Source: Candidatus Bipolaricaulota bacterium (GTDB taxonomy: Bacteria; Bipolaricaulota; Bipolaricaulia; Bipolaricaulales; Bipolaricaulaceae). From it: a stretch of 64,000 nt of DNA. The notes beneath the pieces are model-generated. The model worked only from the letters and a program-made list of their open reading frames with translations, ran no database searches and was not told the DNA's origin. Shown here piece by piece: positions 1 to 64,000 of the stretch; position 1 is the stretch's first letter, and each line of letters starts with the position of its first letter. Both the position numbers and the translations under genes were made by a program. Location of the stretch: contig JANXBT010000002.1 of NCBI GenBank assembly GCA_025060415.1, positions 310,001 through 374,000 of the forward strand, written 5' to 3'.

Positions 1-708
1 CGGCTCCTCCCCGCTCTCCGCCGCGCTGAGCGCCCAAAGGAGCTGCCGTACGTGGTTCACCACGAGGTGGAAGAGGGCCTGGGGGTCCCAGCGGGCCCGC
101 AGGAGCCGGGCCAGGACCGCCAAGGCTTGCCGGCGATCCCCGCTCCCCACCGCGTCCAAAAACCCGTAGGGCTGCGGCTGGGAAAAGAAGAGGAGCTCCC
201 CTAGGCGGGCGCGGGGGAGCCTTCCCCCCTTCCAGAGCGCGAACTTCTGGACCTCTTGGTGGAGGTGGAGGGGGTCGGCCGCGGCCTCCACGAGGAGGTC
301 CACCAGGAAGGGGTGCGCGGGGAGCCCGTGCTCCCGGAGGAGCTCAGCGGCGAGCTCGCGCAGGGCTTTCCCGGTGGGGCGGGGGAAGTGCTGGGCCTCC
401 TCGGCGGCCTGAAAGAGGGGGCCGCGCAGATCCTCCCCGAGGAAGAACACGGCCACCCCCGGGGGGAGCCCCCGCCGCAGGGCCTCCGCCAGCTCCCGCT
501 CCCCCCGCAGGGCGTCGGCGCGGCGCACCACTACGGCCTTCCCCGCGGCGAAAAGGTCGGCGCTCCCCACCTCCAGGAGGATGCGTTCGGGCGGGACCTC
601 GTCGGCGAAGAGCACGGCCCGGGACGCGGGGCCCAGCTCCCCAAGCCGCCGGCGGAGCTGGCGCTCCGCCAGGAACGGGTCGCCGGAGTACACGCCGAAC
701 CGCACCAT
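1..708 (-). CDS. holA: DNA polymerase III delta subunit (HolA), 3' end cut by window
   Basis: The clamp-loader delta subunit opens the beta sliding clamp and works in the pol III clamp-loader complex. The reading frame begins MVRFGVYSGD at 708 and stays open for 236 codons to the window edge, so roughly the C-terminal third is missing. Visible HolA-like features are the early G-D-P-F-L-A-E-R segment, the V-V-V-R-R-A-D strand, and a helical middle domain with FLVDLLVEAAADPLHLHQEV (about residues 120-145). The tRNA-Leu and fab genes lie divergently upstream. There is no Shine-Dalgarno sequence. A TAGCCT hexamer sits 8 nt before the ATG. Family assignment is by pattern recognition only. Confidence 0.8.
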   Translation of the reverse strand, partial: MVRFGVYSGDPFLAERQLRRRLGELGPASRAVLFADEVPPERILLEVGSADLFAAGKAVVVRRADALRGERELAEALRRGLPPGVAVFFLGEDLRGPLFQAAEEAQHFPRPTGKALRELAAELLREHGLPAHPFLVDLLVEAAADPLHLHQEVQKFALWKGGRLPRARLGELLFFSQPQPYGFLDAVGSGDRRQALAVLARLLRARWDPQALFHLVVNHVRQLLWALSAAESGEEP

Positions 709-716
709 ACCCGCCC

Positions 717-722
717 AGGCTA
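717..722 (-). promoter_or_regulatory. -10 hexamer TAGCCT, probable leaderless start of holA
   Basis: On the minus strand TAGCCT is followed by exactly 8 nt and then the holA ATG, so transcription would begin at or next to the start codon. No good -35 is seen. The assignment rests on the same spacing at nine other starts in the window. Confidence 0.4.
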
Positions 723-749
723 CCGCGCGCGCCCGCGGCCGGCCAGCCC

Positions 750-779
750 TTGACCCTGAGAGAGCCGCCCCCGTAAGAT
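750..779 (+). promoter_or_regulatory. sigma-70-type promoter for tRNA-Leu
   Basis: TTGACC at 750-755 and TAAGAT at 774-779 are separated by 18 nt. The tRNA starts 8 nt after the -10, the same offset seen before leaderless protein genes here. Confidence 0.6.
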
Positions 780-787
780 TCCGCCGG

Positions 788-874
788 GCCGAGGTGGCGG
801 AATTGGCAGACGCGCTGTCTTGAGGGGGCAGTGGGCTTCGGCCCGTGCGGGTTCGACTCCCGCCCTCGGCACCA
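788..874 (+). tRNA. tRNA-Leu(GAG)
   Basis: Class II tRNA of 87 nt including an encoded CCA. The acceptor GCCGAGG pairs with CCTCGGC, with discriminator A. The anticodon stem CTGTC/GGCAG encloses loop TTGAGGG, giving anticodon GAG (reads CUC/CUU). A long variable arm (GGGC TTCG GCCC) and the T-arm GCGGG-TTCGACT-CCCGC are present. It lies between holA and fabH and may share read-through with the fab genes. Confidence 0.95.
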
Positions 875-891
875 GGGGCGCCGCGGCGCCC

Positions 892-921
892 TTGTATTTT
901 GCCCAGAACGCCCGGCACAAT
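892..921 (+). promoter_or_regulatory. possible fabH promoter
   Basis: TTGTAT at 892-897 and CACAAT at 916-921 are separated by 18 nt and lie 10 nt before the fabH ATG, which has no Shine-Dalgarno sequence. The -10 is a weak match, so this is tentative. Read-through from the tRNA is an alternative. Confidence 0.35.
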
Positions 922-931
922 CGGGCCACCC

Positions 932-1936
932 ATGGCGAGGCGAAAGCGGTCCGCCCTCCTCCCCCTTCGGATCGCGGGCACGGGCGCCTTCCTCCCCGCA
1001 AAAACCCTCACCAACGAGGACCTGGCCCGATTCCTGGACACCAGCGACGAGTGGATCCGCACCCGCACGGGGATCCGGCTCCGCCACGTGCTGGCGGAGG
1101 GGGAGGTCCCGGCCCAGATGGGGGTGGCCGCGGCCGGCCGCGCCCTGGCGATGGCGGGGAAAAGCGCGGCCGAGGTGGACCTGCTCCTTGCGGCCACGAA
1201 CGTCCCGGAGGAGCCCATCCCCGGAACGGCCCCCCACCTCGCCGCCGGGCTGGGCCTGAAAAAAGCCCCCTTCTTGGATGTGACCGCGGGCTGCGCGGGC
1301 TTCCTCTACGCCCTGGCCCTGGCCGGGGCCTGGCTCCGGGCCGGGCTGGCCCGGACCGCGCTCGTGGTGGGCACGGAGGCCCCCTCCCGCTTCGTGGACT
1401 GGAGCGACCGCGCCACCTGCGTCCTCTTTGGCGACGGCGCGGGCGCCGTGGTCCTGGAAAGGAGCGCGGGCGGCTCGGGCATCCTGGGCCTGGCCCTGCG
1501 GGGCGACCCCGCCAAGCTCCACCTTCTGCGCATCGAGGCGGGCGGGGTGCGCCTGCCCGCAAGCGGCGCCACGGTGCAGGCCAAAAAGCACTACCTCCAG
1601 ATGGAGGGGAAGGGCCTGTTCCGGGCGGCGGTGGGGATGATGGCCGAGGCCACGCGGGCCGCGGCGGCCCAAGCCGGCCTGAGCCTCCAGGACATCGACT
1701 GGGTCATCCCCCATCAGGCCAACCTCCGGATCATCGAGGCCCTCACCAAGCGGCTGGGCCTGCCGGAGGGGCGGGTGGTGGTGAACATCGACCGCGTAGC
1801 CAACACCTCCACCGCCTCCATCCCCATCGCCCTGGATGAGCTGGTGCGGGCCGGGAAGGTGGAGGGGGGGCAGATCCTGGCCCTCACGGCCTTCGGCGCG
1901 GGGGCCAGCTACGGGACGGTGATCCTGCGATGGTAG
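932..1936 (+). CDS. fabH: beta-ketoacyl-ACP synthase III (FabH)
   Basis: Condenses acetyl-CoA with malonyl-ACP to start type II fatty acid synthesis in the cytosol. The 334-aa product has the usual length. The catalytic triad is readable: Cys121 in TAGCAGF, His261 in IPHQAN and Asn291 in VANTSTAS. The early DTSDEWIRTRTGI motif is the typical substrate-entry segment. The ATG at 932 (MARRKRSALL) is chosen because in-frame upstream sequence runs back into the tRNA gene. It is first in a tightly overlapped fabH-fabD-fabG-acpP cluster; its stop overlaps the fabD start (ATGGTAG). Confidence 0.95.
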   Translation: MARRKRSALLPLRIAGTGAFLPAKTLTNEDLARFLDTSDEWIRTRTGIRLRHVLAEGEVPAQMGVAAAGRALAMAGKSAAEVDLLLAATNVPEEPIPGTAPHLAAGLGLKKAPFLDVTAGCAGFLYALALAGAWLRAGLARTALVVGTEAPSRFVDWSDRATCVLFGDGAGAVVLERSAGGSGILGLALRGDPAKLHLLRIEAGGVRLPASGATVQAKKHYLQMEGKGLFRAAVGMMAEATRAAAAQAGLSLQDIDWVIPHQANLRIIEALTKRLGLPEGRVVVNIDRVANTSTASIPIALDELVRAGKVEGGQILALTAFGAGASYGTVILRW

Positions 1937-2805
1937 CCTTCCTCTTCCCCGGGCAGGGGGCGCAGAGCGCGGGGATGGGCGCGGACCTCTTCGCCCATCC
2001 CGCGGGCCAGGAGGTGCTGGCCCAGGCGCGGGAGCTGGGCTGGGCGCGGCCGGTGCCGGAGCTCTCGGAGGAGGAGCTCGCCCGCACGGCCGTGGTCCAG
2101 CCCGCCCTCTTCCTCGTGGAGTGGGCGGCCTTTTTGGTGCTGCGGGAGCGGGCCGAGCCCGGGGCGGTGGCCGGCCACTCCCTGGGGGAGTTCGCGGCCC
2201 TCGCCGCCGCCGGGGTCCTCGCCTGGCCCGAGGCCTTCCGGCTCGTGCGCCTGCGGGGCGAGCTCATGGAGGAGGCGGCCCAGGCCCACCCGGGCGGGAT
2301 GGTGGCCGCGCTGGGCCTCCCCCCCGCGGAGGTGGAGCGCATCGCCCAGGAGACCGGCTGCTTCGTGGCCAACTACAACGCCCCTACCCAGGTCGTCCTC
2401 GCCGGCGGGGAGGAGAGCCTGGCCTGGGCGGAGGCCCGCATCCGCGAGCGGGGGGGCAAGGCCGTGCGGCTGGGCGTGGCCGGGGCCTTCCACTCCCCGT
2501 TCATGGCCGAGGCCGCCCGGCGCTTCGCCCAAGCCCTGGACGAGACGCCCTTCCGCCTCCCCCTCCGCCACTTCGTCTCCAGCGCCACCGGGTCCGTGGA
2601 AAGCCATCCCGAGCGGATCCGGGAGATCCTGAAGGGGCAGATGGTGCAACCCGTGCGCTGGCAGGCCGCGGTGGAGACCCTCGCCGCCCTGGGGGTGGAG
2701 GAGGCCTGGGAGGCGGGCCCGGGCGAGGTCCTCACCCGCCTTGGCAGGAGGATCACCGAGCGGATACGCTTCCGAACCCTAAAGGAGGTCTGGGCCCATG
2801 TTTGA
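1930..2805 (+). CDS. fabD: malonyl-CoA:ACP transacylase (FabD)
   Basis: Moves the malonyl group from CoA to ACP, supplying FabH and elongation. It has 291 aa and begins MVAFLFPGQGAQ, the standard FabD N-terminus. The nucleophile is Ser84 in GHSLGE and the catalytic His188 sits in GAFHSPFM. The ATG at 1930 overlaps the last codons of fabH by 7 nt and the 3' end overlaps fabG by 8 nt, so translational coupling is likely. Confidence 0.95.
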   Translation: MVAFLFPGQGAQSAGMGADLFAHPAGQEVLAQARELGWARPVPELSEEELARTAVVQPALFLVEWAAFLVLRERAEPGAVAGHSLGEFAALAAAGVLAWPEAFRLVRLRGELMEEAAQAHPGGMVAALGLPPAEVERIAQETGCFVANYNAPTQVVLAGGEESLAWAEARIRERGGKAVRLGVAGAFHSPFMAEAARRFAQALDETPFRLPLRHFVSSATGSVESHPERIREILKGQMVQPVRWQAAVETLAALGVEEAWEAGPGEVLTRLGRRITERIRFRTLKEVWAHV

Positions 2806-3532
2806 GGGGCAAGTGGCCCTCATCACGGGGGGCACCTCGGGGATCGGCCTGGCCACGGCCCGGCTGTTCGTGGCCCAGGGCGGGCGGGCGGTGGTGGTGG
2901 GGCGGGACCCCGCGCGGGGGGCCCAGGCCCAGCGGGAGCTGGGGGAGGGCGCGCGGTTCGTGCCGGCCGACGTGGGCGATCCTCAGGGGGTGCGGGCGGC
3001 GGTGCAGGCGGCCCTGGACTGGGCGGGGCGGCTGGACTTCCTCGTGCACGCCGCCGGCCACACGCGGGACAAGCTCCTGGTGCGGCTGGACCTGGGGGAG
3101 TGGGAGGAGGTCCTGCGGGCCCACCTCACGGGCGGGTACCTCTGCGCGCGGGAGGCCCTGCGGGTGATGATGCGGGCCCGGGCCGGGGCCATGGTGTTCG
3201 TGGGCTCGGTGGTGGGCGCGACCGGAAACGTGGGCCAGGCCAACTACGCCGCGGCCAAGGCCGGGCTGGTGGCCCTGGCCAGGACCCTGGCCCGGGAGGC
3301 CGCGCCCTGGGGCATCCGGGTGAACGTGGTCGCGCCCGGGCTCATCGAGACCCCCATGACCGCGGCCCTCCCCCCCAAAGTGCGGGAGGAGTACCTCGCC
3401 CGCATCCCCCTGGGCCGGCCGGGCCGCCCCGAGGAGGTGGCCGAGGTCATCCTCTTCTTGCTCTCGCCCAAGGCTTCCTATATAACCGGCCACGTCGTCT
3501 ACGTGGACGGGGGCCTGGTCCCCTGCGCCTGA
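2798..3532 (+). CDS. fabG: 3-oxoacyl-ACP reductase (FabG)
   Basis: NADPH-dependent reduction of beta-ketoacyl-ACP. It is a 244-aa classical SDR with the cofactor motif TGGTSGIG near residues 9-16, catalytic Ser137 (VGSVVG), and Tyr150/Lys154 in YAAAK. The C-terminal [12 protein letters not shown] segment is the usual SDR end. Its position between fabD and acpP supports the fatty acid role over the many other SDR activities. Confidence 0.93.
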
Positions 3533-3545
3533 GGAGGTGGAAGGG

Positions 3546-3812
3546 ATGAGCGACGTCGCCAACCGGGTGAAGGAGATCATCGCGGAGCAGCTCATGGTGG
3601 ACCTGGAGGAGATCACCGAGGAATCCTCGTTCGTGGACGACCTCGGCGCGGACTCCCTGGATCGGGTGGAGCTGATCATGGAGTTCGAGGAGGAGTTCGG
3701 CATCGAGATCCCCGACGAGGAGGCCGAGGGCATCCAGACCGTGGGCGAGGCCATCGCCTACATCGAGCGGAAGCTCCAGGAGAAGGAGAAGGCGAAAAGC
3801 GGGGAGATCTGA
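3546..3812 (+). CDS. acpP: acyl carrier protein
   Basis: 88-aa acidic carrier protein that shuttles acyl intermediates on 4'-phosphopantetheine attached to Ser37 in GADSLDRVE. The start at 3546 ([11 protein letters not shown]) is preferred over an in-frame GTG nine bases earlier because GGAGGTGG (3533-3540) is spaced well for it. The C-terminus has an unusual charged extension ([10 protein letters not shown]). It is last of the fab cluster; asnS begins 5 nt later. Confidence 0.95.
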
Positions 3813-3817
3813 GGTCC

Positions 3818-5113
3818 ATGACCCAAGTCTACGTGGAGGATCTGGCCCGGCACGAGGGCGAGGAGGTCCTGGTCCAAGGCTGGCTGTACAACAAGCGCTC
3901 CTCGGGGAAGGTCCGCTTCGTCCTGGTGCGGGACGGCACGGGGATCGTGCAGGGCGTGGTCACCCCCGAGGCCGACCCCCAGACCTTCGCGCTGGCGGAG
4001 CGCCTGCCCCAGGAGAGCTCCCTGCGGCTTTGGGGGCGGGTGCGGGCGGACCCCCGCGCGCCCGGCGGCTACGAGATCCTGGTGCGTCGGATCGAGCCCG
4101 TCCACATCCCCAAGGAGCCCTTCCCCATCGGGCTCAAGGAGCACGGGGTGGGCTTCCTCATGGACCACCGCCACCTCTGGATCCGCATGCGCAAGCAGGT
4201 GCCGATCCTGCGCATCCGGGACGCCGTGTTCTGGGCCATCCGCTCCTTCTTCAAGGAGCGGGGCTTCGTGGCCACGGAGGCCCCCATCCTCGTGGGCACG
4301 GCCGTGGAGGGCACCACCACCCTCTTCCCCCTCGACTACTTCGGGGAGCCGGCCTACCTCTCCCAGTCGGGCCAGCTCTACCTGGAGGCCACCTGCATGG
4401 CCCTGGGGCGGGTGTACTGGATCGGCCCGTGCTTCCGCGCGGAGAAGTCCAAGACCCGCCGGCACCTCACGGAGTTCTGGATGGCCGAGGCCGAGGTGGC
4501 CTTCCTCGACCACGAGGGGAACCTCAAGCTCCAAGAGGACCTCGTGCGCTACATCGTGGAGTACGTGGTGAGCGAGCGGCGGCGCGAGCTTTTGGAGCTG
4601 GAGCGGGACCCGGACCTCCTCCTGCGGGAGGCGCGGGAGCCCTTCGCCCGCATCACCTACCGGGAGGCCATCGACATCATCCGCGCCCACGGCGTGGCCA
4701 TCGCTTATGGGGACGACTTCGGCGCGCCCGCGGAGGACGCCCTCTCCGCGCACTTCGGCCGGCCCGTGTTCGTGGAGCGCTACCCCAAGGAGATCAAGCC
4801 CTTTTACATGAAGCGGGACCCGCGGGACCCCTCCGTGGTGCTGAACGCGGACCTCATCGCGCCCGAGGGGTACGGGGAGATCATCGGCGGCTCCCAGCGC
4901 GTGGACACGGAGGAGGAGCTGGTCGCCCAGCTTCAGGAGGCGGGGCTGCCCTTGGAGCCGTACCGGTGGTACATCGACCTGCGGAAGTGGGGGTCGGTCC
5001 CGCATTCGGGCTTCGGGCTGGGGGTGGAGCGGACCGTGGCCTGGATCACCGGGGTGAACCACATCCGCGAGACGATTCCGTTCCCAAGGATGTTGGACCG
5101 CCTCCATCCTTGA
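3818..5113 (+). CDS. asnS: asparaginyl-tRNA synthetase
   Basis: Charges tRNA-Asn in the cytosol. The 431-aa class II enzyme has an N-terminal OB-fold anticodon-binding domain (VLVQGWLYNKRSSGK, about residues 14-100). The catalytic core carries motif 2 around GPCFRAEKSKTRRHLTEFWM and motif 3 GFGLGVERTVAWI near the C-terminus. EKSKTRRHLTEF and the absence of a GAD or bacterial AspRS insert favour AsnRS over AspRS. Only 5 nt separate it from acpP, so it is probably co-transcribed with the fab genes. Confidence 0.88.
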   Translation: MTQVYVEDLARHEGEEVLVQGWLYNKRSSGKVRFVLVRDGTGIVQGVVTPEADPQTFALAERLPQESSLRLWGRVRADPRAPGGYEILVRRIEPVHIPKEPFPIGLKEHGVGFLMDHRHLWIRMRKQVPILRIRDAVFWAIRSFFKERGFVATEAPILVGTAVEGTTTLFPLDYFGEPAYLSQSGQLYLEATCMALGRVYWIGPCFRAEKSKTRRHLTEFWMAEAEVAFLDHEGNLKLQEDLVRYIVEYVVSERRRELLELERDPDLLLREAREPFARITYREAIDIIRAHGVAIAYGDDFGAPAEDALSAHFGRPVFVERYPKEIKPFYMKRDPRDPSVVLNADLIAPEGYGEIIGGSQRVDTEEELVAQLQEAGLPLEPYRWYIDLRKWGSVPHSGFGLGVERTVAWITGVNHIRETIPFPRMLDRLHP

Positions 5114-5190
5114 CGGGGGCGGGGGGCAGGGGGTACACTGGAGGGCCGGTGCGGAGGCCGAAAATGCCGACCGGTTCCTAATTTTTTCCC

Positions 5191-5228
5191 AAAAGCAGGG
5201 CGGCTGCCGGCCGGTCCGGCAGCCGCCC
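5191..5228 (-). terminator. hairpin terminator downstream of hup
   Basis: A perfect 13-bp GC stem (GGGCGGCTGCCGG, 5198-5210, with its complement at 5216-5228) encloses a 5-nt loop. On the minus strand it is followed by TGCTTTTGGG. It lies 17 nt past the hup stop and may also limit read-through from asnS. Confidence 0.7.
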
Positions 5229-5244
5229 ACCCCCCGTTCCGACC

Positions 5245-5568
5245 TCAAGCCTTCTTGACCTTGAGCTCGCCCTTCTCCTCCACGGCCTTGAGCTTCTTCT
5301 GGACGAGCATCTTCAGGTTCTTGCCGGGCTTGAAGGCCGGAACGACCTTCTCCGGGACGGTGATGCGCTTCTGGGTCTGGGGGTTGATGCGCTGGGAGCG
5401 CTTGCGCGCCCGCACCTCGAACTTCCCAAACCCGGTGAGGAGCACGGGCTCGTTGTTGGCCAGGGCCTCGGTGATGATGTCCACCGTGGCATCCAGGGCC
5501 TTCCGGGCGTCCTTCTTGGTGAGCCCGGCCCGCTGGGCAATGCGGTCCACCAACTCGGCCTTGTTCAC
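5245..5568 (-). CDS. hup: HU-family DNA-binding protein
   Basis: 107-aa histone-like protein that dimerises and bends DNA. It begins MNKAELVDRIAQRAGLTKKDA and contains GFGKFEVRARKRSQRINPQT, the conserved arm region, then FKPGKNLK. The lysine-rich tail (EEKGELKVKKA) extends about 15 residues beyond E. coli HU. The start is GTG at 5568, fixed by an almost perfect Shine-Dalgarno AAAGGAGGTGATC (about 5573-5586). It is a single-gene unit with its own promoter and terminator. Confidence 0.95.
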   Translation of the reverse strand: MNKAELVDRIAQRAGLTKKDARKALDATVDIITEALANNEPVLLTGFGKFEVRARKRSQRINPQTQKRITVPEKVVPAFKPGKNLKMLVQKKLKAVEEKGELKVKKA

Positions 5569-5603
5569 TCCCGATCACCTCCTTTCCCTTTGGCCTTCAC
5601 GGA

Positions 5604-5633
5604 AGTATAGAGGGACGAGGAAGGCGCTGTCAA
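5604..5633 (-). promoter_or_regulatory. consensus sigma-70 promoter of hup
   Basis: On the minus strand TTGACA (5633-5628) and TATACT (5609-5604) are separated by 18 nt. This is one of the two best promoters in the window and fits a highly expressed nucleoid protein. Confidence 0.85.
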
Positions 5634-5670
5634 GGGGGCTGCGCATCCCTTGGGGGTTCCCGGGGCAAGG

Positions 5671-5699
5671 TTGCAGGGCCCGGGCTCCATCAGTAAAGT
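5671..5699 (+). promoter_or_regulatory. probable promoter of the rpsF run
   Basis: TTGCAG at 5671-5676 and TAAAGT at 5694-5699 have a 17-nt spacer. They lie about 34 nt upstream of rpsF, leaving a short leader with AAGGAGG. Confidence 0.55.
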
Positions 5700-5732
5700 A
5701 GCCCCAACCGTTCCCCCCAAGGAGGAAAACCC

Positions 5733-6038
5733 GTGGCCAGCGAAATGCGCACGTACGAGGTGGTGTACATCCTCCGCCCGGACCTCGAGGAGGCCCAGCG
5801 GCGGGAGAAGATGAAAAAGGTCGAGGCCCTCATCGCCCAAGAGGGCGGGCAGGTGCGGAGCACCGAGGAGTGGGGCCAGCGCATCCTGGCCTACGAGATC
5901 GCGCACTTCCGCGAGGGCTACTACGTCCTCGTGACCTTCACCCTCCCCGCGGACCGGGTGGAGAGCTTCCAGCAGCGGTTGGGCATGGACGACGCGTTCC
6001 TGCGCTACCAGGTGGTGCGGGTGGACGGGAAGACATGA
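5733..6038 (+). CDS. rpsF: 30S ribosomal protein S6
   Basis: 101-aa bS6, which binds 16S rRNA together with S18. It has the TYEVVYILRPDLEEA start and LRYQVVRVDGK near the end. A GTG start at 5733 is supported by AAGGAGG eight bases upstream. It heads an overlapped run rpsF-ssb-rpsR. The usual fourth gene, rplI (L9), does not follow. Confidence 0.95.
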   Translation: MASEMRTYEVVYILRPDLEEAQRREKMKKVEALIAQEGGQVRSTEEWGQRILAYEIAHFREGYYVLVTFTLPADRVESFQQRLGMDDAFLRYQVVRVDGKT

Positions 6039-6436
6039 GCGACGTGAACCGGGTGATCCTCACGGGAAGGCTCACCTCCGACCCCGATTTGCGCTACACC
6101 CAAAGCGGCCGCCCCATGCTGCGCTTCGACCTCGCGGTGAACCGGCGCTGGATCAACCCGGAGACCGGCCAGCCCGAGGAGGAGGTCACGTTCGTGCCGG
6201 TGGTGGTGTGGGGCCGGCAGGCCGAGACCTGTGCGGCCTACCTGCGCAAGGGCCGCCAGGTGGCGGTGGACGGCCGCCTGCGCGTGCGTTCCTTTGAGAC
6301 CCAAAACGGGGACCGCCGCCGGGTCACCGAGGTCGTGGCCCAGTCCGTGCACTTCCTCGGGCCCAAGCCGGAGACCGCGGAGCCCGAGCCGCCCGCCCCC
6401 GAGGAACCCTACCCCGAAGAGGAGGTGCCGTTTTGA
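6035..6436 (+). CDS. ssb: single-stranded DNA-binding protein
   Basis: 133-aa SSB. The N-terminal OB-fold (residues 1-110) begins [22 protein letters not shown] and contains [13 protein letters not shown] short proline/glutamate-rich linker leads to the acidic tip EEEVPF, equivalent to the partner-binding DDDIPF tail. It starts by ATGA overlap with rpsF and its last codons overlap the rpsR start. Confidence 0.95.
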
Positions 6437-6645
6437 GCGAGAAAGTCAAGACCTGCCGCGTCTGCCAACAGGGGCTGGAGCTGACCTACAAGCGGCCCGA
6501 GATCCTGCGCCAGTTCATGAACCGGCGGGGCAAGATCCTGTCCCGGCGCATCACCAAACTCTGCGCCAAGCACCAAAGGATCTTGGCCACCGAGATCGAT
6601 CGGGCCCGGAAACTCGCGCTCCTCCCCTACGAAGAGCTGCCCTAG
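6433..6645 (+). CDS. rpsR: 30S ribosomal protein S18, zinc-binding form
   Basis: 70-aa bS18 with the conserved [19 protein letters not shown] core. Three cysteines and a histidine (CRVC near the N-terminus, LCAKH later) make it the C+ zinc-binding form. Translation starts at TTG 6433, overlapping the ssb stop as TTGA. A gene of unknown function begins 6 nt after the stop. Confidence 0.93.
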
Positions 6646-6651
6646 GCCCCG

Positions 6652-7746
6652 ATGGCCTCCACCACCGTCCTCCTCTTCGACCGCGGAGGACGGGACGTTG
6701 TCGCGCGCGTGCGCACGGCCGCGGCCCGGGCCGTGGTGGGCGTCCTGGCCCGCCTGCCCGCGGTGGCCCAGGTGGTGGTGGCCACGGCGGAGCCCGCGGC
6801 GTGGGCCGGCCTGCCCTGCACGGTCCAGGCGGACCCCGCGGAGTGGCACTTCGGCGCCCACTTCACCCGCCTGGTGCGGGAACTCCGCCCGGAACGGCTC
6901 CTGTACATCGCCAGCGGGGCCGGGCTCCTCTTCTCCCCGGAGGATTGGGCGCGCCTCCTCCGCGCCGAGCTCCCCCGCCCCTTCGCGGTCCTCAACAACT
7001 TCTACTCCACGGACCTGGCCCTGCTGGACCCGCCCGCCCCCTTCCCCGATCTGCTCCGCGATAACCCCATGGGCCTCCGGCTCTGGCAGATGGGCTACGC
7101 CTGCTACGAGCTCCCCCGCTGCGCGGCCACCCAGCTGGACATCGACACGCCCGGCGAGCTCCAGATCCTCGCCCTCCACCCCGATCTCCCCGCCCCGGTG
7201 CGGGAGGCCCTGGCGGGGATCCCCACGGCGCGGGCCCAGGCCCTCCTCGCGGCCCTGATCGACCCCGAGGCAGAGGTGGTGCTCGTGGGCCGGGTGAGCG
7301 GCCACCTCCTGCGCTTCCTGGACCAGGAGGCGGCCTGCCGCTTCCGGGTGGTCTCCGAGGAGCGGGGGATGGAAGCGAGCGGCCGGGCCGAGCGGGGCGC
7401 GGTCACCTCCCTTATGGGCCTTTTGGCCGAGCACGCCGGGCCCACAGGGCTCGTGCGCGCCCTGGCCCGCCTGGGCGACGTGGTGGTGTGGGACATCCGG
7501 GTGCTCATGGCCCACTACGGGGTCTGGCCGCCCCCCGAGGAGCGCTACGCCTGCGACCTCATGGAGGTCGCCGCGGTGCGCGACCCCCGGCTGCGCGAGC
7601 TGGTGCAGGCCTGCGCGGAGAGCTCCACCCCCTTCCTTTTGGGCGGCCACTCCTTGGTGTCCGGCGGGATGTATTTGGCGGTGGAGCTGGCCTGGCGCGG
7701 ACACGACCGGGAGCCGCGCTTTCGCCCCCTTCCCTTTCCCGGATAA
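6652..7746 (+). CDS. conserved-looking protein of unknown function, possible nucleotidyltransferase-like fold
   Basis: 364 aa; I do not recognise a named family. There is no signal peptide or membrane segment. The first half alternates hydrophobic strands and helices (VVVATAEPA, LLYIASGAG). It then has QLDIDTPGEL (Asp163, Asp165), the D-x-D-T-P pattern seen late in MobA/CofC-type NTP transferases. The second half contains GHSLVSGGMYLAVELAWRG. It sits 6 nt after rpsR and 10 nt before the GlyA-GcvT fusion, so it is probably co-transcribed. No Shine-Dalgarno sequence is evident before the ATG. Confidence 0.6.
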   Translation: MASTTVLLFDRGGRDVVARVRTAAARAVVGVLARLPAVAQVVVATAEPAAWAGLPCTVQADPAEWHFGAHFTRLVRELRPERLLYIASGAGLLFSPEDWARLLRAELPRPFAVLNNFYSTDLALLDPPAPFPDLLRDNPMGLRLWQMGYACYELPRCAATQLDIDTPGELQILALHPDLPAPVREALAGIPTARAQALLAALIDPEAEVVLVGRVSGHLLRFLDQEAACRFRVVSEERGMEASGRAERGAVTSLMGLLAEHAGPTGLVRALARLGDVVVWDIRVLMAHYGVWPPPEERYACDLMEVAAVRDPRLRELVQACAESSTPFLLGGHSLVSGGMYLAVELAWRGHDREPRFRPLPFPG

Positions 7747-7755
7747 TTCCCGGCG

Positions 7756-10700
7756 ATGGAGGCGGAAGCGCGCATCTGGCAGTTGGGGCTGGCGGAGCTG
7801 GACCGGTGGATGGCGGAGCTCGCCGCGGCGGAGGAGCGCCGCCAACAAGAGAAGATCATCCTCATCCCCTCGGAGTCCCTCACCCCGCGGGCCGTGCGGG
7901 AGGCCCTGGGATCGGCCTTCGTGTCCATTTACGCCGAGGGCTATCCCCGCGAGGAGACCCTGCGGCTTTCCGAGGCACGCCTGCGGGACGTGGCCGAACA
8001 GCTCGCCTATTACCGGCGTTACAGCGACCGCCGCTTCTACAAGGGCGTGGAGTTCGCGGACCTCGTGGAGGCCCTGGCTTGCCGGCGCTGCGCCGAGCTC
8101 TTCGCCACCCCCGAGGTCCCGCCGGAGGCCATCTTCGTGAACGTCCAGCCCCTCTCCGGGGCGGCCGCCAACCTCGCCATCTACGAGGCCCTCCTCAAGC
8201 CGGGCGACACCCTCATGGCCATGGACCTCGCCCAGGGCGGGCACCTCTCCCACGGCTCGCCCTTCCACGTCTCCGGCCGGCGCTACCGCATCGTGAGCTA
8301 TGGCGTGGACCCGAAGACAGAAAAGCTCGATTACGATCGCATTGCGGATTTAGCCAAGCGGGAAAAGCCCAAGATGATCGTGGCCGGCTACACCTCCTAC
8401 CCTTGGGCCCCCGACTGGAAGGCCTTCCGCGAGATCGCCTCCTCCGTGGGCGCCTTCCTGTTCGCGGACATCGCCCACACCGCGGGGATGGCCAGCGCCG
8501 GCGCCTATCCCACCCCCGTGGGCTACGCGGACGTGGTGATGTTCACCACCCACAAGACCATCTGCGGGCCGCGGGGCGCGGTCATCCTCTCCTTCGACCC
8601 CGACATCGCCGCGCGCATCGACCAGGCCGTGTTCCCCGGCGAACAGGGCGGCCCCCACGTGAACAAGTTCGCGGCCATGGCCGTGGCCTTCGCCCTGGCC
8701 CAAACCCCCGAGTTCAAACGCCTCATGTTCCGCATCGTGGAGAACGCCCAGGCCCTGGCCCGCTTCCTCGCGGCGGAGGGCCTCCGCCTCTGCTACGGCG
8801 GGACGGACACCCACCTTCTGGTCCTGGATCTGCGGGCCGTCCCCACGCCCAACGGGCACCCCCTCCTGGGCGAGGCGGCCGCGCGCATCCTGGACCTGGT
8901 GGGCATCGTGGCCAACAAGAACACCATCCCGGGCGACACCTCCGCCGCCGACGCCCGGGGGCTCCGCTACGGCACGCCCTGGGTCACCCAGCGGGGCATG
9001 GGCGAGCGGGAGATGCGGGAGATCGCGGAGATCACGGCCCGGGTGTTCCGGGCCATTCACCCCTTCACCTACGCGGGCGTGCGCGGCCCCCTCCCCCGCG
9101 GGAAACTCCCCCTCCCCGTCCTGCGGGAGGCCAAGGCCCGGGTGGAGGAGCTCCTTGCCCGCTTCGGCGTGGAGGCGAGGCGGCCGCCCGTGGCCGTGGC
9201 CAACCCCAAGGGCCGGGCCAAGGCCATCCTCGTGCGGGGCGGAAGGGCCGAACACCTCCTGCACGAGGCCGCCACCGCCCACGTCCTGCGCCTGAACCCC
9301 GGGGAGGCCACGCGCGCCCTCTTCCTCGACGAGAAGGGCGAGGTCCTGAGCGAGGCGGTGATCGGCCGGCTGGCCGACGACGCGCTGGGCCGCAAGCGCT
9401 TCGTGGTCCTGGCGCCCGAGGCGCGGGCCGGCGCGCTCGCGGAGTGGCTCGCCGCCCTTTCCGACGGGTACGTGCTCTTCGACCCCCACGACCTCTTCCG
9501 CAAGGTGCAGGGGCCGGCGGTGGTGGAGGAGTTCCGGGAGGAGGCGCGGCTGCGCCTGGACGGGCAGGAGCTGGTCGTAGCCGGGGGGCACGCCGATCCG
9601 GCCTTTTGGGGCGTCGCCGGCCGGGCGGAGGACGCGCAGAGGGCCTTCCCCCAGCTTTTCGCCCTGGGCAAGCCCTACTTCGTGGGCGGCGGGGCGCTTC
9701 GGGGCCAAGGGGGGCGCGCGCCCTACGCGCCCCAGGCCCCGCAGCGGCCGGTGCAGGGAACCGCCCTGCACGCCTGGCACGTGCGCGCCGGCGCGCGCAT
9801 GACCCACTTCGCGGGCTACGAGATGCCCCTCTGGTACACGTCGGCCCTGGCGGAGCACCGGGCCGTGCGCACCCAGGCCGGGCTCTTCGACCTGGGGCAT
9901 ATGGGGGTGTTCTCCGTGTCCGGCCGCTACGCCGAAAGCTTCCTCAACCTCGTCACCACCAACTACGCGGGCTGGCTCCACCCCGGGCAATCCCAGTACG
10001 GGTTCCTCCTCGACCCGGAGGGGCACGTGCTTGATGACCTCATGGTGTACCGGCTGGGCCCGGAGGAGTTCCTCCTTGTCGTGAACGCCGCGAACGAGGG
10101 GAAGGACTGGGACTGGCTGTGCGCGGTGAACGAGGGGCGGGCCCTTTTGGACCCGGAGCGGCCGTGGGTGGAGCCCGACGGTCCTGTGGTCCTGCGGGAC
10201 CTCAAGCGGGAGGAGGGGCTGGTGGACCTGGCCCTGCAGGGGCCGGCCTCCCGGGCGATCCTGGCCCGGCTCCTGCCCCCGCGGGATCGGCACCGGCTCG
10301 TGGCCCTGCGCCGCACGGAGTTTTTGGACGTGCGCCTCGCCGGCCAAGAGGTCCTCTGCGCCCGCACCGGCTACACCGGGGAGCCCCTGGGCTACGAGCT
10401 TTTGGTGCCGGGGCCCGCGGTGGAAACGGTGTGGGAGGCCCTGCTGGACGCGGGGAAGGAAAAGGGGCTCGTGCCCTGCGGCCTGGCGGCCCGGGACTCC
10501 CTGCGCACGGAGGCCGGCCTGCCCCTCTACGGCCACGAGCTCGCGGGCGAGCTCGACATCCTCCCCCACGAGGCGGGCTTTGCCCCCTATGTTAAGCTGC
10601 ACAAGCCGTTCTTCGTGGGGCGGGCCGCGTACCTTCAGGCCCTGCAGAACTGGACGCGGGAGGTGGTGCGGTTTGGGGTGGAGGCGGGGCAGCGGCCGAT

Positions 10701-10944
10701 CCGGGCCGGCGCGGCCGTGGTGGACGCCACGGGCGCCGTGGTGGGCCGGGTCACCAGCTGCGCCGTCCTGGAGGAGGGCCAGGTGGGGATGGCCCTGGTG
10801 CCGCGCGCGCTGGCCGCACCGGAGACGCGCCTGGGGTTCGTGGTGAGCCCCGGCGGGGAAAACCGCGTCCCCCTGGTGGTCTGGGGGAAGGTGCTCCCCC
10901 GCTTCCTCCGCCGGGAGATGCTGCCGGAGCCCGGAGGGGATTAG
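7756..10944 (+). CDS. glyA-gcvT: serine hydroxymethyltransferase / aminomethyltransferase fusion (GlyA-GcvT)
   Basis: 1062 aa in one uninterrupted frame. Residues 1 to about 475 are a PLP-dependent serine hydroxymethyltransferase, with Lys267 in [12 protein letters not shown] binding PLP, PSESLTP near the N-terminus, and [13 protein letters not shown]. Residues 666-1062 are glycine-cleavage T-protein, with [34 protein letters not shown] carrying the catalytic Asp region, [11 protein letters not shown] and RTGYTGE. Both halves use tetrahydrofolate, so channelling of methylene-THF between glycine cleavage and serine synthesis is plausible. The linker (about 475-665) resembles a degenerate GcvT folate-binding unit ([24 protein letters not shown]). 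The stop overlaps the converging lon-like gene by 4 nt. P, H and lipoylation genes are not in the window. Confidence 0.92.
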
Positions 10945-13343
10945 CCCGCGTCCTCGGCCCCCTCGGCCTCCTCCACGCGGGCGCGGATCTCCTCCAGCCG
11001 CTTTTGCACGAGGTGGAAGAGGGTACCCTCCGGGTAGGTGCCCTGGGGGTCGGGCTGGCCCGCGGGCATCCCGGAGAGGATCTCCGCCACCTCCTCCACC
11101 GTGTCGCAGGCCCAGACGTGGAACTTCCCCGCCCGCACCGCCTCCACCACCTCCTCGGGGAGCATGAGCTCGTCGGCGTTGCGCCGGGGGATGACCACCC
11201 CCTGTTCCCCCGTGAGCCCCAGCTCCTTGCACACGAGGAAGTGGCCGTAGATCTTCTCGTTCACCCCGCCCACGGGCTGGAGGTTCCCCTTTTGGTCGAT
11301 GGCGCCGGTCACGGCGATCCCCTGCCGGAAGGGCACGCCCGCCAGGGCGGAAAGGAGGGCGCACAGCTCCGCGGCGGAGGCGGAATCCCCCTCGATTCCA
11401 GAGTAGGCCTGCTCCATGGCCAGGGTGGCGGAGAGGGTGAGGGGGGCCCTCACCGCGAACTTCTCGCCGAAGTAGGACTTGAGGATCATCACGCCCTTGG
11501 TGTGGATCTTCCCGCCGAGCTCGGCCTCCCGCTCGATGTCCACCACCCCGGCCTTGCCGGCGAACACGTTGGCCGTGACCCGCTGGGGCCTTCCGAACGC
11601 GAAATCCCCCAGGTCCACCACCGCCAGGCCGTTCACCTGGCCCACGGCCGCGCCGTCCACGCGCACCACGAACTTCCCCCGCCGGATCCACTCCCGCACC
11701 TTGTCCGCAAGGAGGGACTGGCGGCTCCGCCCCTTTTCGATGGCCAGGCGCACGTGGTCCGCGCCCACCACGGCGGCCCCCTGGCGACGGGCCCAAAAGC
11801 TCGCCTCCTCGACGAGGGCGGTGAGCGCGGCAAAGCGCGTGGACAGCTTCCGCTGATCCCCGGCGAGCTCGGCCGCGTACTCCACCACGCGCGCCACCCC
11901 CTCCGGGGAAAATGGGAGGACCTCGGGGTTCTCCAGCTCGCGGGCGCGGATGAACCGGGCCACGGCCCAGGCCGCCTCCTCCGTCCAGGGCATCTCCGTG
12001 TCGAAGTCCGCGCGCACCGTAAAAAGCTTGCGGAAGTCCTCGTCGTAAAAGTAGAGGAGGTAGTACAGCCAGAGGGGGCCGAGGAGGATCACCTTCACCT
12101 GCAGGGGGACGGGCTCGGGCCGCAGCCCCTCCGTGGAGGCGTAGCCCAGCATTTGGGCGGGGTCCTCCACCCGGATCTCCCCCGTTTTCAGGGCGATCTT
12201 CAGGGCCTCCCAGGAGAGGGGGAAGCGCAGGAGGTTGAGGGCGGAGAGCACGAGGTAGCCGCCGTTGGCCCGGTGGAGGGCGCCGGCCCGGATCTGGGTG
12301 AAGTCCGTGGTCACGATGCCGAACTGCACCCGCCGCTCGATGGTGCCGAAGAGGTTGATGTAGGTGGCGTTTTCCTCCACCACCACCGGCGCGCCCGCAA
12401 GCCCGCTGCGGTCCACCAGCACGTTCACCCGGTAGCGCAGGAACCGGTCGGGCTCGGGGAGGGGAAGGGGCAGCGGGGGCTTGCCCTTGCCCGCGAGGAT
12501 GGCCTCGGCGTTCAGGACCACGTCCTCCTGCACGGCCTCCAGGAACTCCAGGACGCGGGGGATCCCCGCGTACTTGGCGCGCAGCTGGGCCAGGCGGGGC
12601 GCGATGAGGAACCGGGTGGCCTCCTGCACCACGCGGCGGTGCCGCTCCTGCCAGCTTTCCTCAAGCTCGCCCACCCGCTGGAACGCCTGGCGCACGAGCT
12701 CCTGGATCTCCCCCTGCCGCCGTAGGATCCCCGCCTTCTCCTCCTCCGGCAGCGCCTGGAATTCCTCGTGGGAAAAGGCGGAGCCGTCGGGCTTGAGGGG
12801 GATGGTGTTGAGCCCAAAGGGCGTGCGCTGCAGCGCAAACCCCAGGGCGCGCACCCGGCCCTCCAGCTCCCGGAACACCTCCTCCTTTTGGGCCTCCAGC
12901 TGCTCCCGCTCCCGCCGGAGCCGGGCCTTGACCTCCTCGGACTCCATCACCCGGGGCAGCTCCCGCTCCAGGAACTCGATGAACCGCTCCATGTCCTGGC
13001 GCAGCTCCCGCCCCCTGCCCGGCGGCAGGAGGAGGTAGCGGGGCACGTGGGGCAGGGCGAAGTTGTGCACGTAGCAGATGTCCGGGGGCACGGGTTGGCC
13101 GCGGGAAAGCTCCTCCAGGAACTGGGTCACCGCGGAGGTCTTGCCCAAGCCCGGCTCCCCCGCCACGTACACGTTGTACCGGTGTTTGGGGGCCCGCAGG
13201 CTGAGGCCCACGCGCAGGGCCTCCAGGGCCCGCTCCTGGCCCACGATCCCCTGCAGGGGCTTCAGCTCCGCGGTGGTGGCGAACGTGAAGAGGCGCGGAT
13301 CGCAGGTGCGCCGCAGCTTTTCGGGGGGCAAACGCTCGATCAC
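10941..13343 (-). CDS. Lon-like (LonB/YcbZ-type) ATP-dependent protease
   Basis: 800-aa S16-family protein. An N-terminal AAA+ region has Walker A GEPGLGKTS at 62-70, unlike ATPase-less LonC. A helical/coiled insert (about 120-260) follows, then a C-terminal protease domain with Ser654 in EGDSASAAEL and Lys697 in GGVNEKIYGH as the catalytic dyad. No Lon substrate-binding (LAN) domain precedes the AAA+ part. It would degrade damaged or regulatory proteins. No transmembrane pair of the archaeal LonB type is obvious. Start GTG 13343 has no Shine-Dalgarno sequence but lies 8 nt after a TATGAT. The last residues are Glu-rich. Confidence 0.85.
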   Translation of the reverse strand: MIERLPPEKLRRTCDPRLFTFATTAELKPLQGIVGQERALEALRVGLSLRAPKHRYNVYVAGEPGLGKTSAVTQFLEELSRGQPVPPDICYVHNFALPHVPRYLLLPPGRGRELRQDMERFIEFLERELPRVMESEEVKARLRREREQLEAQKEEVFRELEGRVRALGFALQRTPFGLNTIPLKPDGSAFSHEEFQALPEEEKAGILRRQGEIQELVRQAFQRVGELEESWQERHRRVVQEATRFLIAPRLAQLRAKYAGIPRVLEFLEAVQEDVVLNAEAILAGKGKPPLPLPLPEPDRFLRYRVNVLVDRSGLAGAPVVVEENATYINLFGTIERRVQFGIVTTDFTQIRAGALHRANGGYLVLSALNLLRFPLSWEALKIALKTGEIRVEDPAQMLGYASTEGLRPEPVPLQVKVILLGPLWLYYLLYFYDEDFRKLFTVRADFDTEMPWTEEAAWAVARFIRARELENPEVLPFSPEGVARVVEYAAELAGDQRKLSTRFAALTALVEEASFWARRQGAAVVGADHVRLAIEKGRSRQSLLADKVREWIRRGKFVVRVDGAAVGQVNGLAVVDLGDFAFGRPQRVTANVFAGKAGVVDIEREAELGGKIHTKGVMILKSYFGEKFAVRAPLTLSATLAMEQAYSGIEGDSASAAELCALLSALAGVPFRQGIAVTGAIDQKGNLQPVGGVNEKIYGHFLVCKELGLTGEQGVVIPRRNADELMLPEEVVEAVRAGKFHVWACDTVEEVAEILSGMPAGQPDPQGTYPEGTLFHLVQKRLEEIRARVEEAEGAEDAG

Positions 13344-13350
13344 AACAGGC

Positions 13351-13357
13351 TATCATA
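13351..13357. promoter_or_regulatory. shared palindromic -10 element between divergent genes
   Basis: GCTATCATAGC (13349-13359) is a perfect palindrome around one central base. Read rightward it gives TATCAT, then 8 nt, then the phospholipase D ATG. Read leftward it gives TATGAT, then 8 nt, then the lon-like GTG. Only 21 nt separate the two start codons. A 4/6 -35 match (TGGCCA) exists for the leftward direction; none is good rightward. Confidence 0.5.
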
Positions 13358-13364
13358 GCGGAGG

Positions 13365-14417
13365 ATGCGGGCGCTGGCCATCTTCCTGACGTGGGCCCTC
13401 GGCGTTTGTGTCCGCGCCTTCCCCGTCTGGCTCCTCTGGACCACCCCCGAGGAACCCGCCTACCTCGCGCACGTGCCCGCCCTCCTGGCCTCCGCCACAA
13501 GCGAGGTCCTCGTGGCCCTCTCCGACCTCCGCGCGTACCCCGAGGGGACCACCGACCCCCTCCTGTTCGCCCTGAAGGGGGCCAAGGAACGCGGCGCGGA
13601 GGTGTACGTGCTGTTGGAGCGGGGTCCGGAGGGGCCCGCCCCCGAGCGGCAGGAGGCCGAGGACCTCCTGCGCCGCTGGGGCATCCAAGTGCGGGGGGAC
13701 CACCCCGAAACCCCCTTGCACGCGAAGTTCCTGGTGGTGGACGGCCGCTTGGTGGTGGTGGGGTCCACCCACTGGACCAAGACCGCCCTCACCCGCAGCG
13801 TGCAGGTGGACGTGGTGGTGGAGAGCCCGGAGCTGGCGAGCGCTTTTCGGGCCTTCTTCTTCCGGCTATGGGAGGGGCGGCTCGCGGCCCGGGCCCAGCT
13901 CCCGGAGGGCCCCTGGCGGGAACCCGCGGTCCTCCCCCTCCTCGAGCTGCCCGAGTCCCTGCTGCACTTCCAAGCCCTCACCCGCCTCCTCGACCAGGCG
14001 AGCCGAAGCGTCCTCGTCCTCCTCTACCAGTGCGCGTACTATCCCCAGTACCCCGACAGCCCCTCCACGCGGCTGCTCCGGCACTTGGCCCACGGGGCCG
14101 CGCGGGGCCTCAGGGTTCAGGTCCTCCTCGAGGGCGGGGAGGGGCTGCGGGAGGTGGCGGAGGGCAACCGCCTGGCCGCGGCCTGGCTGTGGGTCCAGGG
14201 CGCGGAGGTGCGCCTGGATCCCCTCGGGACCACCCTGCACGCCAAGGTTCTCCTCGTCGACGGCCGGCACTTGGTGGTGACCTCGGCCAACTGGACCTAT
14301 TCCGGCCTGACGAGGAACGTGGAGGCGGGGGTGCTGTTTTGGGGCACCCCCGGGCTCGCCGAGCGGGCGGCCCAAAGGTTCCAGGAGCTGTGGGCGCGCA
14401 GCCGCCCCCTCCCCTAG
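13365..14417 (+). CDS. secreted phospholipase D-like protein with two HKD motifs
   Basis: 350 aa with an N-terminal hydrophobic segment (MRALAIFLTWALGVCVRAF) that looks like a signal peptide or anchor. Two HxKxxxxD motifs are intact: His119 in HAKFLVVDG and His292 in HAKVLLVDG. Each is followed by the G/S-S-x-N/H-W-T pattern (GSTHWTKTA, TSANWTYSG). The family covers phospholipases, nucleases and phosphatidyltransferases; two HKD half-sites usually form one active centre. Cell-envelope or extracytoplasmic action is inferred. Its stop overlaps that of a converging secreted protein. Confidence 0.82.
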   Translation: MRALAIFLTWALGVCVRAFPVWLLWTTPEEPAYLAHVPALLASATSEVLVALSDLRAYPEGTTDPLLFALKGAKERGAEVYVLLERGPEGPAPERQEAEDLLRRWGIQVRGDHPETPLHAKFLVVDGRLVVVGSTHWTKTALTRSVQVDVVVESPELASAFRAFFFRLWEGRLAARAQLPEGPWREPAVLPLLELPESLLHFQALTRLLDQASRSVLVLLYQCAYYPQYPDSPSTRLLRHLAHGAARGLRVQVLLEGGEGLREVAEGNRLAAAWLWVQGAEVRLDPLGTTLHAKVLLVDGRHLVVTSANWTYSGLTRNVEAGVLFWGTPGLAERAAQRFQELWARSRPLP

Positions 14418-15037
14418 GGCTGGAAGAACCCGGCGATGGGCACCTCCACCCGCCGCCCCTCCACGTAGCCGCTCACGGCCCCGCTCAGCTGAAAGGGGGT
14501 CTCCGCCAGGGGATGGAGGCGGTAGGTGAACGCCAGGCGCATCCCGGGCTCGAGGATCAGGGGCCAGAGGACCTCCAGCTTCTCGGCGCGGCGCCAGAAC
14601 GCCCCGCCCTCGGCCACCACCTCCAGGGCGAACCCCTTGGGGATCTCCTCCACGAACCCGGGGGCGATCACGGGCACCTTGCTTTGCACCGTCACTTGGA
14701 CCAGAAGCGTGGTCCCCTCGAGGGTGAGGGTGCGCACCGCTCCCAGGTGGGGGTGGGCCACGATCAGCGCGGTCAGGAGCTCCGCGCGTCCCCCGCTCAC
14801 CACCTCCACCCGCACCAGGCGGGGCCCTGCGGCCACGCTCAGGGTGGCGTGGGGCTCGCGGGAGCTCAGCTCGAACCGGCCGTCGCCATCGAGGTCCCAG
14901 CGGAAGGCGGCGCCCGCCGGCGCCCCCACCACGCTGAGGGTCACCGTCTCCCCAGGCCCCGGGGTGAAGGTGGAACACTGGAGCGTGGCCCCCAACGCGA
15001 GAACGCCCCAAAGCACGCCCGCAAAAAGCGCGCGCAT
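14414..15037 (-). CDS. secreted protein: PKD-like domain plus repeated beta module
   Basis: 207 aa with a clear signal peptide (MRALFAGVLWGVLALGATLQC). A PKD-like stretch (FRWDLDGDGRFELS, about residues 45-90) comes next. A roughly 70-residue segment (VQVTVQSKVPVIAPGFVEEI ... AFTYRLHP) then aligns by eye with two copies in the neighbouring 733-aa protein. AAAGGAGG supports the ATG at 15037. Function is unknown; a surface or cell-wall structural role is only a guess. A hairpin terminator separates it from the upstream gene. Confidence 0.7.
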   Translation of the reverse strand: MRALFAGVLWGVLALGATLQCSTFTPGPGETVTLSVVGAPAGAAFRWDLDGDGRFELSSREPHATLSVAAGPRLVRVEVVSGGRAELLTALIVAHPHLGAVRTLTLEGTTLLVQVTVQSKVPVIAPGFVEEIPKGFALEVVAEGGAFWRRAEKLEVLWPLILEPGMRLAFTYRLHPLAETPFQLSGAVSGYVEGRRVEVPIAGFFQP

Positions 15038-15054
15038 CGCTCGCCTCCTTTCCC

Positions 15055-15093
15055 GAAAAGGGGGGAGGGGCAGCGGGCCGAGCCCGCTGCCCC
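15055..15093 (-). terminator. rho-independent terminator after the 733-aa PKD protein
   Basis: An 11-bp perfect stem (GGGGCAGCGGG, 15067-15077, with 15083-15093) and 5-nt loop are followed on the minus strand by TCCCCCCTTTTC. Confidence 0.7.
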
Positions 15094-15116
15094 GGGAAGA
15101 TCAGCCCGCTTGGTCC

Positions 15117-17318
15117 CTAGCGGCCAAGGCATGGGGAGGGCGGCTGGCCCGGAAGCGGCTCGCAAATGGGCGTCCCCGTGAGCCAGTAGGCGATGATGGT
15201 CTTGATGAGCTCGAAGTCCACCACCCCGGGGGCGCAGGTGCGGGGGATGCGGGTGCCCTCCAGCCAGAAGGCGATGGCCCGCTGCACCTGGGGGAAGGTG
15301 ATCTTGTCGGAGAGGGCGAGGTCGATGGTGTCCCGAGTCACGTCCCACTTGGCGATGGCGGTGAGGACGCTCAGGCAGTCCGCCAGCTCCACCCGGCCCT
15401 GGCCGGTGACGTCCACCTCCAGGCAGGGGAGGCCGGTGTCCACCTTGCCGACTATGGTTTGGAAGTCCCGCTCGGGGCAGGGGCCGGGCCGCGGCGGCCG
15501 CACCTGCAGCGTGGGCGGCACCGTGACCTCGTAGATAATGGTCTTGGGCCGGCCCGGCCGCAGCACGTCCAACAGCACCCACTGGTTCACCCCGGGCTTA
15601 AAGATGAACCCGTCGTTCTGGATCGGGGTGACCTTCCACCCCACCGGCAGGTCCTCGTCCAGGCCCACGCCGATCACGTCCCGATCGGTGGAGATCTCCA
15701 CCTTCACCGTGAACTTGTTGCCGATGGCGTTGCCCATGCTGTCGTAGAAGCCGAGGACCACGCCCTCGCAGGGGATGGGGGCGAGGATGGTGCGTTTGGC
15801 GGTGACCTTCGCCGCGGGATAGGTGGGCAGGGGCTCGTCCACCGGGGTGCAGGAGTAGGCGTAGGCCGCGATGAGCTTGAGTTTCTCCATGTCCAGGAGC
15901 TCCCCGCACACCCCGGGGAGGGGCTGGCCCGTGCGCCAAAGCTCGCCCACCCGCACCACCTGGTCCACGGTGATGGCCTCGGAAAGCCGGAGGTCGATGC
16001 GGTCGGGATCGCCCGGCCGGTCCGCCGGCACGAGGTGGGCCACGGCCTCCAGGATGGAGAGGCAGTCGTTGACCATAAGGCAGCTTTCGCCGCCCACCTC
16101 CAGCACCACGTCCGGGACCTTGGCCTGGAAGGTGCCGGTGATGCAGAACTGCTGGGGCAGGCGCAGGGAGGCCAGCTGCTCGCTGGGCGGCACCTTCAGG
16201 TCGTACACGATGACCCGCTGCGTCCCGGCGCGGATGGTCTCCATGAACACCCACTGCACCGTGGGCCGCTTGAAGATGGCCCCGGCGTTTTGGATGGGGA
16301 TGACCTCCCAGTTGGCCGGCGGGTCCTCGTCCAGGCCCGCGCCGATCAGGTCCTGGTCCGTCTTGATGGTCACGGTCACCCGGAAGGTGGAGCCCGGAAG
16401 CGCCGTGGTGGTGGAGATCTCCCGGATCACCTCCACCGTGATGGGCGAGACGGAGAGGGGAGCGGTGAAGGTCGTGGCCATGCCGGTGTTGTCCACCACC
16501 GTGAGGCGCACGGTGAAGGCGCCGCCGGCGGGATAGGTGTAGCGCACCTTGGCCTCGGTGGACACGAGGTCCACCTTGCCGTCGCCGTCGAAGTCCCAGC
16601 GGTATTCCGCGATCTTCCCGTCGGGGTCGTAGCTTGCGGAGGCGTCGAACAGGACCTCCTGGCGGGCGCGGGGGGCCGCCGGGCTGATCGTCAGCTTCGC
16701 CACCGGGGGCTGGTTCCTCATGCCCTTGATCTGGATGGGGTCCACGGTGTTCAGCTCGATGCGGGTGGGGCGGGCCAGGTCCCCGTGCTTGAACACGATG
16801 CGCTGGACCCCAGCCAGGGCCTCCGGGACCACGACCAGCGAGAACTCCTCGCCCAAGGGGCCGAACACCCCGCCGTCGGTGCGCCCGTCCGTCCAGGTCC
16901 ACATCACTTGGTAGTTCCCGTTGGCCAGGGCGTAGGTGTCGTTGAGCTCGGGGAGGAGCGGGAAGTAGAAGCCGTCGTCGCGGAGGACGAAGTCCGCCCC
17001 GATGGGGATGTTCTTGAGGGTGAAGCGGGCGTTGCCGCCCGTGCCGGCCTCGGCCCTCCCCAGGAGGAAGAAGAGGAAGAGTTGGCCCTGCGGCTCCCGG
17101 TAGAGGAAGAGGACGGCGGTGTTGGCCTCCCCAAGCGGGTTGCGGCTGCGGGATTGGCCGGCGTCGTAATCGTAGAAGTTGGTGGCCGGCTGGGTCCCCG
17201 CAAACGGGGTGACCGCCGCCTTGGTTGCCCCTTGCACCACCTCGAAGTAGCCCTGGGCCAGGAGGGGCACTCCCCAGAGCAGGGCCACCGCCACAACCAG
17301 GCTGATCTTCCGCATCAT
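15117..17318 (-). CDS. large secreted PKD protein with duplicated module and dockerin-like segments
   Basis: 733 aa. It has a signal peptide (MMRKISLVVAVALLWGVPLLAQ), a unique N-terminal domain to about residue 200, and a PKD domain (about 200-293; FDASASYDPDGKIAEYRWDF). Two tandem modules of about 210-230 aa follow, from about 295 and about 505. Each module has a beta-rich part (I-K-T-D-Q-D-L-I-G-A-G-L-D-E-D and I-S-T-D-R-D-V-I-G-V-G-L-D-E-D). Each then has an EF-hand-like segment; DVTGQGRVELADC in copy 2 resembles a dockerin calcium loop, while copy 1 is degenerate. AAGGAGGG precedes the start; the second ATG at 17315 is equally possible. Likely an extracellular or surface-associated protein; no enzymatic motif seen. 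Confidence 0.75.
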   Translation of the reverse strand: MMRKISLVVAVALLWGVPLLAQGYFEVVQGATKAAVTPFAGTQPATNFYDYDAGQSRSRNPLGEANTAVLFLYREPQGQLFLFFLLGRAEAGTGGNARFTLKNIPIGADFVLRDDGFYFPLLPELNDTYALANGNYQVMWTWTDGRTDGGVFGPLGEEFSLVVVPEALAGVQRIVFKHGDLARPTRIELNTVDPIQIKGMRNQPPVAKLTISPAAPRARQEVLFDASASYDPDGKIAEYRWDFDGDGKVDLVSTEAKVRYTYPAGGAFTVRLTVVDNTGMATTFTAPLSVSPITVEVIREISTTTALPGSTFRVTVTIKTDQDLIGAGLDEDPPANWEVIPIQNAGAIFKRPTVQWVFMETIRAGTQRVIVYDLKVPPSEQLASLRLPQQFCITGTFQAKVPDVVLEVGGESCLMVNDCLSILEAVAHLVPADRPGDPDRIDLRLSEAITVDQVVRVGELWRTGQPLPGVCGELLDMEKLKLIAAYAYSCTPVDEPLPTYPAAKVTAKRTILAPIPCEGVVLGFYDSMGNAIGNKFTVKVEISTDRDVIGVGLDEDLPVGWKVTPIQNDGFIFKPGVNQWVLLDVLRPGRPKTIIYEVTVPPTLQVRPPRPGPCPERDFQTIVGKVDTGLPCLEVDVTGQGRVELADCLSVLTAIAKWDVTRDTIDLALSDKITFPQVQRAIAFWLEGTRIPRTCAPGVVDFELIKTIIAYWLTGTPICEPLPGQPPSPCLGR

Positions 17319-17412
17319 CCTTCCCTCCTTGCTCCCATGTGTGCCGATCGCCCCTACGTTTCCGGGCCTGGCCGAGGGTAGCGAGGGGGAAAGGCGGGAG
17401 GGAAGACCCGGG

Positions 17413-17453
17413 GGGTCACCCCAGCCGCCCTTTGTCCGCGGCCGGGGTGACCC
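17413..17453 (-). terminator. hairpin downstream of rplM
   Basis: A 10-bp perfect inverted repeat GGGTCACCCC (17413-17422) / GGGGTGACCC (17444-17453) has a 21-nt loop, 7 nt past the rplM stop. No strong T-run follows, so termination is uncertain. The 140-bp gap to the next gene holds nothing else I recognise. Confidence 0.4.
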
Positions 17454-17459
17454 GCGTCC

Positions 17460-17939
17460 TCAGAGGGAGAGGGGGAGGGGGTTTTGGGCCTGGTGGGGGT
17501 GCTCCGGCCCAGGATAGACCTTGAGCTTGCGCAGCATCCGCCGCCCCAGCTCGTTTTTAGGGAGCATCCGCCGCACCGCCAGCTTCAGGGGCAGCTCGGG
17601 ATGCTTGGCCAAAAGCTCCCGATACGGGATCTCCTTGAGGTTCCCGATGTACCCGGAGTGCCGGTAGTAGACCTTCGTGTCCTCTTTGTCCCCGGTGAGC
17701 TTGATCTTGGCCGCGTTGATCACCACCACGTAGTCGCCCACGTCGAAGTGGGGGGTGTAGGTGGGCTTGTGCTTGCCCTGCAGGATCTTGGCGATCTTCG
17801 AGGCCAACCGGCCCAGGGGCTGGCCGGCGGCGTCCACCACGTACCAGCGGCGCTCGAACGTCCGTCCGGCGTCCTCCTTCTTGGCCATGTACGTCTTCTG
17901 TTTGGCGAGCATGGCCTTGGGAAGCGGAGACTTGGGCAT
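17460..17939 (-). CDS. rplM: 50S ribosomal protein L13
   Basis: 159-aa uL13. It contains [37 protein letters not shown], and [20 protein letters not shown] near the end. The start ATG 17939 ([10 protein letters not shown]) follows AAGGAGG at 5 nt. This gives an N-terminal extension before the usual QKTYMAKKE; an internal start at the latter is an alternative. Its normal partner rpsI (S9) does not follow. purA lies 16 nt upstream. Confidence 0.93.
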
Positions 17940-17955
17940 GGCTTCCTCCTTGCGC

Positions 17956-19194
17956 TCAAGTATATCCCAGGATCTCGGCGCGCACGATCACGTCCTCGGT
18001 GCGGGCGCCCGTGCCCACCAGGGCCACGGGCACGCCCACAAATTCCTCCACGAAGCGCACGTAGCGCTGCGCGGCCTTGGGAAGCGCGGAAAAATCCCGC
18101 ACGCCGGCGATCCCCTCCCCCCACCCCGGCAGGGTCTCGTACACCGGCTCCGCATGGAAGAGCTCGTCCGCGGAAGAGGGGAAGTCCTCCCGGCGCCTCC
18201 CTCCCCAGCGGTAGGCCACGGCCACCTTGAGCTCGGAAAAGCCCGAGAGGACGTCGAGCTTGGTGAGGGCCAGGTGGGTGAAGCCGTTGATCGCGCAGGC
18301 GTAGCGGAGGGCCACGAGGTCCAGCCAGCCGCAGCGGCGGGGCCGGCCCGTGGTGGCCCCGTACTCCCGGCCGGACTCCCGCAGCCGCTCCCCCACCGCC
18401 CCGCGCTCCTCCGTGGGCAAGGGGCCGGCGCCCACCCGCGTGGTGTAGGCCTTGGCCACCCCCACCACGGCCGCGAACTCCACCCGCACCCCCGTCCCCC
18501 AAGGGATGCCGTGCACCGTGGTGGGGGAGGAGGTGACGTAAGGGTAGGTCCCCCAGTCGAGGTCGAGGAGGGTGCCCTGGGCGCCCTCGAACACCACGGT
18601 TTGGCCCGCGCGCAGGGCGTGGGCCAGCGCGGCCCGGGCGTCCCCAACGGCCGGGGAAAACCGGTCCCGCAGCCGCAGGAGCTCGGCGAGGACCTGGGCC
18701 GCCTCCTCCCCGTCCTCGGCGCGCAGCCGCTCCTCCACCCGCTCGGGGTGGAAAAGGTCCACAAGGCGCAGGCCCCGGCGAGCGGCCCGGTCCGCGTACG
18801 CCGGCCCGATCCCTTTCCTTGTGGTCCCCAGGGCCTGCGCCGCGCCCTCCCGCTCCTCCCGCCGCCGGTGGTAGGGGAGGATCAGGTGGGCCCGCTCGGA
18901 AAGGAGGAGGCGGGGCGGAGGGCGCCCCTGCCCCGCGAGCTCCGCAAGCTCCGCCTCCAGGGCCCAGAGGTCCAGGACCACGCCGTGGGCCAGCACCCCC
19001 AAGCAGTGGGGGTGGAGGGCCCCGGCCGGCACCTGGTGGAGGCGGGCCTCCCCATGCGCGTCCACCACGGTGTGGCCGGCGTTGGGGCCGCCGTTGAAGC
19101 GCACGCACAGGTCGGCCCGGCGGCAGAGGAAGTGCACGATCTTCCCCTTGGCCTCGTCGCCCCACTGGGCCCCGATCACGGCGATCGCCGGCAT
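17956..19194 (-). CDS. purA: adenylosuccinate synthetase
   Basis: Joins IMP and aspartate using GTP, the first committed step to AMP. It has 412 aa from ATG 19194, chosen because it overlaps the ileS stop as TGATG; frame further upstream lies inside ileS. Visible motifs are [14 protein letters not shown] with catalytic Asp and Lys, [11 protein letters not shown] with the catalytic His, and the C-terminal [11 protein letters not shown] and TKLDVLSG. The P-loop-like motif reads GDEAKGK where GDEGKGK is usual, and Asp after IV is His. It is translationally coupled to ileS. Confidence 0.93.
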
Positions 19195-22100
19195 CAGCCC
19201 CTCCCCACGCGCCGGAGCCAAACCCGGCCGCGCTTCCCGTGGACCTCCAGCTCGGCCTCGTGCTCGGCGCCCGCCAGCGCCCCGGCCACCAGGTCCACGG
19301 CCAACACCTCCTCCTTGATCCGCTCGGGGAAGCGGGCGAACACGGCGCTCAGCTCCCCCTCGTACCCCACCACGATGCGGTCGGTGACCTCAAAGCCCGC
19401 CTCCTTGCGCAGAAGCTGCAGGCGGTGCACGAGCTCCCTGAGGTCCCCCAGGGCCCGGAGCTCCTCGTCCAGGCGGGTATCGAGGGCCACGGCGCCGCCC
19501 GCGTCCTCCTCCACCACGAAGCCGGGCGCCGGCTCCCACGCGACCTGCACGTCCTCCCGAAGGATGAGCACCTTCCCTTGCCCCAGGGCGAGCTCGGCTT
19601 GTCCATGCTCCAGGAGCGTGCGGGCCCAGGCGGGGTCGGCCTCGCGGAGGAGCCGGCCCACGGCCTGGGCCTGGGCGCCCAGGCGCGGCCCCAGGCGCCG
19701 GAAATCCGGGGCGAGCCGGGGCTGCCGGGCCGCCCCAAGGTCCGGCACCACCCGCAGCTCCAGCACGTTGAGCTCCTCTTTGGCCAGGGCCCAGAGCTCC
19801 GGGGGGATGGCGGCGTCCCCGGGCTTTTCCTGCACCAAAAGGAGGCGCAGGGGCTGGCGCACCTTGAGCTTGGCGCGGTTGCGCGCGGCCAGGCCCAGCT
19901 CCACCACCTGCCGCACCCGCGCCATCTGCTCCTCTAAGGTGCGGTCCCGGAACAGGGGCGCGGGCCAGTCCGCAAGGTGCACGGACTCCGGGTCCGCCGC
20001 GGTGCGCAGGTTCCGCCACATGGCCTCCGCCAAGAACGGCACGAAGGGCGCCAAAAGCACGCTCAGGGTCTTCAGGGCGGCGTAGAGGGTGTGGTAGGCG
20101 CAGCGCTTGTCCCGCCCCATCCCCTCGCCCCAAAAGCGCGGCCGGGAGGTGCGGATGTACCAGTTGGAGAGGTCGTCCACGAAGTCCTCCAGCGCACGGG
20201 TGGCCCGCACAACGTCGTAGGCGTCCAGGGCCTGGGTCACCTCCTCCACCGCCTGGGACAGGCGGGAGCCCAGCCAGCGGTCCAGGGCCGGCCGCTCCGC
20301 CCAGGGGACGACGCCCTCCCCGGGGTCGAACCCGTCGATCGCCGCATAGAGGGCGAAGAAGTCGTGGCAGTGGCGCACGGTCTCCAGAAACCCGAAGCGC
20401 GCGGCCCGGACGCCGTCCACGGACAGCCGCCGCTCCGTCCAGGGCGCGGACTCCGAGAGGAGGTACCAGCGGATGGCGTCCGCGCCGTGCTCGTCCGCGA
20501 GGGGCAGGGGGTCGATCACGTTGCCCCGGGACTTGCTCATCTTCTGGCCTTGGGCGTCCAGGCCCAGCCCGGTCACCAACACCCGCCGGTAGGGCGTGGC
20601 CCCGTGCACCAGGACCCCGGTGACGAGAAGGGTGTAGAACCAGCCGCGCGTCTGGTCCAGGCCCTCGCAGATGAAGTCCGCCGGGTAGTTTTCCCGGAAG
20701 AGCTCGGCGTTCTCGAAGGGGTAGTGCCACTGGGCGGTGTGCATGGCGCCGGAGTCGAACCAGGTGTCCAGGACGTAGGGCTCCCGCCGCATCCGCCCCC
20801 CGCAGGGGCAGCGCAGCTCCACCCGGTCGATGTAGGGCCGGTGGAGCTCCACGCGGCGGGCGAGGTCGGGGTCCAGGGCCTTGGCCACAAGCTCCGCGCG
20901 GGACCCGATCACCTCCTGGTTCCCGCAGGAGGGGCACGTCCACACGGGGAGGGGGGTGCCCCAGTAGCGCTCGCGGGACAGGGCCCAGTCCCGCATGGAC
21001 TCCAAAAAGTCCCCGAACCGCCCGCGCCCCACGTGCTCCGGATGCCAAGTGATCCGCGCGTTCTCCGCGAGGATCCGGTCCTTCTCCCGAGTGGTGGCGA
21101 TGAACCAGGAGTCCATGGCGTAGTAGAGGAGGGGGGTGTCGCACCGCCAGCAGAAGGGGTACTCGTGTTCGTAGGTTTCGGCGCGGAAGAGGCGGCCGCG
21201 GGCGCGCAAATCCTCAAGGATCTTGGGGTCCGCCTCCTTCACGAACAGGCCGGCGCCGAGGGGGAAGTCCGCGGTGAACCGGCCGGCCCGGTCCACCGGC
21301 TGCAGGAGGGGGAGCCCCTCGGCCCGCCCCAGCTCGTAGTCCTCCTCGCCGAAGGCGGGGGCGATGTGCACCACCCCCGTGCCCTCCTCCAGGGACACGA
21401 ACGCCCCGGCCACCACGCGGTAGGCCCCCTCCCCGGCCAGGGGGTAGAGGGGGAGGTAGCGCCGACCCAGAAGCTCCCGTCCCGGGAATTCCCGGAGGAC
21501 TTGGGCCTCCTCCCCCAGGACGGCCGCCAGCCGGGGCCGGGCCAGGATCAGCCTCTCCCCCCGGAAGAGGACCTCCACGTAGGGTGCCTCCGGAGCCACG
21601 GCCAGGGCCACGTTGGCCGGCAGGGTCCAGGGCGTGGTGGTCCACACCAGGATGGCCACGGAGGGGTCATCCGCAAGGGGCATGCGCACGAACACAGAAG
21701 GGTCGGCCACCCGCCGGTAGCCCTGGGCCACCTCGTGGGAGGAAAGGGAGGTCCCGCAGCGCGGGCAATAGGGCAGGATCTTGTGGCCCTTGTAGAGGAG
21801 CCCTTTTTTGTGGATCTCCTTGAGCATCCACCACAGGCTCTCGATGTAGGCGTCGGTGTAGGTGATGTAGGGGTGGGCGAGGTCGATCCAGAACCCCAGG
21901 CGCACCATCATCCGCTCCCATTCGCGGATGTAGCGGTCCACGGAGGCCCGGCAGGCCCGCACGAAGTTCTCCACCCCAAGCCGCTCGATCTCGGCCTTGG
22001 TGGAGAGGCCCAGCTCCTTTTCCACCTCCAGCTCCACGGGGAGGCCGTGGCAATCCCAGCCGGCCCGGCGCGGCACGTAGTAGCCCCGCAGGGTCTTGTA

Positions 22101-22307
22101 GCGGGGGAAGAGGTCCTTATACACGCGGGCCAAAAGGTGGGCGAAGTGGGGGCGGCCGTTGGCCGTGGGCGGCCCTTCAAAGAACACGAAGCGCTCCCGG
22201 CCCCGGCGCCCCTCCACGGAGCGCTCGAACACCCGCCCCTCCTCCCAGAACCGGAGGATCGCCTCTTCCCGCCGCTTGGGATCGCCCTCCAACTTTTGGA
22301 ACCCCAT
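19194..22307 (-). CDS. ileS: isoleucyl-tRNA synthetase, IleS2 (eukaryote/archaea-like) type
   Basis: 1037-aa class I synthetase that charges tRNA-Ile, with a CP1 editing domain. PYCPRCGTSLSSHEVAQGY and the overall layout match the IleS2 subtype. The HIGH signature reads HFAH (residues 54-57), so its third position is Ala instead of Gly. KMSKS is intact at 589-593. The tryptophan-rich WWFxG-type ILxxG zinc end of IleS1 is absent. The start is ATG 22307 (MGFQKLEGDP) because AAAGGAGG lies 5 nt upstream; a longer frame exists but lacks a ribosome site. A candidate leader peptide and about 120-nt leader precede it. Confidence 0.93.
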   Translation of the reverse strand: MGFQKLEGDPKRREEAILRFWEEGRVFERSVEGRRGRERFVFFEGPPTANGRPHFAHLLARVYKDLFPRYKTLRGYYVPRRAGWDCHGLPVELEVEKELGLSTKAEIERLGVENFVRACRASVDRYIREWERMMVRLGFWIDLAHPYITYTDAYIESLWWMLKEIHKKGLLYKGHKILPYCPRCGTSLSSHEVAQGYRRVADPSVFVRMPLADDPSVAILVWTTTPWTLPANVALAVAPEAPYVEVLFRGERLILARPRLAAVLGEEAQVLREFPGRELLGRRYLPLYPLAGEGAYRVVAGAFVSLEEGTGVVHIAPAFGEEDYELGRAEGLPLLQPVDRAGRFTADFPLGAGLFVKEADPKILEDLRARGRLFRAETYEHEYPFCWRCDTPLLYYAMDSWFIATTREKDRILAENARITWHPEHVGRGRFGDFLESMRDWALSRERYWGTPLPVWTCPSCGNQEVIGSRAELVAKALDPDLARRVELHRPYIDRVELRCPCGGRMRREPYVLDTWFDSGAMHTAQWHYPFENAELFRENYPADFICEGLDQTRGWFYTLLVTGVLVHGATPYRRVLVTGLGLDAQGQKMSKSRGNVIDPLPLADEHGADAIRWYLLSESAPWTERRLSVDGVRAARFGFLETVRHCHDFFALYAAIDGFDPGEGVVPWAERPALDRWLGSRLSQAVEEVTQALDAYDVVRATRALEDFVDDLSNWYIRTSRPRFWGEGMGRDKRCAYHTLYAALKTLSVLLAPFVPFLAEAMWRNLRTAADPESVHLADWPAPLFRDRTLEEQMARVRQVVELGLAARNRAKLKVRQPLRLLLVQEKPGDAAIPPELWALAKEELNVLELRVVPDLGAARQPRLAPDFRRLGPRLGAQAQAVGRLLREADPAWARTLLEHGQAELALGQGKVLILREDVQVAWEPAPGFVVEEDAGGAVALDTRLDEELRALGDLRELVHRLQLLRKEAGFEVTDRIVVGYEGELSAVFARFPERIKEEVLAVDLVAGALAGAEHEAELEVHGKRGRVWLRRVGRG

Positions 22308-22332
22308 GCCGCCTCCTTTTCGCCCGGGCGTG

Positions 22333-22392
22333 CCGTCCACCAGGGGGTGCAGACGGGAAGGGATGAGGTCAGCCCTGCCCCCGCCGGGGCAG
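22333..22392 (-). promoter_or_regulatory. ileS leader RNA hairpins
   Basis: Two hairpins can be drawn. The first is CTGCCCC-GGCG-GGGGCAG (22392-22375), inside the last codons of the leader peptide, so a ribosome stalled at the Ile codons would affect it. The second is an interrupted CCGTC..CACC-CCCT-GGTG..GACGG hairpin (22356-22333) just upstream of the ileS ribosome site. No T-run follows either, so control of translation is more likely than termination. I see no T-box consensus. Confidence 0.35.
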
Positions 22393-22425
22393 GATGATGC
22401 GGCGGGAAATCAACAGGACGCGCAT
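22369..22425 (-). CDS. candidate leader peptide upstream of ileS
   Basis: An 18-codon open frame, MRVLLISRRIILPRRGQG, begins 8 nt after a perfect TATAAT and ends 61 nt before the ileS ATG. It contains three Ile, three Leu and one Val codon. The start geometry (hexamer, 8 nt ending GGCC, ATG) is the same as at arsR, lpd and the acyl-CoA synthetase, which suggests a real leaderless translation start. Sensing of charged tRNA-Ile by this peptide is inferred. Confidence 0.45.
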   Translation of the reverse strand: MRVLLISRRIILPRRGQG

Positions 22426-22433
22426 GGCCCGCG

Positions 22434-22439
22434 ATTATA
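22434..22439 (-). promoter_or_regulatory. TATAAT -10 of the ileS-purA unit
   Basis: A perfect TATAAT lies on the minus strand, 3 nt past the lpd stop and 8 nt before the leader-peptide ATG. No clear -35 is seen at 16-18 nt. Confidence 0.55.
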
Positions 22440-22441
22440 CC

Positions 22442-23812
22442 TCACAGGGTATGCACGGGTTTCCCAAGGATCTGCCAGGCCGCCTCCCAAATCGCCTCGG
22501 GGAAGGTGGGGTGGGCGTGCACGGCGTGGGCGAGGTCCTCCGGCCGAAGCCCCAGGGCCACGGCCAGGCCCACCTCGCCCAACAGCTCGGTGGCGTGCGG
22601 CCCCACCACCTCCGCGCCCACCACCCGCCCCTCCGCGTCCACGGCCAGGCCCACGAAGCCCTCGGGCTCCCCCTCCGCCAGGGCCCGCCCCAGCGCCCCG
22701 AAGGGGAACCGGGCCACCCGCAGGCCGGGGGCGTCCAAAGAGGCGCCCACCAGGGCCACCTCGGGCTGGGTGAACACGGCCTGGGGCACGGGCGCAGAGG
22801 GGAGCGGAGGAGCGGGCTGGCCCCGCAGCTCCGCGGCCAGGCCCTCCGCCAGGGCCAGGCCCTCGTGGGAGGCCTTGTGGGCCAGCAGCGGCCCCCCGCG
22901 CACGTCCCCGATGGCGTAGAGGCCGGGTCCAGCCCGAAAACGCTCGTCCGTGCGCACAAAGCCCCTCTCCAGGGGCACGCCCAGCTCCTCCAGGCCTAAT
23001 CCGAAGGAGAGGGGCCGCCGGCCCACCGCCACCAGCACGGCCTCGGCCTCGATCTCCTCCGTTCCGCCCGCGGTGCGCACCAGCAGCCCCCGGGGGGTGA
23101 GCCCCACCGCCGCGGTCCGCAACCGCACCGCGATCCCCTGGCGCTGCAGGGCCTGGCGCAGGAGGGCCTCCCCCCGCCGGGAAAGCCCCACCCCGGGCAG
23201 GAGGCCCTCCAGCATCTCCACCACCGTGACCTGGGCCCCCAGCCGGCGGTACACCGTGGCCAGCTCCAGGCCCACCACGCCGCCGCCCACCACCGCCAGC
23301 CGCTCCGGGATCCTGGGGAGGGCCAGGGCGTGGTCCGAGGACCACACCCGCTCCCCGTCCCAAGGGAGGGAGGGGAGCTCGCTGGGGACGGAGCCGGTGG
23401 CCAGGACGATGGCCCGGGCGCGCAGGAGCTGCGCGCTTTCCCCGCGGACCTCCACGAGGCCCGGCCCCCGCAGCACCGCCTCCCCCCGCAGGACCTCCAC
23501 CCCCGCCGCGGAAAGGAGCCGGCCCACGCCCTCCCGCAGCTTGGCCACCACCTCCCCCACGAACCCCCGGAGCCGCGGCAAGTCCACCCGGGCCTCAAGC
23601 TCGATCCCCATGTGCGCGTAGAGCGCGCGCTTCCCTAGGGGCAGGGTGGCCGCGTACAGGGCCTTGGTGGGGATGCAGCCGCGGTTGAGGCACGTGCCGC
23701 CGAGCTCGGCCCGCTCCACAAGGACGGTCTCGATCCCCAGTTGCCCCAGCCGGCGGGCGGCCACGTAGCCCGCCGGGCCTCCCCCGATCACCACCACGTC
23801 CACGGCGCGCAT
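22442..23812 (-). CDS. lpdA: dihydrolipoamide dehydrogenase
   Basis: Reoxidises dihydrolipoyl groups of the glycine cleavage H-protein or 2-oxoacid dehydrogenases with NAD. 456 aa from ATG 23812 (MRAVDVVVIGGG). It has the FAD motif GGGPAGYVAA, redox disulfide GGTCLNRGCIPTKAL, second dinucleotide motif VVGGGVVGLELA, FAD motif YAIGDV, and the C-terminal HAHPTFPEA with the catalytic His-Glu pair. It stands alone between divergent neighbours. With the GlyA-GcvT fusion in the same window, a glycine-cleavage role is reasonable but unproven. Confidence 0.92.
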   Translation of the reverse strand: MRAVDVVVIGGGPAGYVAARRLGQLGIETVLVERAELGGTCLNRGCIPTKALYAATLPLGKRALYAHMGIELEARVDLPRLRGFVGEVVAKLREGVGRLLSAAGVEVLRGEAVLRGPGLVEVRGESAQLLRARAIVLATGSVPSELPSLPWDGERVWSSDHALALPRIPERLAVVGGGVVGLELATVYRRLGAQVTVVEMLEGLLPGVGLSRRGEALLRQALQRQGIAVRLRTAAVGLTPRGLLVRTAGGTEEIEAEAVLVAVGRRPLSFGLGLEELGVPLERGFVRTDERFRAGPGLYAIGDVRGGPLLAHKASHEGLALAEGLAAELRGQPAPPLPSAPVPQAVFTQPEVALVGASLDAPGLRVARFPFGALGRALAEGEPEGFVGLAVDAEGRVVGAEVVGPHATELLGEVGLAVALGLRPEDLAHAVHAHPTFPEAIWEAAWQILGKPVHTL

Positions 23813-23820
23813 GGCCCCGA

Positions 23821-23826
23821 AGTGTA
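23821..23826 (-). promoter_or_regulatory. -10 TACACT, probable leaderless start of lpdA
   Basis: TACACT, 8 nt (ending GGCC), then the lpdA ATG. There is no Shine-Dalgarno sequence and no convincing -35. Confidence 0.45.
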
Positions 23827-23873
23827 CCTGGTCCGCCCCGCGCGCGAGCGCTATCCTTCGCCCGGAGGCCGCA

Positions 23874-24506
23874 ATGAAACCGCTTGGAAAATGGATCCTT
23901 TTGGCCCTGGGGGCGGCGCTCCTCCCCGGGTGCCTCCCGGCCCACCCCAGCCTTCGGGCGGTGATCCGCACGGAGCCCCCCTCCCCACGGGGCCCCTACC
24001 CCCTCACCGTCACCTTCGACGGGAGCGCCTCCCAAGGCCCGATCGAACAGTGGATCTGGACCATTTTCCCCGAGGGCGCGGAAGCCCCAAGCCGGGTGCT
24101 CACGGGGGTGCGCGTGAGCCACACCTTCACCGTGCGCGGACGCTACCGGGTGTACCTGGAGGTGCGGGCCGGCCCGGCCTTCGCCCAGGCGGAAACCTGG
24201 GTGGAGGTGCGCTCGAAGCCCCCCGTGGCCGCCCTTATGGCCTCCGCCACCCTCGTCCAGGAGGGCCAGCTCGTGCACTTCGAGGCCCACGGCTCCCGGG
24301 ACGAGGACGGCCAGGTGGTGCGCTACCTCTGGGATTTTGGGGACGGGAGCTGGGCGGAGACCTCGGCCCCCGAGGTCACCCACCGCTACGGCAAGGCCGG
24401 GGTGTACGAGGTGCGGCTGGTGGTGGCGGACGACTACGGCGACCTTTCGGCGCCGGCCACGCTGCGGGTCACGGTGTACCCCAAGGGCTGTGGGAGCTGC
24501 GGCTGA
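23874..24506 (+). CDS. PKD-domain lipoprotein
   Basis: 210 aa. The signal peptide ends in a lipobox (LLALGAALLPGC, Cys about residue 21), so lipid-anchored export is expected. Two PKD domains follow: LTVTFDGSASQGPIEQWIW (about 38-115) and HFEAHGSRDEDGQVVRYLWDFGDGS (about 120-205). The C-terminus ends in CGSCG. ATG 23874 follows CGGAGG. TATCCT at 23852-23857 may be its -10. It is the first gene of an overlapped run with an endonuclease V fusion, a radical SAM protein and coaE. Its own function is unknown. Confidence 0.8.
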   Translation: MKPLGKWILLALGAALLPGCLPAHPSLRAVIRTEPPSPRGPYPLTVTFDGSASQGPIEQWIWTIFPEGAEAPSRVLTGVRVSHTFTVRGRYRVYLEVRAGPAFAQAETWVEVRSKPPVAALMASATLVQEGQLVHFEAHGSRDEDGQVVRYLWDFGDGSWAETSAPEVTHRYGKAGVYEVRLVVADDYGDLSAPATLRVTVYPKGCGSCG

Positions 24507-24513
24507 GCTTTGG

Positions 24514-25461
24514 GTGCCCGATCTGGTGGGGATCCTGCGGGACCTGGTGCACCAGGTCCCGCCGGGCCGGGTCACGACCTACCGGGCCCTGGCCGAGGCC
24601 CTGGGCGACCCGGAGGCCGTGCGCTTCGTCGCCGCCTTCTTGGCCGGCGAGGAGGTCAAGGAGTGGCCGGTCCACCGGGTGGTGCACAGTTCCGGCGCGG
24701 TGGGCCGCGTGTTCGGGGAGGACACCTCCTGGGCCGCGGCCAAACTCCGGGCGGAGGGGGTACGGGTGGTGGGCGACCGGGTGGAACCCCTCCTGCGCTA
24801 CTTCTTTGACGCCTTCCGCACCGACCGCCCCCTGGCCCGGCTCCAGGCGGAGCAGCGGCGCATCGGGGAGCAGGTGCGGCTCGCCCCCCTGCCCGAGCCC
24901 CGCCGGATCGGCGCCGTGGACGTGGCCTACCGGGGGGAGCTCGCCTACGCCGCCTACGTCCTGGCGGGACCGGATGGCGATCCCCTCGACTACCTCGTGG
25001 CCCAGGCGCCCGCGAAGTTCCCGTACATCCGCACCTACCTTTCCTACCGCGAGCTGCCCGCGTACCTCGCGGTCCTGCGGGAGGCCCAGGGGAAGGGGAT
25101 GGGGCCGGACGTGCTCTTGGTGGATGGGAACGGGATCTTGCATCCGCGGCGGGCCGGCGTGGCCTCCCACCTCGGCGTCCTCCTGGACCTCCCCAGCGTG
25201 GGGGTGGCCAAGGGGCACCTGTGCGGCGACGTGAACACCGAGGGGATGACGATCGGGGAGTGGCGGCCGGTCCTGCTGGGCGAGGAGGTGGCGGGGGCCG
25301 CGTTGCGCACCGGCCGCAACCGCACCCTCTTCATCTCCCCCGGCCACCGGGCCGACCTCCCCACCAGCGTGGACCTCGTGGCCTCCCTGACCCGGAACGA
25401 AGAGATCCCCACCCCCCTGCGCTTCGCCCACGAGATCGCCACCGAGGCCGCCCGCGCATGA
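24514..25461 (+). CDS. alkyltransferase-like domain fused to endonuclease V
   Basis: 315 aa from GTG 24514, 7 nt after the lipoprotein gene; GTG 24526 is an alternative. Residues 1 to about 90 match the DNA-binding domain of O6-alkylguanine transferases (VPPGRVTTYRALAEALG ... WPVHRVVHSSG). The acceptor Cys of PCHRV is Val53, so the domain should bind but not dealkylate DNA, like Atl proteins. Residues about 110-315 are endonuclease V (nfi): Asp136 in AVDVAY, the YLSYRELPAYL region, Asp204 in DGNGILHPRRAG, and GVAKGHLCG. Deaminated-base repair activity is expected. The stop overlaps the next start as ATGA. Confidence 0.88.
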   Translation: MPDLVGILRDLVHQVPPGRVTTYRALAEALGDPEAVRFVAAFLAGEEVKEWPVHRVVHSSGAVGRVFGEDTSWAAAKLRAEGVRVVGDRVEPLLRYFFDAFRTDRPLARLQAEQRRIGEQVRLAPLPEPRRIGAVDVAYRGELAYAAYVLAGPDGDPLDYLVAQAPAKFPYIRTYLSYRELPAYLAVLREAQGKGMGPDVLLVDGNGILHPRRAGVASHLGVLLDLPSVGVAKGHLCGDVNTEGMTIGEWRPVLLGEEVAGAALRTGRNRTLFISPGHRADLPTSVDLVASLTRNEEIPTPLRFAHEIATEAARA

Positions 25462-26549
25462 GCTCCCCCTGCCCGGTCTGCGGCAAAAGGAAACTGCTTT
25501 CCCGGGCCATCGGGGTGTGCGGCGACTGCCTCCGCCAGCGGCCCCAGGAGGCCGAGCCCTTCGTGGCCAAAGCCCGCGCCCGATCCCGCAGGATCTTCGG
25601 CTTTCCCGAGGCCGTGCCCAGGGACCCCCAGGGGCACCCCTGCGGCCTTTGCGTGCACGACTGCCGGGTCCCCCCGGACGGGGTGGGGTTCTGCGGCCTG
25701 CCCCCAGGCGAGCGCTCCGTGGCCCGCGTGAGCTGGTACTACGACCCCCTGCCCACCAACTGCGTGGCGGACTTTGTCTGCCCTGGGGGGACGGGCGCGG
25801 GCTACCCCCGCTACGCCTACCGCCCCGGGGCCGAATACGGCTACAAAAACCTCGCCGTGTTCTACGAGGCCTGTTCCTTCGATTGCCTCTACTGCCAGAA
25901 CTGGCACTACCGCGTGGAGGGCCCGCACCGGGCGCCGGTGGGTCCGGAGGACCTGGCCCGGGCGGTGGACGCCCGGACCTCCTGCATCTGCTTTTTCGGG
26001 GGCGACCCCACCCCCCAATTGCCCCACGCCCTGCGGGCCGCAGAGCTGGCCCGGGAGGCCCACCCCCAAAGGATCCTGCGCATCTGCTTTGAGACCAACG
26101 GCAGCATGAGCCGCGCCCTCCTTGCGCGCATGGTGGAGGTGGCCCTGGCCTCGGGCGGGGTGATCAAGTTCGACCTCAAGGCCTGGGACCCCCACGTGCA
26201 CTACGCCCTGACCGGCGCCCCCAACGCGCGGACGCTGGAGAACTTCGCCTGGGTGGCGGAGCGGTTCGCCCTGCGGCCGGAGGTCCCCCTTCTCGTGGCC
26301 AGCATCTTGCTTGTGCCGGGCTACGTGGACGTGGAGGAGGTGCGGCCCCTGGCCCGCTTTATCGCCGCCCTCAACCCCCACATCCCCGTGAGCCTCCTTG
26401 CTTTTTACCCCAACTGCCTCATGGACGACCTGCCCTGCACGTCCGCCGCGCACATGGAGCGGTGCCTGCGGGCTGCGGAGGAGGCCGGGCTCACCCGGGT
26501 GCACGTGGGGAACCGCCACCTCCTCTGGCCGGGAGATTACGGGGCATGA
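25458..26549 (+). CDS. AmrS-like radical SAM protein with N-terminal zinc ribbon
   Basis: 363 aa. An N-terminal CPVCG...CGDC ribbon (residues 5-24) and a cysteine-rich CGLCVHDCRVPPDGVGFCG (about 62-80) precede the radical SAM cluster motif C-x3-C-x2-C at Cys139/143/146 (EACSFDCLYCQNW). CFETNG and FDLKAW mark later barrel strands. The CQNW motif is typical of the PflA/AmrS group. The AmmeMemo partners (AMMECR1, Memo) are not adjacent, so the substrate is unknown. It starts by ATGA overlap with the endonuclease V gene and ends by ATGA overlap with coaE. Confidence 0.82.
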   Translation: MSSPCPVCGKRKLLSRAIGVCGDCLRQRPQEAEPFVAKARARSRRIFGFPEAVPRDPQGHPCGLCVHDCRVPPDGVGFCGLPPGERSVARVSWYYDPLPTNCVADFVCPGGTGAGYPRYAYRPGAEYGYKNLAVFYEACSFDCLYCQNWHYRVEGPHRAPVGPEDLARAVDARTSCICFFGGDPTPQLPHALRAAELAREAHPQRILRICFETNGSMSRALLARMVEVALASGGVIKFDLKAWDPHVHYALTGAPNARTLENFAWVAERFALRPEVPLLVASILLVPGYVDVEEVRPLARFIAALNPHIPVSLLAFYPNCLMDDLPCTSAAHMERCLRAAEEAGLTRVHVGNRHLLWPGDYGA

Positions 26550-27163
26550 GGGTCGTTGGGCTGGCCGGGCCGACGGGGACGGGGAAGTCCACGGTGGCGC
26601 GGATGCTGGCGCGCCGGCCCGGCTTCGCCCACGTGGACTGCGACGTCCTGGCCTGGGAGACCTACCGGCCGGGCGGCCCCGCCTATTTGGGGGTGCGCGC
26701 CCGCTTCGGCCCACAAATCCTCAACCCCGACGGCACGGTGAACCGGGAGCGGCTCGCTGCCCTGGTGTTCGCCGACCCCCAGGCCCGCAGGGACCTCGAG
26801 GACCTCGTGCACCCCTGGGTCATGGCGGCCCTCCGCCAGAGGGCCAAGGAGCTCCAGGGGAAGGGCACGCAGTACCTCCTCGTGGAGGGGGCGCTGCTGC
26901 TCCACTCGCCCCACGTGGACCGGGGGTTTTTCGACCTCTTCCTTTGGCTTTCCGTGCCGGAGGAGGAGCGGCGGAGGCGGCTGCGGGCCGCGGGGCTTCC
27001 GGAGGAGGTCATCGCCCGCAGGCTGGCGGCCCAGGCCGAGCTCGCCCCGCCCCTCCTCCCCAACCTCCTTGTGGTGGACGGGACGGGCGCGCCCGCCGAG
27101 GTGGCCCGCCGGGTCCTCCAGGCCCTCACCCGCTACTTCAGCGCGGCGCCCCCCAGCGCCTGA
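26546..27163 (+). CDS. coaE: dephospho-CoA kinase
   Basis: Phosphorylates the ribose 3'-OH of dephospho-CoA, the last step of CoA synthesis. 205 aa with P-loop GPTGTGKST (residues 8-16), HVDCDVLAWE with the catalytic Asp, and LEDLVHPWVM and LVEGALLLH matching the CoA domain. The start at 26546 overlaps the radical SAM stop. The 3' end overlaps murE tail-to-tail by about 31 nt, which is unusually long for this window. Confidence 0.9.
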   Translation: MRVVGLAGPTGTGKSTVARMLARRPGFAHVDCDVLAWETYRPGGPAYLGVRARFGPQILNPDGTVNRERLAALVFADPQARRDLEDLVHPWVMAALRQRAKELQGKGTQYLLVEGALLLHSPHVDRGFFDLFLWLSVPEEERRRRLRAAGLPEEVIARRLAAQAELAPPLLPNLLVVDGTGAPAEVARRVLQALTRYFSAAPPSA

Positions 27164-28545
27164 ACCACCGCAAGGTCGGAGAAGGGCAGGGCCCCCTGGG
27201 CCAGGATCTGCCGGCGCTCGTGCCCCTTCCCCGCGATGAGCACGCAATCCCCGGCCCGCGCCCACGCCAGGGCGAACCGAATGGCCTCCGCCCGGTCCAA
27301 AAGGACCGTGAACCAGCCGCCCACCTCCGCGACCCCCCGCGCCACCTCCTGCGCGATGGCCCGCGGGTCCTCGGACTTGGGGTTGTCCGCGGTGATGACC
27401 ACCAGGTCCGCCCATTGCCCGGCGAGGCGGCCCATGAGGGCGCGCTTGCCCCGGTCGGCCTCCCCAGGGCAGCCGAACACCACCGCCAGCCGCCGCGCCC
27501 GCGGGCGCAGCTCCCGCAGCATCCTCCCCAGGGCCTCGGGGTTGTGGGCGAAGTCCACCACCACCTCGGCCCCCGCCGGGGTACGAAAGCGCGCGTACCG
27601 CCCGGGCGGAAGGGTTAAGGCGGCCAAGCCCTCCCGCACCCCGCGCCAGGGGAGCCCCAGGGCCAGGGCCACGCTCAGGGCGGCCAGGGCGTTCTCCACG
27701 TTGTGGAGCCCGTGGAAGGGGAGGAAGGCTTCGCCGCCGCCAAAGGGGCTGTGGACGAACAAGCGGGTCCCGGTGGGGTCTTCCGCCAGGCGCAGGGCCC
27801 GCACCTCGCCCCGGCCCAGGCCGTAGGTGAGGAGCCGCGCGGAGGGGGCCGCGGCCCGCACGGCCTCCACCGGCGCCCGCACGTTCGCCACCGCCCACGC
27901 CCCCTTGGGGAGCATGCGGAACAAGCGCAGCTTGGCCTCAAGATAGGCCTCCAGGGTCCCGTGGAAGTCCAGGTGATCGCGGGCGAAGCTCGTGAACACC
28001 GCGGCCCGGAGGTGCACGCCGTCCACGCGGTGCTGCGCCAGCCCAATGGAGGAGGCCTCGAACGCGAAGAACTTTTTCCCCTGGGCCAGGGCCTCCGCGG
28101 CGATCCGCTGGAGCTCCGGGGCCTCCGGCGTGGTCACGCAGGAAAGCCCCTCCTCCTCCACGCGCACGGTGGTGATCGTCTCGCACGCGGGGAGGAGCTG
28201 GCCCAGGAAGTGGACCACCGTGGTCTTCCCGTTCGTGCCGGTGACCCCGATGGCGCAGAGTTTGCGGGTGGGATGGCCGTAGAAGGCGCAGGCGGCCTGG
28301 GCCAGGGCGGCGCGGGCCTTGGGGACCCGGACCACGGGCACGGGGAGATCGAGGGGCCGCTCGGCCACCACGGCCACCGCGCCCTTCCCCACCGCCTCGG
28401 CGGCGAAGGCGTGCCCATCGTGCTTGCTCCCCGGCAGGGCGAAGAAGAGGTCCCCGGGCTGCACCCGCCGGGAGTCCCAGCTCAGCCCGCGCACTTCCAC
28501 CCGCGGAAGGTCCTCCTGCCCAAGGAGCTCCGAGAGGTCGGGCAC
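27133..28545 (-). CDS. murE: UDP-MurNAc-L-Ala-D-Glu ligase, MurE type
   Basis: Adds the third amino acid of the peptidoglycan stem peptide. 470 aa: N-terminal UDP-binding domain (DSRRVQPGDLFFALPG), ATP motif GVTGTNGKTTV, central FARDHLDFHGT, and C-terminal VIAGKGHE. The diamino-acid motif reads DNPKSEDP (387-394), where meso-DAP enzymes have DNPR. The third residue of the stem is therefore uncertain (ornithine or lysine possible). GTG start without a Shine-Dalgarno sequence, 8 nt after TACCCT. It is isolated from other mur genes. Confidence 0.9.
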   Translation of the reverse strand: MPDLSELLGQEDLPRVEVRGLSWDSRRVQPGDLFFALPGSKHDGHAFAAEAVGKGAVAVVAERPLDLPVPVVRVPKARAALAQAACAFYGHPTRKLCAIGVTGTNGKTTVVHFLGQLLPACETITTVRVEEEGLSCVTTPEAPELQRIAAEALAQGKKFFAFEASSIGLAQHRVDGVHLRAAVFTSFARDHLDFHGTLEAYLEAKLRLFRMLPKGAWAVANVRAPVEAVRAAAPSARLLTYGLGRGEVRALRLAEDPTGTRLFVHSPFGGGEAFLPFHGLHNVENALAALSVALALGLPWRGVREGLAALTLPPGRYARFRTPAGAEVVVDFAHNPEALGRMLRELRPRARRLAVVFGCPGEADRGKRALMGRLAGQWADLVVITADNPKSEDPRAIAQEVARGVAEVGGWFTVLLDRAEAIRFALAWARAGDCVLIAGKGHERRQILAQGALPFSDLAVVQALGGAALK

Positions 28546-28553
28546 GGGGCGGA

Positions 28554-28559
28554 AGGGTA
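28554..28559 (-). promoter_or_regulatory. -10 TACCCT, probable leaderless start of murE
   Basis: TACCCT plus exactly 8 nt (TCCGCCCC) precedes the GTG start. No -35 is evident. Confidence 0.4.
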
Positions 28560-28614
28560 GGGCGGGCGGGGCGCGGAGGGGGCGACAGAGGGGACGCGGC
28601 CGTGGGTCGTTTGG

Positions 28615-29103
28615 CTACTTCGTGTGTTTGTCGGCCACCACGGAGGCCGCGTAGGCCTCGGGTTTGGTGCGCACGAAGAACCCGCTGCCCCGGATCATGC
28701 CCACCACCTCCTCCACGAGGTCACGGGTGCGGCCGCCGCGGCCGATGTCCACGTGGATCTCCAGGCGGCAGTCGAACACGCCCCGCTCCTTGAAAGCCTC
28801 GATGAGGGCCTGGGCGGTCTCGTAGGAGAGGAGGGCTTCGCGCCAGATGCGGTCGCGCAGGGTTTTGGGCTTCCGCTCCACCACGCGGCGCCAGAAGTAC
28901 CGGCCGCCCCGGCCCACCCGGTGCACCACGATGGCCGTCACGTACTCCGCCTCGCCGTAGTAGGTCTGGGAGTCCGTGCCCACCACGATGGAGTAGAGGT
29001 CCTCGGGGCCGGCGGCCATCATGACCAGGATCTCATCCACCACCTCGGGGAAGGCGAGCCGACCCAGGGTCGGGCTGTAATAAACCGCGTTTTTCCCGTC
29101 CAT
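28615..29103 (-). CDS. YkuK-like (DUF458) RNase H-fold protein
   Basis: 162 aa from ATG 29103 (MDGKNAVYYSPTLG). The motif VGTDSQTYYG with an early Asp, VTAIVVHR, and CRLEIHVDIGRGG with two acidic residues fit the YkuK/DUF458 family, described as RNase H-like. Biochemical role not established to my knowledge. A longer in-frame upstream extension crosses the promoter and is rejected. It ends about 70 bp before the murE start; both are on the minus strand. Confidence 0.75.
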   Translation of the reverse strand: MDGKNAVYYSPTLGRLAFPEVVDEILVMMAAGPEDLYSIVVGTDSQTYYGEAEYVTAIVVHRVGRGGRYFWRRVVERKPKTLRDRIWREALLSYETAQALIEAFKERGVFDCRLEIHVDIGRGGRTRDLVEEVVGMIRGSGFFVRTKPEAYAASVVADKHTK

Positions 29104-29114
29104 GGGCGACGAAA

Positions 29115-29143
29115 ATTCTAAGGGATCGCAGGGAAAATGCAAA
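29115..29143 (-). promoter_or_regulatory. promoter of the YkuK-like gene
   Basis: TTTGCA (29143-29138), a 17-nt spacer and TAGAAT (29120-29115) lie 11 nt before the ATG. The remaining 137 bp to the WD40 gene hold only a GGAATTCC palindrome and no recognisable gene. Confidence 0.6.
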
Positions 29144-29280
29144 CCGATCGCGCCCTGACGATGGGGCCGCAAGCGCGCTGGCCCAAAGCGGCCGAAGGCC
29201 CCACGAATTCGGGTCTTCCCAAAGGAATTCCTTGGGGGCCGAAGCGGGGCCGGGAAGGGTTAGCTTCCTAGAGCCAAGGG

Positions 29281-30873
29281 TCAGCGGCCGCGAAGGAGGG
29301 CCGCCACGTCCCACAGGAGCACCGTGCCGTCCGCCGATCCGGAGGCGAGGGTCTTCCCGTCCGGGGAAAACGCCACGAAGAAGACGCCGTCCGTATGCCC
29401 GGCGAGGGTGTGGAGCTCCCTCCCGGTGGCCACGTCCCAAAGCTTGATCGTTTTGTCCCACGATCCGGAGGCGAAGGTCTTCCCGTCCGGGGAAAACGCC
29501 ACGGAGATGATTGAGCCCATATGCCCGGTGAGGGTGCGGAGCTCCCCCCCGGTGGCCATGTCCCACAGCTTGATCGTTTTGTCCCCTGACCCAGAGGCCA
29601 GAAGCTTCCCGTCCGGGGAGAACGCCACGGAGTAGACGGGGCCCATATGCCGAGCGAGGACCCGGAGCTCCCTCCCAGCGGCCACGTCCCACAGCCTGAT
29701 CGTCCTGTCCCCTGACCCGGAGGCTAGAAGCTTCCCATCCGGGGAGAACGCCACGAAGAAGACGCCGTCCGCATGCCCGACGAGGGTTTGGAGCTCCCTC
29801 CCGGTGGCCACGTCCCACAGCTTGATCGTCTTGTCCCCCGACCCGGAGGCGAGGGTCCTCCCGTCTGGAGAAAACGCTACGCAGAGGACTACGTCCGTAT
29901 GCCCGGTGAGGGTGCGGAGCTCCCTCCTGGCGGCCACGTCCCACAGCTTGATCGTTTTGTCCCACGACCCGGAGACGAGGGTCTTCCCGTCTGGAGAAAA
30001 CGCCACGGAGTAGACAGGGCCTACATGCCCGGCAAGGGCCCGCGGCTCCCTCCCGGTGGCCACGTCCCACAGCTTGATCGTTCTGTCCCACGACCCGGAA
30101 GCAAGAAGCTTCCCGTCCGGGGAAAACGCCACAGAGGAGACGGAGTCCGTATGTCCGGCGAGGGTGCGGAGCTCCTTACCTGTGGCCACGTCCCAGAGTT
30201 TAATCGTCGTGTCCCTCGACCCGGAGGCGAGGGTCTTCCCGTCCGGGGAAAACGCCACGAAGAATACGGCTTCGGTATGCCCGGCGAGGGTGCGGAGCTC
30301 CTTACCTGTGGCCACGTCCCAAAGCTTGATCGTCCCGTCCCACGACCCCGAGGCAAGGAGCTTCCCGTCCGGGCTGAACGCCACCGAGGTGACCCATCCC
30401 GTATGCCCAACGAGGGTCCGGACCTCCTGTCCCGTCCCCACGTCCCACAGCTTGATCGTCCCATCTCCCGACCCCGAGGCGAGGAGCTTCCCGTCCGGGC
30501 TGAACGCCACCGAGGTGACGAGCCACCTATGCCCAACGAGGGTCCGGACTTCCGTCCCCCGCACGACGTCCCAAAGCTTGATCGTCTCGTCTGCCGACCC
30601 CGAGGCAAGGAGCGTCCCGTCCGGGCTGAACGACACCGACCAGACATACAACATATGCCCCTCGAAGGTCCGGACCACCTTCCAGGTCGCCGTGTCCACG
30701 AGGTGGACCACGCTCGCCCCTCCCCCCACCGCGAGGTACCGCCCCTTGGGCGACCAGGCCACCACCCAAACCACCCCAAACCCCAGGGTGCGCACGGGCG
30801 GCAACGCGCTTTCCCCTGCCGCCACGGTCCCCAACGCCACCACCGCCACCGCAACCAAGACCGCCCTCTTCAT
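29281..30873 (-). CDS. secreted WD40 repeat protein, twelve blades
   Basis: 530 aa: a signal peptide (MKRAVLVAVAVVALGTVAAG), one degenerate blade (about 27-65), then eleven near-identical 42-residue WD40 repeats (consensus SVAFSPDGKLLASGS, then D-x-T-I-K-L-W-D-V). Such repeats form beta-propellers for protein-protein contacts; twelve blades could make one large or two smaller propellers. GGAGGGG supports ATG 30873. A truncated trypsin-like protease gene lies just upstream on the same strand, so the pair may once have worked together. Ligand unknown. Confidence 0.88.
   Translation of the reverse strand: MKRAVLVAVAVVALGTVAAGESALPPVRTLGFGVVWVVAWSPKGRYLAVGGGASVVHLVDTATWKVVRTFEGHMLYVWSVSFSPDGTLLASGSADETIKLWDVVRGTEVRTLVGHRWLVTSVAFSPDGKLLASGSGDGTIKLWDVGTGQEVRTLVGHTGWVTSVAFSPDGKLLASGSWDGTIKLWDVATGKELRTLAGHTEAVFFVAFSPDGKTLASGSRDTTIKLWDVATGKELRTLAGHTDSVSSVAFSPDGKLLASGSWDRTIKLWDVATGREPRALAGHVGPVYSVAFSPDGKTLVSGSWDKTIKLWDVAARRELRTLTGHTDVVLCVAFSPDGRTLASGSGDKTIKLWDVATGRELQTLVGHADGVFFVAFSPDGKLLASGSGDRTIRLWDVAAGRELRVLARHMGPVYSVAFSPDGKLLASGSGDKTIKLWDMATGGELRTLTGHMGSIISVAFSPDGKTFASGSWDKTIKLWDVATGRELHTLAGHTDGVFFVAFSPDGKTLASGSADGTVLLWDVAALLRGR
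29300..30678 (-). repeat. eleven tandem 126-bp WD40-coding repeats
   Basis: DNA units of 126 bp recur in phase. They share blocks such as GCTTGATCGTTTTGTCCCA and CTTCCCGTCCGGGGAAAACG (plus-strand reading). High nucleotide identity indicates recent duplication or gene conversion. Copy number may vary between strains and be miscalled in short-read assemblies. Confidence 0.85.
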
Positions 30874-30951
30874 CGTCCCCTCCTTCGTCCTGAACTCTCC
30901 CCTCGGACAACCCTCCAGCCCTCACCCGCACCTTGGTCTATGGTAGGACTC

Positions 30952-31434
30952 CTAGGTCTCACGCCCAGCGACGGCAAGGCGGCTCCCCTTCTCAAAGCTC
31001 CACCTAAGCCGCGGGATGGAGGGACTGGGGTTCGCGTGATCTTTAGAGGATGCTCCCCAACCCCGGTAGCTCTCCAAGCAAGGGAGCTTCACGCAAGACT
31101 GCCCATTAAGGCCGCTTGCAGGGATCTTGAGCACGGCCACGTCGGCCTTGTGGTCAACGCTTACCAGAGAAGCCCGGTATTCCCGCTGCTCTTCCACGAT
31201 GACCGTGATGCGGATAGCGTCCTCGATCACGTGGGCCGCGGTAAGGATGTAGCCGTCCGGGGAGACGAGGGCCCCGCTGCCGAAGGCAGTGCCCTGGCGG
31301 GTTTCCACCTGGATCCAGACCACCGCGGGCTTGGCCGCCTGGATGAGGGACGGCCAGTCCGTGGTTTGGGCCAGCCCGAGGCACGCGCCTCCCACCCAAA
31401 GCAGGAACCAAGCTAGCAGACGGGAAAATTTCGT
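30952..31434 (-). pseudogene. decayed trypsin-like (HtrA/Deg-type) serine protease
   Basis: The frame from 31434 reads as a signal peptide, KFSRLLAWFLLWVGGACLGLA, whose expected start codon is ACG, one change from ATG. A protease N-lobe follows with the catalytic His (YILTAAHVIED) and Asp (VDHKADVAVLKI). Similarity stops soon after LKIPASG. The catalytic Ser (GNSGGP) and the whole second barrel are missing, and the remaining frame to 30952 is unrelated. An in-frame TTG at 31485 is the only alternative start. Most likely an inactivated gene. Confidence 0.65.
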
Positions 31435-31813
31435 CTCCGCCCCCTTCGCCCACCGAGGGCTTACAAGTTTAATTGTACGCCTCAACGCTGCAGGAGGCGG
31501 AGGGCTTGGGGGGAGCCAAACGCCTTTCCCCGCGACCTCGGCTGGGGCCCCCTCCTGTGAGCTCGAAAAGGCGTGACCCCCTGTCCGCGGTTCCCCAAGC
31601 CCTGGGCGGACGCTCCCGCGGGCCACGGGGACCATGGAGATTTCCTAAAACCGCGCCGCTTGATCTTGCGTGGGGCGGGCGGACGGGCGTCGCGCACCCT
31701 TTACGGGCGCGCCCCGGCAAACCCCACGAAACGGGCGATCTTCCCCATCCCCCGCCGGGTGGAGCAGCGGACTCCTAAGGCTTTCTCGGTCAGGACGGGG
31801 AAGATCGAACGGG
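31435..31813. other. gene-poor interval
   Basis: About 380 bp without a convincing coding sequence. It holds TACAAT on the minus strand near 31471-31476 (a possible old promoter of the decayed protease), several short GC hairpins, and an 11-bp inverted repeat next to the histidine-kinase stop. Open frames here have no ribosome sites or family features. Confidence 0.5.
31736..31807. repeat. 11-bp inverted repeat flanking 50 bp
   Basis: CGATCTTCCCC (31736-31746) and GGGGAAGATCG (31797-31807) are perfect complements. The right arm starts 6 nt past the histidine-kinase stop, so a long stem-loop at the 3' end of that transcript is possible. Confidence 0.45.
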
Positions 31814-33181
31814 CTACTGGGCGGGGAGGCTGAAGGTGAAGCGGGCGCCGTTTCGGTTCTCCGCCCAGATGCGGCCCCCGTGGGCCTGCACCAGCTCCTT
31901 GGCGATGGCCAGGCCCAGGCCCGTCCCGCCCTCCGCCCGGGATTTGTCGGCCTTGTAGAAGCGCTCGAAGATGTGGGGGAGGTCCTCCGGGGGGATGCCC
32001 GGGCCCTGGTCCTGCACGCTCACCCAGATCTCGTTCCCCTCGCGGTGCGCGGAGACGGTCACCGTCGAGCCCGGAGGCGAATACCGAAGGGCGTTGGAAA
32101 GGAGGTTCCCTAGGACCTGGCGGATGCGCCGGGGGTCCGCGGAGACCCACAGGCCCGGCTCCCGCACCACAACCACCTCCACGCCCTCCTCCTTGGCCAC
32201 GGGCCGCACGGCCTCCACCACCCCCGCCACAAGCTCCCCCAGCTCCACCCGCTCCTTTTCCAGGGGGAGGTGCCCGGTGTCCGCCAGGGTCAGGGTGCGC
32301 AGGTCCTCCACGAGCTCCCCAAGCTGCAAGGTCTCCTCGTACACCGGGGCCAAGGACTCGGGGGTAAGGGGGAAGGCCCCGTCCAAGATGGCCTCCAGGT
32401 TGCCCCGAATCACGGCCAGCGGGGTGCGGAGCTCGTGGGCCACGTCCGCCAGGAACTGCTTGCGCGCGGCCTCCGAGCGCTGGAGGGCCTCGGCCATGCG
32501 GTTGAAGGCCTGGGCCAACCTCCCGATCTCGTCCCGGGTGGCCACGGCCACCCGGTGCGCGAGATCCCCTTGGGCGATGCGCTCCGTGGCGTGGATGAGG
32601 CGCTGAAGGGGCAGAGCAAGCTGGGTGGCCAAAAGGGTCCCCAAAAGGAGGGCCACGGCGAAGGCCACGGCCCCGGCCACCAGGGCCGCCCGCCGCACGG
32701 AGGACAGGAAATCCTGCTCCAGCGGGGTCAGGATCGCGGGGTCGATGGGCACAAGGGTCCCCACCTGCCTTCCCGCGGCGAGCACGGGGATCCCATAGCG
32801 CTGAGCTTGCTCCCGCAGCCCGGGGTCGTCGGCGGTGCACCGGCCCAGGAGGCTCTGTTCTGCGCAGCCCACCACGTTCCCCTCCCGGTCCAGGAGGATG
32901 TACTGGGCCATGAACCCGGTCACGGACACGACCCGGCCCTGGCGGAGGAGGAAGACCTCCACGCGGGTGCGGAAGAGCTGGTCCACGCCGGCCCAGCTGC
33001 CCCGGGCCTCCCAGAACTGCCCAAGGAGGCGGGCCAGCTGCTGGCCGGCGGCCTGGCGCTCCTCCCGGCGGTAGGCGGCGAAGCGCTCGCTTACGGCCCG
33101 CGCGGTGAGGAAGTAGGTGCCCACCGCGGCCAGGGTGGCCACCAGGGTCAGCGCCGCTAGCAGCTTCCAGCGGAAGGACAT
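31814..33181 (-). CDS. two-component sensor histidine kinase
   Basis: 455-aa membrane kinase. It has TM1 (WKLLAALTLVATLAAVGTYFL), an extracytoplasmic sensor of about 145 residues, and TM2 (about 170-192). A HAMP follows (ALPLQRLIHATERIAQGDL), then DHp with phospho-acceptor His249 in VAHELRTPLAVI, and the HATPase domain with N box NLLSNALRYSPPG, DQGPGIPPEDLPHIFERFY and GTGLGLAIAKELVQAHGG. The sensor has a Cys pair (VVGCAEQSLLGRC). Its start overlaps the response-regulator end by 25 nt, so the two are co-translated. Signal unknown; BaeS/ResE-like layout. Confidence 0.92.
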   Translation of the reverse strand: MSFRWKLLAALTLVATLAAVGTYFLTARAVSERFAAYRREERQAAGQQLARLLGQFWEARGSWAGVDQLFRTRVEVFLLRQGRVVSVTGFMAQYILLDREGNVVGCAEQSLLGRCTADDPGLREQAQRYGIPVLAAGRQVGTLVPIDPAILTPLEQDFLSSVRRAALVAGAVAFAVALLLGTLLATQLALPLQRLIHATERIAQGDLAHRVAVATRDEIGRLAQAFNRMAEALQRSEAARKQFLADVAHELRTPLAVIRGNLEAILDGAFPLTPESLAPVYEETLQLGELVEDLRTLTLADTGHLPLEKERVELGELVAGVVEAVRPVAKEEGVEVVVVREPGLWVSADPRRIRQVLGNLLSNALRYSPPGSTVTVSAHREGNEIWVSVQDQGPGIPPEDLPHIFERFYKADKSRAEGGTGLGLAIAKELVQAHGGRIWAENRNGARFTFSLPAQ

Positions 33182-33867
33182 CCGCCCCCTCCCGCGGGGT
33201 GGAACTTGTAGCCCACCCCGTGCACGGTGAGGATGTACACGGGGTTCTCCGGGTCGGGCTCGATCTTCCTGCGCAGGTTTTTGATGTGGGAGTCCACGGT
33301 GCGGGGGATGGTGGCGTAGGTGCGGTCCCGCAGGGCCTGGAGGAGCTCGCGGCGGGTGAACACCCGGCCGGGGTGGCGGACCAGCACGGCCAGGAGGTCG
33401 AACTCCGTGGGCGTGAGGTCCAGAAGCTTGCCGGCCAGGCGGGCCTCCCGGGCGGCCAGGTCCATGGTGAGGGGGCCGGCGTGGAGCACCTCGGCAGCCA
33501 CCGCCCCCTCCACCCGCCGCAGCACCGCGCGCACCCGCGCCGCCAGCTCCCGCAGGCTGAAGGGCTTCACCACGTAGTCGTCCGCGCCCATCTCCAGGCC
33601 CGCCACGCGGTCCGCCTCCTCCGCCCGTGCCGTGAGCATAATGATGGGCACCGCCGACTCCCGCCGAATCCTCTGGGCCAGCTCCAGCCCGTTCATCCCG
33701 GGGAGCATGATGTCCAGGATCACCAGGTCCGGCCTCAGGGCCTGGAACCTGTGCCAGCCCGTCTCCCCGTCGAAGGCCACCTCCACGCGGTAGCCCTCGC
33801 GGAGGAGGTAGGCCTGCACCATGCGGGCGATCTCCCGCTCGTCCTCCACCACCAGGATCGTGCGCAT
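33157..33867 (-). CDS. OmpR/PhoB-family response regulator
   Basis: 236 aa. The receiver domain has Asp52 (VILDIMLPG) as the phosphorylation site, acidic pair EDE near residues 8-10, and Lys in YVVKPFS. The winged-helix domain includes LTPTEFDLLAVLVRHPGRVFTRRELL and HGVGYKF. A short Cys-ending tail (GGGGCPSAGSC) is unusual. It is the first gene of the RR-HK pair. ATG 33867 directly follows GGGAGG (too close for a Shine-Dalgarno sequence) and lies 8 nt after TACCCT, fitting a leaderless start. Confidence 0.93.
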   Translation of the reverse strand: MRTILVVEDEREIARMVQAYLLREGYRVEVAFDGETGWHRFQALRPDLVILDIMLPGMNGLELAQRIRRESAVPIIMLTARAEEADRVAGLEMGADDYVVKPFSLRELAARVRAVLRRVEGAVAAEVLHAGPLTMDLAAREARLAGKLLDLTPTEFDLLAVLVRHPGRVFTRRELLQALRDRTYATIPRTVDSHIKNLRRKIEPDPENPVYILTVHGVGYKFHPAGGGGCPSAGSC

Positions 33868-33875
33868 CCTCCCTT

Positions 33876-33881
33876 AGGGTA
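33876..33881 (-). promoter_or_regulatory. -10 TACCCT of the two-component operon
   Basis: TACCCT, 8 nt, then ATG. Divergent from the acyl-CoA synthetase promoter 135 bp away. Confidence 0.4.
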
Positions 33882-34015
33882 CGGCCCAAGGGGGGCAGGG
33901 GCCAAGGGGCCCCTACCTGGGCAGGAAGCGGGCTCTTGCTCCCTTCCGCGCCCATTGTCCCTCCCTTTCTGTCGAGGGCCCCCGCAGGGGCTGTGGAAAT
34001 TCTGTGGAGGCCGGC

Positions 34016-34021
34016 TAGGAT
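34016..34021 (+). promoter_or_regulatory. -10 TAGGAT, probable leaderless start of the acyl-CoA synthetase gene
   Basis: TAGGAT, 8 nt ending GGCC, then ATG 34030. The only -35 candidate is a weak GTGGAA at 17 nt. Confidence 0.4.
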
Positions 34022-34029
34022 CGGGGGCC

Positions 34030-36123
34030 ATGCGGCGCAGTTTGGACGGCCTTCTTTTCCCCCGTTCCGTGGCGGTGGTGGGCGCCACCCCCCTGCCCGG
34101 CAAGATCGGAAACGCGGTGATGGCCAACGTGGCCCGCTTCCCCGGCCCCGTGTTCGCCGTGAACCCCAAGTATTCGGAGGTCCTGGGCCGGCCCTCCTTC
34201 CCCAGCGTGCGGGACCTCCCCCAGCCCGTGGACCTGGCGGTGGTGGTCATCCCCGCGGAGGGCGTGCTCCAGGTCCTGCGGGAGTGCGGGGAGAAGGGGA
34301 TCAAGAACGTGGTGGTCATCTCCGCGGGCTTCAAGGAGATCGGGAAGGAGGGGGTGCAGCGCGAGCGGGAGCTGGTGCGCCTCGCCCACGAGTACGGGCT
34401 CAACGTGCTGGGCCCCAACGCGTTCGGCTTCATCTCCCCCAGGGTGGGCCTGAACACCACCTTCGCCCCCCGCACCGCCCTCCCCGGCCACATCGCCTTC
34501 CTCTCCCAATCCGGCGCCTTCTGCACCTCCGTCCTGGACTGGGCCTGGAAGGAAAAGATCGGGTTTTCCCACTTCGTCTCCCTGGGGAACAAGGCCGTGC
34601 TGGACGAGTGCGACTTCCTCGAGGCGTTCGCGGAGGACCCGGAGACGCGGGTCATCGTGGCCTACCTGGAGGGCATTCGGGACGGGCCGCGGTTCATGGC
34701 CCTCGCCCGGGCGATCAGCCGCACGAAGCCCATCGTGATCCTCAAGGCGGGCCGGGCCGAGGCCGGGGCCCGCGCGGTCTCCTCCCACACCGGCACCCTG
34801 GCCGGGTCCGACCACGCCTACGAGGCGGCCTTCCGCCAATGCGGGGTGATCCGGGCCCGCACCGTGGAGGAGCTCTTCGATTTCGCCTACATCCTCTCCC
34901 GCCAGCCCCTGCCCAAAGGGAAGAGGATCGGGATCGTGACCAACGCCGGCGGGGCGGGGGTGATGGCCGCGGACGCCGCGGAGTGGGAGGGCCTCAGCGT
35001 GGCCCGTCTGCGCGAGGAAACCCTGCAGGCCCTGGCCCAGAAGGTCCCCGAGGAGGCCGCCATCTACAACCCCGTGGACGTGGTGGGGCACGCCACCCTG
35101 GAGCAGTACCAGGCCGCCCTGGAGCTGGTGCTCGCCGACCCCGGGGTGGACTTGGCGGTGGCCCTCTCCGCCCCCCACCCCATCCTGCGCTTCGCCGACC
35201 TGGCCCGGGCGGTGCGCCAGGCCCAGGAGCGGACCGGGAAACCCCTGGCCGTGAGCTTCATGGCCGGGGAGCTGGGGGAGGAGGCGGAGGAGGTCCTGCG
35301 GGGCGCGGGCATCCCCTCCTTTTTCGATCCGGCCCGGGCCGTGCGGGCCGTGGCCGTCCTCGCCCGCTACGCCGAGATCCGCCACCGGCCCCAGGAGGCG
35401 CCGCCCACCCTCCCCGTGGAGCGGGAGCGGGCCCGCCGGGTCCTGGAGGAGGCGCGGCGGCGGGGGCGGGTGCGGCTGGGCCTGGAGGCCATGGACCTCC
35501 TCGCCGCCTACGGGATCCCGCGGGCCCGGGGGGCGCTGGCCAAGACCGCGGAGGAAGCGGGCCGCATCGCCCGGGACCTGGGCACCCCCGTGGCCCTGAA
35601 GATCGTGTCGCCCGAGCTCACCCACAAGACCGAGGTGGGCGGGGTGCGCCTGAACGTCCCCCCGGAGGAGGCGGATCGGGTGGCCTGGGAGCTCCTGCGC
35701 AGCCTCCGGAGCCGCTTCCCCGAGGTGCCCCTCGACGGGGTGTACGTGCAGGAGATGCTCCCTCCCGGCCGGGAGGTGATCCTGGGAATGGTGCGGGACC
35801 CCACGTTCGGCCCCCTCCTCATGTTCGGGCTTGGGGGCATCTACGTGGAGGTCCTGCGGGACGTGGCCTTCGCCGTGGCCCCCCTCTCGCGGGCCGAGGC
35901 CGAGGAGCTGCTGGAGCTGGTGCGGGGCAAGCGGCTCCTCACTGGGGTGCGGGGGCAGCCGCCCGTGGCCCGCGCCGCCCTGGTGGAGCTGATCTTGCGG
36001 GTCAGCCAGCTGGTGACGGAAAACCCGCAGATCCTGGAGCTGGACCTGAACCCGATCCTGTGCTACCCGGACCGGGTGGTGGCCGTGGATCTCCGGCTCA
36101 CGGTGAGCGAGGAGGGCGTATGA
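34030..36123 (+). CDS. acetyl/acyl-CoA synthetase (NDP-forming), fused alpha-beta
   Basis: 697 aa with domains in one chain. A CoA-binding Rossmann domain (VAVVGATPLPGKIGNAV, about 10-130) comes first. A succinyl-CoA-synthetase-like flavodoxin pair follows, with the phospho-His region SSHTGTLAGSD (His253). A C-terminal ATP-grasp domain (about 475-697) has VALKIVSPELTHKTEVGGV and LMFGLGGIYVEVLRDV. The enzyme converts acyl-CoA, ADP and phosphate to acid, CoA and ATP in acetate-forming anaerobes; the reverse direction is possible. It overlaps the next gene as ATGA. Confidence 0.9.
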   Translation: MRRSLDGLLFPRSVAVVGATPLPGKIGNAVMANVARFPGPVFAVNPKYSEVLGRPSFPSVRDLPQPVDLAVVVIPAEGVLQVLRECGEKGIKNVVVISAGFKEIGKEGVQRERELVRLAHEYGLNVLGPNAFGFISPRVGLNTTFAPRTALPGHIAFLSQSGAFCTSVLDWAWKEKIGFSHFVSLGNKAVLDECDFLEAFAEDPETRVIVAYLEGIRDGPRFMALARAISRTKPIVILKAGRAEAGARAVSSHTGTLAGSDHAYEAAFRQCGVIRARTVEELFDFAYILSRQPLPKGKRIGIVTNAGGAGVMAADAAEWEGLSVARLREETLQALAQKVPEEAAIYNPVDVVGHATLEQYQAALELVLADPGVDLAVALSAPHPILRFADLARAVRQAQERTGKPLAVSFMAGELGEEAEEVLRGAGIPSFFDPARAVRAVAVLARYAEIRHRPQEAPPTLPVERERARRVLEEARRRGRVRLGLEAMDLLAAYGIPRARGALAKTAEEAGRIARDLGTPVALKIVSPELTHKTEVGGVRLNVPPEEADRVAWELLRSLRSRFPEVPLDGVYVQEMLPPGREVILGMVRDPTFGPLLMFGLGGIYVEVLRDVAFAVAPLSRAEAEELLELVRGKRLLTGVRGQPPVARAALVELILRVSQLVTENPQILELDLNPILCYPDRVVAVDLRLTVSEEGV

Positions 36124-37169
36124 ACCGGATCTACGTGGCGGGGGTGGGGGAGAAGGCGGGGAAGACGGTGGTGATCGCGGGGCTGGCCCAGGCCCTGCGG
36201 GAGCAGGGGCTGCGCGTGGCCTACCGCAAGCCGGTGGGGCTGGCCCGGGCCTACCGGCACGGCCGGCCCTGCGACCCCGACGGCGAGGCCATGGCCCAGG
36301 TCCTGGACCTGCCCAGCGGGGAGGAGCTGGTGGCGGTGCTGGCGGGCGAGGCGCCGCGGGCCTGGCGCCCGCCCGCGGAGGCCTGGCCGCGCATCGCCGC
36401 CTGCGCCCAGGTGGAGGCGGACCTCCTCCTCCTGGAGGGGCGGGAGTGGCTGGGCCGCGGCCTCCTCTCCGGCCTTTCCGACGTGGCCGTGGCCCAGCGG
36501 CTCGCCGCCCCGGTGCTCCTCGTGGCCAAGTACGGGGGCGAGCCCAGCGTGGACGCCGTGCTGGCCGCCGCCCAGCTCCTGGGGGGTGGGGTTCGGCTGC
36601 TGGGCGTGGTCCTGAACGCGGTTTCCCCGGAGGCCGAGCTCTCCGAGGTGCAGGCCTACGCCGCGCCGTTCCTGGAGGAGCGGGGGATCCCCGTGCTGGG
36701 CACCCTGGCCTTCGAGCGGCGGCTCCAGGCCGTGCGGGTGCTGGAGGTCCTGGAGGCCGTGGGCGCGGAGGTGGTGGTGGAGGGGGACCTGCAGGCCGAG
36801 GTGGACCGGTTCCTGGTGGGGGCCATGGGCGCGGAGGCCGCCCTGCAGCATTTGCGCCGCATCCCCGGGCAGCTGGCGGTGATCACCGCCGGCGACCGCA
36901 CGGACATCCAGGCCGTGGCCCTGGCCTTCCCGCGGGTGCGGGCCCTCATCCTCTCCGGCGGGATCCGGCCGGAACGGGCCCTCCTGGCCGAGGCCCAGGA
37001 ACGGGGGAAGACCCTGGCCGTGGCCCCCCAGGACACCTTCACCGTGGCCGAGACCGCCGACCGCCTCCTGGGCCGCTCCTTCCTGCCCGACCCCCGGCGC
37101 CTGGCCCTCCTGCGCGACCTTGTGCGTGAGGGCCTGAACCTGGAGCGGCTGCGCGAGCTCCTACGGTGA
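36120..37169 (+). CDS. P-loop / DRTGG-domain protein (Pta N-terminal-like)
   Basis: 349 aa. The N-terminal part resembles a BioD-type P-loop ATPase (GVGEKAGKTVVIAGLAQALR, residues 8-27; VLLVAKYGGE). The C-terminal half contains a DRTGG-like domain (VITAGDRTDIQAVAL). This combination is seen in the N-terminal extension of some phosphotransacetylases, without the catalytic Pta domain. Coupling to the acyl-CoA synthetase by ATGA overlap suggests a regulatory role in acetyl-CoA/acetate metabolism; that is inference. Confidence 0.78.
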   Translation: MNRIYVAGVGEKAGKTVVIAGLAQALREQGLRVAYRKPVGLARAYRHGRPCDPDGEAMAQVLDLPSGEELVAVLAGEAPRAWRPPAEAWPRIAACAQVEADLLLLEGREWLGRGLLSGLSDVAVAQRLAAPVLLVAKYGGEPSVDAVLAAAQLLGGGVRLLGVVLNAVSPEAELSEVQAYAAPFLEERGIPVLGTLAFERRLQAVRVLEVLEAVGAEVVVEGDLQAEVDRFLVGAMGAEAALQHLRRIPGQLAVITAGDRTDIQAVALAFPRVRALILSGGIRPERALLAEAQERGKTLAVAPQDTFTVAETADRLLGRSFLPDPRRLALLRDLVREGLNLERLRELLR

Positions 37170-37562
37170 GGCCTGGACCTCGAAGGTGAGCTCCGCGGCC
37201 AGGGAGTGGCTCACGGAGCAGTAGCGCTCCTGGGAGAGCTGGGCGGCGCGGCGCAGGTTCTCCTCGGGGACGCCCTCGGCCACGTACTTGAGGTGCACTT
37301 TGCGCACGGCGCGGGGGTGGTCGGGCGCCCGCTCCGCGCGGATCTCCACCCAGAAGCGGCGGGGCGGGGTGCGCATCTTCTGCAGGATGGAGACGACGTC
37401 CATCCCCGTGCACCCGCCCAGGGCGATGAGGAGGAGCTCGGTGGGGCGGGGGGCGGAGTCCTCCCCGCCCACCTCGGGGGCGCCGTCCATGAGGACGGCG
37501 TGGCCGGAGGGGCCCCGGCCCACGAACCGCAGACCCTCGTGCCAGCTGACCTTGACCTCCAC
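37161..37562 (-). CDS. OsmC-family peroxiredoxin-like protein
   Basis: 133 aa from GTG 37562, fixed by AAAGGAGG 4 nt upstream. The two conserved cysteines are present: GGCTGMDVV and ERYCSVSHSL. These mark OsmC/Ohr proteins that reduce organic hydroperoxides with thiol electrons. PRPTELLLIALGGC favours the YhfA-like OsmC branch. It is divergent from arsR-grx across a 78-bp region with overlapping promoters. The 3' end overlaps the DRTGG gene tail by 9 nt. Confidence 0.85.
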   Translation of the reverse strand: MEVKVSWHEGLRFVGRGPSGHAVLMDGAPEVGGEDSAPRPTELLLIALGGCTGMDVVSILQKMRTPPRRFWVEIRAERAPDHPRAVRKVHLKYVAEGVPEENLRRAAQLSQERYCSVSHSLAAELTFEVQASP

Positions 37563-37581
37563 GGGCCCTCCTTTCGCCACA

Positions 37582-37610
37582 AATTTCCAAGATTTTGGAA
37601 TTTTTGACAA
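37582..37610 (-). promoter_or_regulatory. osmC promoter with embedded inverted repeat
   Basis: On the minus strand TTGTCA (37610-37605), a 17-nt spacer and GAAATT (37587-37582) form a plausible promoter. The repeat TTCCAA-GATT-TTGGAA (37585-37600) lies in its spacer and next to the -35 of the divergent arsR promoter, a good place for a shared repressor such as the adjacent ArsR protein. Confidence 0.45.
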
Positions 37611-37632
37611 GTCCGCCGGGCCCCGCTATACT
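37604..37632 (+). promoter_or_regulatory. consensus promoter of arsR-grx
   Basis: TTGACA (37604-37609), exactly 17 nt, TATACT (37627-37632), then 8 nt to the arsR ATG. A near-perfect sigma-70 promoter with a leaderless transcript predicted. Confidence 0.8.
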
Positions 37633-37640
37633 CCCGGGCC

Positions 37641-37943
37641 ATGGCCGAAAACCTGCAACGGTGGGCCAAGGTGTTCGCCGCCCTGGGGAACGCGGAGCGG
37701 CTGGCGGTGGTGAGTTACCTCTTGGCCCGTCGCCGGGGGCACTGCACGGAGATCGCGGAGGCCGTGCGGCTCTCCACCCCCGCCCTCTCCTACCACCTGC
37801 GCTTCCTGGAGGAGGCGGGGCTGATCGTGCGGGAGCGCCGCGGCCGCCGGCGCTGCGTGCGCGTGAGCCCGGAGCTCCGGAGGCTCCTGCGCCCGGCGGT
37901 GGTGGAGGCCTTGCGAAAGGAGGGAGCATGGAACACGAGGTGA
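37641..37943 (+). CDS. ArsR-family winged-helix regulator
   Basis: 100-aa small DNA-binding protein: WAKVFAALGNAERLAVVSYL, then recognition helix STPALSYHLRFLEEAGLI and a wing rich in arginine (RERRGRRRCVRV). The classical metal motif ELCVCD is replaced by GHCTEIAEA with a single Cys, so thiol/redox sensing is as likely as metal sensing. Its 3' end overlaps grx by 16 nt. Autoregulation through the inverted repeat upstream is inferred. Confidence 0.87.
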   Translation: MAENLQRWAKVFAALGNAERLAVVSYLLARRRGHCTEIAEAVRLSTPALSYHLRFLEEAGLIVRERRGRRRCVRVSPELRRLLRPAVVEALRKEGAWNTR

Positions 37944-38167
37944 TCGTGTACACCACCCCCACCTGCCCCTGGTGCCAGATGGTCAAACGCTACCTCGAGG
38001 CCCGCGGCATCCCCTACACCGAGGTCGACGTGTCCCAAAACTACCAGGCCGCGCTGGAGATGGTGCGCAAGTCCGGGCAAACCGGGGTGCCGGTGGTGGA
38101 GATCGACGGGGAGATCGTGGTGGGGTTCGACCGGGAGCGGATCGACCAGCTCCTGGGGCTGGCCTAA
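37928..38167 (+). CDS. glutaredoxin-like thiol-disulfide protein
   Basis: 79 aa with redox motif CPWC (residues 13-16 in TTPTCPWCQMVK), cis-Pro loop TGVPVVEIDG, and GFD near the end. The size and sequence fit the NrdH/glutaredoxin-like group paired with thioredoxin reductase in anaerobes. AGGGAG lies just upstream. It is coupled to arsR and followed by a strong terminator. Confidence 0.9.
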   Translation: MEHEVIVYTTPTCPWCQMVKRYLEARGIPYTEVDVSQNYQAALEMVRKSGQTGVPVVEIDGEIVVGFDRERIDQLLGLA

Positions 38168-38173
38168 AACGGG

Positions 38174-38201
38174 AAGGCGGGGCCGTAAGGCCCCGCCTTT
38201 T

Positions 38202-38202
<1 letters not shown>
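38174..38202 (+). terminator. terminator between grx and the tRNA cluster
   Basis: AAGGCGGGGCC-gtaa-GGCCCCGCCTT followed by TTT on the plus strand. On the minus strand the same stem is followed by CCCGTTTT, so it can also end the tRNA transcript. Confidence 0.85.
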
Positions 38203-38277
<75 letters not shown>

Positions 38278-38280
38278 TTC

Positions 38281-38354
38281 TGGCGGAGCAGGGGATCGAA
38301 CCCTGAACCTCGCGGTTATGGGCCGCGCGCTCTCGCCAGTTGAGCTACTCCGCC
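38281..38354 (-). tRNA. tRNA-Met(CAT), elongator
   Basis: 74 nt, CCA not encoded (the discriminator A is followed by GAA). Acceptor GGCGGAG/CTCCGCC is fully paired, which excludes an initiator. Anticodon loop CCCATAA. A lysidine-modified tRNA-Ile(CAT) cannot be fully excluded from sequence. Confidence 0.85.
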
Positions 38355-38431
38355 TGGTTGCGGGGGTAGGATTCGAACCTACGACCTCCGGGTTATGAGC
38401 CCGGCGAGCTGCCTGGCTGCTCCACCCCGCT
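38355..38431 (-). tRNA. initiator tRNA-fMet(CAT)
   Basis: 77 nt with encoded CCA. It has the initiator hallmarks: GGTGGAGCAG D-arm, three G-C pairs in the anticodon stem (CCGGG CTCATAA CCCGG), and an unpaired 1-72 position. Position 1 is A, giving A1-A72 instead of the E. coli C1-A72. Confidence 0.93.
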
Positions 38432-38433
38432 CC

Positions 38434-38521
38434 TGCCGGGGGCGGGACTCGAACCCGCACGGGTCAGGCACTACCCGGGGGATTTTAAGTCCCCTGCGTC
38501 TACCGCTTCCGCCACCCCGGC
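38434..38521 (-). tRNA. tRNA-Leu(TAA)
   Basis: 88-nt class II tRNA, CCA not encoded. Acceptor GCCGGGG/CCCCGGC; anticodon stem GGGGA/TCCCC, loop CTTAAAA. Long variable arm present. Confidence 0.92.
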
Positions 38522-38529
38522 GGACCCCT

Positions 38530-38604
38530 TGGAGCGGGAAACGGGATTCGAACCCGCGGCCTCCACCTCGGCAAGGTGGCGCTCTACCCCTGAGCTATTC
38601 CCGC
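38530..38604 (-). tRNA. tRNA-Gly(GCC)
   Basis: 75 nt with encoded CCA and discriminator T. Acceptor GCGGGAA/TTCCCGC; anticodon stem CCACC/GGTGG, loop TTGCCGA. Confidence 0.94.
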
Positions 38605-38614
38605 TTCCGCCCCA

Positions 38615-38642
38615 ATTATACCGCACCCCAACGGGCCGCCAA
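38615..38642 (-). promoter_or_regulatory. internal promoter in the tRNA cluster
   Basis: TTGGCG (38642-38637), a 16-nt spacer and TATAAT (38620-38615) lie 10 nt before tRNA-Gly. It would drive Gly, Leu, fMet, Met and Ala tRNAs. Confidence 0.65.
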
Positions 38643-38647
38643 GCGGG

Positions 38648-38731
38648 TGCGAAGGGCGGGATTCGAACCCGCACGCCTCATCGGCACTGGCTCCTAAGGC
38701 CAGCGCGTCTGCCGGATTCCGCCACCTTCGC
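38648..38731 (-). tRNA. tRNA-Leu(TAG)
   Basis: 84-nt class II tRNA. Acceptor GCGAAGG/CCTTCGC, discriminator A followed by CCC, so CCA is not encoded. Anticodon stem CTGGC/GCCAG, loop CTTAGGA. It lies 10 nt past the PPC-domain gene stop and may be transcribed with it. Confidence 0.92.
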
Positions 38732-38741
38732 CCCTTCTTTT

Positions 38742-39173
38742 TTAGCGCCCCGCCGGCGCCCCATCAACCCCCTCCGGGTAGAGGCCCAACAGGCCCGTGG
38801 GCTCCGGCCGCCGCCGGAGCCGCACCCCCGGCACCCCCACCACCAACACCTCAGCGGTGTTGTGCACCGTGGCCGAAAGGAGATGCCCTCCCCAGGCCGC
38901 CCCGCCCTCCTTGCCCACCACCACGTGCAGATGCACCACCACCCCCTCCGGCCCCTCCCCCACGTTCCCCTGCAGGGAGAGGAGCTCCACCGGCTCGGAG
39001 ATCCTTTCCTCGCGGTAACCCTTCCCATCCCAAAAACCGAACACCACGTCCCGCAGCATCCCCACCCCGCAGGCCACGACCCCAAAGGCTCCCAGCTCCC
39101 GCAGGGCGTCCGGAAGCCTCTCCCCGTCCTGAAGCCGCACCACAAAATTCGCCCCGCTTTGGGCCTTAAGCAT
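38742..39173 (-). CDS. PPC/DUF296-domain protein
   Basis: 143 aa from ATG 39173, supported by AAAGGAGG 4 nt before it. FVVRLQDGERLPDALRE at the N-terminus, VELLSLQGNVGEGPEG, VHLHVVVG and GGHLLSATVHNTAEV match the PPC (DUF296) fold found alone in bacteria and attached to AT-hooks in plants. HxH and a later His could bind a metal. Physiological role unknown. It overlaps the glycerate kinase end by 8 nt, so it is co-translated. Confidence 0.83.
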   Translation of the reverse strand: MLKAQSGANFVVRLQDGERLPDALRELGAFGVVACGVGMLRDVVFGFWDGKGYREERISEPVELLSLQGNVGEGPEGVVVHLHVVVGKEGGAAWGGHLLSATVHNTAEVLVVGVPGVRLRRRPEPTGLLGLYPEGVDGAPAGR

Positions 39174-40509
39174 GCGCCCTCCTTTCCACCCCAAGGATCA
39201 CCAGATCGGCCACGTTCGTCCCGGTGGGCCCGGTGCGGAGCAGGTCCCCGGCCGCGTCCAGGGCCGGGTGGCTGTCGTTTTCCGCCAGGGCCCGCCAGGG
39301 GTCCACGCCGGCCGCCGCCAGGCGGTCCCAAGTGGTGCCGTCCACGAGGGCGCCCGCAGCGTCCGTGGGGCCGTCCCGGCCGTCCGTGGCCAGGGCCAGG
39401 AGGGCCACCCCCGGGAGCCCCGCCGCCTCCGCGGCAAAGGCCAGGGCCAGCTCCTGGTTGCGCCCGCCCAAGCCCTTTCCGCGCACGGTGACCGTGGTCT
39501 CGCCGGCGGCCAAAAGGAGAGCGGGAGGCCGCACCGGCCGGCCGTGCCTCCGCTCCTCCTCCGCCAGGGCCGCGAGGACCCGCCCCACCTCCCGCGCCTC
39601 CCCCCGCAGGGTGCCCGTGAGGACCCGGGTGCGGAAGCCCGCTTCCCGGCCGAGCTTCTGGGCAAGGGCCAGGGCCGTCCGCCCCGAGCCGATCAGGACG
39701 TGGCGGACGCGGGCGAAGCCGGGCGCCCCGGGCTTGGGGGTCTCGGGAAGCCGGCCCTCCGCCCCGGCTTGGAGATGGGCCCGCACGGGCGCCGGGACCT
39801 CCTCCCAAATCCCGCGCGCCCGGAGCACGGCCACGGCCTGGCCGAAGGTGGTGGGATCGGGGACGGTGGGGCCGGAGGCGATCGTGGCCAGGTCGTCCCC
39901 GGGGACATCGGAGAGGACCAGGCCCAGCACGGCGGCGGGCTGGGCGGCCTGGGCGAGCCGCCCCCCTTTCAGCGCGGAAAGGTGCTTGCGCACCGCGTTC
40001 AGCTCGTGGACGGTGGCCCCGGAGCGCCACAGCAAGGCGGTCGTGCGGGCCAGGTCCTCCAGGTCCAGGCCGGGCGCGGGGAGCTCGCACAGGGCGGACC
40101 CGCCCCCGGAAATGAGGACCACCAGGAGATCGTCTTTTCCCGCCGCTTGGGCCAGGGCCCAGATCCTTTGGCCGGCCCGCAGGGCGCGCGCGTCGGGGAG
40201 GGGATGGCCCGCCTCCGCCACCTCCACAAGGCGGGTGGGCGCGGCGCACCCCTCCGCGGTGACCACGAACCCTTCGGCGATCCGTCGTCCCAAGAGCTCC
40301 TCCAGGGCCTGGGCCATGCGGGCGGAGGCCTTCCCGAACCCCACCACGAGCACCCGCCGGAAGCGCCGGAGGTCGTAGCGGTAGGGCCCGGCCCGGAGCT
40401 CCTCCCCCTCCACGCGCACCGCGCGGGCCAAGCACCGTTCCGGGGCGAGCTCGGCCAGCACGCCCGCCGCAATCCCCCTCAGCACCTCGCGGACGCCCCC
40501 CTTGCCCAA
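39166..40509 (-). CDS. glycerate 2-kinase (GckA/MOFRL family)
   Basis: Phosphorylates glycerate, linking serine/hydroxypyruvate metabolism to glycolysis. 447 aa from TTG 40509, which follows a GGGAGGGGG ribosome site; no ATG fits. Motifs are VVGFGKASARMAQALE, GGHPLPD-like AGHPLPDARA, LISGGGSALCELP, and C-terminal MOFRL residues GGRNQELAL and ATDGRDGPTDAAGA. Start codons of this gene and the divergent nth are 29 nt apart, with the nth -35 inside this start region. Confidence 0.88.
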   Translation of the reverse strand: MGKGGVREVLRGIAAGVLAELAPERCLARAVRVEGEELRAGPYRYDLRRFRRVLVVGFGKASARMAQALEELLGRRIAEGFVVTAEGCAAPTRLVEVAEAGHPLPDARALRAGQRIWALAQAAGKDDLLVVLISGGGSALCELPAPGLDLEDLARTTALLWRSGATVHELNAVRKHLSALKGGRLAQAAQPAAVLGLVLSDVPGDDLATIASGPTVPDPTTFGQAVAVLRARGIWEEVPAPVRAHLQAGAEGRLPETPKPGAPGFARVRHVLIGSGRTALALAQKLGREAGFRTRVLTGTLRGEAREVGRVLAALAEEERRHGRPVRPPALLLAAGETTVTVRGKGLGGRNQELALAFAAEAAGLPGVALLALATDGRDGPTDAAGALVDGTTWDRLAAAGVDPWRALAENDSHPALDAAGDLLRTGPTGTNVADLVILGVERRAHA

Positions 40510-40530
40510 GGCTCTCCCCCTCCCTATCCT
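40502..40530 (+). promoter_or_regulatory. promoter of nth, leaderless
   Basis: TTGCCC (40502-40507), 17 nt, TATCCT (40525-40530), then 8 nt to the nth GTG. The -35 overlaps the first codons of the divergent glycerate kinase. Confidence 0.6.
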
Positions 40531-40538
40531 CGGGGCCT

Positions 40539-41198
40539 GTGCAGGCTGAGCTCTTGGCGGAGATCGATCGGCGCCTGCGCCAAGCCTTCGGCGACCCCCC
40601 ACGGCCGCCCTTCGAGCCCCTGGAGCTCCTGATCCGCACCATTCTTTCCCAGAACACCTCCGACCGCAATCGCGATCGGGCCTATGCGGCGCTGCGGGCG
40701 CGCTTCCCCCGCTGGGAGGACCTCCTTTCCGCCTCGGAAGCGGAGGTGGCGGCGGCCATCCGGCCCGCGGGGCTGTACCGGCAACGCGCCCGCCGCCTCC
40801 GGGAGGTCCTCCGGCGGATCCAGGAGGCGCAGGGGGAGCTCTCCCTGGCCTTCCTGGGCCGCCTCCCCCCGGACGAGGCCGAGGCGTGGCTCCTTTCCCT
40901 GCCGGGCGTGGGCAAGAAGACGGCGTCCATCGTGCTCCTTTTCGCCTTCGGGCACGAGAGGTTCCCCGTGGACACGCACATCGCCCGGGTGGCGCGCCGG
41001 GTGGGCCTTTGGGCGGGGCGGGGCGATCCCCACGCGGCCCTGGCCCCGTTTGTCCCGCGGGGGCGGGCCTACCCCCTGCACCTGAACCTCATCCGCCTGG
41101 GGCGCGAGGTCTGCCGGCCGCGCGCCCCGCGCTGCCCCCAATGCCCCCTCCGCGACCTCTGCGCGTACGCCCAAAGGAGGGAGGATGACACGGGCTGA
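40539..41198 (+). CDS. nth: endonuclease III-like DNA glycosylase/AP lyase
   Basis: 219 aa. Helix-hairpin-helix LPGVGKKTASIV with catalytic Lys127, catalytic Asp145 in PVDTHIARV, and an iron-sulfur motif C-x6-C-x2-C-x5-C (CRPRAPRCPQCPLRDLC). It removes oxidised pyrimidines. ILSQNTSDRNRD is typical of the family; specificity (Nth versus MutY-like or thermophilic UDG) is not certain but Lys and Asp favour Nth. GTG start without a Shine-Dalgarno sequence. It overlaps the HD gene by 14 nt. Confidence 0.9.
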   Translation: MQAELLAEIDRRLRQAFGDPPRPPFEPLELLIRTILSQNTSDRNRDRAYAALRARFPRWEDLLSASEAEVAAAIRPAGLYRQRARRLREVLRRIQEAQGELSLAFLGRLPPDEAEAWLLSLPGVGKKTASIVLLFAFGHERFPVDTHIARVARRVGLWAGRGDPHAALAPFVPRGRAYPLHLNLIRLGREVCRPRAPRCPQCPLRDLCAYAQRREDDTG

Positions 41199-41730
41199 AG
41201 CGCTCAAGCTCGTGGAGGAGCGGGTGCGCACGCGGAACCTGGTGAAGCACCTGCGGGCCGTGGAGGCCGGCATGCGGGCCCTGGCGGAGCGGCTGGGCGG
41301 GGACCCGGAGCGGTGGGCCCTGGCCGGGCTCCTCCACGACCTGGATTACGACGAGACGAAGGACCAACCGGAGCGGCACGGCCGGCGCACGGTGGAGCTC
41401 CTGCGCGGCCTGGGGTTCGCGGACGAGGAGGTGCTCCAGGCCATCCTGGCCCATGCCGGGCACAAGGAGCCGGAAACGCCCCTCGAGATCGGGCTGACCG
41501 CCGTGGACCCCCTCACGGGGCTGATCGTGGCCGCGGCCCTGGTCCACCCCCAGCGGCTCGCGGGGCTCACGGTCCAAAACGTCCTCAACCGCTACAAAGA
41601 GAAGGGCTTCGCCCGCTCCGCCTCGCGGGAGGACATCGCCCTCTGCCGGCGGCTCGGCCTGGACCTCCCGGCGTTCGTGGAGGTCGTGCTCTCCGCGATG
41701 AAGGGGATCGCCGGGGACCTGGGGCTTTAG
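41185..41730 (+). CDS. HD-domain phosphohydrolase
   Basis: 181 aa. Metal-binding HD signature [11 protein letters not shown] (about 48-58) with an upstream HLRAVEAGM and later HAGHKE. It is a small single-domain HDIG-type protein; possible substrates include nucleotides or cyclic nucleotides, unknown. GGGAGG before ATG 41185. The stop overlaps that of the converging kbl by 4 nt. Confidence 0.85.
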
Positions 41731-42902
41731 ATCACCCCGAGCTGGCGGCCCACGCGGGCGAAGGCCTCCAGGGCGAAGTCCAGATCCTCTTTGGTGTGCA
41801 CGGCGGACACCATGACCCGGATGCGGGCCTTGCCCCGGGGCACGGTGGGGTAGGTGATGGCCTGGGCGAACACGCCCTCCTCAAAGAGCCTCTTGGAGAA
41901 CTCCCAGGCGGTGTGGGCCTCGCCGAGCATCACCGGGGTGATGGGGGTCTGGGACTGGCCGATATCGAACCCAAGCTCCGCCATCCTGGCCTTGAAGTAG
42001 CGCGTGTTCTCCCAGAGCTTTTGCACGCGCGCGTCGGAGCGCATGAGGATGTCCACGGCGGCGATGCAGGCGGCCACGTCCGCGGGGGTGGCGGCGCTGG
42101 AAAAGAGGAACGGGCGCCCCCGCTGGCGCAGGTACTCCACGATCTCCCGCTTCCCGGCCACGTAGCCCCCCATGACCCCGAAGGCCTTGGAGAGCGTGCC
42201 CACCTCGATGTCCACCCGCCCGTGCAGGCCGAAGTGGTCCACGATCCCCCGGCCGTGGGAACCCAACACCCCCTCGCCGTGGGCGTCGTCCACCATCACC
42301 AGGGCCTCGTAGCGCTCGGCGAGCTCCACGATCTCCGGCAGGGGGGCGAGGTCCCCGTCCATGGAGAACACCCCATCGGTGACGATGAGCTTCACCGGCG
42401 CGTTCTTCCGCTCCTCCAGGGCCTGGGCCAGGAAGTCCACGTCCCGGTGGGGGTAGATCACGCGCTCCGCCTTGGTGAGGCGGCAGCCGTCGATGATGGA
42501 GGCGTGGTTGAGCTCATCCGTGAAGATCACGGCGCCCGGGCCGGCGATGAGGGGGATGGTGGCCAGGTTGGCGCAGAACCCGGATTGGAAGGTCACGGCG
42601 TCCTCGCACCCCTTGAACTCCGCGAGCTTGCGCTCCAGCTCCCGGTGGAGGGCCAGGGTGCCGGCGATGGAGCGCACCGCGGCCGGGCCCACCCCGTAGG
42701 CCTCGATGGCCCGGATGGCCGCGGCCTTGAGCTCCGGGTCGTTGGCGAACCCCAGGTAGTTGTTGGAGCACATGTTGAGGACGCGCCGGCCGTCCACCAC
42801 GGTCCAGGCGTCCACGGCGCTCTCGATGGTGCGGATGAGGTTGTACAGCCCCTGGGCTTTGAGGGCCTCCAACTCCGCCACGATGAAGTCGTACTTGCCC
42901 AT
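41727..42902 (-). CDS. kbl: glycine C-acetyltransferase (2-amino-3-ketobutyrate CoA ligase)
   Basis: 391-aa PLP enzyme of the alpha-oxoamine synthase family that cleaves 2-amino-3-ketobutyrate with CoA to glycine and acetyl-CoA. PLP Lys239 lies in [26 protein letters not shown] and [11 protein letters not shown] are family motifs. AONS (BioF) and KBL are close relatives. Divergent pairing with a threonine dehydrogenase decides for Kbl. Own promoter 18 nt upstream, with a GGAGGGAGG ribosome site. Confidence 0.93.
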
Positions 42903-42919
42903 CCTCCCTCCTCCCGGAA

Positions 42920-42948
42920 AAGGTACCCCAGGGGCCGTACCGGGGCAA
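42920..42948 (-). promoter_or_regulatory. kbl promoter
   Basis: On the minus strand TTGCCC (42948-42943), 17 nt, TACCTT (42925-42920). It is back-to-back with the tdh promoter 10 bp away, so one regulator could control both. Confidence 0.6.
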
Positions 42949-42958
42949 CTTTTCCCGT

Positions 42959-42987
42959 TTGCCTTCGCAAAAAGGGCGGGCTAGAAT
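42959..42987 (+). promoter_or_regulatory. tdh promoter
   Basis: TTGCCT (42959-42964), 17 nt, TAGAAT (42982-42987), giving a leader of about 10-12 nt with GGGGA before the ATG. Confidence 0.65.
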
Positions 42988-43005
42988 GCGCGCAGTGGGG
43001 AAAAT

Positions 43006-43962
43006 ATGACGAAAATCCTGGTGACGGGGGCGGCCGGTCAGATCGGATCGGAGCTCACGCAGGTGCTGCGGAGGGAGCACGGGGACGAAAACGTGGTGGC
43101 CACGGACATCAAACCCCCCCGCTTCCCCGGGGCCGAGGCCGGGCCCTGGGTCCCGCTGGACGTGACGGACCGGGCGCAAGTGGAGCGGGTCATCCAGGAG
43201 TTCGGGATCGCCGAGGTCTACCACCTGGCGGCCGTCCTCTCCGCCAGCGGGGAGCGCGATCCCGACCGGGCCTGGCGCGTGAACACCGAAGGCCTCTACA
43301 ACGTCCTGGAGGCGGCGCGCCGGCACGGGGTCCGGCGGATCTTCTGGCCCAGCTCCATCGCCGTGTTCGGCCCCAAAACCCCCAGGGTGAACACCCCCCA
43401 GGACACGATCCTCGCGCCCACCACCATGTACGGGATCACGAAGGTGGTGGGCGAGCTCCTGTGCGAGTACTACCACCGCCGCTACGGCCTGGACGTGCGG
43501 GGCCTGCGCTTCCCCGGGATCATCTCCAGCGCGACCCCGCCGGGCGGGGGGACCACGGATTACGCCGTGGAGATCTTCTACGCCGCGGTGCGGGGCGAGC
43601 CCTACACCTGCTTTGTGCGCCCCGACACCGTCCTCCCCATGATGTACATGCCCGACTGCCTGAAGGCCATCCGCCTGCTTATGGCCGCGGACCCCGCGCG
43701 CCTTCGCTACCGGATCTACAACGTCACCGGCCTCAGCTTCGCCGCGGAGGAGCTGGCGCGGGAGCTCCAGCGGCGGGTGCCGGGCTTTCGGGTGGAGTAC
43801 CGGCCCGACTTCCGCCAGGACATCGCGGACAGCTGGCCGCGCACGATCGACGACTCCGCCGCGCGGGAGGACTGGGGCTGGAAGCCGGACTACGACCTGC
43901 CGCGGATGGTGGAGGCCATGTTGGCCGCCTTGAGGGAACGGCGCGCGCGGGGGGAGCTTTAG
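43006..43962 (+). CDS. tdh: L-threonine 3-dehydrogenase, SDR (UDP-galactose epimerase-like) type
   Basis: 318-aa extended SDR that oxidises threonine to 2-amino-3-ketobutyrate with NAD. It has Rossmann motif VTGAAGQIGSEL and SSIAVFGP, catalytic Tyr142/Lys146 in MYGITK, and RFPGIIS followed by GGGTTDYAVEIF, characteristic of the short-chain TDH group (as in Flavobacterium and Thermoplasma) and not of zinc TDH. It is divergent from kbl. Its stop overlaps the ridA stop by 4 nt. Confidence 0.9.
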   Translation: MTKILVTGAAGQIGSELTQVLRREHGDENVVATDIKPPRFPGAEAGPWVPLDVTDRAQVERVIQEFGIAEVYHLAAVLSASGERDPDRAWRVNTEGLYNVLEAARRHGVRRIFWPSSIAVFGPKTPRVNTPQDTILAPTTMYGITKVVGELLCEYYHRRYGLDVRGLRFPGIISSATPPGGGTTDYAVEIFYAAVRGEPYTCFVRPDTVLPMMYMPDCLKAIRLLMAADPARLRYRIYNVTGLSFAAEELARELQRRVPGFRVEYRPDFRQDIADSWPRTIDDSAAREDWGWKPDYDLPRMVEAMLAALRERRARGEL

Positions 43963-44327
43963 CGCGGGGGCAGGTAGGCCACGGCTTCGATCTCGATGCG
44001 GGCCCCCCTGGGGAGGGCGGCCACGCCCACGCAGGCCCGGGCCGGCGGCTCCGCCGGGAAGTACGCGGCGTAGGCCCGGTTCACGGCCTCCAGGTCCCGC
44101 ATGTCCACGAGGTAGATGGTGACCTTGACCAGGTCCTCGAGGGTGCCGCCGGCGGCGGCCAGGATCTCGCGGATCTGCTCGAGGCACCGCTGGGTTTGGA
44201 CCTCGATGGGCCCCTGGGGGTCGCGGGGGATTTGGCCGGAGATGAAAAGAAAATCCCCGGCGCGCACGGCCGGGGAGTAGGGGCCGACGACGGGGACCCC
44301 GGGAGGGGTGAGGGCGCGCCGGCTCAT
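43959..44327 (-). CDS. ridA: RidA-family 2-iminobutanoate/2-iminopropanoate deaminase
   Basis: 122 aa with GPYSPAVRAGDFLFISGQIP, the substrate Arg in PARACVGVAALPRGARIEIEA, and VKVTIYLVDM. It hydrolyses reactive enamine/imine intermediates from threonine or serine dehydration. It starts by ATGA overlap with rplQ, so it is the last gene of the ribosomal superoperon and translationally coupled to it. Its tail abuts tdh, another threonine-related gene. Confidence 0.92.
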   Translation of the reverse strand: MSRRALTPPGVPVVGPYSPAVRAGDFLFISGQIPRDPQGPIEVQTQRCLEQIREILAAAGGTLEDLVKVTIYLVDMRDLEAVNRAYAAYFPAEPPARACVGVAALPRGARIEIEAVAYLPPR

Positions 44328-44674
44328 ACCCAGGTGAGGCGGGCCATCTCCGCCCCGTCCCCCCGGCGGGGCCCCAGCTTCAGGATCCGGGTGTAGCCGC
44401 CCTCCCGATCCTTGTACTTCGGCCCGATCTCGGCGAACAGCTTCTCCGTGGCCTGCTTGTCCCGCAACACGGCGAAGGCCATGCGCCGGTGGGCCTGGGT
44501 GTCCTCCTTGGCCCAGGTGACGAGGCGCTCCACCAGGCGCTGGGTGGCCTTGGCCCGGGCGGGCGTGGTGTCGATCTTCCCGTGCAGGATGAGGTCGCGG
44601 GCCTGGCCGGCCAGGACCAGGCGGCGGCGGTCCGCCTTCATCGAGAGCTTGAGGACCTTCTTGCGGTGCCGCAT
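44324..44674 (-). CDS. rplQ: 50S ribosomal protein L17
   Basis: 116-aa bL17, MRHRKKVLKLSMKADRRRLV, with TTPARAKATQRLVERLVTWA and ending GDGAEMARLTWV. TGATG junction with rpoA upstream. Last ribosomal protein gene of the alpha cluster. Confidence 0.96.
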   Translation of the reverse strand: MRHRKKVLKLSMKADRRRLVLAGQARDLILHGKIDTTPARAKATQRLVERLVTWAKEDTQAHRRMAFAVLRDKQATEKLFAEIGPKYKDREGGYTRILKLGPRRGDGAEMARLTWV

Positions 44675-45597
44675 CAGCCCTCCTTTTCGGAGCGCAGGCG
44701 ATGGCCCAGTTCCTGCAGGCGCTGCTCCAGCTTGGCCAGCGTCTTCTCCCCAAGCCCGTGGATGTCGGCAATCTCCTCGCGGGTGCGAGCGAGGAGGTCG
44801 CCCAGGGTGACGATGCCCGCCTCCCGGAGGAGGTTGCAGGCGCGGATTTCAAACCCAAGCTCCGTCAGGGGCCGATCGTATTCGCTGGGGGTTGGGGCCG
44901 GGGCCGCCGCGGGGGCCTCCACCCCCTCCAGGAGGGCGAGGTGCCGCCGGAGGATGGACACGGCCTCGCGCACGGCCTCGCGGGGGCTGAGGGCCCCATT
45001 GGTCCAAACCTCGAGGACGAGCCGCTCGTAGCCGGAGCGGCCGCCCACCCGCGTCTCCTCCACCACAAAGTTCACCTTCTCCACGGGGGAGAAGTCCGCG
45101 TCCACGGGGATGAGGCCCAAGGGGGCGTCCTCGCGCTTGTTCTCCTCGGCGGGCCGGAACCCCCGCCCCACCTCCACCTCCATCTCGATCTCCAGGCGCG
45201 CGCCCTCCTCCACCGTGGCGATGTAGTGGTCGGGGTTGACGATGGTGAGGCCCGCGGGGACCTGGATGTCCGCGGCCACCACCTCTTTGGGGCCGGCAAC
45301 GTTCAGGTACATGCGGTGCAGCGCAGCGTCCTCCGCGCGGATCGCCAAGCCCTTGAGGTTCAGGATGATGGTGAGGATGTCCTCCCGCACCCCTTCGATC
45401 ACGTCGTATTCGTGGTACTTGCCGGGGATGTAGATGCGGACCACGGCCGCCCCGGGGATGGAGGAGAGGAGGACCCGGCGCAGGGCGTTGCCCAACGTGG
45501 TGGCGTAGCCCCGCTCCAACGGAGCCACCACCAACCGGCCGTAGCGGTCGGTGTGCTCCACCCAGCTCGCCGTCTCCGGAAAGAGGAAGTCGGCCAT
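44674..45597 (-). CDS. rpoA: RNA polymerase alpha subunit
   Basis: 307 aa from ATG 45597 (MADFLFPETA). The N-terminal dimerisation domain contains ERGYATTLGNALRRVLLSSI. A Pro/Ala linker (APAAAPAPTPS) leads to the C-terminal domain with the 265-like region ACNLLREAGIVTLGDLL and HGLGEKTLAKLEQRL. Assembles beta and beta' and contacts UP elements and activators. 2 nt downstream of rpsD. Confidence 0.96.
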   Translation of the reverse strand: MADFLFPETASWVEHTDRYGRLVVAPLERGYATTLGNALRRVLLSSIPGAAVVRIYIPGKYHEYDVIEGVREDILTIILNLKGLAIRAEDAALHRMYLNVAGPKEVVAADIQVPAGLTIVNPDHYIATVEEGARLEIEMEVEVGRGFRPAEENKREDAPLGLIPVDADFSPVEKVNFVVEETRVGGRSGYERLVLEVWTNGALSPREAVREAVSILRRHLALLEGVEAPAAAPAPTPSEYDRPLTELGFEIRACNLLREAGIVTLGDLLARTREEIADIHGLGEKTLAKLEQRLQELGHRLRSEKEG

Positions 45598-45599
45598 CG

Positions 45600-46223
45600 C
45601 TAGCGGGAGTAGTACTCCACGATGAGGCTCGTGTCCACGGCGTGCTCGAGCTCGTCCAGGGTGGGCTCGGCGCTCACCTGCACCCGCAGGCCCTCGAGGT
45701 CCCGGGTGAGCCATTTGGGCACGGGGCGCCGCTGGGCGATCTCCCGGATCATGGGCTTCAGCTTCTCCTTGGACTGGGGCTTGACCTCGACGATGTCCCC
45801 CTCCTCCACGAGGTAGGAGGGGATGTTGGTCACCCGGCCGTTGACGAGGAAGTGGCCGTGGGACACGAGCTGGCGGGCCTGGGCCCGGGAGACGGCGAAG
45901 CCCGCGCGGTACACCACGTTATCGAGCCGCCGCTCCAGGAACTTCAGCAGGGCCTCGCCCGTGACGCCCTTGAACTCCTTGGCCCACTCCACGTACCGGC
46001 GGAACTGCTCCTCCCGCACGCCGTAGATCCTCTTGAGCTTCTGCTTTTCCCGCAGGCGCAGGGCGTAGAGGGTCAGGCGCCGGCGGAACCGGCCGTGCTG
46101 GCCGGGGAGGGTGGGCCGCCGCTGCAGCGCGCACTTGGGGGAGTAGCAGCGGTCCCCGCGCAAAAAGAGCTTCACCCCCTCGCGCCGACAAAGCCTGCAT
46201 TTTGGCCCGATGTACTTGCCCAT
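45600..46223 (-). CDS. rpsD: 30S ribosomal protein S4, zinc-binding form
   Basis: 207-aa uS4. CRLCRREG and CYSPKC near the N-terminus form a four-Cys zinc site lost in E. coli S4. The S4 RNA-binding domain (RLDNVVYRAGFAVSRAQARQ) is intact. GGAGGAG precedes ATG 46223. An in-frame extension upstream lies inside rpsK and is rejected. Confidence 0.96.
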   Translation of the reverse strand: MGKYIGPKCRLCRREGVKLFLRGDRCYSPKCALQRRPTLPGQHGRFRRRLTLYALRLREKQKLKRIYGVREEQFRRYVEWAKEFKGVTGEALLKFLERRLDNVVYRAGFAVSRAQARQLVSHGHFLVNGRVTNIPSYLVEEGDIVEVKPQSKEKLKPMIREIAQRRPVPKWLTRDLEGLRVQVSAEPTLDELEHAVDTSLIVEYYSR

Positions 46224-46231
46224 CGCTCCTC

Positions 46232-46588
46232 CTAGCTGTGGGGGGTGGGGGTGACGTTCTTCACTTCCTCCACCTGGATGCCCGCGGCCCGCAGGGTTTG
46301 GATCACCGGCTGGCGCCCGGGCCCCGCCCCGTTCACCGTCACGACCACGGAACGGATGCCCATCTCCTTCATCTGGCGCACCAGCGCCTGGCACGCCAAT
46401 TGGGCGGCGTAGGGCGTGCCCTTGCGGGAGCCCGTGAACCCGACCGTCCCCCCGGACTGCCAGGCCAGGGTGTTGCCCTCCAGGTCGGTGAGGGTGAGGA
46501 TGGTGTTGTTGAAGGTGGAGTGGATGTGGACCCTGGCGCGCTCAAGGCGCACGCTCTTCTTCTTGCGGGTCTGGGCCTGGGGGCTCAT
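46232..46588 (-). CDS. rpsK: 30S ribosomal protein S11, C-terminal tail missing
   Basis: 118-aa uS11 with VHIHSTFNNTILTLTD, SRKGTPYAAQLA and GPGRQPVIQTL. It ends VKNVTPTPHS at a TAG, where uS11 normally continues with about a dozen more residues (N-G-C-R-P-P-K/R-rich). The rpsD ribosome site follows the stop directly, so no frameshifted remnant of the tail exists. Confidence 0.93.
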   Translation of the reverse strand: MSPQAQTRKKKSVRLERARVHIHSTFNNTILTLTDLEGNTLAWQSGGTVGFTGSRKGTPYAAQLACQALVRQMKEMGIRSVVVTVNGAGPGRQPVIQTLRAAGIQVEEVKNVTPTPHS

Positions 46589-46591
46589 CCC

Positions 46592-46981
46592 TCACTCCTT
46601 GGCCTTTTCCTTCTTGCGGCTGCGCCGGCCGGCCTTGTCCGGCCGCGGCCCCTTCCAGGTGCGGGCGTTGGTGCGGGTGCGCTGGCCGCGCACGGGCAGC
46701 CCCACCTTGTGCCGCAGGCCGCGGTAGCAGCCGATGTCGATGAGCCGCTGGATGTTGGCCCGCACCTGGCGGCGCAGGTCCCCCTCCACCGGATAGGACT
46801 CCACCTCCTGGCGCAGGGCCGCCACCTGCTCCTCCGTAAGGTCCATCACCCGCGTGGCCGGGTCGATCCCCGTCTTCTGCAGGATCTTCTTCGCCAGGGA
46901 CGGGCCGATCCCATAGATGTAGGTCAGGGCCACATCGATCCGCTTCTTCGCCGGAAGGTTAACGCCCGCGATCCGCGCCAT
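46592..46981 (-). CDS. rpsM: 30S ribosomal protein S13
   Basis: 129-aa uS13: [20 protein letters not shown] with the [11 protein letters not shown] turn, [18 protein letters not shown], and a long basic tail ([11 protein letters not shown]). It bridges to the 50S and contacts tRNA. 3 nt from both neighbours. Confidence 0.96.
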
Positions 46982-46984
46982 GGC

Positions 46985-47098
46985 TCACCCCTGCCGCTGT
47001 TTGTGCTTGGGATTGCGGCAGATCACCCACAGGCGCCCCTTGCGCCGCAAGACTTGGCACTTCTCACAGATCCGCTTGACGGAGCTGCGCACCTTCAT
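46985..47098 (-). CDS. rpmJ: 50S ribosomal protein L36, zinc-binding form
   Basis: 37 aa, [19 protein letters not shown]. Zinc ligands are CEKC, a third Cys in VICRNPKH and the His. AGGGAGGG precedes ATG 47098. Confidence 0.95.
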
Positions 47099-47109
47099 GC
47101 CCTCCCTCC

Positions 47110-47328
47110 CTAGCTCTCGCGGTACACGATCCGGCCGCGGGTGAGGTCGTAGGGGGAGAACTCGCACACCACCTTGTCCCCCACCACCACACGGATGAAG
47201 TTCTTCCGCATCTTCCCGGAGGTCACACAGATCGCGGTGTGCCCCGTCTCCAGCCGGACGCGGTACATGCAGTCCGGCAGGACCTCGATCACCTCACCCC
47301 GCGCCCGTATCAGCTCCTTTTTGCCCAA
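47110..47328 (-). CDS. infA: translation initiation factor IF-1
   Basis: 72 aa, exactly the E. coli length, from TTG 47328 with GGAGGAG 2-8 nt upstream. S1/OB fold with [36 protein letters not shown] and [14 protein letters not shown]. Its start overlaps the map 3' end by 19 nt. Confidence 0.95.
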
Positions 47329-48089
47329 ATCTCCTCCCCCACCCAACCGGTCAACACCCACGGCCCCTCCGGGGTCAGGGCCACCATCTCCTCGAAGTGG
47401 GCGGCCAGGGCCCCGCTCCCGGTGACCGCGGTCCACCCGTCCGGCAGAATCCGGACAGGCAAATCGTCGCCCTTGAGCATGGGCTCCGGGCACAGCACCA
47501 TGCCCTCCCGCAGGACCGGCCCGAACCCCGGCGGACCGAAGTTCGGGATCTGGGGATCCTCGTGGAGGGCCCGGCCGATCCCGTGCCCCACGAACTCCTT
47601 CACCGGATAGAAACCGAACCTCCGCGCCGTGGACTCGATGGCGTAGGAGAGGTCCGAGACGTGCGCGCCGATCTTAGCGGCCTCAAGGGCGGCCCGCAAG
47701 GCGGCGAGCGTGGCCCGCACCAAAGCCTGGGCCTCCGGCCCCACCTGCCCCACGCCCACCGTCACCGCGGCGTCCGCGTAGTACCCACCCCGCCGCAGCC
47801 CCAGGTCCAGGGAAATCACATCCCCCTCCCGCAGCACCCGGCGGAAGGAGGGGATCCCGTGCACCACCTCCGCGTTCACGGAACAGCAGAGGGTGGCGGG
47901 GTAGCCCTGGTAGCCCTTGAAGGCCGGGGCGGCGCCGGCGGCGCGGATCCACCGCTCCGCCAGGCGATCCAATTCGCCGGTGGTAATTCCGGGCTCCACC
48001 CGCGCCGCCAAATCCAGGAGGATTTCCCGCAGAAGGCGGGCGTTCTCCGCCACCACCTCCAGCTCCCGTTCGGTCTTGAGGGCGATCAT
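47310..48089 (-). CDS. map: methionine aminopeptidase, type I
   Basis: 259 aa. Metal ligands visible in order: Asp in ISLDLG, Asp in YYADAAVT, His in FVGHGIGR, Glu in CPEPML, Glu in HFEEMVALT. CCSVNAEVVHGIP contains the substrate His. ATGA overlap with adk. Removes initiator Met from nascent proteins. Confidence 0.95.
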   Translation of the reverse strand: MIALKTERELEVVAENARLLREILLDLAARVEPGITTGELDRLAERWIRAAGAAPAFKGYQGYPATLCCSVNAEVVHGIPSFRRVLREGDVISLDLGLRRGGYYADAAVTVGVGQVGPEAQALVRATLAALRAALEAAKIGAHVSDLSYAIESTARRFGFYPVKEFVGHGIGRALHEDPQIPNFGPPGFGPVLREGMVLCPEPMLKGDDLPVRILPDGWTAVTGSGALAAHFEEMVALTPEGPWVLTGWVGEEIWAKRS

Positions 48090-48706
48090 CGCAGGATCTG
48101 GGCCACGGCCTGGAAGACCTCCTCGGGAGAGCGGTCGGCCGGCACGCGCCGGAGCAGCCCCCGCTGGGCGTAGTAGGCCACGAGGGGGGCGGAGTCCCGC
48201 ATGTACACCTCGAACCGGCGGGCCACCACCTCGGGCCTATCGTCCTCCCGCTGCACGAGGGGGCCGCCGCAGCGGTCGCACCTCCCCGGCTCCCGGGGCG
48301 GCTGGGTCACGAGGTTGTACACGGCCCCGCAGGCCCCGCACACCCGACGGCTCGACAGCCGCCGCACCACCTCCTCCTGCCCGATCTCCAGGAACACCAC
48401 CACATCCACGGAGGTGAAGCGCTCCAGCCCCTCGGCCTGGGCCACGGTGCGGGGGAAGCCGTCGAAGAGGACCCCCTTCCGGGCGTCCACCCTCTGCCGC
48501 ACCAGGGCGAGGATGACCTCGTCGGGGACGAGCTCGCCCCGGGCCATGTAGCCGTGGGCCAGCTGGCCCAGGGGGGTGCCCTTGGCCACCTCCTCCCGCA
48601 GCATGTCCCCCGTGGAGACGTGCAGGAAACCGAACGCCTGGACGAGGCGGCTGGCGAGCGTGCCCTTTCCTGCGCCCGGCGGCCCAAGGAGGACGACGTT
48701 CTTCAT
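48086..48706 (-). CDS. adk: adenylate kinase, zinc-containing LID
   Basis: 206 aa. P-loop GPPGAGKGT (residues 8-16), DGFPRTVAQA, and a LID with four cysteines (CGACG ... CDRCGG), the structural zinc type common in thermophiles and Gram-positives. ATG 48706 overlaps the secY stop. Confidence 0.96.
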   Translation of the reverse strand: MKNVVLLGPPGAGKGTLASRLVQAFGFLHVSTGDMLREEVAKGTPLGQLAHGYMARGELVPDEVILALVRQRVDARKGVLFDGFPRTVAQAEGLERFTSVDVVVFLEIGQEEVVRRLSSRRVCGACGAVYNLVTQPPREPGRCDRCGGPLVQREDDRPEVVARRFEVYMRDSAPLVAYYAQRGLLRRVPADRSPEEVFQAVAQILR

Positions 48707-49992
48707 CCCCGCCTCCCCAGGAAGCGCGCCCCCTTGATGAGGGACTCGTACTGGCGCATGACGAGGTGGGCCTCGATCTGCAGGATCGTATCGATGCCCA
48801 CGCCCACGAGGATGAGGAGGGAGGTGCCGCCCAGCCAGAACCCCCGGATGCCGGAGGCCGCGCGGAAGATGAAGGGCAGCACCGCAATCCCCGCGAGGAA
48901 GAGCGCGCCCACGAGGTTGAGGCGGTTCACGATCTCCCGCAGGTACTGGGCGGTGGAGGCCCCCGGCCGCACCCCTGGCACGAACCCCCCCGCCTCCCGC
49001 AAGTTCTTCGCGATCTCCTCGGGATCGAACACGAGCGAGGCGTAGAAGTAGGTGAAGAAGATGGTGAGAGCCACGTAGGCCAGGAGGTAGGCGAGGCTTC
49101 CGGGCTCCACGTAGTTCTGGAGCCAGCGAAGCTGGGGCACCCAGGCCGCGATGGAGCTGGGGAGGCTGAGGATGGCGGAGGCGAAGATGATGGGGATGAC
49201 CCCGCCCAGGTTCACCCGCAGGGGGAGGTAGGTGGAGTGCCCGCCGTACACGCGGCGCCCCGTGGTGCGCTTGGCGTACTGGACGAGGATCTTGCGCTGG
49301 CCCTGCTGCATGACCACCGTGAGGGCCACCACGGCCACGAACACCACCACCAGGCCCAGGGCCCACAGGGGGTGCACGGTGCCCGTGGAGATCTCGATGT
49401 AGGTGGCCTGGATCTCCGCGGGGAGGCGGGCCACGATCCCCGCCATGATCAGCATGGAGATCCCGTTCCCGATGCCGTTTTCGGTGATGCGCTCGCCGAT
49501 CCACATGAGGAAGATGCTTCCCGCGGTGAGGGCCACCAGGGAGATGAGGAAGAACTGGAACGTACGGTCCGCCAGGCCGTAGGAGATGGCCATGTAGCTC
49601 ATGGCATAGGCCTGGAGGAGGGCCATGAACACCGTGCCCCAGCGCGTGTACTGGGTGAGCTTTTTCCGGCCCTCCCGCCCCTCCTCCTGGAGCTTCTTGA
49701 GGGCCGGCACCACGGGGATGAGGAGGGACAGGATGATGGAGACGTTGATGTAGGGGATGACGCCCAGGGCGAACAAGGAGAAGTTCTCCAGGCCCCCGCC
49801 GGTGAAGAGGTTCAGGAACTGGAGGAGCCCGGTGCCGAAGGCCTCCCTCAGGATCTGCCCCAAGGCCTCGGTCTTGATCCCCGGCACCGGGATGTGCACG
49901 CCGATCCGGTAGACCAGGAGCATCCCCAGGGTGTAGAGGATGCGTTTGCGCAGCTCCTCCACGAGGAAGACCTGCTGGAGGCGGCTAAGCAC
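48703..49992 (-). CDS. secY: preprotein translocase subunit SecY
   Basis: 429 aa, ten predicted membrane helices. GVIPYINVSIILSLLIPVVP is the plug/TM2 region; RRVYGGHSTYLPLRVNLGGVIPIIF is the conserved C-terminal half. GTG 49992 is chosen because AGGAGG lies 6 nt upstream; an in-frame TTG two codons earlier directly abuts the ribosome site. Overlaps rplO by 8 nt. Confidence 0.95.
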   Translation of the reverse strand: MLSRLQQVFLVEELRKRILYTLGMLLVYRIGVHIPVPGIKTEALGQILREAFGTGLLQFLNLFTGGGLENFSLFALGVIPYINVSIILSLLIPVVPALKKLQEEGREGRKKLTQYTRWGTVFMALLQAYAMSYMAISYGLADRTFQFFLISLVALTAGSIFLMWIGERITENGIGNGISMLIMAGIVARLPAEIQATYIEISTGTVHPLWALGLVVVFVAVVALTVVMQQGQRKILVQYAKRTTGRRVYGGHSTYLPLRVNLGGVIPIIFASAILSLPSSIAAWVPQLRWLQNYVEPGSLAYLLAYVALTIFFTYFYASLVFDPEEIAKNLREAGGFVPGVRPGASTAQYLREIVNRLNLVGALFLAGIAVLPFIFRAASGIRGFWLGGTSLLILVGVGIDTILQIEAHLVMRQYESLIKGARFLGRRG

Positions 49993-50446
49993 CGGCAACC
50001 TCCTCGGCCCGGCCGCCCGCGGCCTCGATCTTCTGCTTGGCCGCGCGGCTGAACTTGTGGGCCCGCACGACCAGGGGCTTGGTGAGCGTGCCCTCGCCCA
50101 AGACCTTCAGGCCGTCCTTGGGGTCCTTCACCAGCCCCTTCGCCATGAGCTTCTCCAGGGTGACCTCCTCGCCTGGGGCGAAGTGCTTCTCCAGGAGGCC
50201 CACGTTGACGATGGCGTACTCCGTGGCCAGGGGGTTATGGAAGCCGCGCTTGGGGAAGCGCATCCAAAGCGGGGTTTGTCCGCCCTCGAATCCGGGGCGC
50301 ATGCGCACCCCGGAGCGGGCGCCCTGGCCCTTCGTGCCCCGGCCGGACTCGTGCCCGCCGTGGCCGGAGCTGTGGCCCCGCCCCACCCGCTTGGGCCGAT
50401 GCTTGGCCCCCGGCTGCGGCCGCAGATCATCCAGGTCCAGCACCAT
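49985..50446 (-). CDS. rplO: 50S ribosomal protein L15
   Basis: 153-aa uL15: basic glycine-rich N-terminus (RVGRGHSSGHGGHESGRGTK), then FEGGQTPLWMRFPKRGF. It overlaps rpsE directly; the rpmD (L30) gene normally in between is absent. Confidence 0.95.
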   Translation of the reverse strand: MVLDLDDLRPQPGAKHRPKRVGRGHSSGHGGHESGRGTKGQGARSGVRMRPGFEGGQTPLWMRFPKRGFHNPLATEYAIVNVGLLEKHFAPGEEVTLEKLMAKGLVKDPKDGLKVLGEGTLTKPLVVRAHKFSRAAKQKIEAAGGRAEEVAGA

Positions 50447-50945
50447 GGTCGCCCTCCAGGATCTCCTTCAGGGGTTTGCCGCGGCGTTTGGCCACGCTCT
50501 CTGGGCTCTCCAGCTGGGCGAGGGCCGCGAGGGTGGCCCGGGCCAGGTTGAGGGGGTTGGTGGAGCGCAGGGCCTTGGTGAGCACGTCCTTGATCCCAGC
50601 CATGCGGCACACCGCGCCCACGGTGCGGCCGGCGATGATGCCCGTGCCCGGGTAGGCCGGGCGCAGGAGGACCTTGGCCGCCCCGTACTCGCCCATCACC
50701 TCATGGGGGATGGTCCCGTTCACGATGGGCACCTCGATCATGTGCTTCAGGGCGTCGCGGATGGCCTGCTGCACGGCCGCCGGGATCTCGATGGACTTGC
50801 CCATGCCCACGCCCACCCGCCCCGCGCCGTTGCCCACCACCACGACCACCCGGAAGCGCATGCGCTTCCCTCCCTTGGTGACGCGGCCCACGCGCCGGAT
50901 CTCGATGACCTCGTTTTGCAGCTGTTCAGGAACCTGGGCGATCAA
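50427..50945 (-). CDS. rpsE: 30S ribosomal protein S5
   Basis: 172-aa uS5: [19 protein letters not shown] and [18 protein letters not shown], then the C-terminal [18 protein letters not shown]. Start TTG 50945 overlaps the rplR stop as TTGA. The 3' end overlaps rplO by 20 nt. Confidence 0.94.
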
Positions 50946-51313
50946 AACTCCAGCCCCCCCTCCCGGGCCGCCTCGGCCAGGGCCCGGACCTTCCCATGGT
51001 ACGGGTAGCCCCCGCGGTCGAACACCACCCGCCGGATGCCCTTGGCCAGCGCCCGCTGGGCGATGAGCTGCCCCACCAGGCGCGCCGCCTCGATGTTGTC
51101 GGACTTGATCTTGTCCCGGATCTCCGGGTCCAGGGTGGAGGCGGCCACAAGCGTGCGGCTCCCCTGCCGCGGGGTGTCGTCGATGATCTGGGCGTAGATG
51201 TGCCGGAGGCTCTTGAACACGCAAAGGCGCGGGCGCTCCGGCGTGCCCATGATCCTGCGCCGAATGCGCATGTGCCGTTTGATCCGCCGTTCGTTCCGCG
51301 AAAGCTTCGCCAT
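50942..51313 (-). CDS. rplR: 50S ribosomal protein L18
   Basis: 123 aa from ATG 51313 ([14 protein letters not shown]). A GTG nine bases earlier, overlapping the rplF stop as GTGA, is an equally coupled alternative. [17 protein letters not shown] and [28 protein letters not shown] are diagnostic. Binds 5S rRNA. Confidence 0.94.
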
Positions 51314-51318
51314 AGCGA

Positions 51319-51864
51319 TCACGCCTTGGCCCCGAGCTTCCCAACCTTCTTCACGATCTCCTCGCCCTTGTAGCGGATGCCGGTGCCGCGGTAGGGCTCA
51401 GGCGGCTTGATCTTCCGGATGTTCGCGGCCACCTGCCCCACCAGGTACTTGTCGATCCCGCGCACGAGGATGCGGGTGGGCTCCGGGACCTGCACCTCCA
51501 CGCCCTCCGGGATGGGGAAGCGCACGGGATGGGAGAACCCCACCTCCAGCACCAGGGTGCGCCCCTCCAGCTTGGCCCGGTAGCCCAGGCCGTGGATCTC
51601 CAGCTCCTTCTCCCACTTCTTCGTGACGCCCTGGACCATGTTGTGGATGAGGGCGCGGTAGAGGCCGTGGCGGGCGCGGTAGGGCGCGCGGTCGCCCTTG
51701 CGCTCCACCCGCACCTTCCCGTCCTCCACCGTGATGGCCACGTAGGCGGGGTCGTAGGGGCAGCGCAGGGTGCCCAGCGGGCCCTGCACCACCACCTCCT
51801 GGGGGAGGACCTCCACCTTGACTCCAGGCGGCAAGGGAATCGGCTTCCTTCCGATCTTGGACAT
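51319..51864 (-). CDS. rplF: 50S ribosomal protein L6
   Basis: 181-aa uL6 from ATG 51864 ([14 protein letters not shown]), with GAGGTGGG just upstream. [12 protein letters not shown]-type motif ([13 protein letters not shown]) and [16 protein letters not shown] near the C-terminus. Confidence 0.95.
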
Positions 51865-51872
51865 GGCCCACC

Positions 51873-52283
51873 TCACCAGACCTCGCAGAGGACCTCGCCG
51901 CCCAGCCCGCGCCGGCGCGCCTCCCGGTCGGTCATCACCCCTTGGGAGGTGGAGACGATGGCGATGCCCAGGCCCTGGCGGGGCCGAGGGAGCTCCCGCA
52001 CGCCCGCGTAGACCCGGCGGGAGGTGCGGCTGATGCGGCGCAGGCCGCGGATGGCCGGCCGCCAGTTCCGCGTCCCCTCCCGCAGGTACTTCAGGCGGAT
52101 GCGCAAAAGCGGGAAGCTCTCCCCGGGCTCCACGGCGTAGCCCGCGATGTACCCCTCCTCCTGGAGGACGCGGGCGATCTCCACCTTGAGCTTGGAGGAG
52201 GGGAGCACCACCTCCTCCGCCCGCCGGGCCAGGGCGTTGCGCAAGCGGGTGAGCATGTCCGCAATGGGGTCGTCCACGGTCAT
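51873..52283 (-). CDS. rpsH: 30S ribosomal protein S8
   Basis: 136-aa uS8: DPIADMLTRLRNALARR at the N-terminus and GLGIAIVSTSQGVMTDREAR at the C-terminus. GAGGAGGAGG before ATG 52283. Confidence 0.96.
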   Translation of the reverse strand: MTVDDPIADMLTRLRNALARRAEEVVLPSSKLKVEIARVLQEEGYIAGYAVEPGESFPLLRIRLKYLREGTRNWRPAIRGLRRISRTSRRVYAGVRELPRPRQGLGIAIVSTSQGVMTDREARRRGLGGEVLCEVW

Positions 52284-52293
52284 GACCTCCTCC

Positions 52294-52479
52294 TCACCAT
52301 GAGGCCTTCTTCACCCCGGGGATCTGCCCGTCCAGGGCGAGCTTGCGGAAGCACATGCGGCAGAGGCCGAAGTCGCGGATGTACCCGCGCGGCCGGCCGC
52401 ACAGGCTGCAGCGGTTGCGGTGCCGCACCCGGAACTTCGGCGGTTTCTTCATCTTCTCGATCTTGCACTTGCGCGCCAT
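52294..52479 (-). CDS. rpsN: 30S ribosomal protein S14, zinc-binding form
   Basis: 61-aa type Z uS14 with CSLC and CRMC ligands ([20 protein letters not shown]) and ending [14 protein letters not shown] 52479. The short form is standard in thermophiles. Confidence 0.96.
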
Positions 52480-52487
52480 CGTCCCCC

Positions 52488-53024
52488 CTAGTTCTCCCGG
52501 AACGGGCAGCCCAGGGCCCGCAGCAGGTGGTAGGCCTCGCGGTCGGTCCGGGCCGTGGTCACGATGACCACGTCCATCCCCTGGGGCCGCACCACGTCGT
52601 CGTAGCTCACCTCCGGGAAGGCCAGCTGGTCGGGGATCCCCAGGGAGAGGTTCCCCCGGCCGTCGAAGGCGTTGGGGTCCACCCCCTTGAAGTCGCGGAT
52701 CCCCGGCAGGACCACCCGGAAGAGCTTGTGGAGGAACTCGTAGGCCCGCACGCCGCGCAGGGTGACCATGCACCCGATGGGATCGCCCTTCTTGATCTTG
52801 AAGTCGGAGATGGCCTTCTTGGCGCGGGTCACCACCGGCTTCTGCCCGGAGATCTGGGCCAGGTTCTTCATGGCCCCCTCCAGGACCTTGGGGTCGTCAT
52901 GCTTGCCCACGCCCATGTTGATCACGACCTTCTCGATCCGGGGCACCTGCATCACGTTCGTGTACCCCAGCTCCCGCATGAGCCGGGGCACGATCTCCTT
53001 CTTGTAGCGTTCGTAGAGGAGCAT
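52488..53024 (-). CDS. rplE: 50S ribosomal protein L5
   Basis: 178-aa uL5: [25 protein letters not shown]-type [17 protein letters not shown], and [17 protein letters not shown] near the end. Contacts 5S rRNA and the P-site tRNA. Confidence 0.96.
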
Positions 53025-53028
53025 GGCC

Positions 53029-53340
53029 TCAATCGAAGGTGGCCCCGCACTGCTTGCAGCGGCGGAGCTTGCGTCCCTCCACCCACGCGAAGCCGATGCG
53101 CGTGGGGACCCCGCACTCCGGGCAGATCACCTTCACGTTGGAGATGTGGATGGGCGCCTCCTTTTTGATGATGCCCGGTTCGCGCACCGTGGCCGTGGGG
53201 CGCTGGTGCTTGGTCACGATGTTCACGCCCTCCACCAGCACGCGGCCCTCGTCGGGGAAGACCCGCAGGACTTTGCCGATCTTGCCGCGGTCGTCCCCGG
53301 CGATGACCTTGACCCGATCGCCCTTCTTGACCTTGGCCAT
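53029..53340 (-). CDS. rplX: 50S ribosomal protein L24 with zinc ribbon
   Basis: 103-aa uL24: KOW motif [20 protein letters not shown], then an added CPECG ... CKQCG four-Cys ribbon at the C-terminus. Confidence 0.95.
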
Positions 53341-53342
53341 CC

Positions 53343-53708
53343 CTACACCACCTCGGGGGCCAGGGAGATGATGCGCATCATCCCCTTTTCCCGGAGCTCC
53401 CGGGCCACGGGCCCGAACACCCGGGTCCCGATGGGCTGGAGGTTCTTGTCCACCAGGACCACCGCGTTGTCGTCAAAACGGATGGTGCTGCCGTCCGCCC
53501 GGCGGTAGGCCTGGCGGGTGCGCACCACCACGCCCCGCACGATGTCCCCCTTGTCGAACTCCGAGGTGGGCAGCCGCTTCTTCACCGAGGCCACGATGAT
53601 ATCGCCGATCTCGGCCTTGCGCTTCTTGCCGAGCACGTTGATGCACTCCACCTCCTTGACCCCGGTGTTGTCGGCCACCACCAGCCGCGTGCGCAGTTGC
53701 ACGGCCAT
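53343..53708 (-). CDS. rplN: 50S ribosomal protein L14
   Basis: 121-aa uL14: [35 protein letters not shown], and a C-terminus [13 protein letters not shown]. 3-nt spacing on both sides. Confidence 0.97.
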
Positions 53709-53710
53709 GG

Positions 53711-53959
53711 CTATTGGGCGCGGCGCAGGACCTCTACCAGCCGCCAGCGCTTGAGCTTGGAAAGCGGCCGGGTCTCCTCGATCCGCACCAAGTCCCCAAC
53801 CCGCGCCTGTTGGTGCTCGTCGTGCACGTAGTACTTGGTGCGGCGCCGGACGTGCTTGTGGTACAGGGGGTGCTCCACAAGCCGCTCCTCCACCACCACG
53901 ATGGTCTTCTGCATCCTATCGCTCACCACAACCCCGATGCGTTGCCGCCGCCTACCCAT
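53711..53959 (-). CDS. rpsQ: 30S ribosomal protein S17
   Basis: 82-aa uS17: [50 protein letters not shown]. Overlaps rpmC by 8 nt. Confidence 0.96.
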
Positions 53960-54149
53960 AGCGCACCCCCCGCTCCCGCAGGATCGTGAGGGCCCGGGCG
54001 ATGTCCCGCTTGGTCTTTTTGATCTCCGCCGTGTTGGTCAGCTGGCCCGAGGCCAACTGGAACCGGAGGTTCAGGAGCTTCCGCTTCCACTCCTGAACCC
54101 GCTGCATCAGCTCCTCGTTGGAGAGCTCCCGTAGGTCCCGCGCTTTCAT
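53952..54149 (-). CDS. rpmC: 50S ribosomal protein L29
   Basis: 65-aa uL29: [20 protein letters not shown] and [24 protein letters not shown] overlap with rplP. Confidence 0.95.
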
Positions 54150-54577
54150 GGCGCACCCCCCACGGGGATCCGTCGGGCCAGCTTGGTGGGGATGGGAAGT
54201 TTAGCCGAAACCTTGCGGTGGATCTCCTTGGCCTCCTCCTCGTCCACCCCGGAGAACTCGAACAGGATCCGGCCGGGCTTCACCACCGCCACCCAGCCCA
54301 CCACGTCGCCCTTCCCCTTGCCCATGCGGGACTCCGCCGGCTTCCGGGTGTAGGGCTTGTCCGGGAAGATGCGCACCCACACCTTCCCCTTGGGGGTGGA
54401 GCGGGCGAGCACGGTGCGGGCGGCCTCGATCTGCTGGGCCGTGATCCAGGAGGGGGCGAGGGCCTGGATCCCGTAGTCCCCGAAGGCCACGGTGTTGCCG
54501 CGGGTGGCCTGGCCCTTGATGTGCCGGCCCTTCTGCTGCTTGCGGTATTTCGTGCGCTTCGGCGCCAAAAGCGACAT
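54146..54577 (-). CDS. rplP: 50S ribosomal protein L16
   Basis: 143-aa uL16: [58 protein letters not shown]. 1 nt from rpsC. Confidence 0.97.
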
Positions 54578-54578
54578 G

Positions 54579-55238
54579 TCACCTCACCTCCGCCCGCCTC
54601 TCCTTGAGCGTCCAGATCTCGCCCCGGAACACCCAGGCCTTGACCCCGATCACCCCGTACTTGGTCCAGGCGATGGTGCAGGCGTAGTCCACGTCGGCCC
54701 GCAGGGTCTGGAGGGGCACCCGGCCCTCCTTGATCTCCACGGAATGGGCCAGCTCCGCCCCGCCCAGCCGGCCGGAGACCCGGATCTTCACGCCCTGGGC
54801 GCCCGCGGCCATGACCCGCCGCACCGCCTCCTTCATGGCCCGGTAGGGGTTCACCCGGTTCTCGATCTGGAAGGCCACGTCCTGGGCGACGATGGCCGCC
54901 TCCAGCTCGGGCTTGTCCACCTCCATCACGTGGACCACGATCTCCCGGCCGGTCAGCTGGCGCAGGCGCTCCTGGAGGGCCATGATCTCCGCGCCGCCCC
55001 GGCCGATGACGATCCCGGGCCGCACGGCCCGGATGATGACCTTGGCCCGGGCCTCCGTGGCCCGCTCGATGAGGACCTCGGCGATCCCCGCGCCCCGGTA
55101 GGTCTTCTCGATGTGGTCGCGGATGCGCCGGTCCTCGGCCACGTACACCGGGACCTTCCCTTTGGGCGCAAACCAGGTGGAGCGCCACTTGCGCAGGATC
55201 CCCAGGCGGAAGCCGACGGGGTGCGTCTTCTGCCCCAT
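54579..55238 (-). CDS. rpsC: 30S ribosomal protein S3
   Basis: 219-aa uS3 from ATG 55238 ([14 protein letters not shown]). KH-domain [17 protein letters not shown]-terminal [25 protein letters not shown] junction with rplV. Confidence 0.97.
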
Positions 55239-55579
55239 CACCCCTCCTTCTCCCCCACGACGATGGTGATGTGGGAAAGCCATCGCTCGATGATGTCCGC
55301 GCGGCCGAAGGCCCGGGGGTTGAGGCGCTTGAGCCGCGGGCCCTCGTCCACGTAGGCCTTCACCACCCAAAGCTTGTCCTCGTCCATCTCGAAGTTGTGC
55401 ACGGCGTTGGCCACCGCGGAGTCCAGGACCTTGCGGATGATGCGCGCGGCCTTCTTGGGGGAGAGGGCCAACAGCCGCCGGGCCTCCCGCACGGGCTTGC
55501 CCCGGATCTCGTTGATCACGAGCCGCGCCTTGAGGGGCGAGACCCGCACGAACCGCGCCCGCGCCAGCGCCTCCCGCAT
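55238..55579 (-). CDS. rplV: 50S ribosomal protein L22
   Basis: 113 aa from ATG 55579, 5 nt after AAGGGGG; an in-frame GTG two codons earlier is possible. RFVRVSPLKARLVINEIRGK is diagnostic. It lines the exit tunnel. Confidence 0.95.
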   Translation of the reverse strand: MREALARARFVRVSPLKARLVINEIRGKPVREARRLLALSPKKAARIIRKVLDSAVANAVHNFEMDEDKLWVVKAYVDEGPRLKRLNPRAFGRADIIERWLSHITIVVGEKEG

Positions 55580-55589
55580 CCCCACCCCC

Positions 55590-55874
55590 TTACTTCGGGG
55601 CCGGCGGGGCCTTCTTCTTCACCCCGCCGTGGGCCCGGAACGTCCGGGTGGGCGCGAACTCCCCCAGCCGGTGGCCCACCATGGCCTCCGTGATGCGCAC
55701 CGGCACGTGGGTACGGCCGTTGTGCACGTAGATCGTGAGCCCCACCATGTCCGGCACGATCACCGAGGCCCGCGACCAGGTCTTGATCTCGCTCAAAAGG
55801 CCGCGCTTGAACTTCTCGACCTTCTCGATCAGGGTGGGATCGACGAACGGCCCCTTCCGTTTGGACCTGGCCAT
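55590..55874 (-). CDS. rpsS: 30S ribosomal protein S19
   Basis: 94-aa uS19: [57 protein letters not shown] overlaps the rplB stop as TGATG. Confidence 0.96.
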
Positions 55875-56704
55875 CACTTCCTCCTCTTCCTGGGCTGGAT
55901 GATCAGCTTGTCGCTGGGCTTCTTCTTGCGGGTGGGCACGCCGCGGGCGGGCTTGCCCCAGGGGGTCTTGGGCGGGTGGCCCTCGCCGGTGCGGCCCTCG
56001 CCCCCGCCGTGGGGGTGGTCGTCGGCGCCCATGGCCGTGCCCCGCACCGCCGGCCGCCAGCCCTTGTTGCGCCGCCGCCCCGCCTTCCCGTACCGCACGT
56101 TCTTGTGGTCCACGTTGGCCACCTGGCCCACCGTGGCCATGCACGCCGGGTGGAAGGCCCGGATCTCCCCGGAGGGCAGGCGCAGGATCACCCGGTCCTC
56201 CTCCTTGCCCAGGACCTGGGCGGCCGTGCCCGCGGCCCGCGCGATCTTCCCGCCCGAGCCCGGATAGAACTCCACGTTGTGCACCAGGGTCCCGTCCGGG
56301 ATCTTCCACAAGGGGAGGGCGTTGCCCGGCCGGGGCTCCGCGTGCTCCCCCGCCTCCACCACGTCCCCCACCCTGAGCTCCACGGGGGTGAGGATGTAGC
56401 GCTTCTCCCCATCGGCGTAGTGGAGGAGGCTGATCCACGCGGACCGGTTGGGGTCGTACTCGATGGACACCACCCGGGCGGGGACGCCCTGCTTCTCCCG
56501 GTAGAAGTCCACCAGGCGGTAGAGGCGCTTGTGGCCGCCGCCCCGGTGGCGCACGGTGATCCGGCCCTGGTTGTTGCGGCCGGCGTGGCGCTGGAGCGGC
56601 ACCACCAGGCTCTTCTCCGGCTCGTCCGTGGTGAGCTCCGCGAAGTCCGGCAGAACGGCGTGCCGCTGCCCCGGCGTGACCGGCTTGAGCTTCTTAAGTC
56701 CCAT
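55874..56704 (-). CDS. rplB: 50S ribosomal protein L2
   Basis: 276-aa uL2: [39 protein letters not shown], and [19 protein letters not shown] with the peptidyl-transferase-proximal His. The C-terminus is highly basic. Confidence 0.97.
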
Positions 56705-56710
56705 AGGCCC

Positions 56711-57004
56711 TCACCCCACGATCTCGATCTTGTGCCCCGGCGCGAGCTTCACCACCGCCCGCTTCGTGCGCTTGGTGCGGCCGTGGCGCCGGTCCAGGCG
56801 CGTCCGGCGGGGCTTGCCCGGCCGGTACATCGTCCACACCTTCTCCACCTTCACCTTGAACAGCTCCTCCACGGCCGCCCGGATCTCCGGCTTGGTGGCG
56901 TCCGGGTGCACCTCGAACGTGTACTTCCCCTGCTCCATCTCCCGCCAGCTCTTCTCCGAGAGGATGGGGCGGAGGAGGATGTCCTCAGGCAGCAACCGGG
57001 GCAT
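56711..57004 (-). CDS. rplW: 50S ribosomal protein L23
   Basis: 97-aa uL23: LRPILSEKSWREMEQGKYTF, HPDATKPEIRAAVEELFKV. Docking site for trigger factor and SRP at the tunnel exit. Start overlaps the rplD 3' end by 20 nt. Confidence 0.96.
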   Translation of the reverse strand: MPRLLPEDILLRPILSEKSWREMEQGKYTFEVHPDATKPEIRAAVEELFKVKVEKVWTMYRPGKPRRTRLDRRHGRTKRTKRAVVKLAPGHKIEIVG

Positions 57005-57638
57005 GGCTGAACCTCCTGATCAGGGCCTCCAGGCCCTGGACGGTGAGGAGGATCCCCTCGTGGTTCAGGACCTCGTAGGCCGTGAGGAGGTCGGCCCGGT
57101 GGCACTCCACGCCGGGGAGGTTGGCGAAGGATTTGTACACCGGGACCTGGTACTCCTCGGGGGCCACCACCACGAGCGTCTTCTCCGGCAGGCCCAGGCG
57201 CTGGAGGAGGGCCAAGGCCGCCTTGGTCTTGGGGCGGGCGAAGCCCAGGCGGTCGATGAGCCAAATCCGCTCCTCCTGGGCCCGGGCGGAGAGGGCGCAG
57301 GCCAGGGCCTTGCGCCGCATCTTCTTGGGGAGGTCCACGTCCCAGTCCTTGGGCTTGGGGCCGAAGGTCACGCCGCCGTGGCGCCAGAGGGGGGAGCGGA
57401 TGGAGCCGTGGCGGGCCCGGCCCGTGTGCTTTTGCGGCCAGGGCTTGCGGCCGCCGCCCCGCACCTCCCCCCGCGTCTTTGTGGAGGCCGTGCCCTGCCG
57501 ACGGTTCAAAAGGTGGGTGCGCACCGCCCGCCAAAGGAGGTCCGGGGACACCTCCACCCCGAACACCTCGGGCGGGAGCTCCACCTCCACGGGCTCCTTC
57601 TCCGGCTGATCGAAGCTGTAGAGCTTGGCCTTAGGCAT
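56985..57638 (-). CDS. rplD: 50S ribosomal protein L4
   Basis: 217-aa uL4: TKTRGEVRGGGRKPWPQKHT and GRARHGSIRSPLWRHGGVTF are the tunnel-loop signature. It may autoregulate the S10 operon as in enterobacteria, but no such leader is identifiable here. Overlaps rplC by 8 nt. Confidence 0.96.
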   Translation of the reverse strand: MPKAKLYSFDQPEKEPVEVELPPEVFGVEVSPDLLWRAVRTHLLNRRQGTASTKTRGEVRGGGRKPWPQKHTGRARHGSIRSPLWRHGGVTFGPKPKDWDVDLPKKMRRKALACALSARAQEERIWLIDRLGFARPKTKAALALLQRLGLPEKTLVVVAPEEYQVPVYKSFANLPGVECHRADLLTAYEVLNHEGILLTVQGLEALIRRFSHAPVAA

Positions 57639-58266
57639 CGTGCTTCCTTATGCGGAGGATCCCGGAGCGGGGACCGGGCACCGAACCCTTGAGCACCAGG
57701 AGGTTGTGTTCCTTGTCCACCTTGAGGACCTGGAGGTTGCGCACGGTGACGCGGTCCGCTCCGAAGTGACCGGGGTAGCGTTTGCCCTTCACCACCTTGC
57801 GCAGGCCCATGGGGCCGGCGGTGCCGGGGCGGCGGATCCACTTGTGCCCGTGGGACCCCGGCCGGGTGTGGAAGCCCCAGCGCTTGATGGTCCCGGCGAA
57901 CCCCCGGCCCTTGGAGATCCCGGTCACGTCCACCAACTCCCCTTCGGAAAACACCTCCACCCCGAACGCCTGCCCCACCCGGTAGGGGGCGGGATCGGGC
58001 ACCTTCACCTCAAAGAGGAAGCGCTTGGGCGCCACGCCCGCCTTCCGGAAGTGGCCGAGGAGGGGCTTGGAGAGCTTGCGCTCCTCCACGTCCCCCGCGC
58101 CCAGCTGGAGGGCGGCGTAGCCGTCGCGCTCCGGGGTCTTGATCTGCACCACCACGGCGGGCTCCACCTGCACCACCGTGGCCGCGAGGGCCCGCCCCTC
58201 CCCGTCGAACCACTGGGTCATCCCCACCTTCCGCCCCACCATCACCCAGGCCATGGTCTCCCTCAC
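57631..58266 (-). CDS. rplC: 50S ribosomal protein L3
   Basis: 211-aa uL3: [33 protein letters not shown] and [24 protein letters not shown]-type overlap with rpsJ. Confidence 0.96.
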
Positions 58267-58571
58267 AGCTTGATCTCCACGTCGATCCCCGCGGGAAGCT
58301 CCACGTCCATGAGGGCGTTGATGGTGGCCGCCGTGGGCTCCTTGATGTCCAAAAGCCGCTTGTGGACCTTGAGCTCGAAGTGCTCCATGGAGCGCTTGTC
58401 CACGTGCGGCGAGCGCAGGACGGTGTAGAGGTGGCGCTCCGTGGGCAGGGGGATGGGCCCACTGATCTTGGCCCGGGTGGGCCGCACCGCCTCCACGATG
58501 CGCCGCACCGCCTCGTCCACCAGTTCGTGGTCGTAGCCCTTGATGCGAATCCGGATCTTCTCCCTAGCCAT
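58263..58571 (-). CDS. rpsJ: 30S ribosomal protein S10
   Basis: 102-aa uS10: [40 protein letters not shown]. First gene of the S10 block. It overlaps fusA by 8 nt, leaving no room for tuf. Confidence 0.96.
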
Positions 58572-60648
58572 AACCCCGGCTCCTCAGCACCTCACGAGCA
58601 AGGTCCTCGGGCACCACCTCGTAGCGGGCCACCCGAAGGGTATGGACAGCTCGCCCCTGGGTCAGGGAACGCAGCTGCGTTGCGTACCCAAAAGTTTCGA
58701 CCACGGGGAGGCTACAGCGGATGATGTCCACCGTTCCCCGGGTCTGGATGGCTCGGATCTCGCCCCTTCGGCGCCCTAGATCCGAAACGACCTCGCCCAG
58801 GTACTCGCTGGGCGTGATTATATCGCCCTCGGCCACCGGCTCCAGGAGGAGAACCCCGCCCTCCTCCAGCGCCCGCCTTAGGGCCTGCGTTCCCGCCGCC
58901 TCGAACGCCACCTCCGTGGACTCCAAGGGGTGGAATTTCCCCTCCACGAGCACGGCCCGCACGTCCGTCACGGGGAAGCCGCCCACGGGGCTGGCCGTGA
59001 GCGCGCCCTGGATCCCCCGGCGCACCGCCTCCACAAACCCCTTGGGCAGGGCCCCCTCGGGGACCTCCGCGCGGAACTCGAACCCGCCGCCGCGGGGAAG
59101 GGGCTCGAACCGCACCCGGATCCAGGCGTACTGGGGCTTCCCCCCCACGGCCCTGGCGAACTCCTCCACGACCTCCACGGGCCGGGCCAGGGTCTCCTTG
59201 TACACCACGATGGGCTTGCCCACCCGGTGCGGCACGCGGAACTCGTCCCGCACCCGCCGCAGTAGCACCTCCAGGTGGAGCTCGCCCATCCCCCCCACGA
59301 GGATCTGGCCGGTGGTCTCGTCGTCCTGGACGCGGAAGGTCGGGTCCTCCTGGGCCAGCTTTTGGAGGGCTTCGCGGAGGGCCGGCTCCTCCTTCTCCGA
59401 GCGGGGCTCCACGGCCAGGAACACCACGGGCTCGGGGAAGGCGATGGGCTCGTAGAGGATGGGGTGCTCCGGGTCGCACAGGGTGTTCCCGGTGTAGGCC
59501 GGCGCGGAGAGGATCAGGCCCACGATGTCCCCCGCCAGCGCCCGCTCCAGCGGGTCGCGCTTGTTCGCGTGCAGCCGGAAGATGCGCATGACCCGGGCCC
59601 GCGTGCCCTGGGTGGCGTTGAGCACCACCTGCCCCTCCGTGAGCGTCCCGGAGTAGACGCGGGTGTAGAGGAGGCGGTCCGCGTAGGGGTCGGTGAACAC
59701 CTTGAACACCAGGGCGGAGAAGGGCGCGTCGGGAAGGGGGGGACGCACCTCCTCCGTTTTTCCGTCCAGGGCCGTGCCGCGGGCGGGCGGGATGTCCAGG
59801 GGCGAGGGGAGGAAGTCCACCACCGCGTCGAGCACCGGCTGGACCCCGATCTTTTCGTAGGCCGAGCCGCCCAAAACGGGGACCCAAAGGCGGGACAGGG
59901 TCACCTCGCGCAGCACCCGCAGGGCTAGGTCCAGGGGGATCTCCTCCCCCTCCAAGTAGCGCACGGCGACCTCGTCGGAGGCCTCGCTGAGGGCCTCAAA
60001 GAGCTTCTCCCGCCAGGCCCGCGCCTCCTCCTCCACCTCCGGGGGGACGGGCAGGTAGACGTAGTGCCGGCCCAGGCTCTCCGGGTCCCAGCGGATGGCC
60101 TGGAACCGCAGGAGGTCCACCATCCCCAGGAGGTTCCCCTCGGGGTCCCGCCAGGGGTAGACCAAGGGGAGGGCCACCGCGCCCAGCTTCGCCCCGATGT
60201 CCGCGAAGGCGCGGGCGAAGTCCGCCTCCGCGCGGTCGAGCTTGTTGATGAAGGCGATGCGGGGGACGCGGTAGCGGTCGGCCTGGCGCCAGACCGCCTC
60301 CGATTGGGACTCCACCCCCTCCACCCCGGAGAAGACCACGATGGCCCCGTCCAGGACGCGGAGGCTGCGCTCCACCTCCACGGTGAAGTCCACGTGGCCG
60401 GGGGTGTCCACGATGTTGATCTGGTGCCCCCTCCAGAAGACGGTGGTGGCGGCGGCGGTGATGGTGATGCCCCGCTCCCGCTCCTGGTCCATCCAGTCCA
60501 TCTCGGTGGTGCCCTCGTGGACCTCCCCCATCTTGTGGATCTTTCCGGTGTAGAAGAGGATGCGCTCGGTGAGCGTGGTCTTCCCCGCGTCGATGTGGGC
60601 GATGATCCCGATGTTCCGGACCTTACGTAGGTCGTAGGGGTCGGCCAT
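58564..60648 (-). CDS. fusA: elongation factor G
   Basis: 694-aa translational GTPase: G1 [11 protein letters not shown]2/switch [12 protein letters not shown]3 [10 protein letters not shown]4 NKLD. Domain IV has [13 protein letters not shown]; domain V follows. It catalyses translocation and, with RRF, recycling. G1 onward matches canonical EF-G and not TetM-type proteins. 15 nt after rpsG. Confidence 0.96.
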
Positions 60649-60663
60649 AGGGCGGGAGGGGGG

Positions 60664-61137
60664 TCACCAGCGGTAGTGGGCGAACGCGCGGTTGGCCTCG
60701 GCCATGCGGTGGGCTTCCTGCTTGCGGGCCACGGCCCCGCCCTCGCCCTTGGCCGCGGCGATGATCTCCGCGGCCAGGCGCTCGGCCATGGTCTTCTCCG
60801 GCCGCTCCCGCGCGGCATCCCGGATCCAGCGCAGCGCGAGCATGGTCTGGCGGTGGGGCGGCACGTCGAAGGGGACCTGGTAGGTGGCCCCGCCCACCCG
60901 GCGGGAGCGGACCTCCATCTTGGGCATGCAGTTCTGCACGGCCTTGAGGAACGTCTCCAGGGCCGGGCCCTCCCCGCGCTTCTCGATGAGGTCGAACGCC
61001 TCGTACACGATGCGCCGCGCCAGGGACTTCTTGCCGTCCCACATGATGTAGTTGATGAACTTCTCCACGAGCTTGGAGCCGTAGCGGATGTCGGGGGGCA
61101 CGTCGCGGCCGGGGATGACGATGTCGTAGGTGGCCAT
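60664..61137 (-). CDS. rpsG: 30S ribosomal protein S7
   Basis: 157-aa uS7: RYGSKLVEKFINYIMWDGKK, VRSRRVGGATYQVPFDVPPH, and C-terminal RMAEANRAFAHYRW. 1 nt from rpsL. Confidence 0.97.
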   Translation of the reverse strand: MATYDIVIPGRDVPPDIRYGSKLVEKFINYIMWDGKKSLARRIVYEAFDLIEKRGEGPALETFLKAVQNCMPKMEVRSRRVGGATYQVPFDVPPHRQTMLALRWIRDAARERPEKTMAERLAAEIIAAAKGEGGAVARKQEAHRMAEANRAFAHYRW

Positions 61138-61138
61138 A

Positions 61139-61516
61139 TCAGCCCTCCTTGGGCTTGCGCACGCCGTAGCGGGAGCGGCTCTGGCGGCGGCCCTCCACGC
61201 CCGCGCAGTCCAGGGCCCCCCGCACGATGTGGTACTTCACGCCCGGCAGGTCCTTCACCCGTCCCCCGCGGACGAGCACGATGGAGTGTTCCTGGAGGTT
61301 GTGCCCCTCCCCGGGGATGTAGGCCGTGACCTCCCGGCCGTTGGAGAGGCGCACCCGCGCCACCTTGCGCAGCGCGGAGTTGGGCTTCTTGGGGGTGCGG
61401 GTGAACACGCGCAGGCACACCCCACGCTTCTGCGGGCACCCCTCCAGGGCCACCGACTTGCTCTTCCACGGGTTCGGCTTCCTCCCGTGCCTCACCAGCT
61501 GGCTGAACGTGGGCAT
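61139..61516 (-). CDS. rpsL: 30S ribosomal protein S12
   Basis: 125-aa uS12: [31 protein letters not shown] with the streptomycin-site Lys in the KKPNSA loop, and [27 protein letters not shown] before ATG 61516. 15 nt after rpoC. Confidence 0.97.
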
Positions 61517-61531
61517 AGTCCTCCTTTGAGT

Positions 61532-64000
61532 TTAGTTTTTCGCCGATCCCTTCTCAAGCTCCTCCGGCCGGCGGAAGCCCGTGCCCACCGGGATCTTCTT
61601 CCCCACCATGAGGCAGGGCTTCAGGCTATCGAGGTAGTCCTCCTCGCCCCGCAGGGCCGCGTCCGCCAGCACCTTGGTGGTGCGCTCGAAGGAGGCCGCG
61701 GCCAGCCAGGACTTGCGCACCAACGCCACGCGGGAAATGCGCAACAGCTCCCGCTCCCCCTGGGGCAGGCGGTACTCGGCGATCCGCACGGTGCGCGGCT
61801 CGCCGTGCACCTCCACCCGCACCTGGCGCACGCCCAGGGCCACGGCCCGCTCCAAAAGCTCCCGGGTCAGGGTCTCCCCGGCCTCGGCCACGAGGGTCCC
61901 GCCCCGCAGGATGGGCGCCAGGAGCTTGGCCCCCACGATCTCCTCCCGGGCCCGGCGGATCTTCTCGTTCTCCTCGGAAAGCCGGCGCACCTCCAGCTGG
62001 AAGATCTCCAAGGGCACGATGTCGTTGAGGAGGAAGTTGGACTCCCCGGGGTCGAGGATGCGCACGTTGTTGAGGATCTGGCGAAGCACGATCTCGAAGT
62101 GCTTGTCGTTGATGTCCACGCCCTGGGTCTTGTAGACGCGCTGGAGCTCCTCCAGGAGGTACTCGAAGGCCTTGCGCACGCCGGCCACTTCCATGAGGTA
62201 CTGGGGCGGCACGACGCCCTTGGAGATGGGGTCGCCCCGTTCCACCTTGTCGCCCTCCCGCACGATGGCGGCCTCCGTGCACTCCACCCGCGCCCGGAAC
62301 CGGAAGCGCACGGTGCAGAGGTCCCCCTCCCGCTGGACCTCCTCCACCACCACCGTCTCGGAGAGGGGGGGCAGGCCCAGGCGCAGGATCTCCTGGCCCT
62401 CCCGCACGGGCGCGCCGTGCTCCACCCGGGGCTCCAGGCCCGGGGGCACGGGGAGGATCACGCCCCGGCTCCCCGCGGCCCGGATGGCCAGGGAGCGGTC
62501 CGCCAGGAGCACGGTCCCCGCCGTCTCCGCGGTGAGGGCCAGCGGCCGCGAGCGGGTGGTGAGCTTCCGCCCCTCCTCCACCTCCTCCCCGTTCTGCACC
62601 AGGACCTGGGCCCCGTAGGGCACCTCGTAGGAGTAGGTGCGGCCGTCCCGGCCGTGGAGGAGGAGGTACCGGTGCTTCTTGTCCTCGCGGAGCTCCACCC
62701 GGCCCGCCGCCTCCGCCACCACCGCCTCCACGTGGAACTCCTCCGTGAGCCGGGCGCCCTCCTCCACCTCCTGGCGGTGGCGCACCACGGGCCGCACGCC
62801 CTCCGGGAGGAGGTAGACGCGGTCCACGTCCTCGTCGAGGAGGGCGAGGTAGCGGCGGCCGTCCTCGGTGAAGAAGAAGGCCCGGCCCTCCACGGGGCTC
62901 TTGAGGGAGAAGAGGCGGGAGGTGTCCACCTCCTCGCCCTCGGCCACCGGGAGGAGGGCGGCGGGGAGGACCACCGTGCGCGGATCGGACTCGATCTCCA
63001 CGAGGTCGTGGCCGGTGCGGGTGGTCTCCACCTTCAGGACCCGGCCGGGGATGGGCGCCACCGCCGCGTGGGGGGCCTTCGTGGTCTTGCGGGCCTCGAA
63101 CAGTTCCTCCGCCCGCGGCAGGCCCTGCGTGATGTCCACCCCGGCCACCCCGCCGGTGTGGAACGTCCGCATGGTGAGCTGGGTGCCCGGCTCGCCGATG
63201 GACTGGGCGGCGAGGATGCCCACCGCCGTCCCCGGCTCCACCAGGCGGTGGAAGGCGAAGTCCATGCCGTAGCAGAGCTGGCAGACCCCGCCGGGCGTCT
63301 GGCAGGTCACGGGCGAGCGCACGAAGAAGCGGGGCCGCACCCGGATCCGCTCCACCCCCGCGGCCCGCAGCTCCCGCACGAGCTCCGGGGTCAGGGCCTC
63401 GTTCTCCCGCACGAGCACGGCCAGGGTCTGGGGGTGGAGCACGTCCCGCACGGACTTCGCCAGGTGCGCCCGCTCCTCCACCCCGGGCGCGGTGAGGTCC
63501 AACTCCGCCTCCAGGCGGCCCACCCGCTCCGCCGTGGCCCGGTCGAGCATCACCCCCGCGGGCACGAGGACCTCGCCCGTGACGGGGTGGTAGATGGGCT
63601 CGGCCGTGACCCGCCCGTAGATCCGCTCGGGGATGTCCTCCATGATCTCGCCCTTGGGCGCAAAGTAAAGGGGGTCGATCTCGATGCCCTGGCGGGTCCC
63701 GCAGTCGTATTCCTTGACGATCACGTCCACGCAGGCGTCCACGAGGCGGCGGGTGAGGTAGCCCGCGGTGGCCGTGCGCAGGGCCGTGTCCGCGGTGCCC
63801 TTGCGCGCGCCGTGGGTGGAGATGAAGTACTCGAAGATGGAGAGGCCCTCCCGGAAGTTGGAGATCACCGGCCACTCGATGACCCGCCCCTGGGGGTCGG
63901 CCATGGGGCCGCGCATCCCCGAAAGCTGCTTCACCTGGCCGGAGGAACCGCGGGCCCCGGAGGCCACGATCCCGTACACCGGGTTGAACGGGTTCCGCGC
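61532..64000 (-). CDS. rpoC: RNA polymerase beta' subunit, 5' part beyond window
   Basis: 823 codons of the C-terminal part are present. [20 protein letters not shown], the trigger-loop/bridge region [27 protein letters not shown], and the second zinc site (EYDCGTRQG plus [13 protein letters not shown]) are visible. [21 protein letters not shown] and GKKIPVGTG end the protein. Between [17 protein letters not shown] and [20 protein letters not shown] lie about 290 residues of beta-rich repeats, clearly longer than the same segment of Thermus beta' as I remember it. First visible gene of the minus-strand superoperon. Confidence 0.97.

Follow-up and report, generated by a model that had tools for sequence, protein, structure and literature searches.

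A leader frame and hairpin upstream of ileS

The window, that is, the whole stretch of 64,000 nt analysed here, carries on its minus strand the gene of an isoleucine–tRNA ligase (ileS) preceded by a promoter hexamer, a short open reading frame and a hairpin. From promoter to gene, the features are:

22434..22439 (−): −10 element, a perfect TATAAT hexamer
22369..22425 (−): leader open reading frame MRVLLISRRIILPRRGQG with its TGA stop, conserved in relatives
22375..22392 (−): hairpin CTGCCCC-GGCG-GGGGCAG, lying over codons 12–17 and abutting the third (last) Ile codon
22371..22416 (−): core of 46 nt, to which covariance model R1 gives 47.5 bits
22319..22368 (−): spacer from the leader stop to the ileS ribosome site, in which the second hairpin of the preliminary description was drawn
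22312..22318 (−): ileS Shine-Dalgarno sequence AAGGAGG, kept in relatives
19194..22307 (−): ileS, isoleucine–tRNA ligase, 1037 aa, ATG at 22307 (TIGR00392, 917 bits)

The leader frame MRVLLISRRIILPRRGQG comprises 18 codons, from its ATG (22425–22423) to its TGA (22371–22369), and begins 8 nt behind the hexamer (22439–22434). Its three Ile codons occupy 22410–22408, 22398–22396 and 22395–22393, and the 7-bp stem can gain one pair reaching into the last of them; the folding energy of the 25-nt hairpin segment is −19.2 kcal/mol. The combination TATAAT-N5-12-ATG occurs a single time in the 64-kb window, compared with 0.02 occurrences expected by chance. The preliminary description had named the hexamer, the 8-nt gap, the 18-codon frame with three Ile codons, the 7-bp hairpin over its last codons and the gene as ileS, and all of these were found in the letters of the minus strand, the gene being confirmed by its TIGR00392 match. 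Its remark that the start geometry resembles that of other genes in the window is fair, because the 8-nt spacing recurs, with weaker hexamers, before three large frames, at 23812 (−), 34030 (+) and 37641 (+). A second hairpin can indeed be drawn where it placed one, close to the ileS ribosome site, but the structure is unconserved even in the genome whose IleS is 88% identical.

Within its own genome the element stands alone: the next best R1 place scores 19.6 bits, which is chance level, and valS, leuS and metG have no comparable leader. A search of Rfam returned no match to the element at the gathering threshold.

Conservation across Bipolaricaulota

The window is from the phylum Ca. Bipolaricaulota. 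We located ileS in 100 relatives and read the regions upstream. In family f1, ileS is recognisable in 37 genomes, and R1 finds the element in front of it in 36 of these; the count leaves out G010, G014 and G020, in which the ileS search gave only a paralogous synthetase. The small frame is kept in the same proportion; relatives lacking it had been named beforehand as counting against the leader, and the sole such f1 genome is G018. TATAAT or a one-base variant precedes the leader frame in f1 relatives. With the start set at the first ATG or GTG compatible with the −10 element, the f1 leaders have 14–19 codons; they end, before the stop codon, in ..IILPR, ..TILPRQGQE, ..FILPPQGQG, ..LIAPS and similar sequences, always with Ile directly before the stem, and the stop codon lies either in the hairpin loop (TAG) or past the hairpin. 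Family f2 has a diverged form ending in ..PLLIYIxVPR in 29 genomes, of which 27 show it directly before ileS and 2 stop at the contig end; nearly all of these leaders have 19 codons, and two are shorter. Because the loop length varies in f2, its model (R2) uses sequence only. One genome of family f4 (G043) carries a leader ending in ..SIIILPL at ileS, and no such leader occurs in the upstream regions read in families f3, f6, f7 and f9. A scan of the genomes of 84,980 species with the exact core pattern ATCATCCTGCCCC-N4-GGGGCAGG gave 13 matches, all in Ca. Bipolaricaulota or Acetothermia and all 13 directly before the ileS start. Judged by its sequence conservation, the leader is real, far beyond chance, because relatives keep it.

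Three further observations concern individual loci. In G018 (L034), TATAAT is still present before ileS, and the leader and hairpin are gone, a probable natural deletion. The weak places that R1 gives in G004, G020 and G038 were dismissed, the surrounding sequence being unrelated. At L138 (G005:C2, ~7904–8134), the full ileS is accompanied by a truncated extra copy (first 77 residues) whose own leader is intact, a partial duplication or an assembly effect.

The two large families differ in how directly the frame itself testifies to translation. The coding score of the f2 frames exceeds that of all 1000 column shuffles (z 4.3), and within their PLLIYI block only synonymous changes occur, at four third positions and at one first position (leucine CTG/TTG). 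The f1 frames alone, whose upstream part is too variable, do not pass the same kind of test, their score being reached by 120 of 1000 shuffles; the f1 set contains zero in-frame stops compared with ~5 expected, and in every case a start codon stands at a fitting distance from the −10 element. In g1, g11 and f4, the leader starts 7–10 nt after the −10 element and has no Shine-Dalgarno sequence, a spacing that would suit leaderless initiation. By contrast, in most other genera it starts 14–18 nt after the −10 element, mostly with a GGAG-type site. Because the start type varies between genera, leaderless initiation, which the preliminary description had made the defining trait, is on these alignments not the conserved feature. 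The comparisons support a leader frame that is a translated, conserved Ile-codon peptide tied to the hairpin and specific to ileS.

A peptide of this kind might also act by itself, with the nascent chain ..RRIILPR or ..PLLIYIxVPR halting the ribosome, perhaps on binding free isoleucine or an inhibitor, as in TnaC or SpeFL. The conservation that reaches beyond Ile (LIYI in f2, where the wobble changes are synonymous, and in f1 an ILP core in an Arg-rich context) and the nearly fixed length of the f2 leaders suit such an arrest peptide. It is nevertheless improbable: the final residue of the peptide is not constant (R, L, P, S or Q), in two or three f2 leaders the frame closes on the Ile codon or immediately past it, the upstream residues are very different between families, and the codon content tracks the target gene, which fits the prediction of codon-based sensing.

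The hairpin has been maintained along with the codons. In a 24-sequence alignment, changes on both sides occur at 3 of the 8 stem pairs, and the covariation score (0.114 compared with 0.065) is above that of all 500 shuffles; since the shuffles do not keep relatedness, we take the covariation as support rather than proof. The upstream alignment of relatives proposed in the preliminary description bears it out in part, with the start and the Ile codons kept and some compensatory changes in the stem. In f2, the stem persists through differences in loop length and in the closing pair, and in one f2 leader (L063), where the stop follows right after the Ile codons and the PR end is lost, the stem is kept through a G-U pair. 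The stem directly follows an Ile codon in f1, f4, f5 and f8; in f2, 5 nt separate the two.

Another reading makes the palindrome CTGCCCC-N4-GGGGCAG a DNA operator for a transcription factor, with the overlying frame of little import. An inverted repeat close downstream of a promoter, common to ileS and ilvD (see below), would look like the mark of a regulon. However, an Ile codon always borders the palindrome or lies closely before it, the frame and its start codon are retained in every lineage, loop lengths differ by several nt, one-sided G-U changes are retained and the own genome has only one strong site, so that an operator is very unlikely.

Occurrence of the same core before ilvD

In family f5 (four genomes) and in G058 of family f8, the same core (VILPL or IILPR before the stop, with the hairpin) is found upstream of ilvD, and what was read upstream of ileS in f5 and in G058 does not contain the element. 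The ilvD product of G058 has 571 aa (TIGR00110, 771 bits). At these loci (L124 and L171–L174), a small zinc-ribbon-like gene sits between the leader and ilvD. The ilvD leaders end in ..LLIVLVVILPL, ..FLITLVVILPL, ..VVISLVVILPL, ..LLIALVVILPL and ..LPNLLSIILPR, and mostly contain runs of Ile, Leu and Val codons. Of the 8 codons before the hairpin, Ile makes up 29% and Val 1% in the leaders at ileS; in those at ilvD, Ile accounts for 25%, Leu for 30% and Val for 27.5%.

The exchange between ileS and ilvD can be read as a natural experiment that bears on the signal sensed; among the sequence comparisons, it is the strongest evidence for sensing of isoleucine (branched-chain amino acids). Because the Ile, Leu and Val content follows the target, and because the element is exchanged between ileS and a branched-chain amino acid operon, the most plausible role of the element is to sense branched-chain aminoacyl-tRNA. 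The earlier proposal that the leader peptide senses isoleucine stands as likely, given the conservation, the specificity for ileS and the exchange with ilvD in other families. The leader would likely let the cell tune ileS, or an isoleucine biosynthesis gene, to its isoleucine supply. A search for ilvD in the own genome and its genus, represented by draft genomes, found none, and since it was not found there, ileS may be the main place of isoleucine control in this genus.

The f1 relatives have attenuators of the textbook branched-chain amino acid type upstream of ilvD (L176, L178–L182 and L194, in G023, G033, G025, G009, G020, G019 and G031). Their leaders end in ..LLVIRIPG or ..VIVLIS, with a long hairpin at the stop codon followed by a GC-rich terminator with a U-tract.

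Proposed mechanism and relation to known attenuators

We consider the element to be, quite probably, a ribosome-mediated, isoleucine-responsive attenuator of ileS. The proposal builds on what the aligned sequences have in common: a translated leader, a fixed placement of the Ile codon relative to the hairpin, some compensatory changes in the stem, restriction to ileS and the exchange with ilvD. Transcription would start at the leader ATG or a few bases upstream, and the leader would be translated as it is made. With charged tRNA-Ile in ample supply, the ribosome would pass the Ile codons, end at the stop in or just after the hairpin and leave, and the hairpin would form. With charged tRNA-Ile short, the ribosome would halt on the Ile codon abutting the hairpin, its footprint would cover the 5′ arm, and ileS expression would rise. 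A halted ribosome with the codon in its A site covers ~12–13 nt further; the hairpin would be blocked because, measured from the first base of the Ile codon, its 5′ arm reaches no further than 10 nt (f1) or 13 nt (f2). We infer the stalling, the direction of the response and the lowering of ileS expression by the hairpin from this geometry.

How the hairpin would act on ileS was sought in the sequence downstream of it. Intrinsic U-tract terminators between the hairpin and ileS were found in 5 of 57 leaders, compared with 3.9 in shuffles, and none was found in the own genome, while the positive control, the f1 ilvD attenuators, gave a terminator in 7 of 7. A freed 3′ arm re-pairing with a downstream stretch shows no excess over shuffles (z near 0), and neither a second conserved helix nor a shared helix sequestering the Shine-Dalgarno sequence was found in any group alignment. 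The spacer of the window (22319..22368) likewise contains no conserved terminator, antiterminator or sequestering helix. A classical three- or four-segment attenuator with an intrinsic terminator, as the f1 relatives have at ilvD, is therefore extremely unlikely at ileS, where U-tract terminators do not rise above chance level. Several leaders hold a single Ile codon, which is few for a classical attenuator.

The missing terminator would also suit a translational version, in which the leader ribosome governs the ileS ribosome site through mRNA structure, stability or re-initiation and not through transcription. When stalling was simulated, the predicted accessibility of the Shine-Dalgarno sequence went up in 23 of 57 leaders and down in 5, a modest effect in an unshuffled comparison, and part of the rise would follow from masking any sequence upstream. 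Weighed against the lack of a conserved sequestering helix and the variable distance from the hairpin to the ileS ribosome site (49–92 nt), this leaves control at the ribosome site rather unlikely. For a ribosome-mediated attenuator acting on transcription, our first guess at the output is Rho-dependent or hairpin-assisted early termination, which is possible. The genome encodes rho; the spacer is weakly structured and not clearly C-rich and G-poor, so Rho remains a guess. With no terminator present, the output step is a question that can be put to the test. We tentatively suggest, at somewhat less than even chances, that the hairpin over the leader end, often with the stop in its loop, is the whole switch, a terminator-less single-hairpin attenuator that, as one phylum evolved, changed its place between ileS and the ilvD operon.

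The preliminary description regarded leader-peptide control of a synthetase gene as a new design, which does not hold, because attenuators of pheST, trpS and leuS and leaderless attenuator frames are known. Comparison with these and other systems gave the following: (i) the leader-peptide attenuators of the synthetase genes pheST (PheM), trpS and leuS, described in gamma-proteobacteria and Streptomyces (PMC1262725), share with the ileS element cognate-amino-acid codons in a leader before a synthetase gene together with RNA structure, but have terminator and antiterminator hairpins, whereas the ileS element has one hairpin over the end of the frame and no intrinsic terminator; (ii) cys leader peptides without terminators (PMC1262725) and candidate cysteine-rich upstream frames (PMC4633059) have been described, and cysteine-responsive leaderless attenuators (Canestrari 2020) are cited in PMC9094748 and PMC13236596. 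As far as those citations and the earlier predictions go, and leaving the hairpins apart, the mycobacterial polycysteine attenuators resemble the ileS element in their leaderless short frame, cognate codons near the end and lack of an obvious terminator, and differ in concerning cysteine and cys operons instead of isoleucine and a synthetase; (iii) the translational ileS T-box of Actinobacteria (PMC1262725) is likewise a cis-RNA control of ileS by isoleucine charging, but its sensor is uncharged tRNA bound by RNA. Here no Rfam T-box covariance model matches upstream of ileS, and a T-box riboswitch was rejected on that ground.

In the literature, we found no earlier description of ileS leader peptides or of attenuators in Bipolaricaulota or Acetothermia. 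On our best reading of the sequences, what is new is the single-hairpin variant, often with the stop codon in the loop, at ileS; it suggests that isoleucine is sensed through a leader peptide at a synthetase gene with no recognisable terminator, and gives an uncultured phylum a well-supported element of amino-acid control. In lacking a terminator, the ileS element also differs from the ilvL/ilvGMEDA and ilvBNC attenuators, which carry branched-chain amino acid codons at the 3′ end of the leader and which the ilvD leaders of f5 and f8 resemble.
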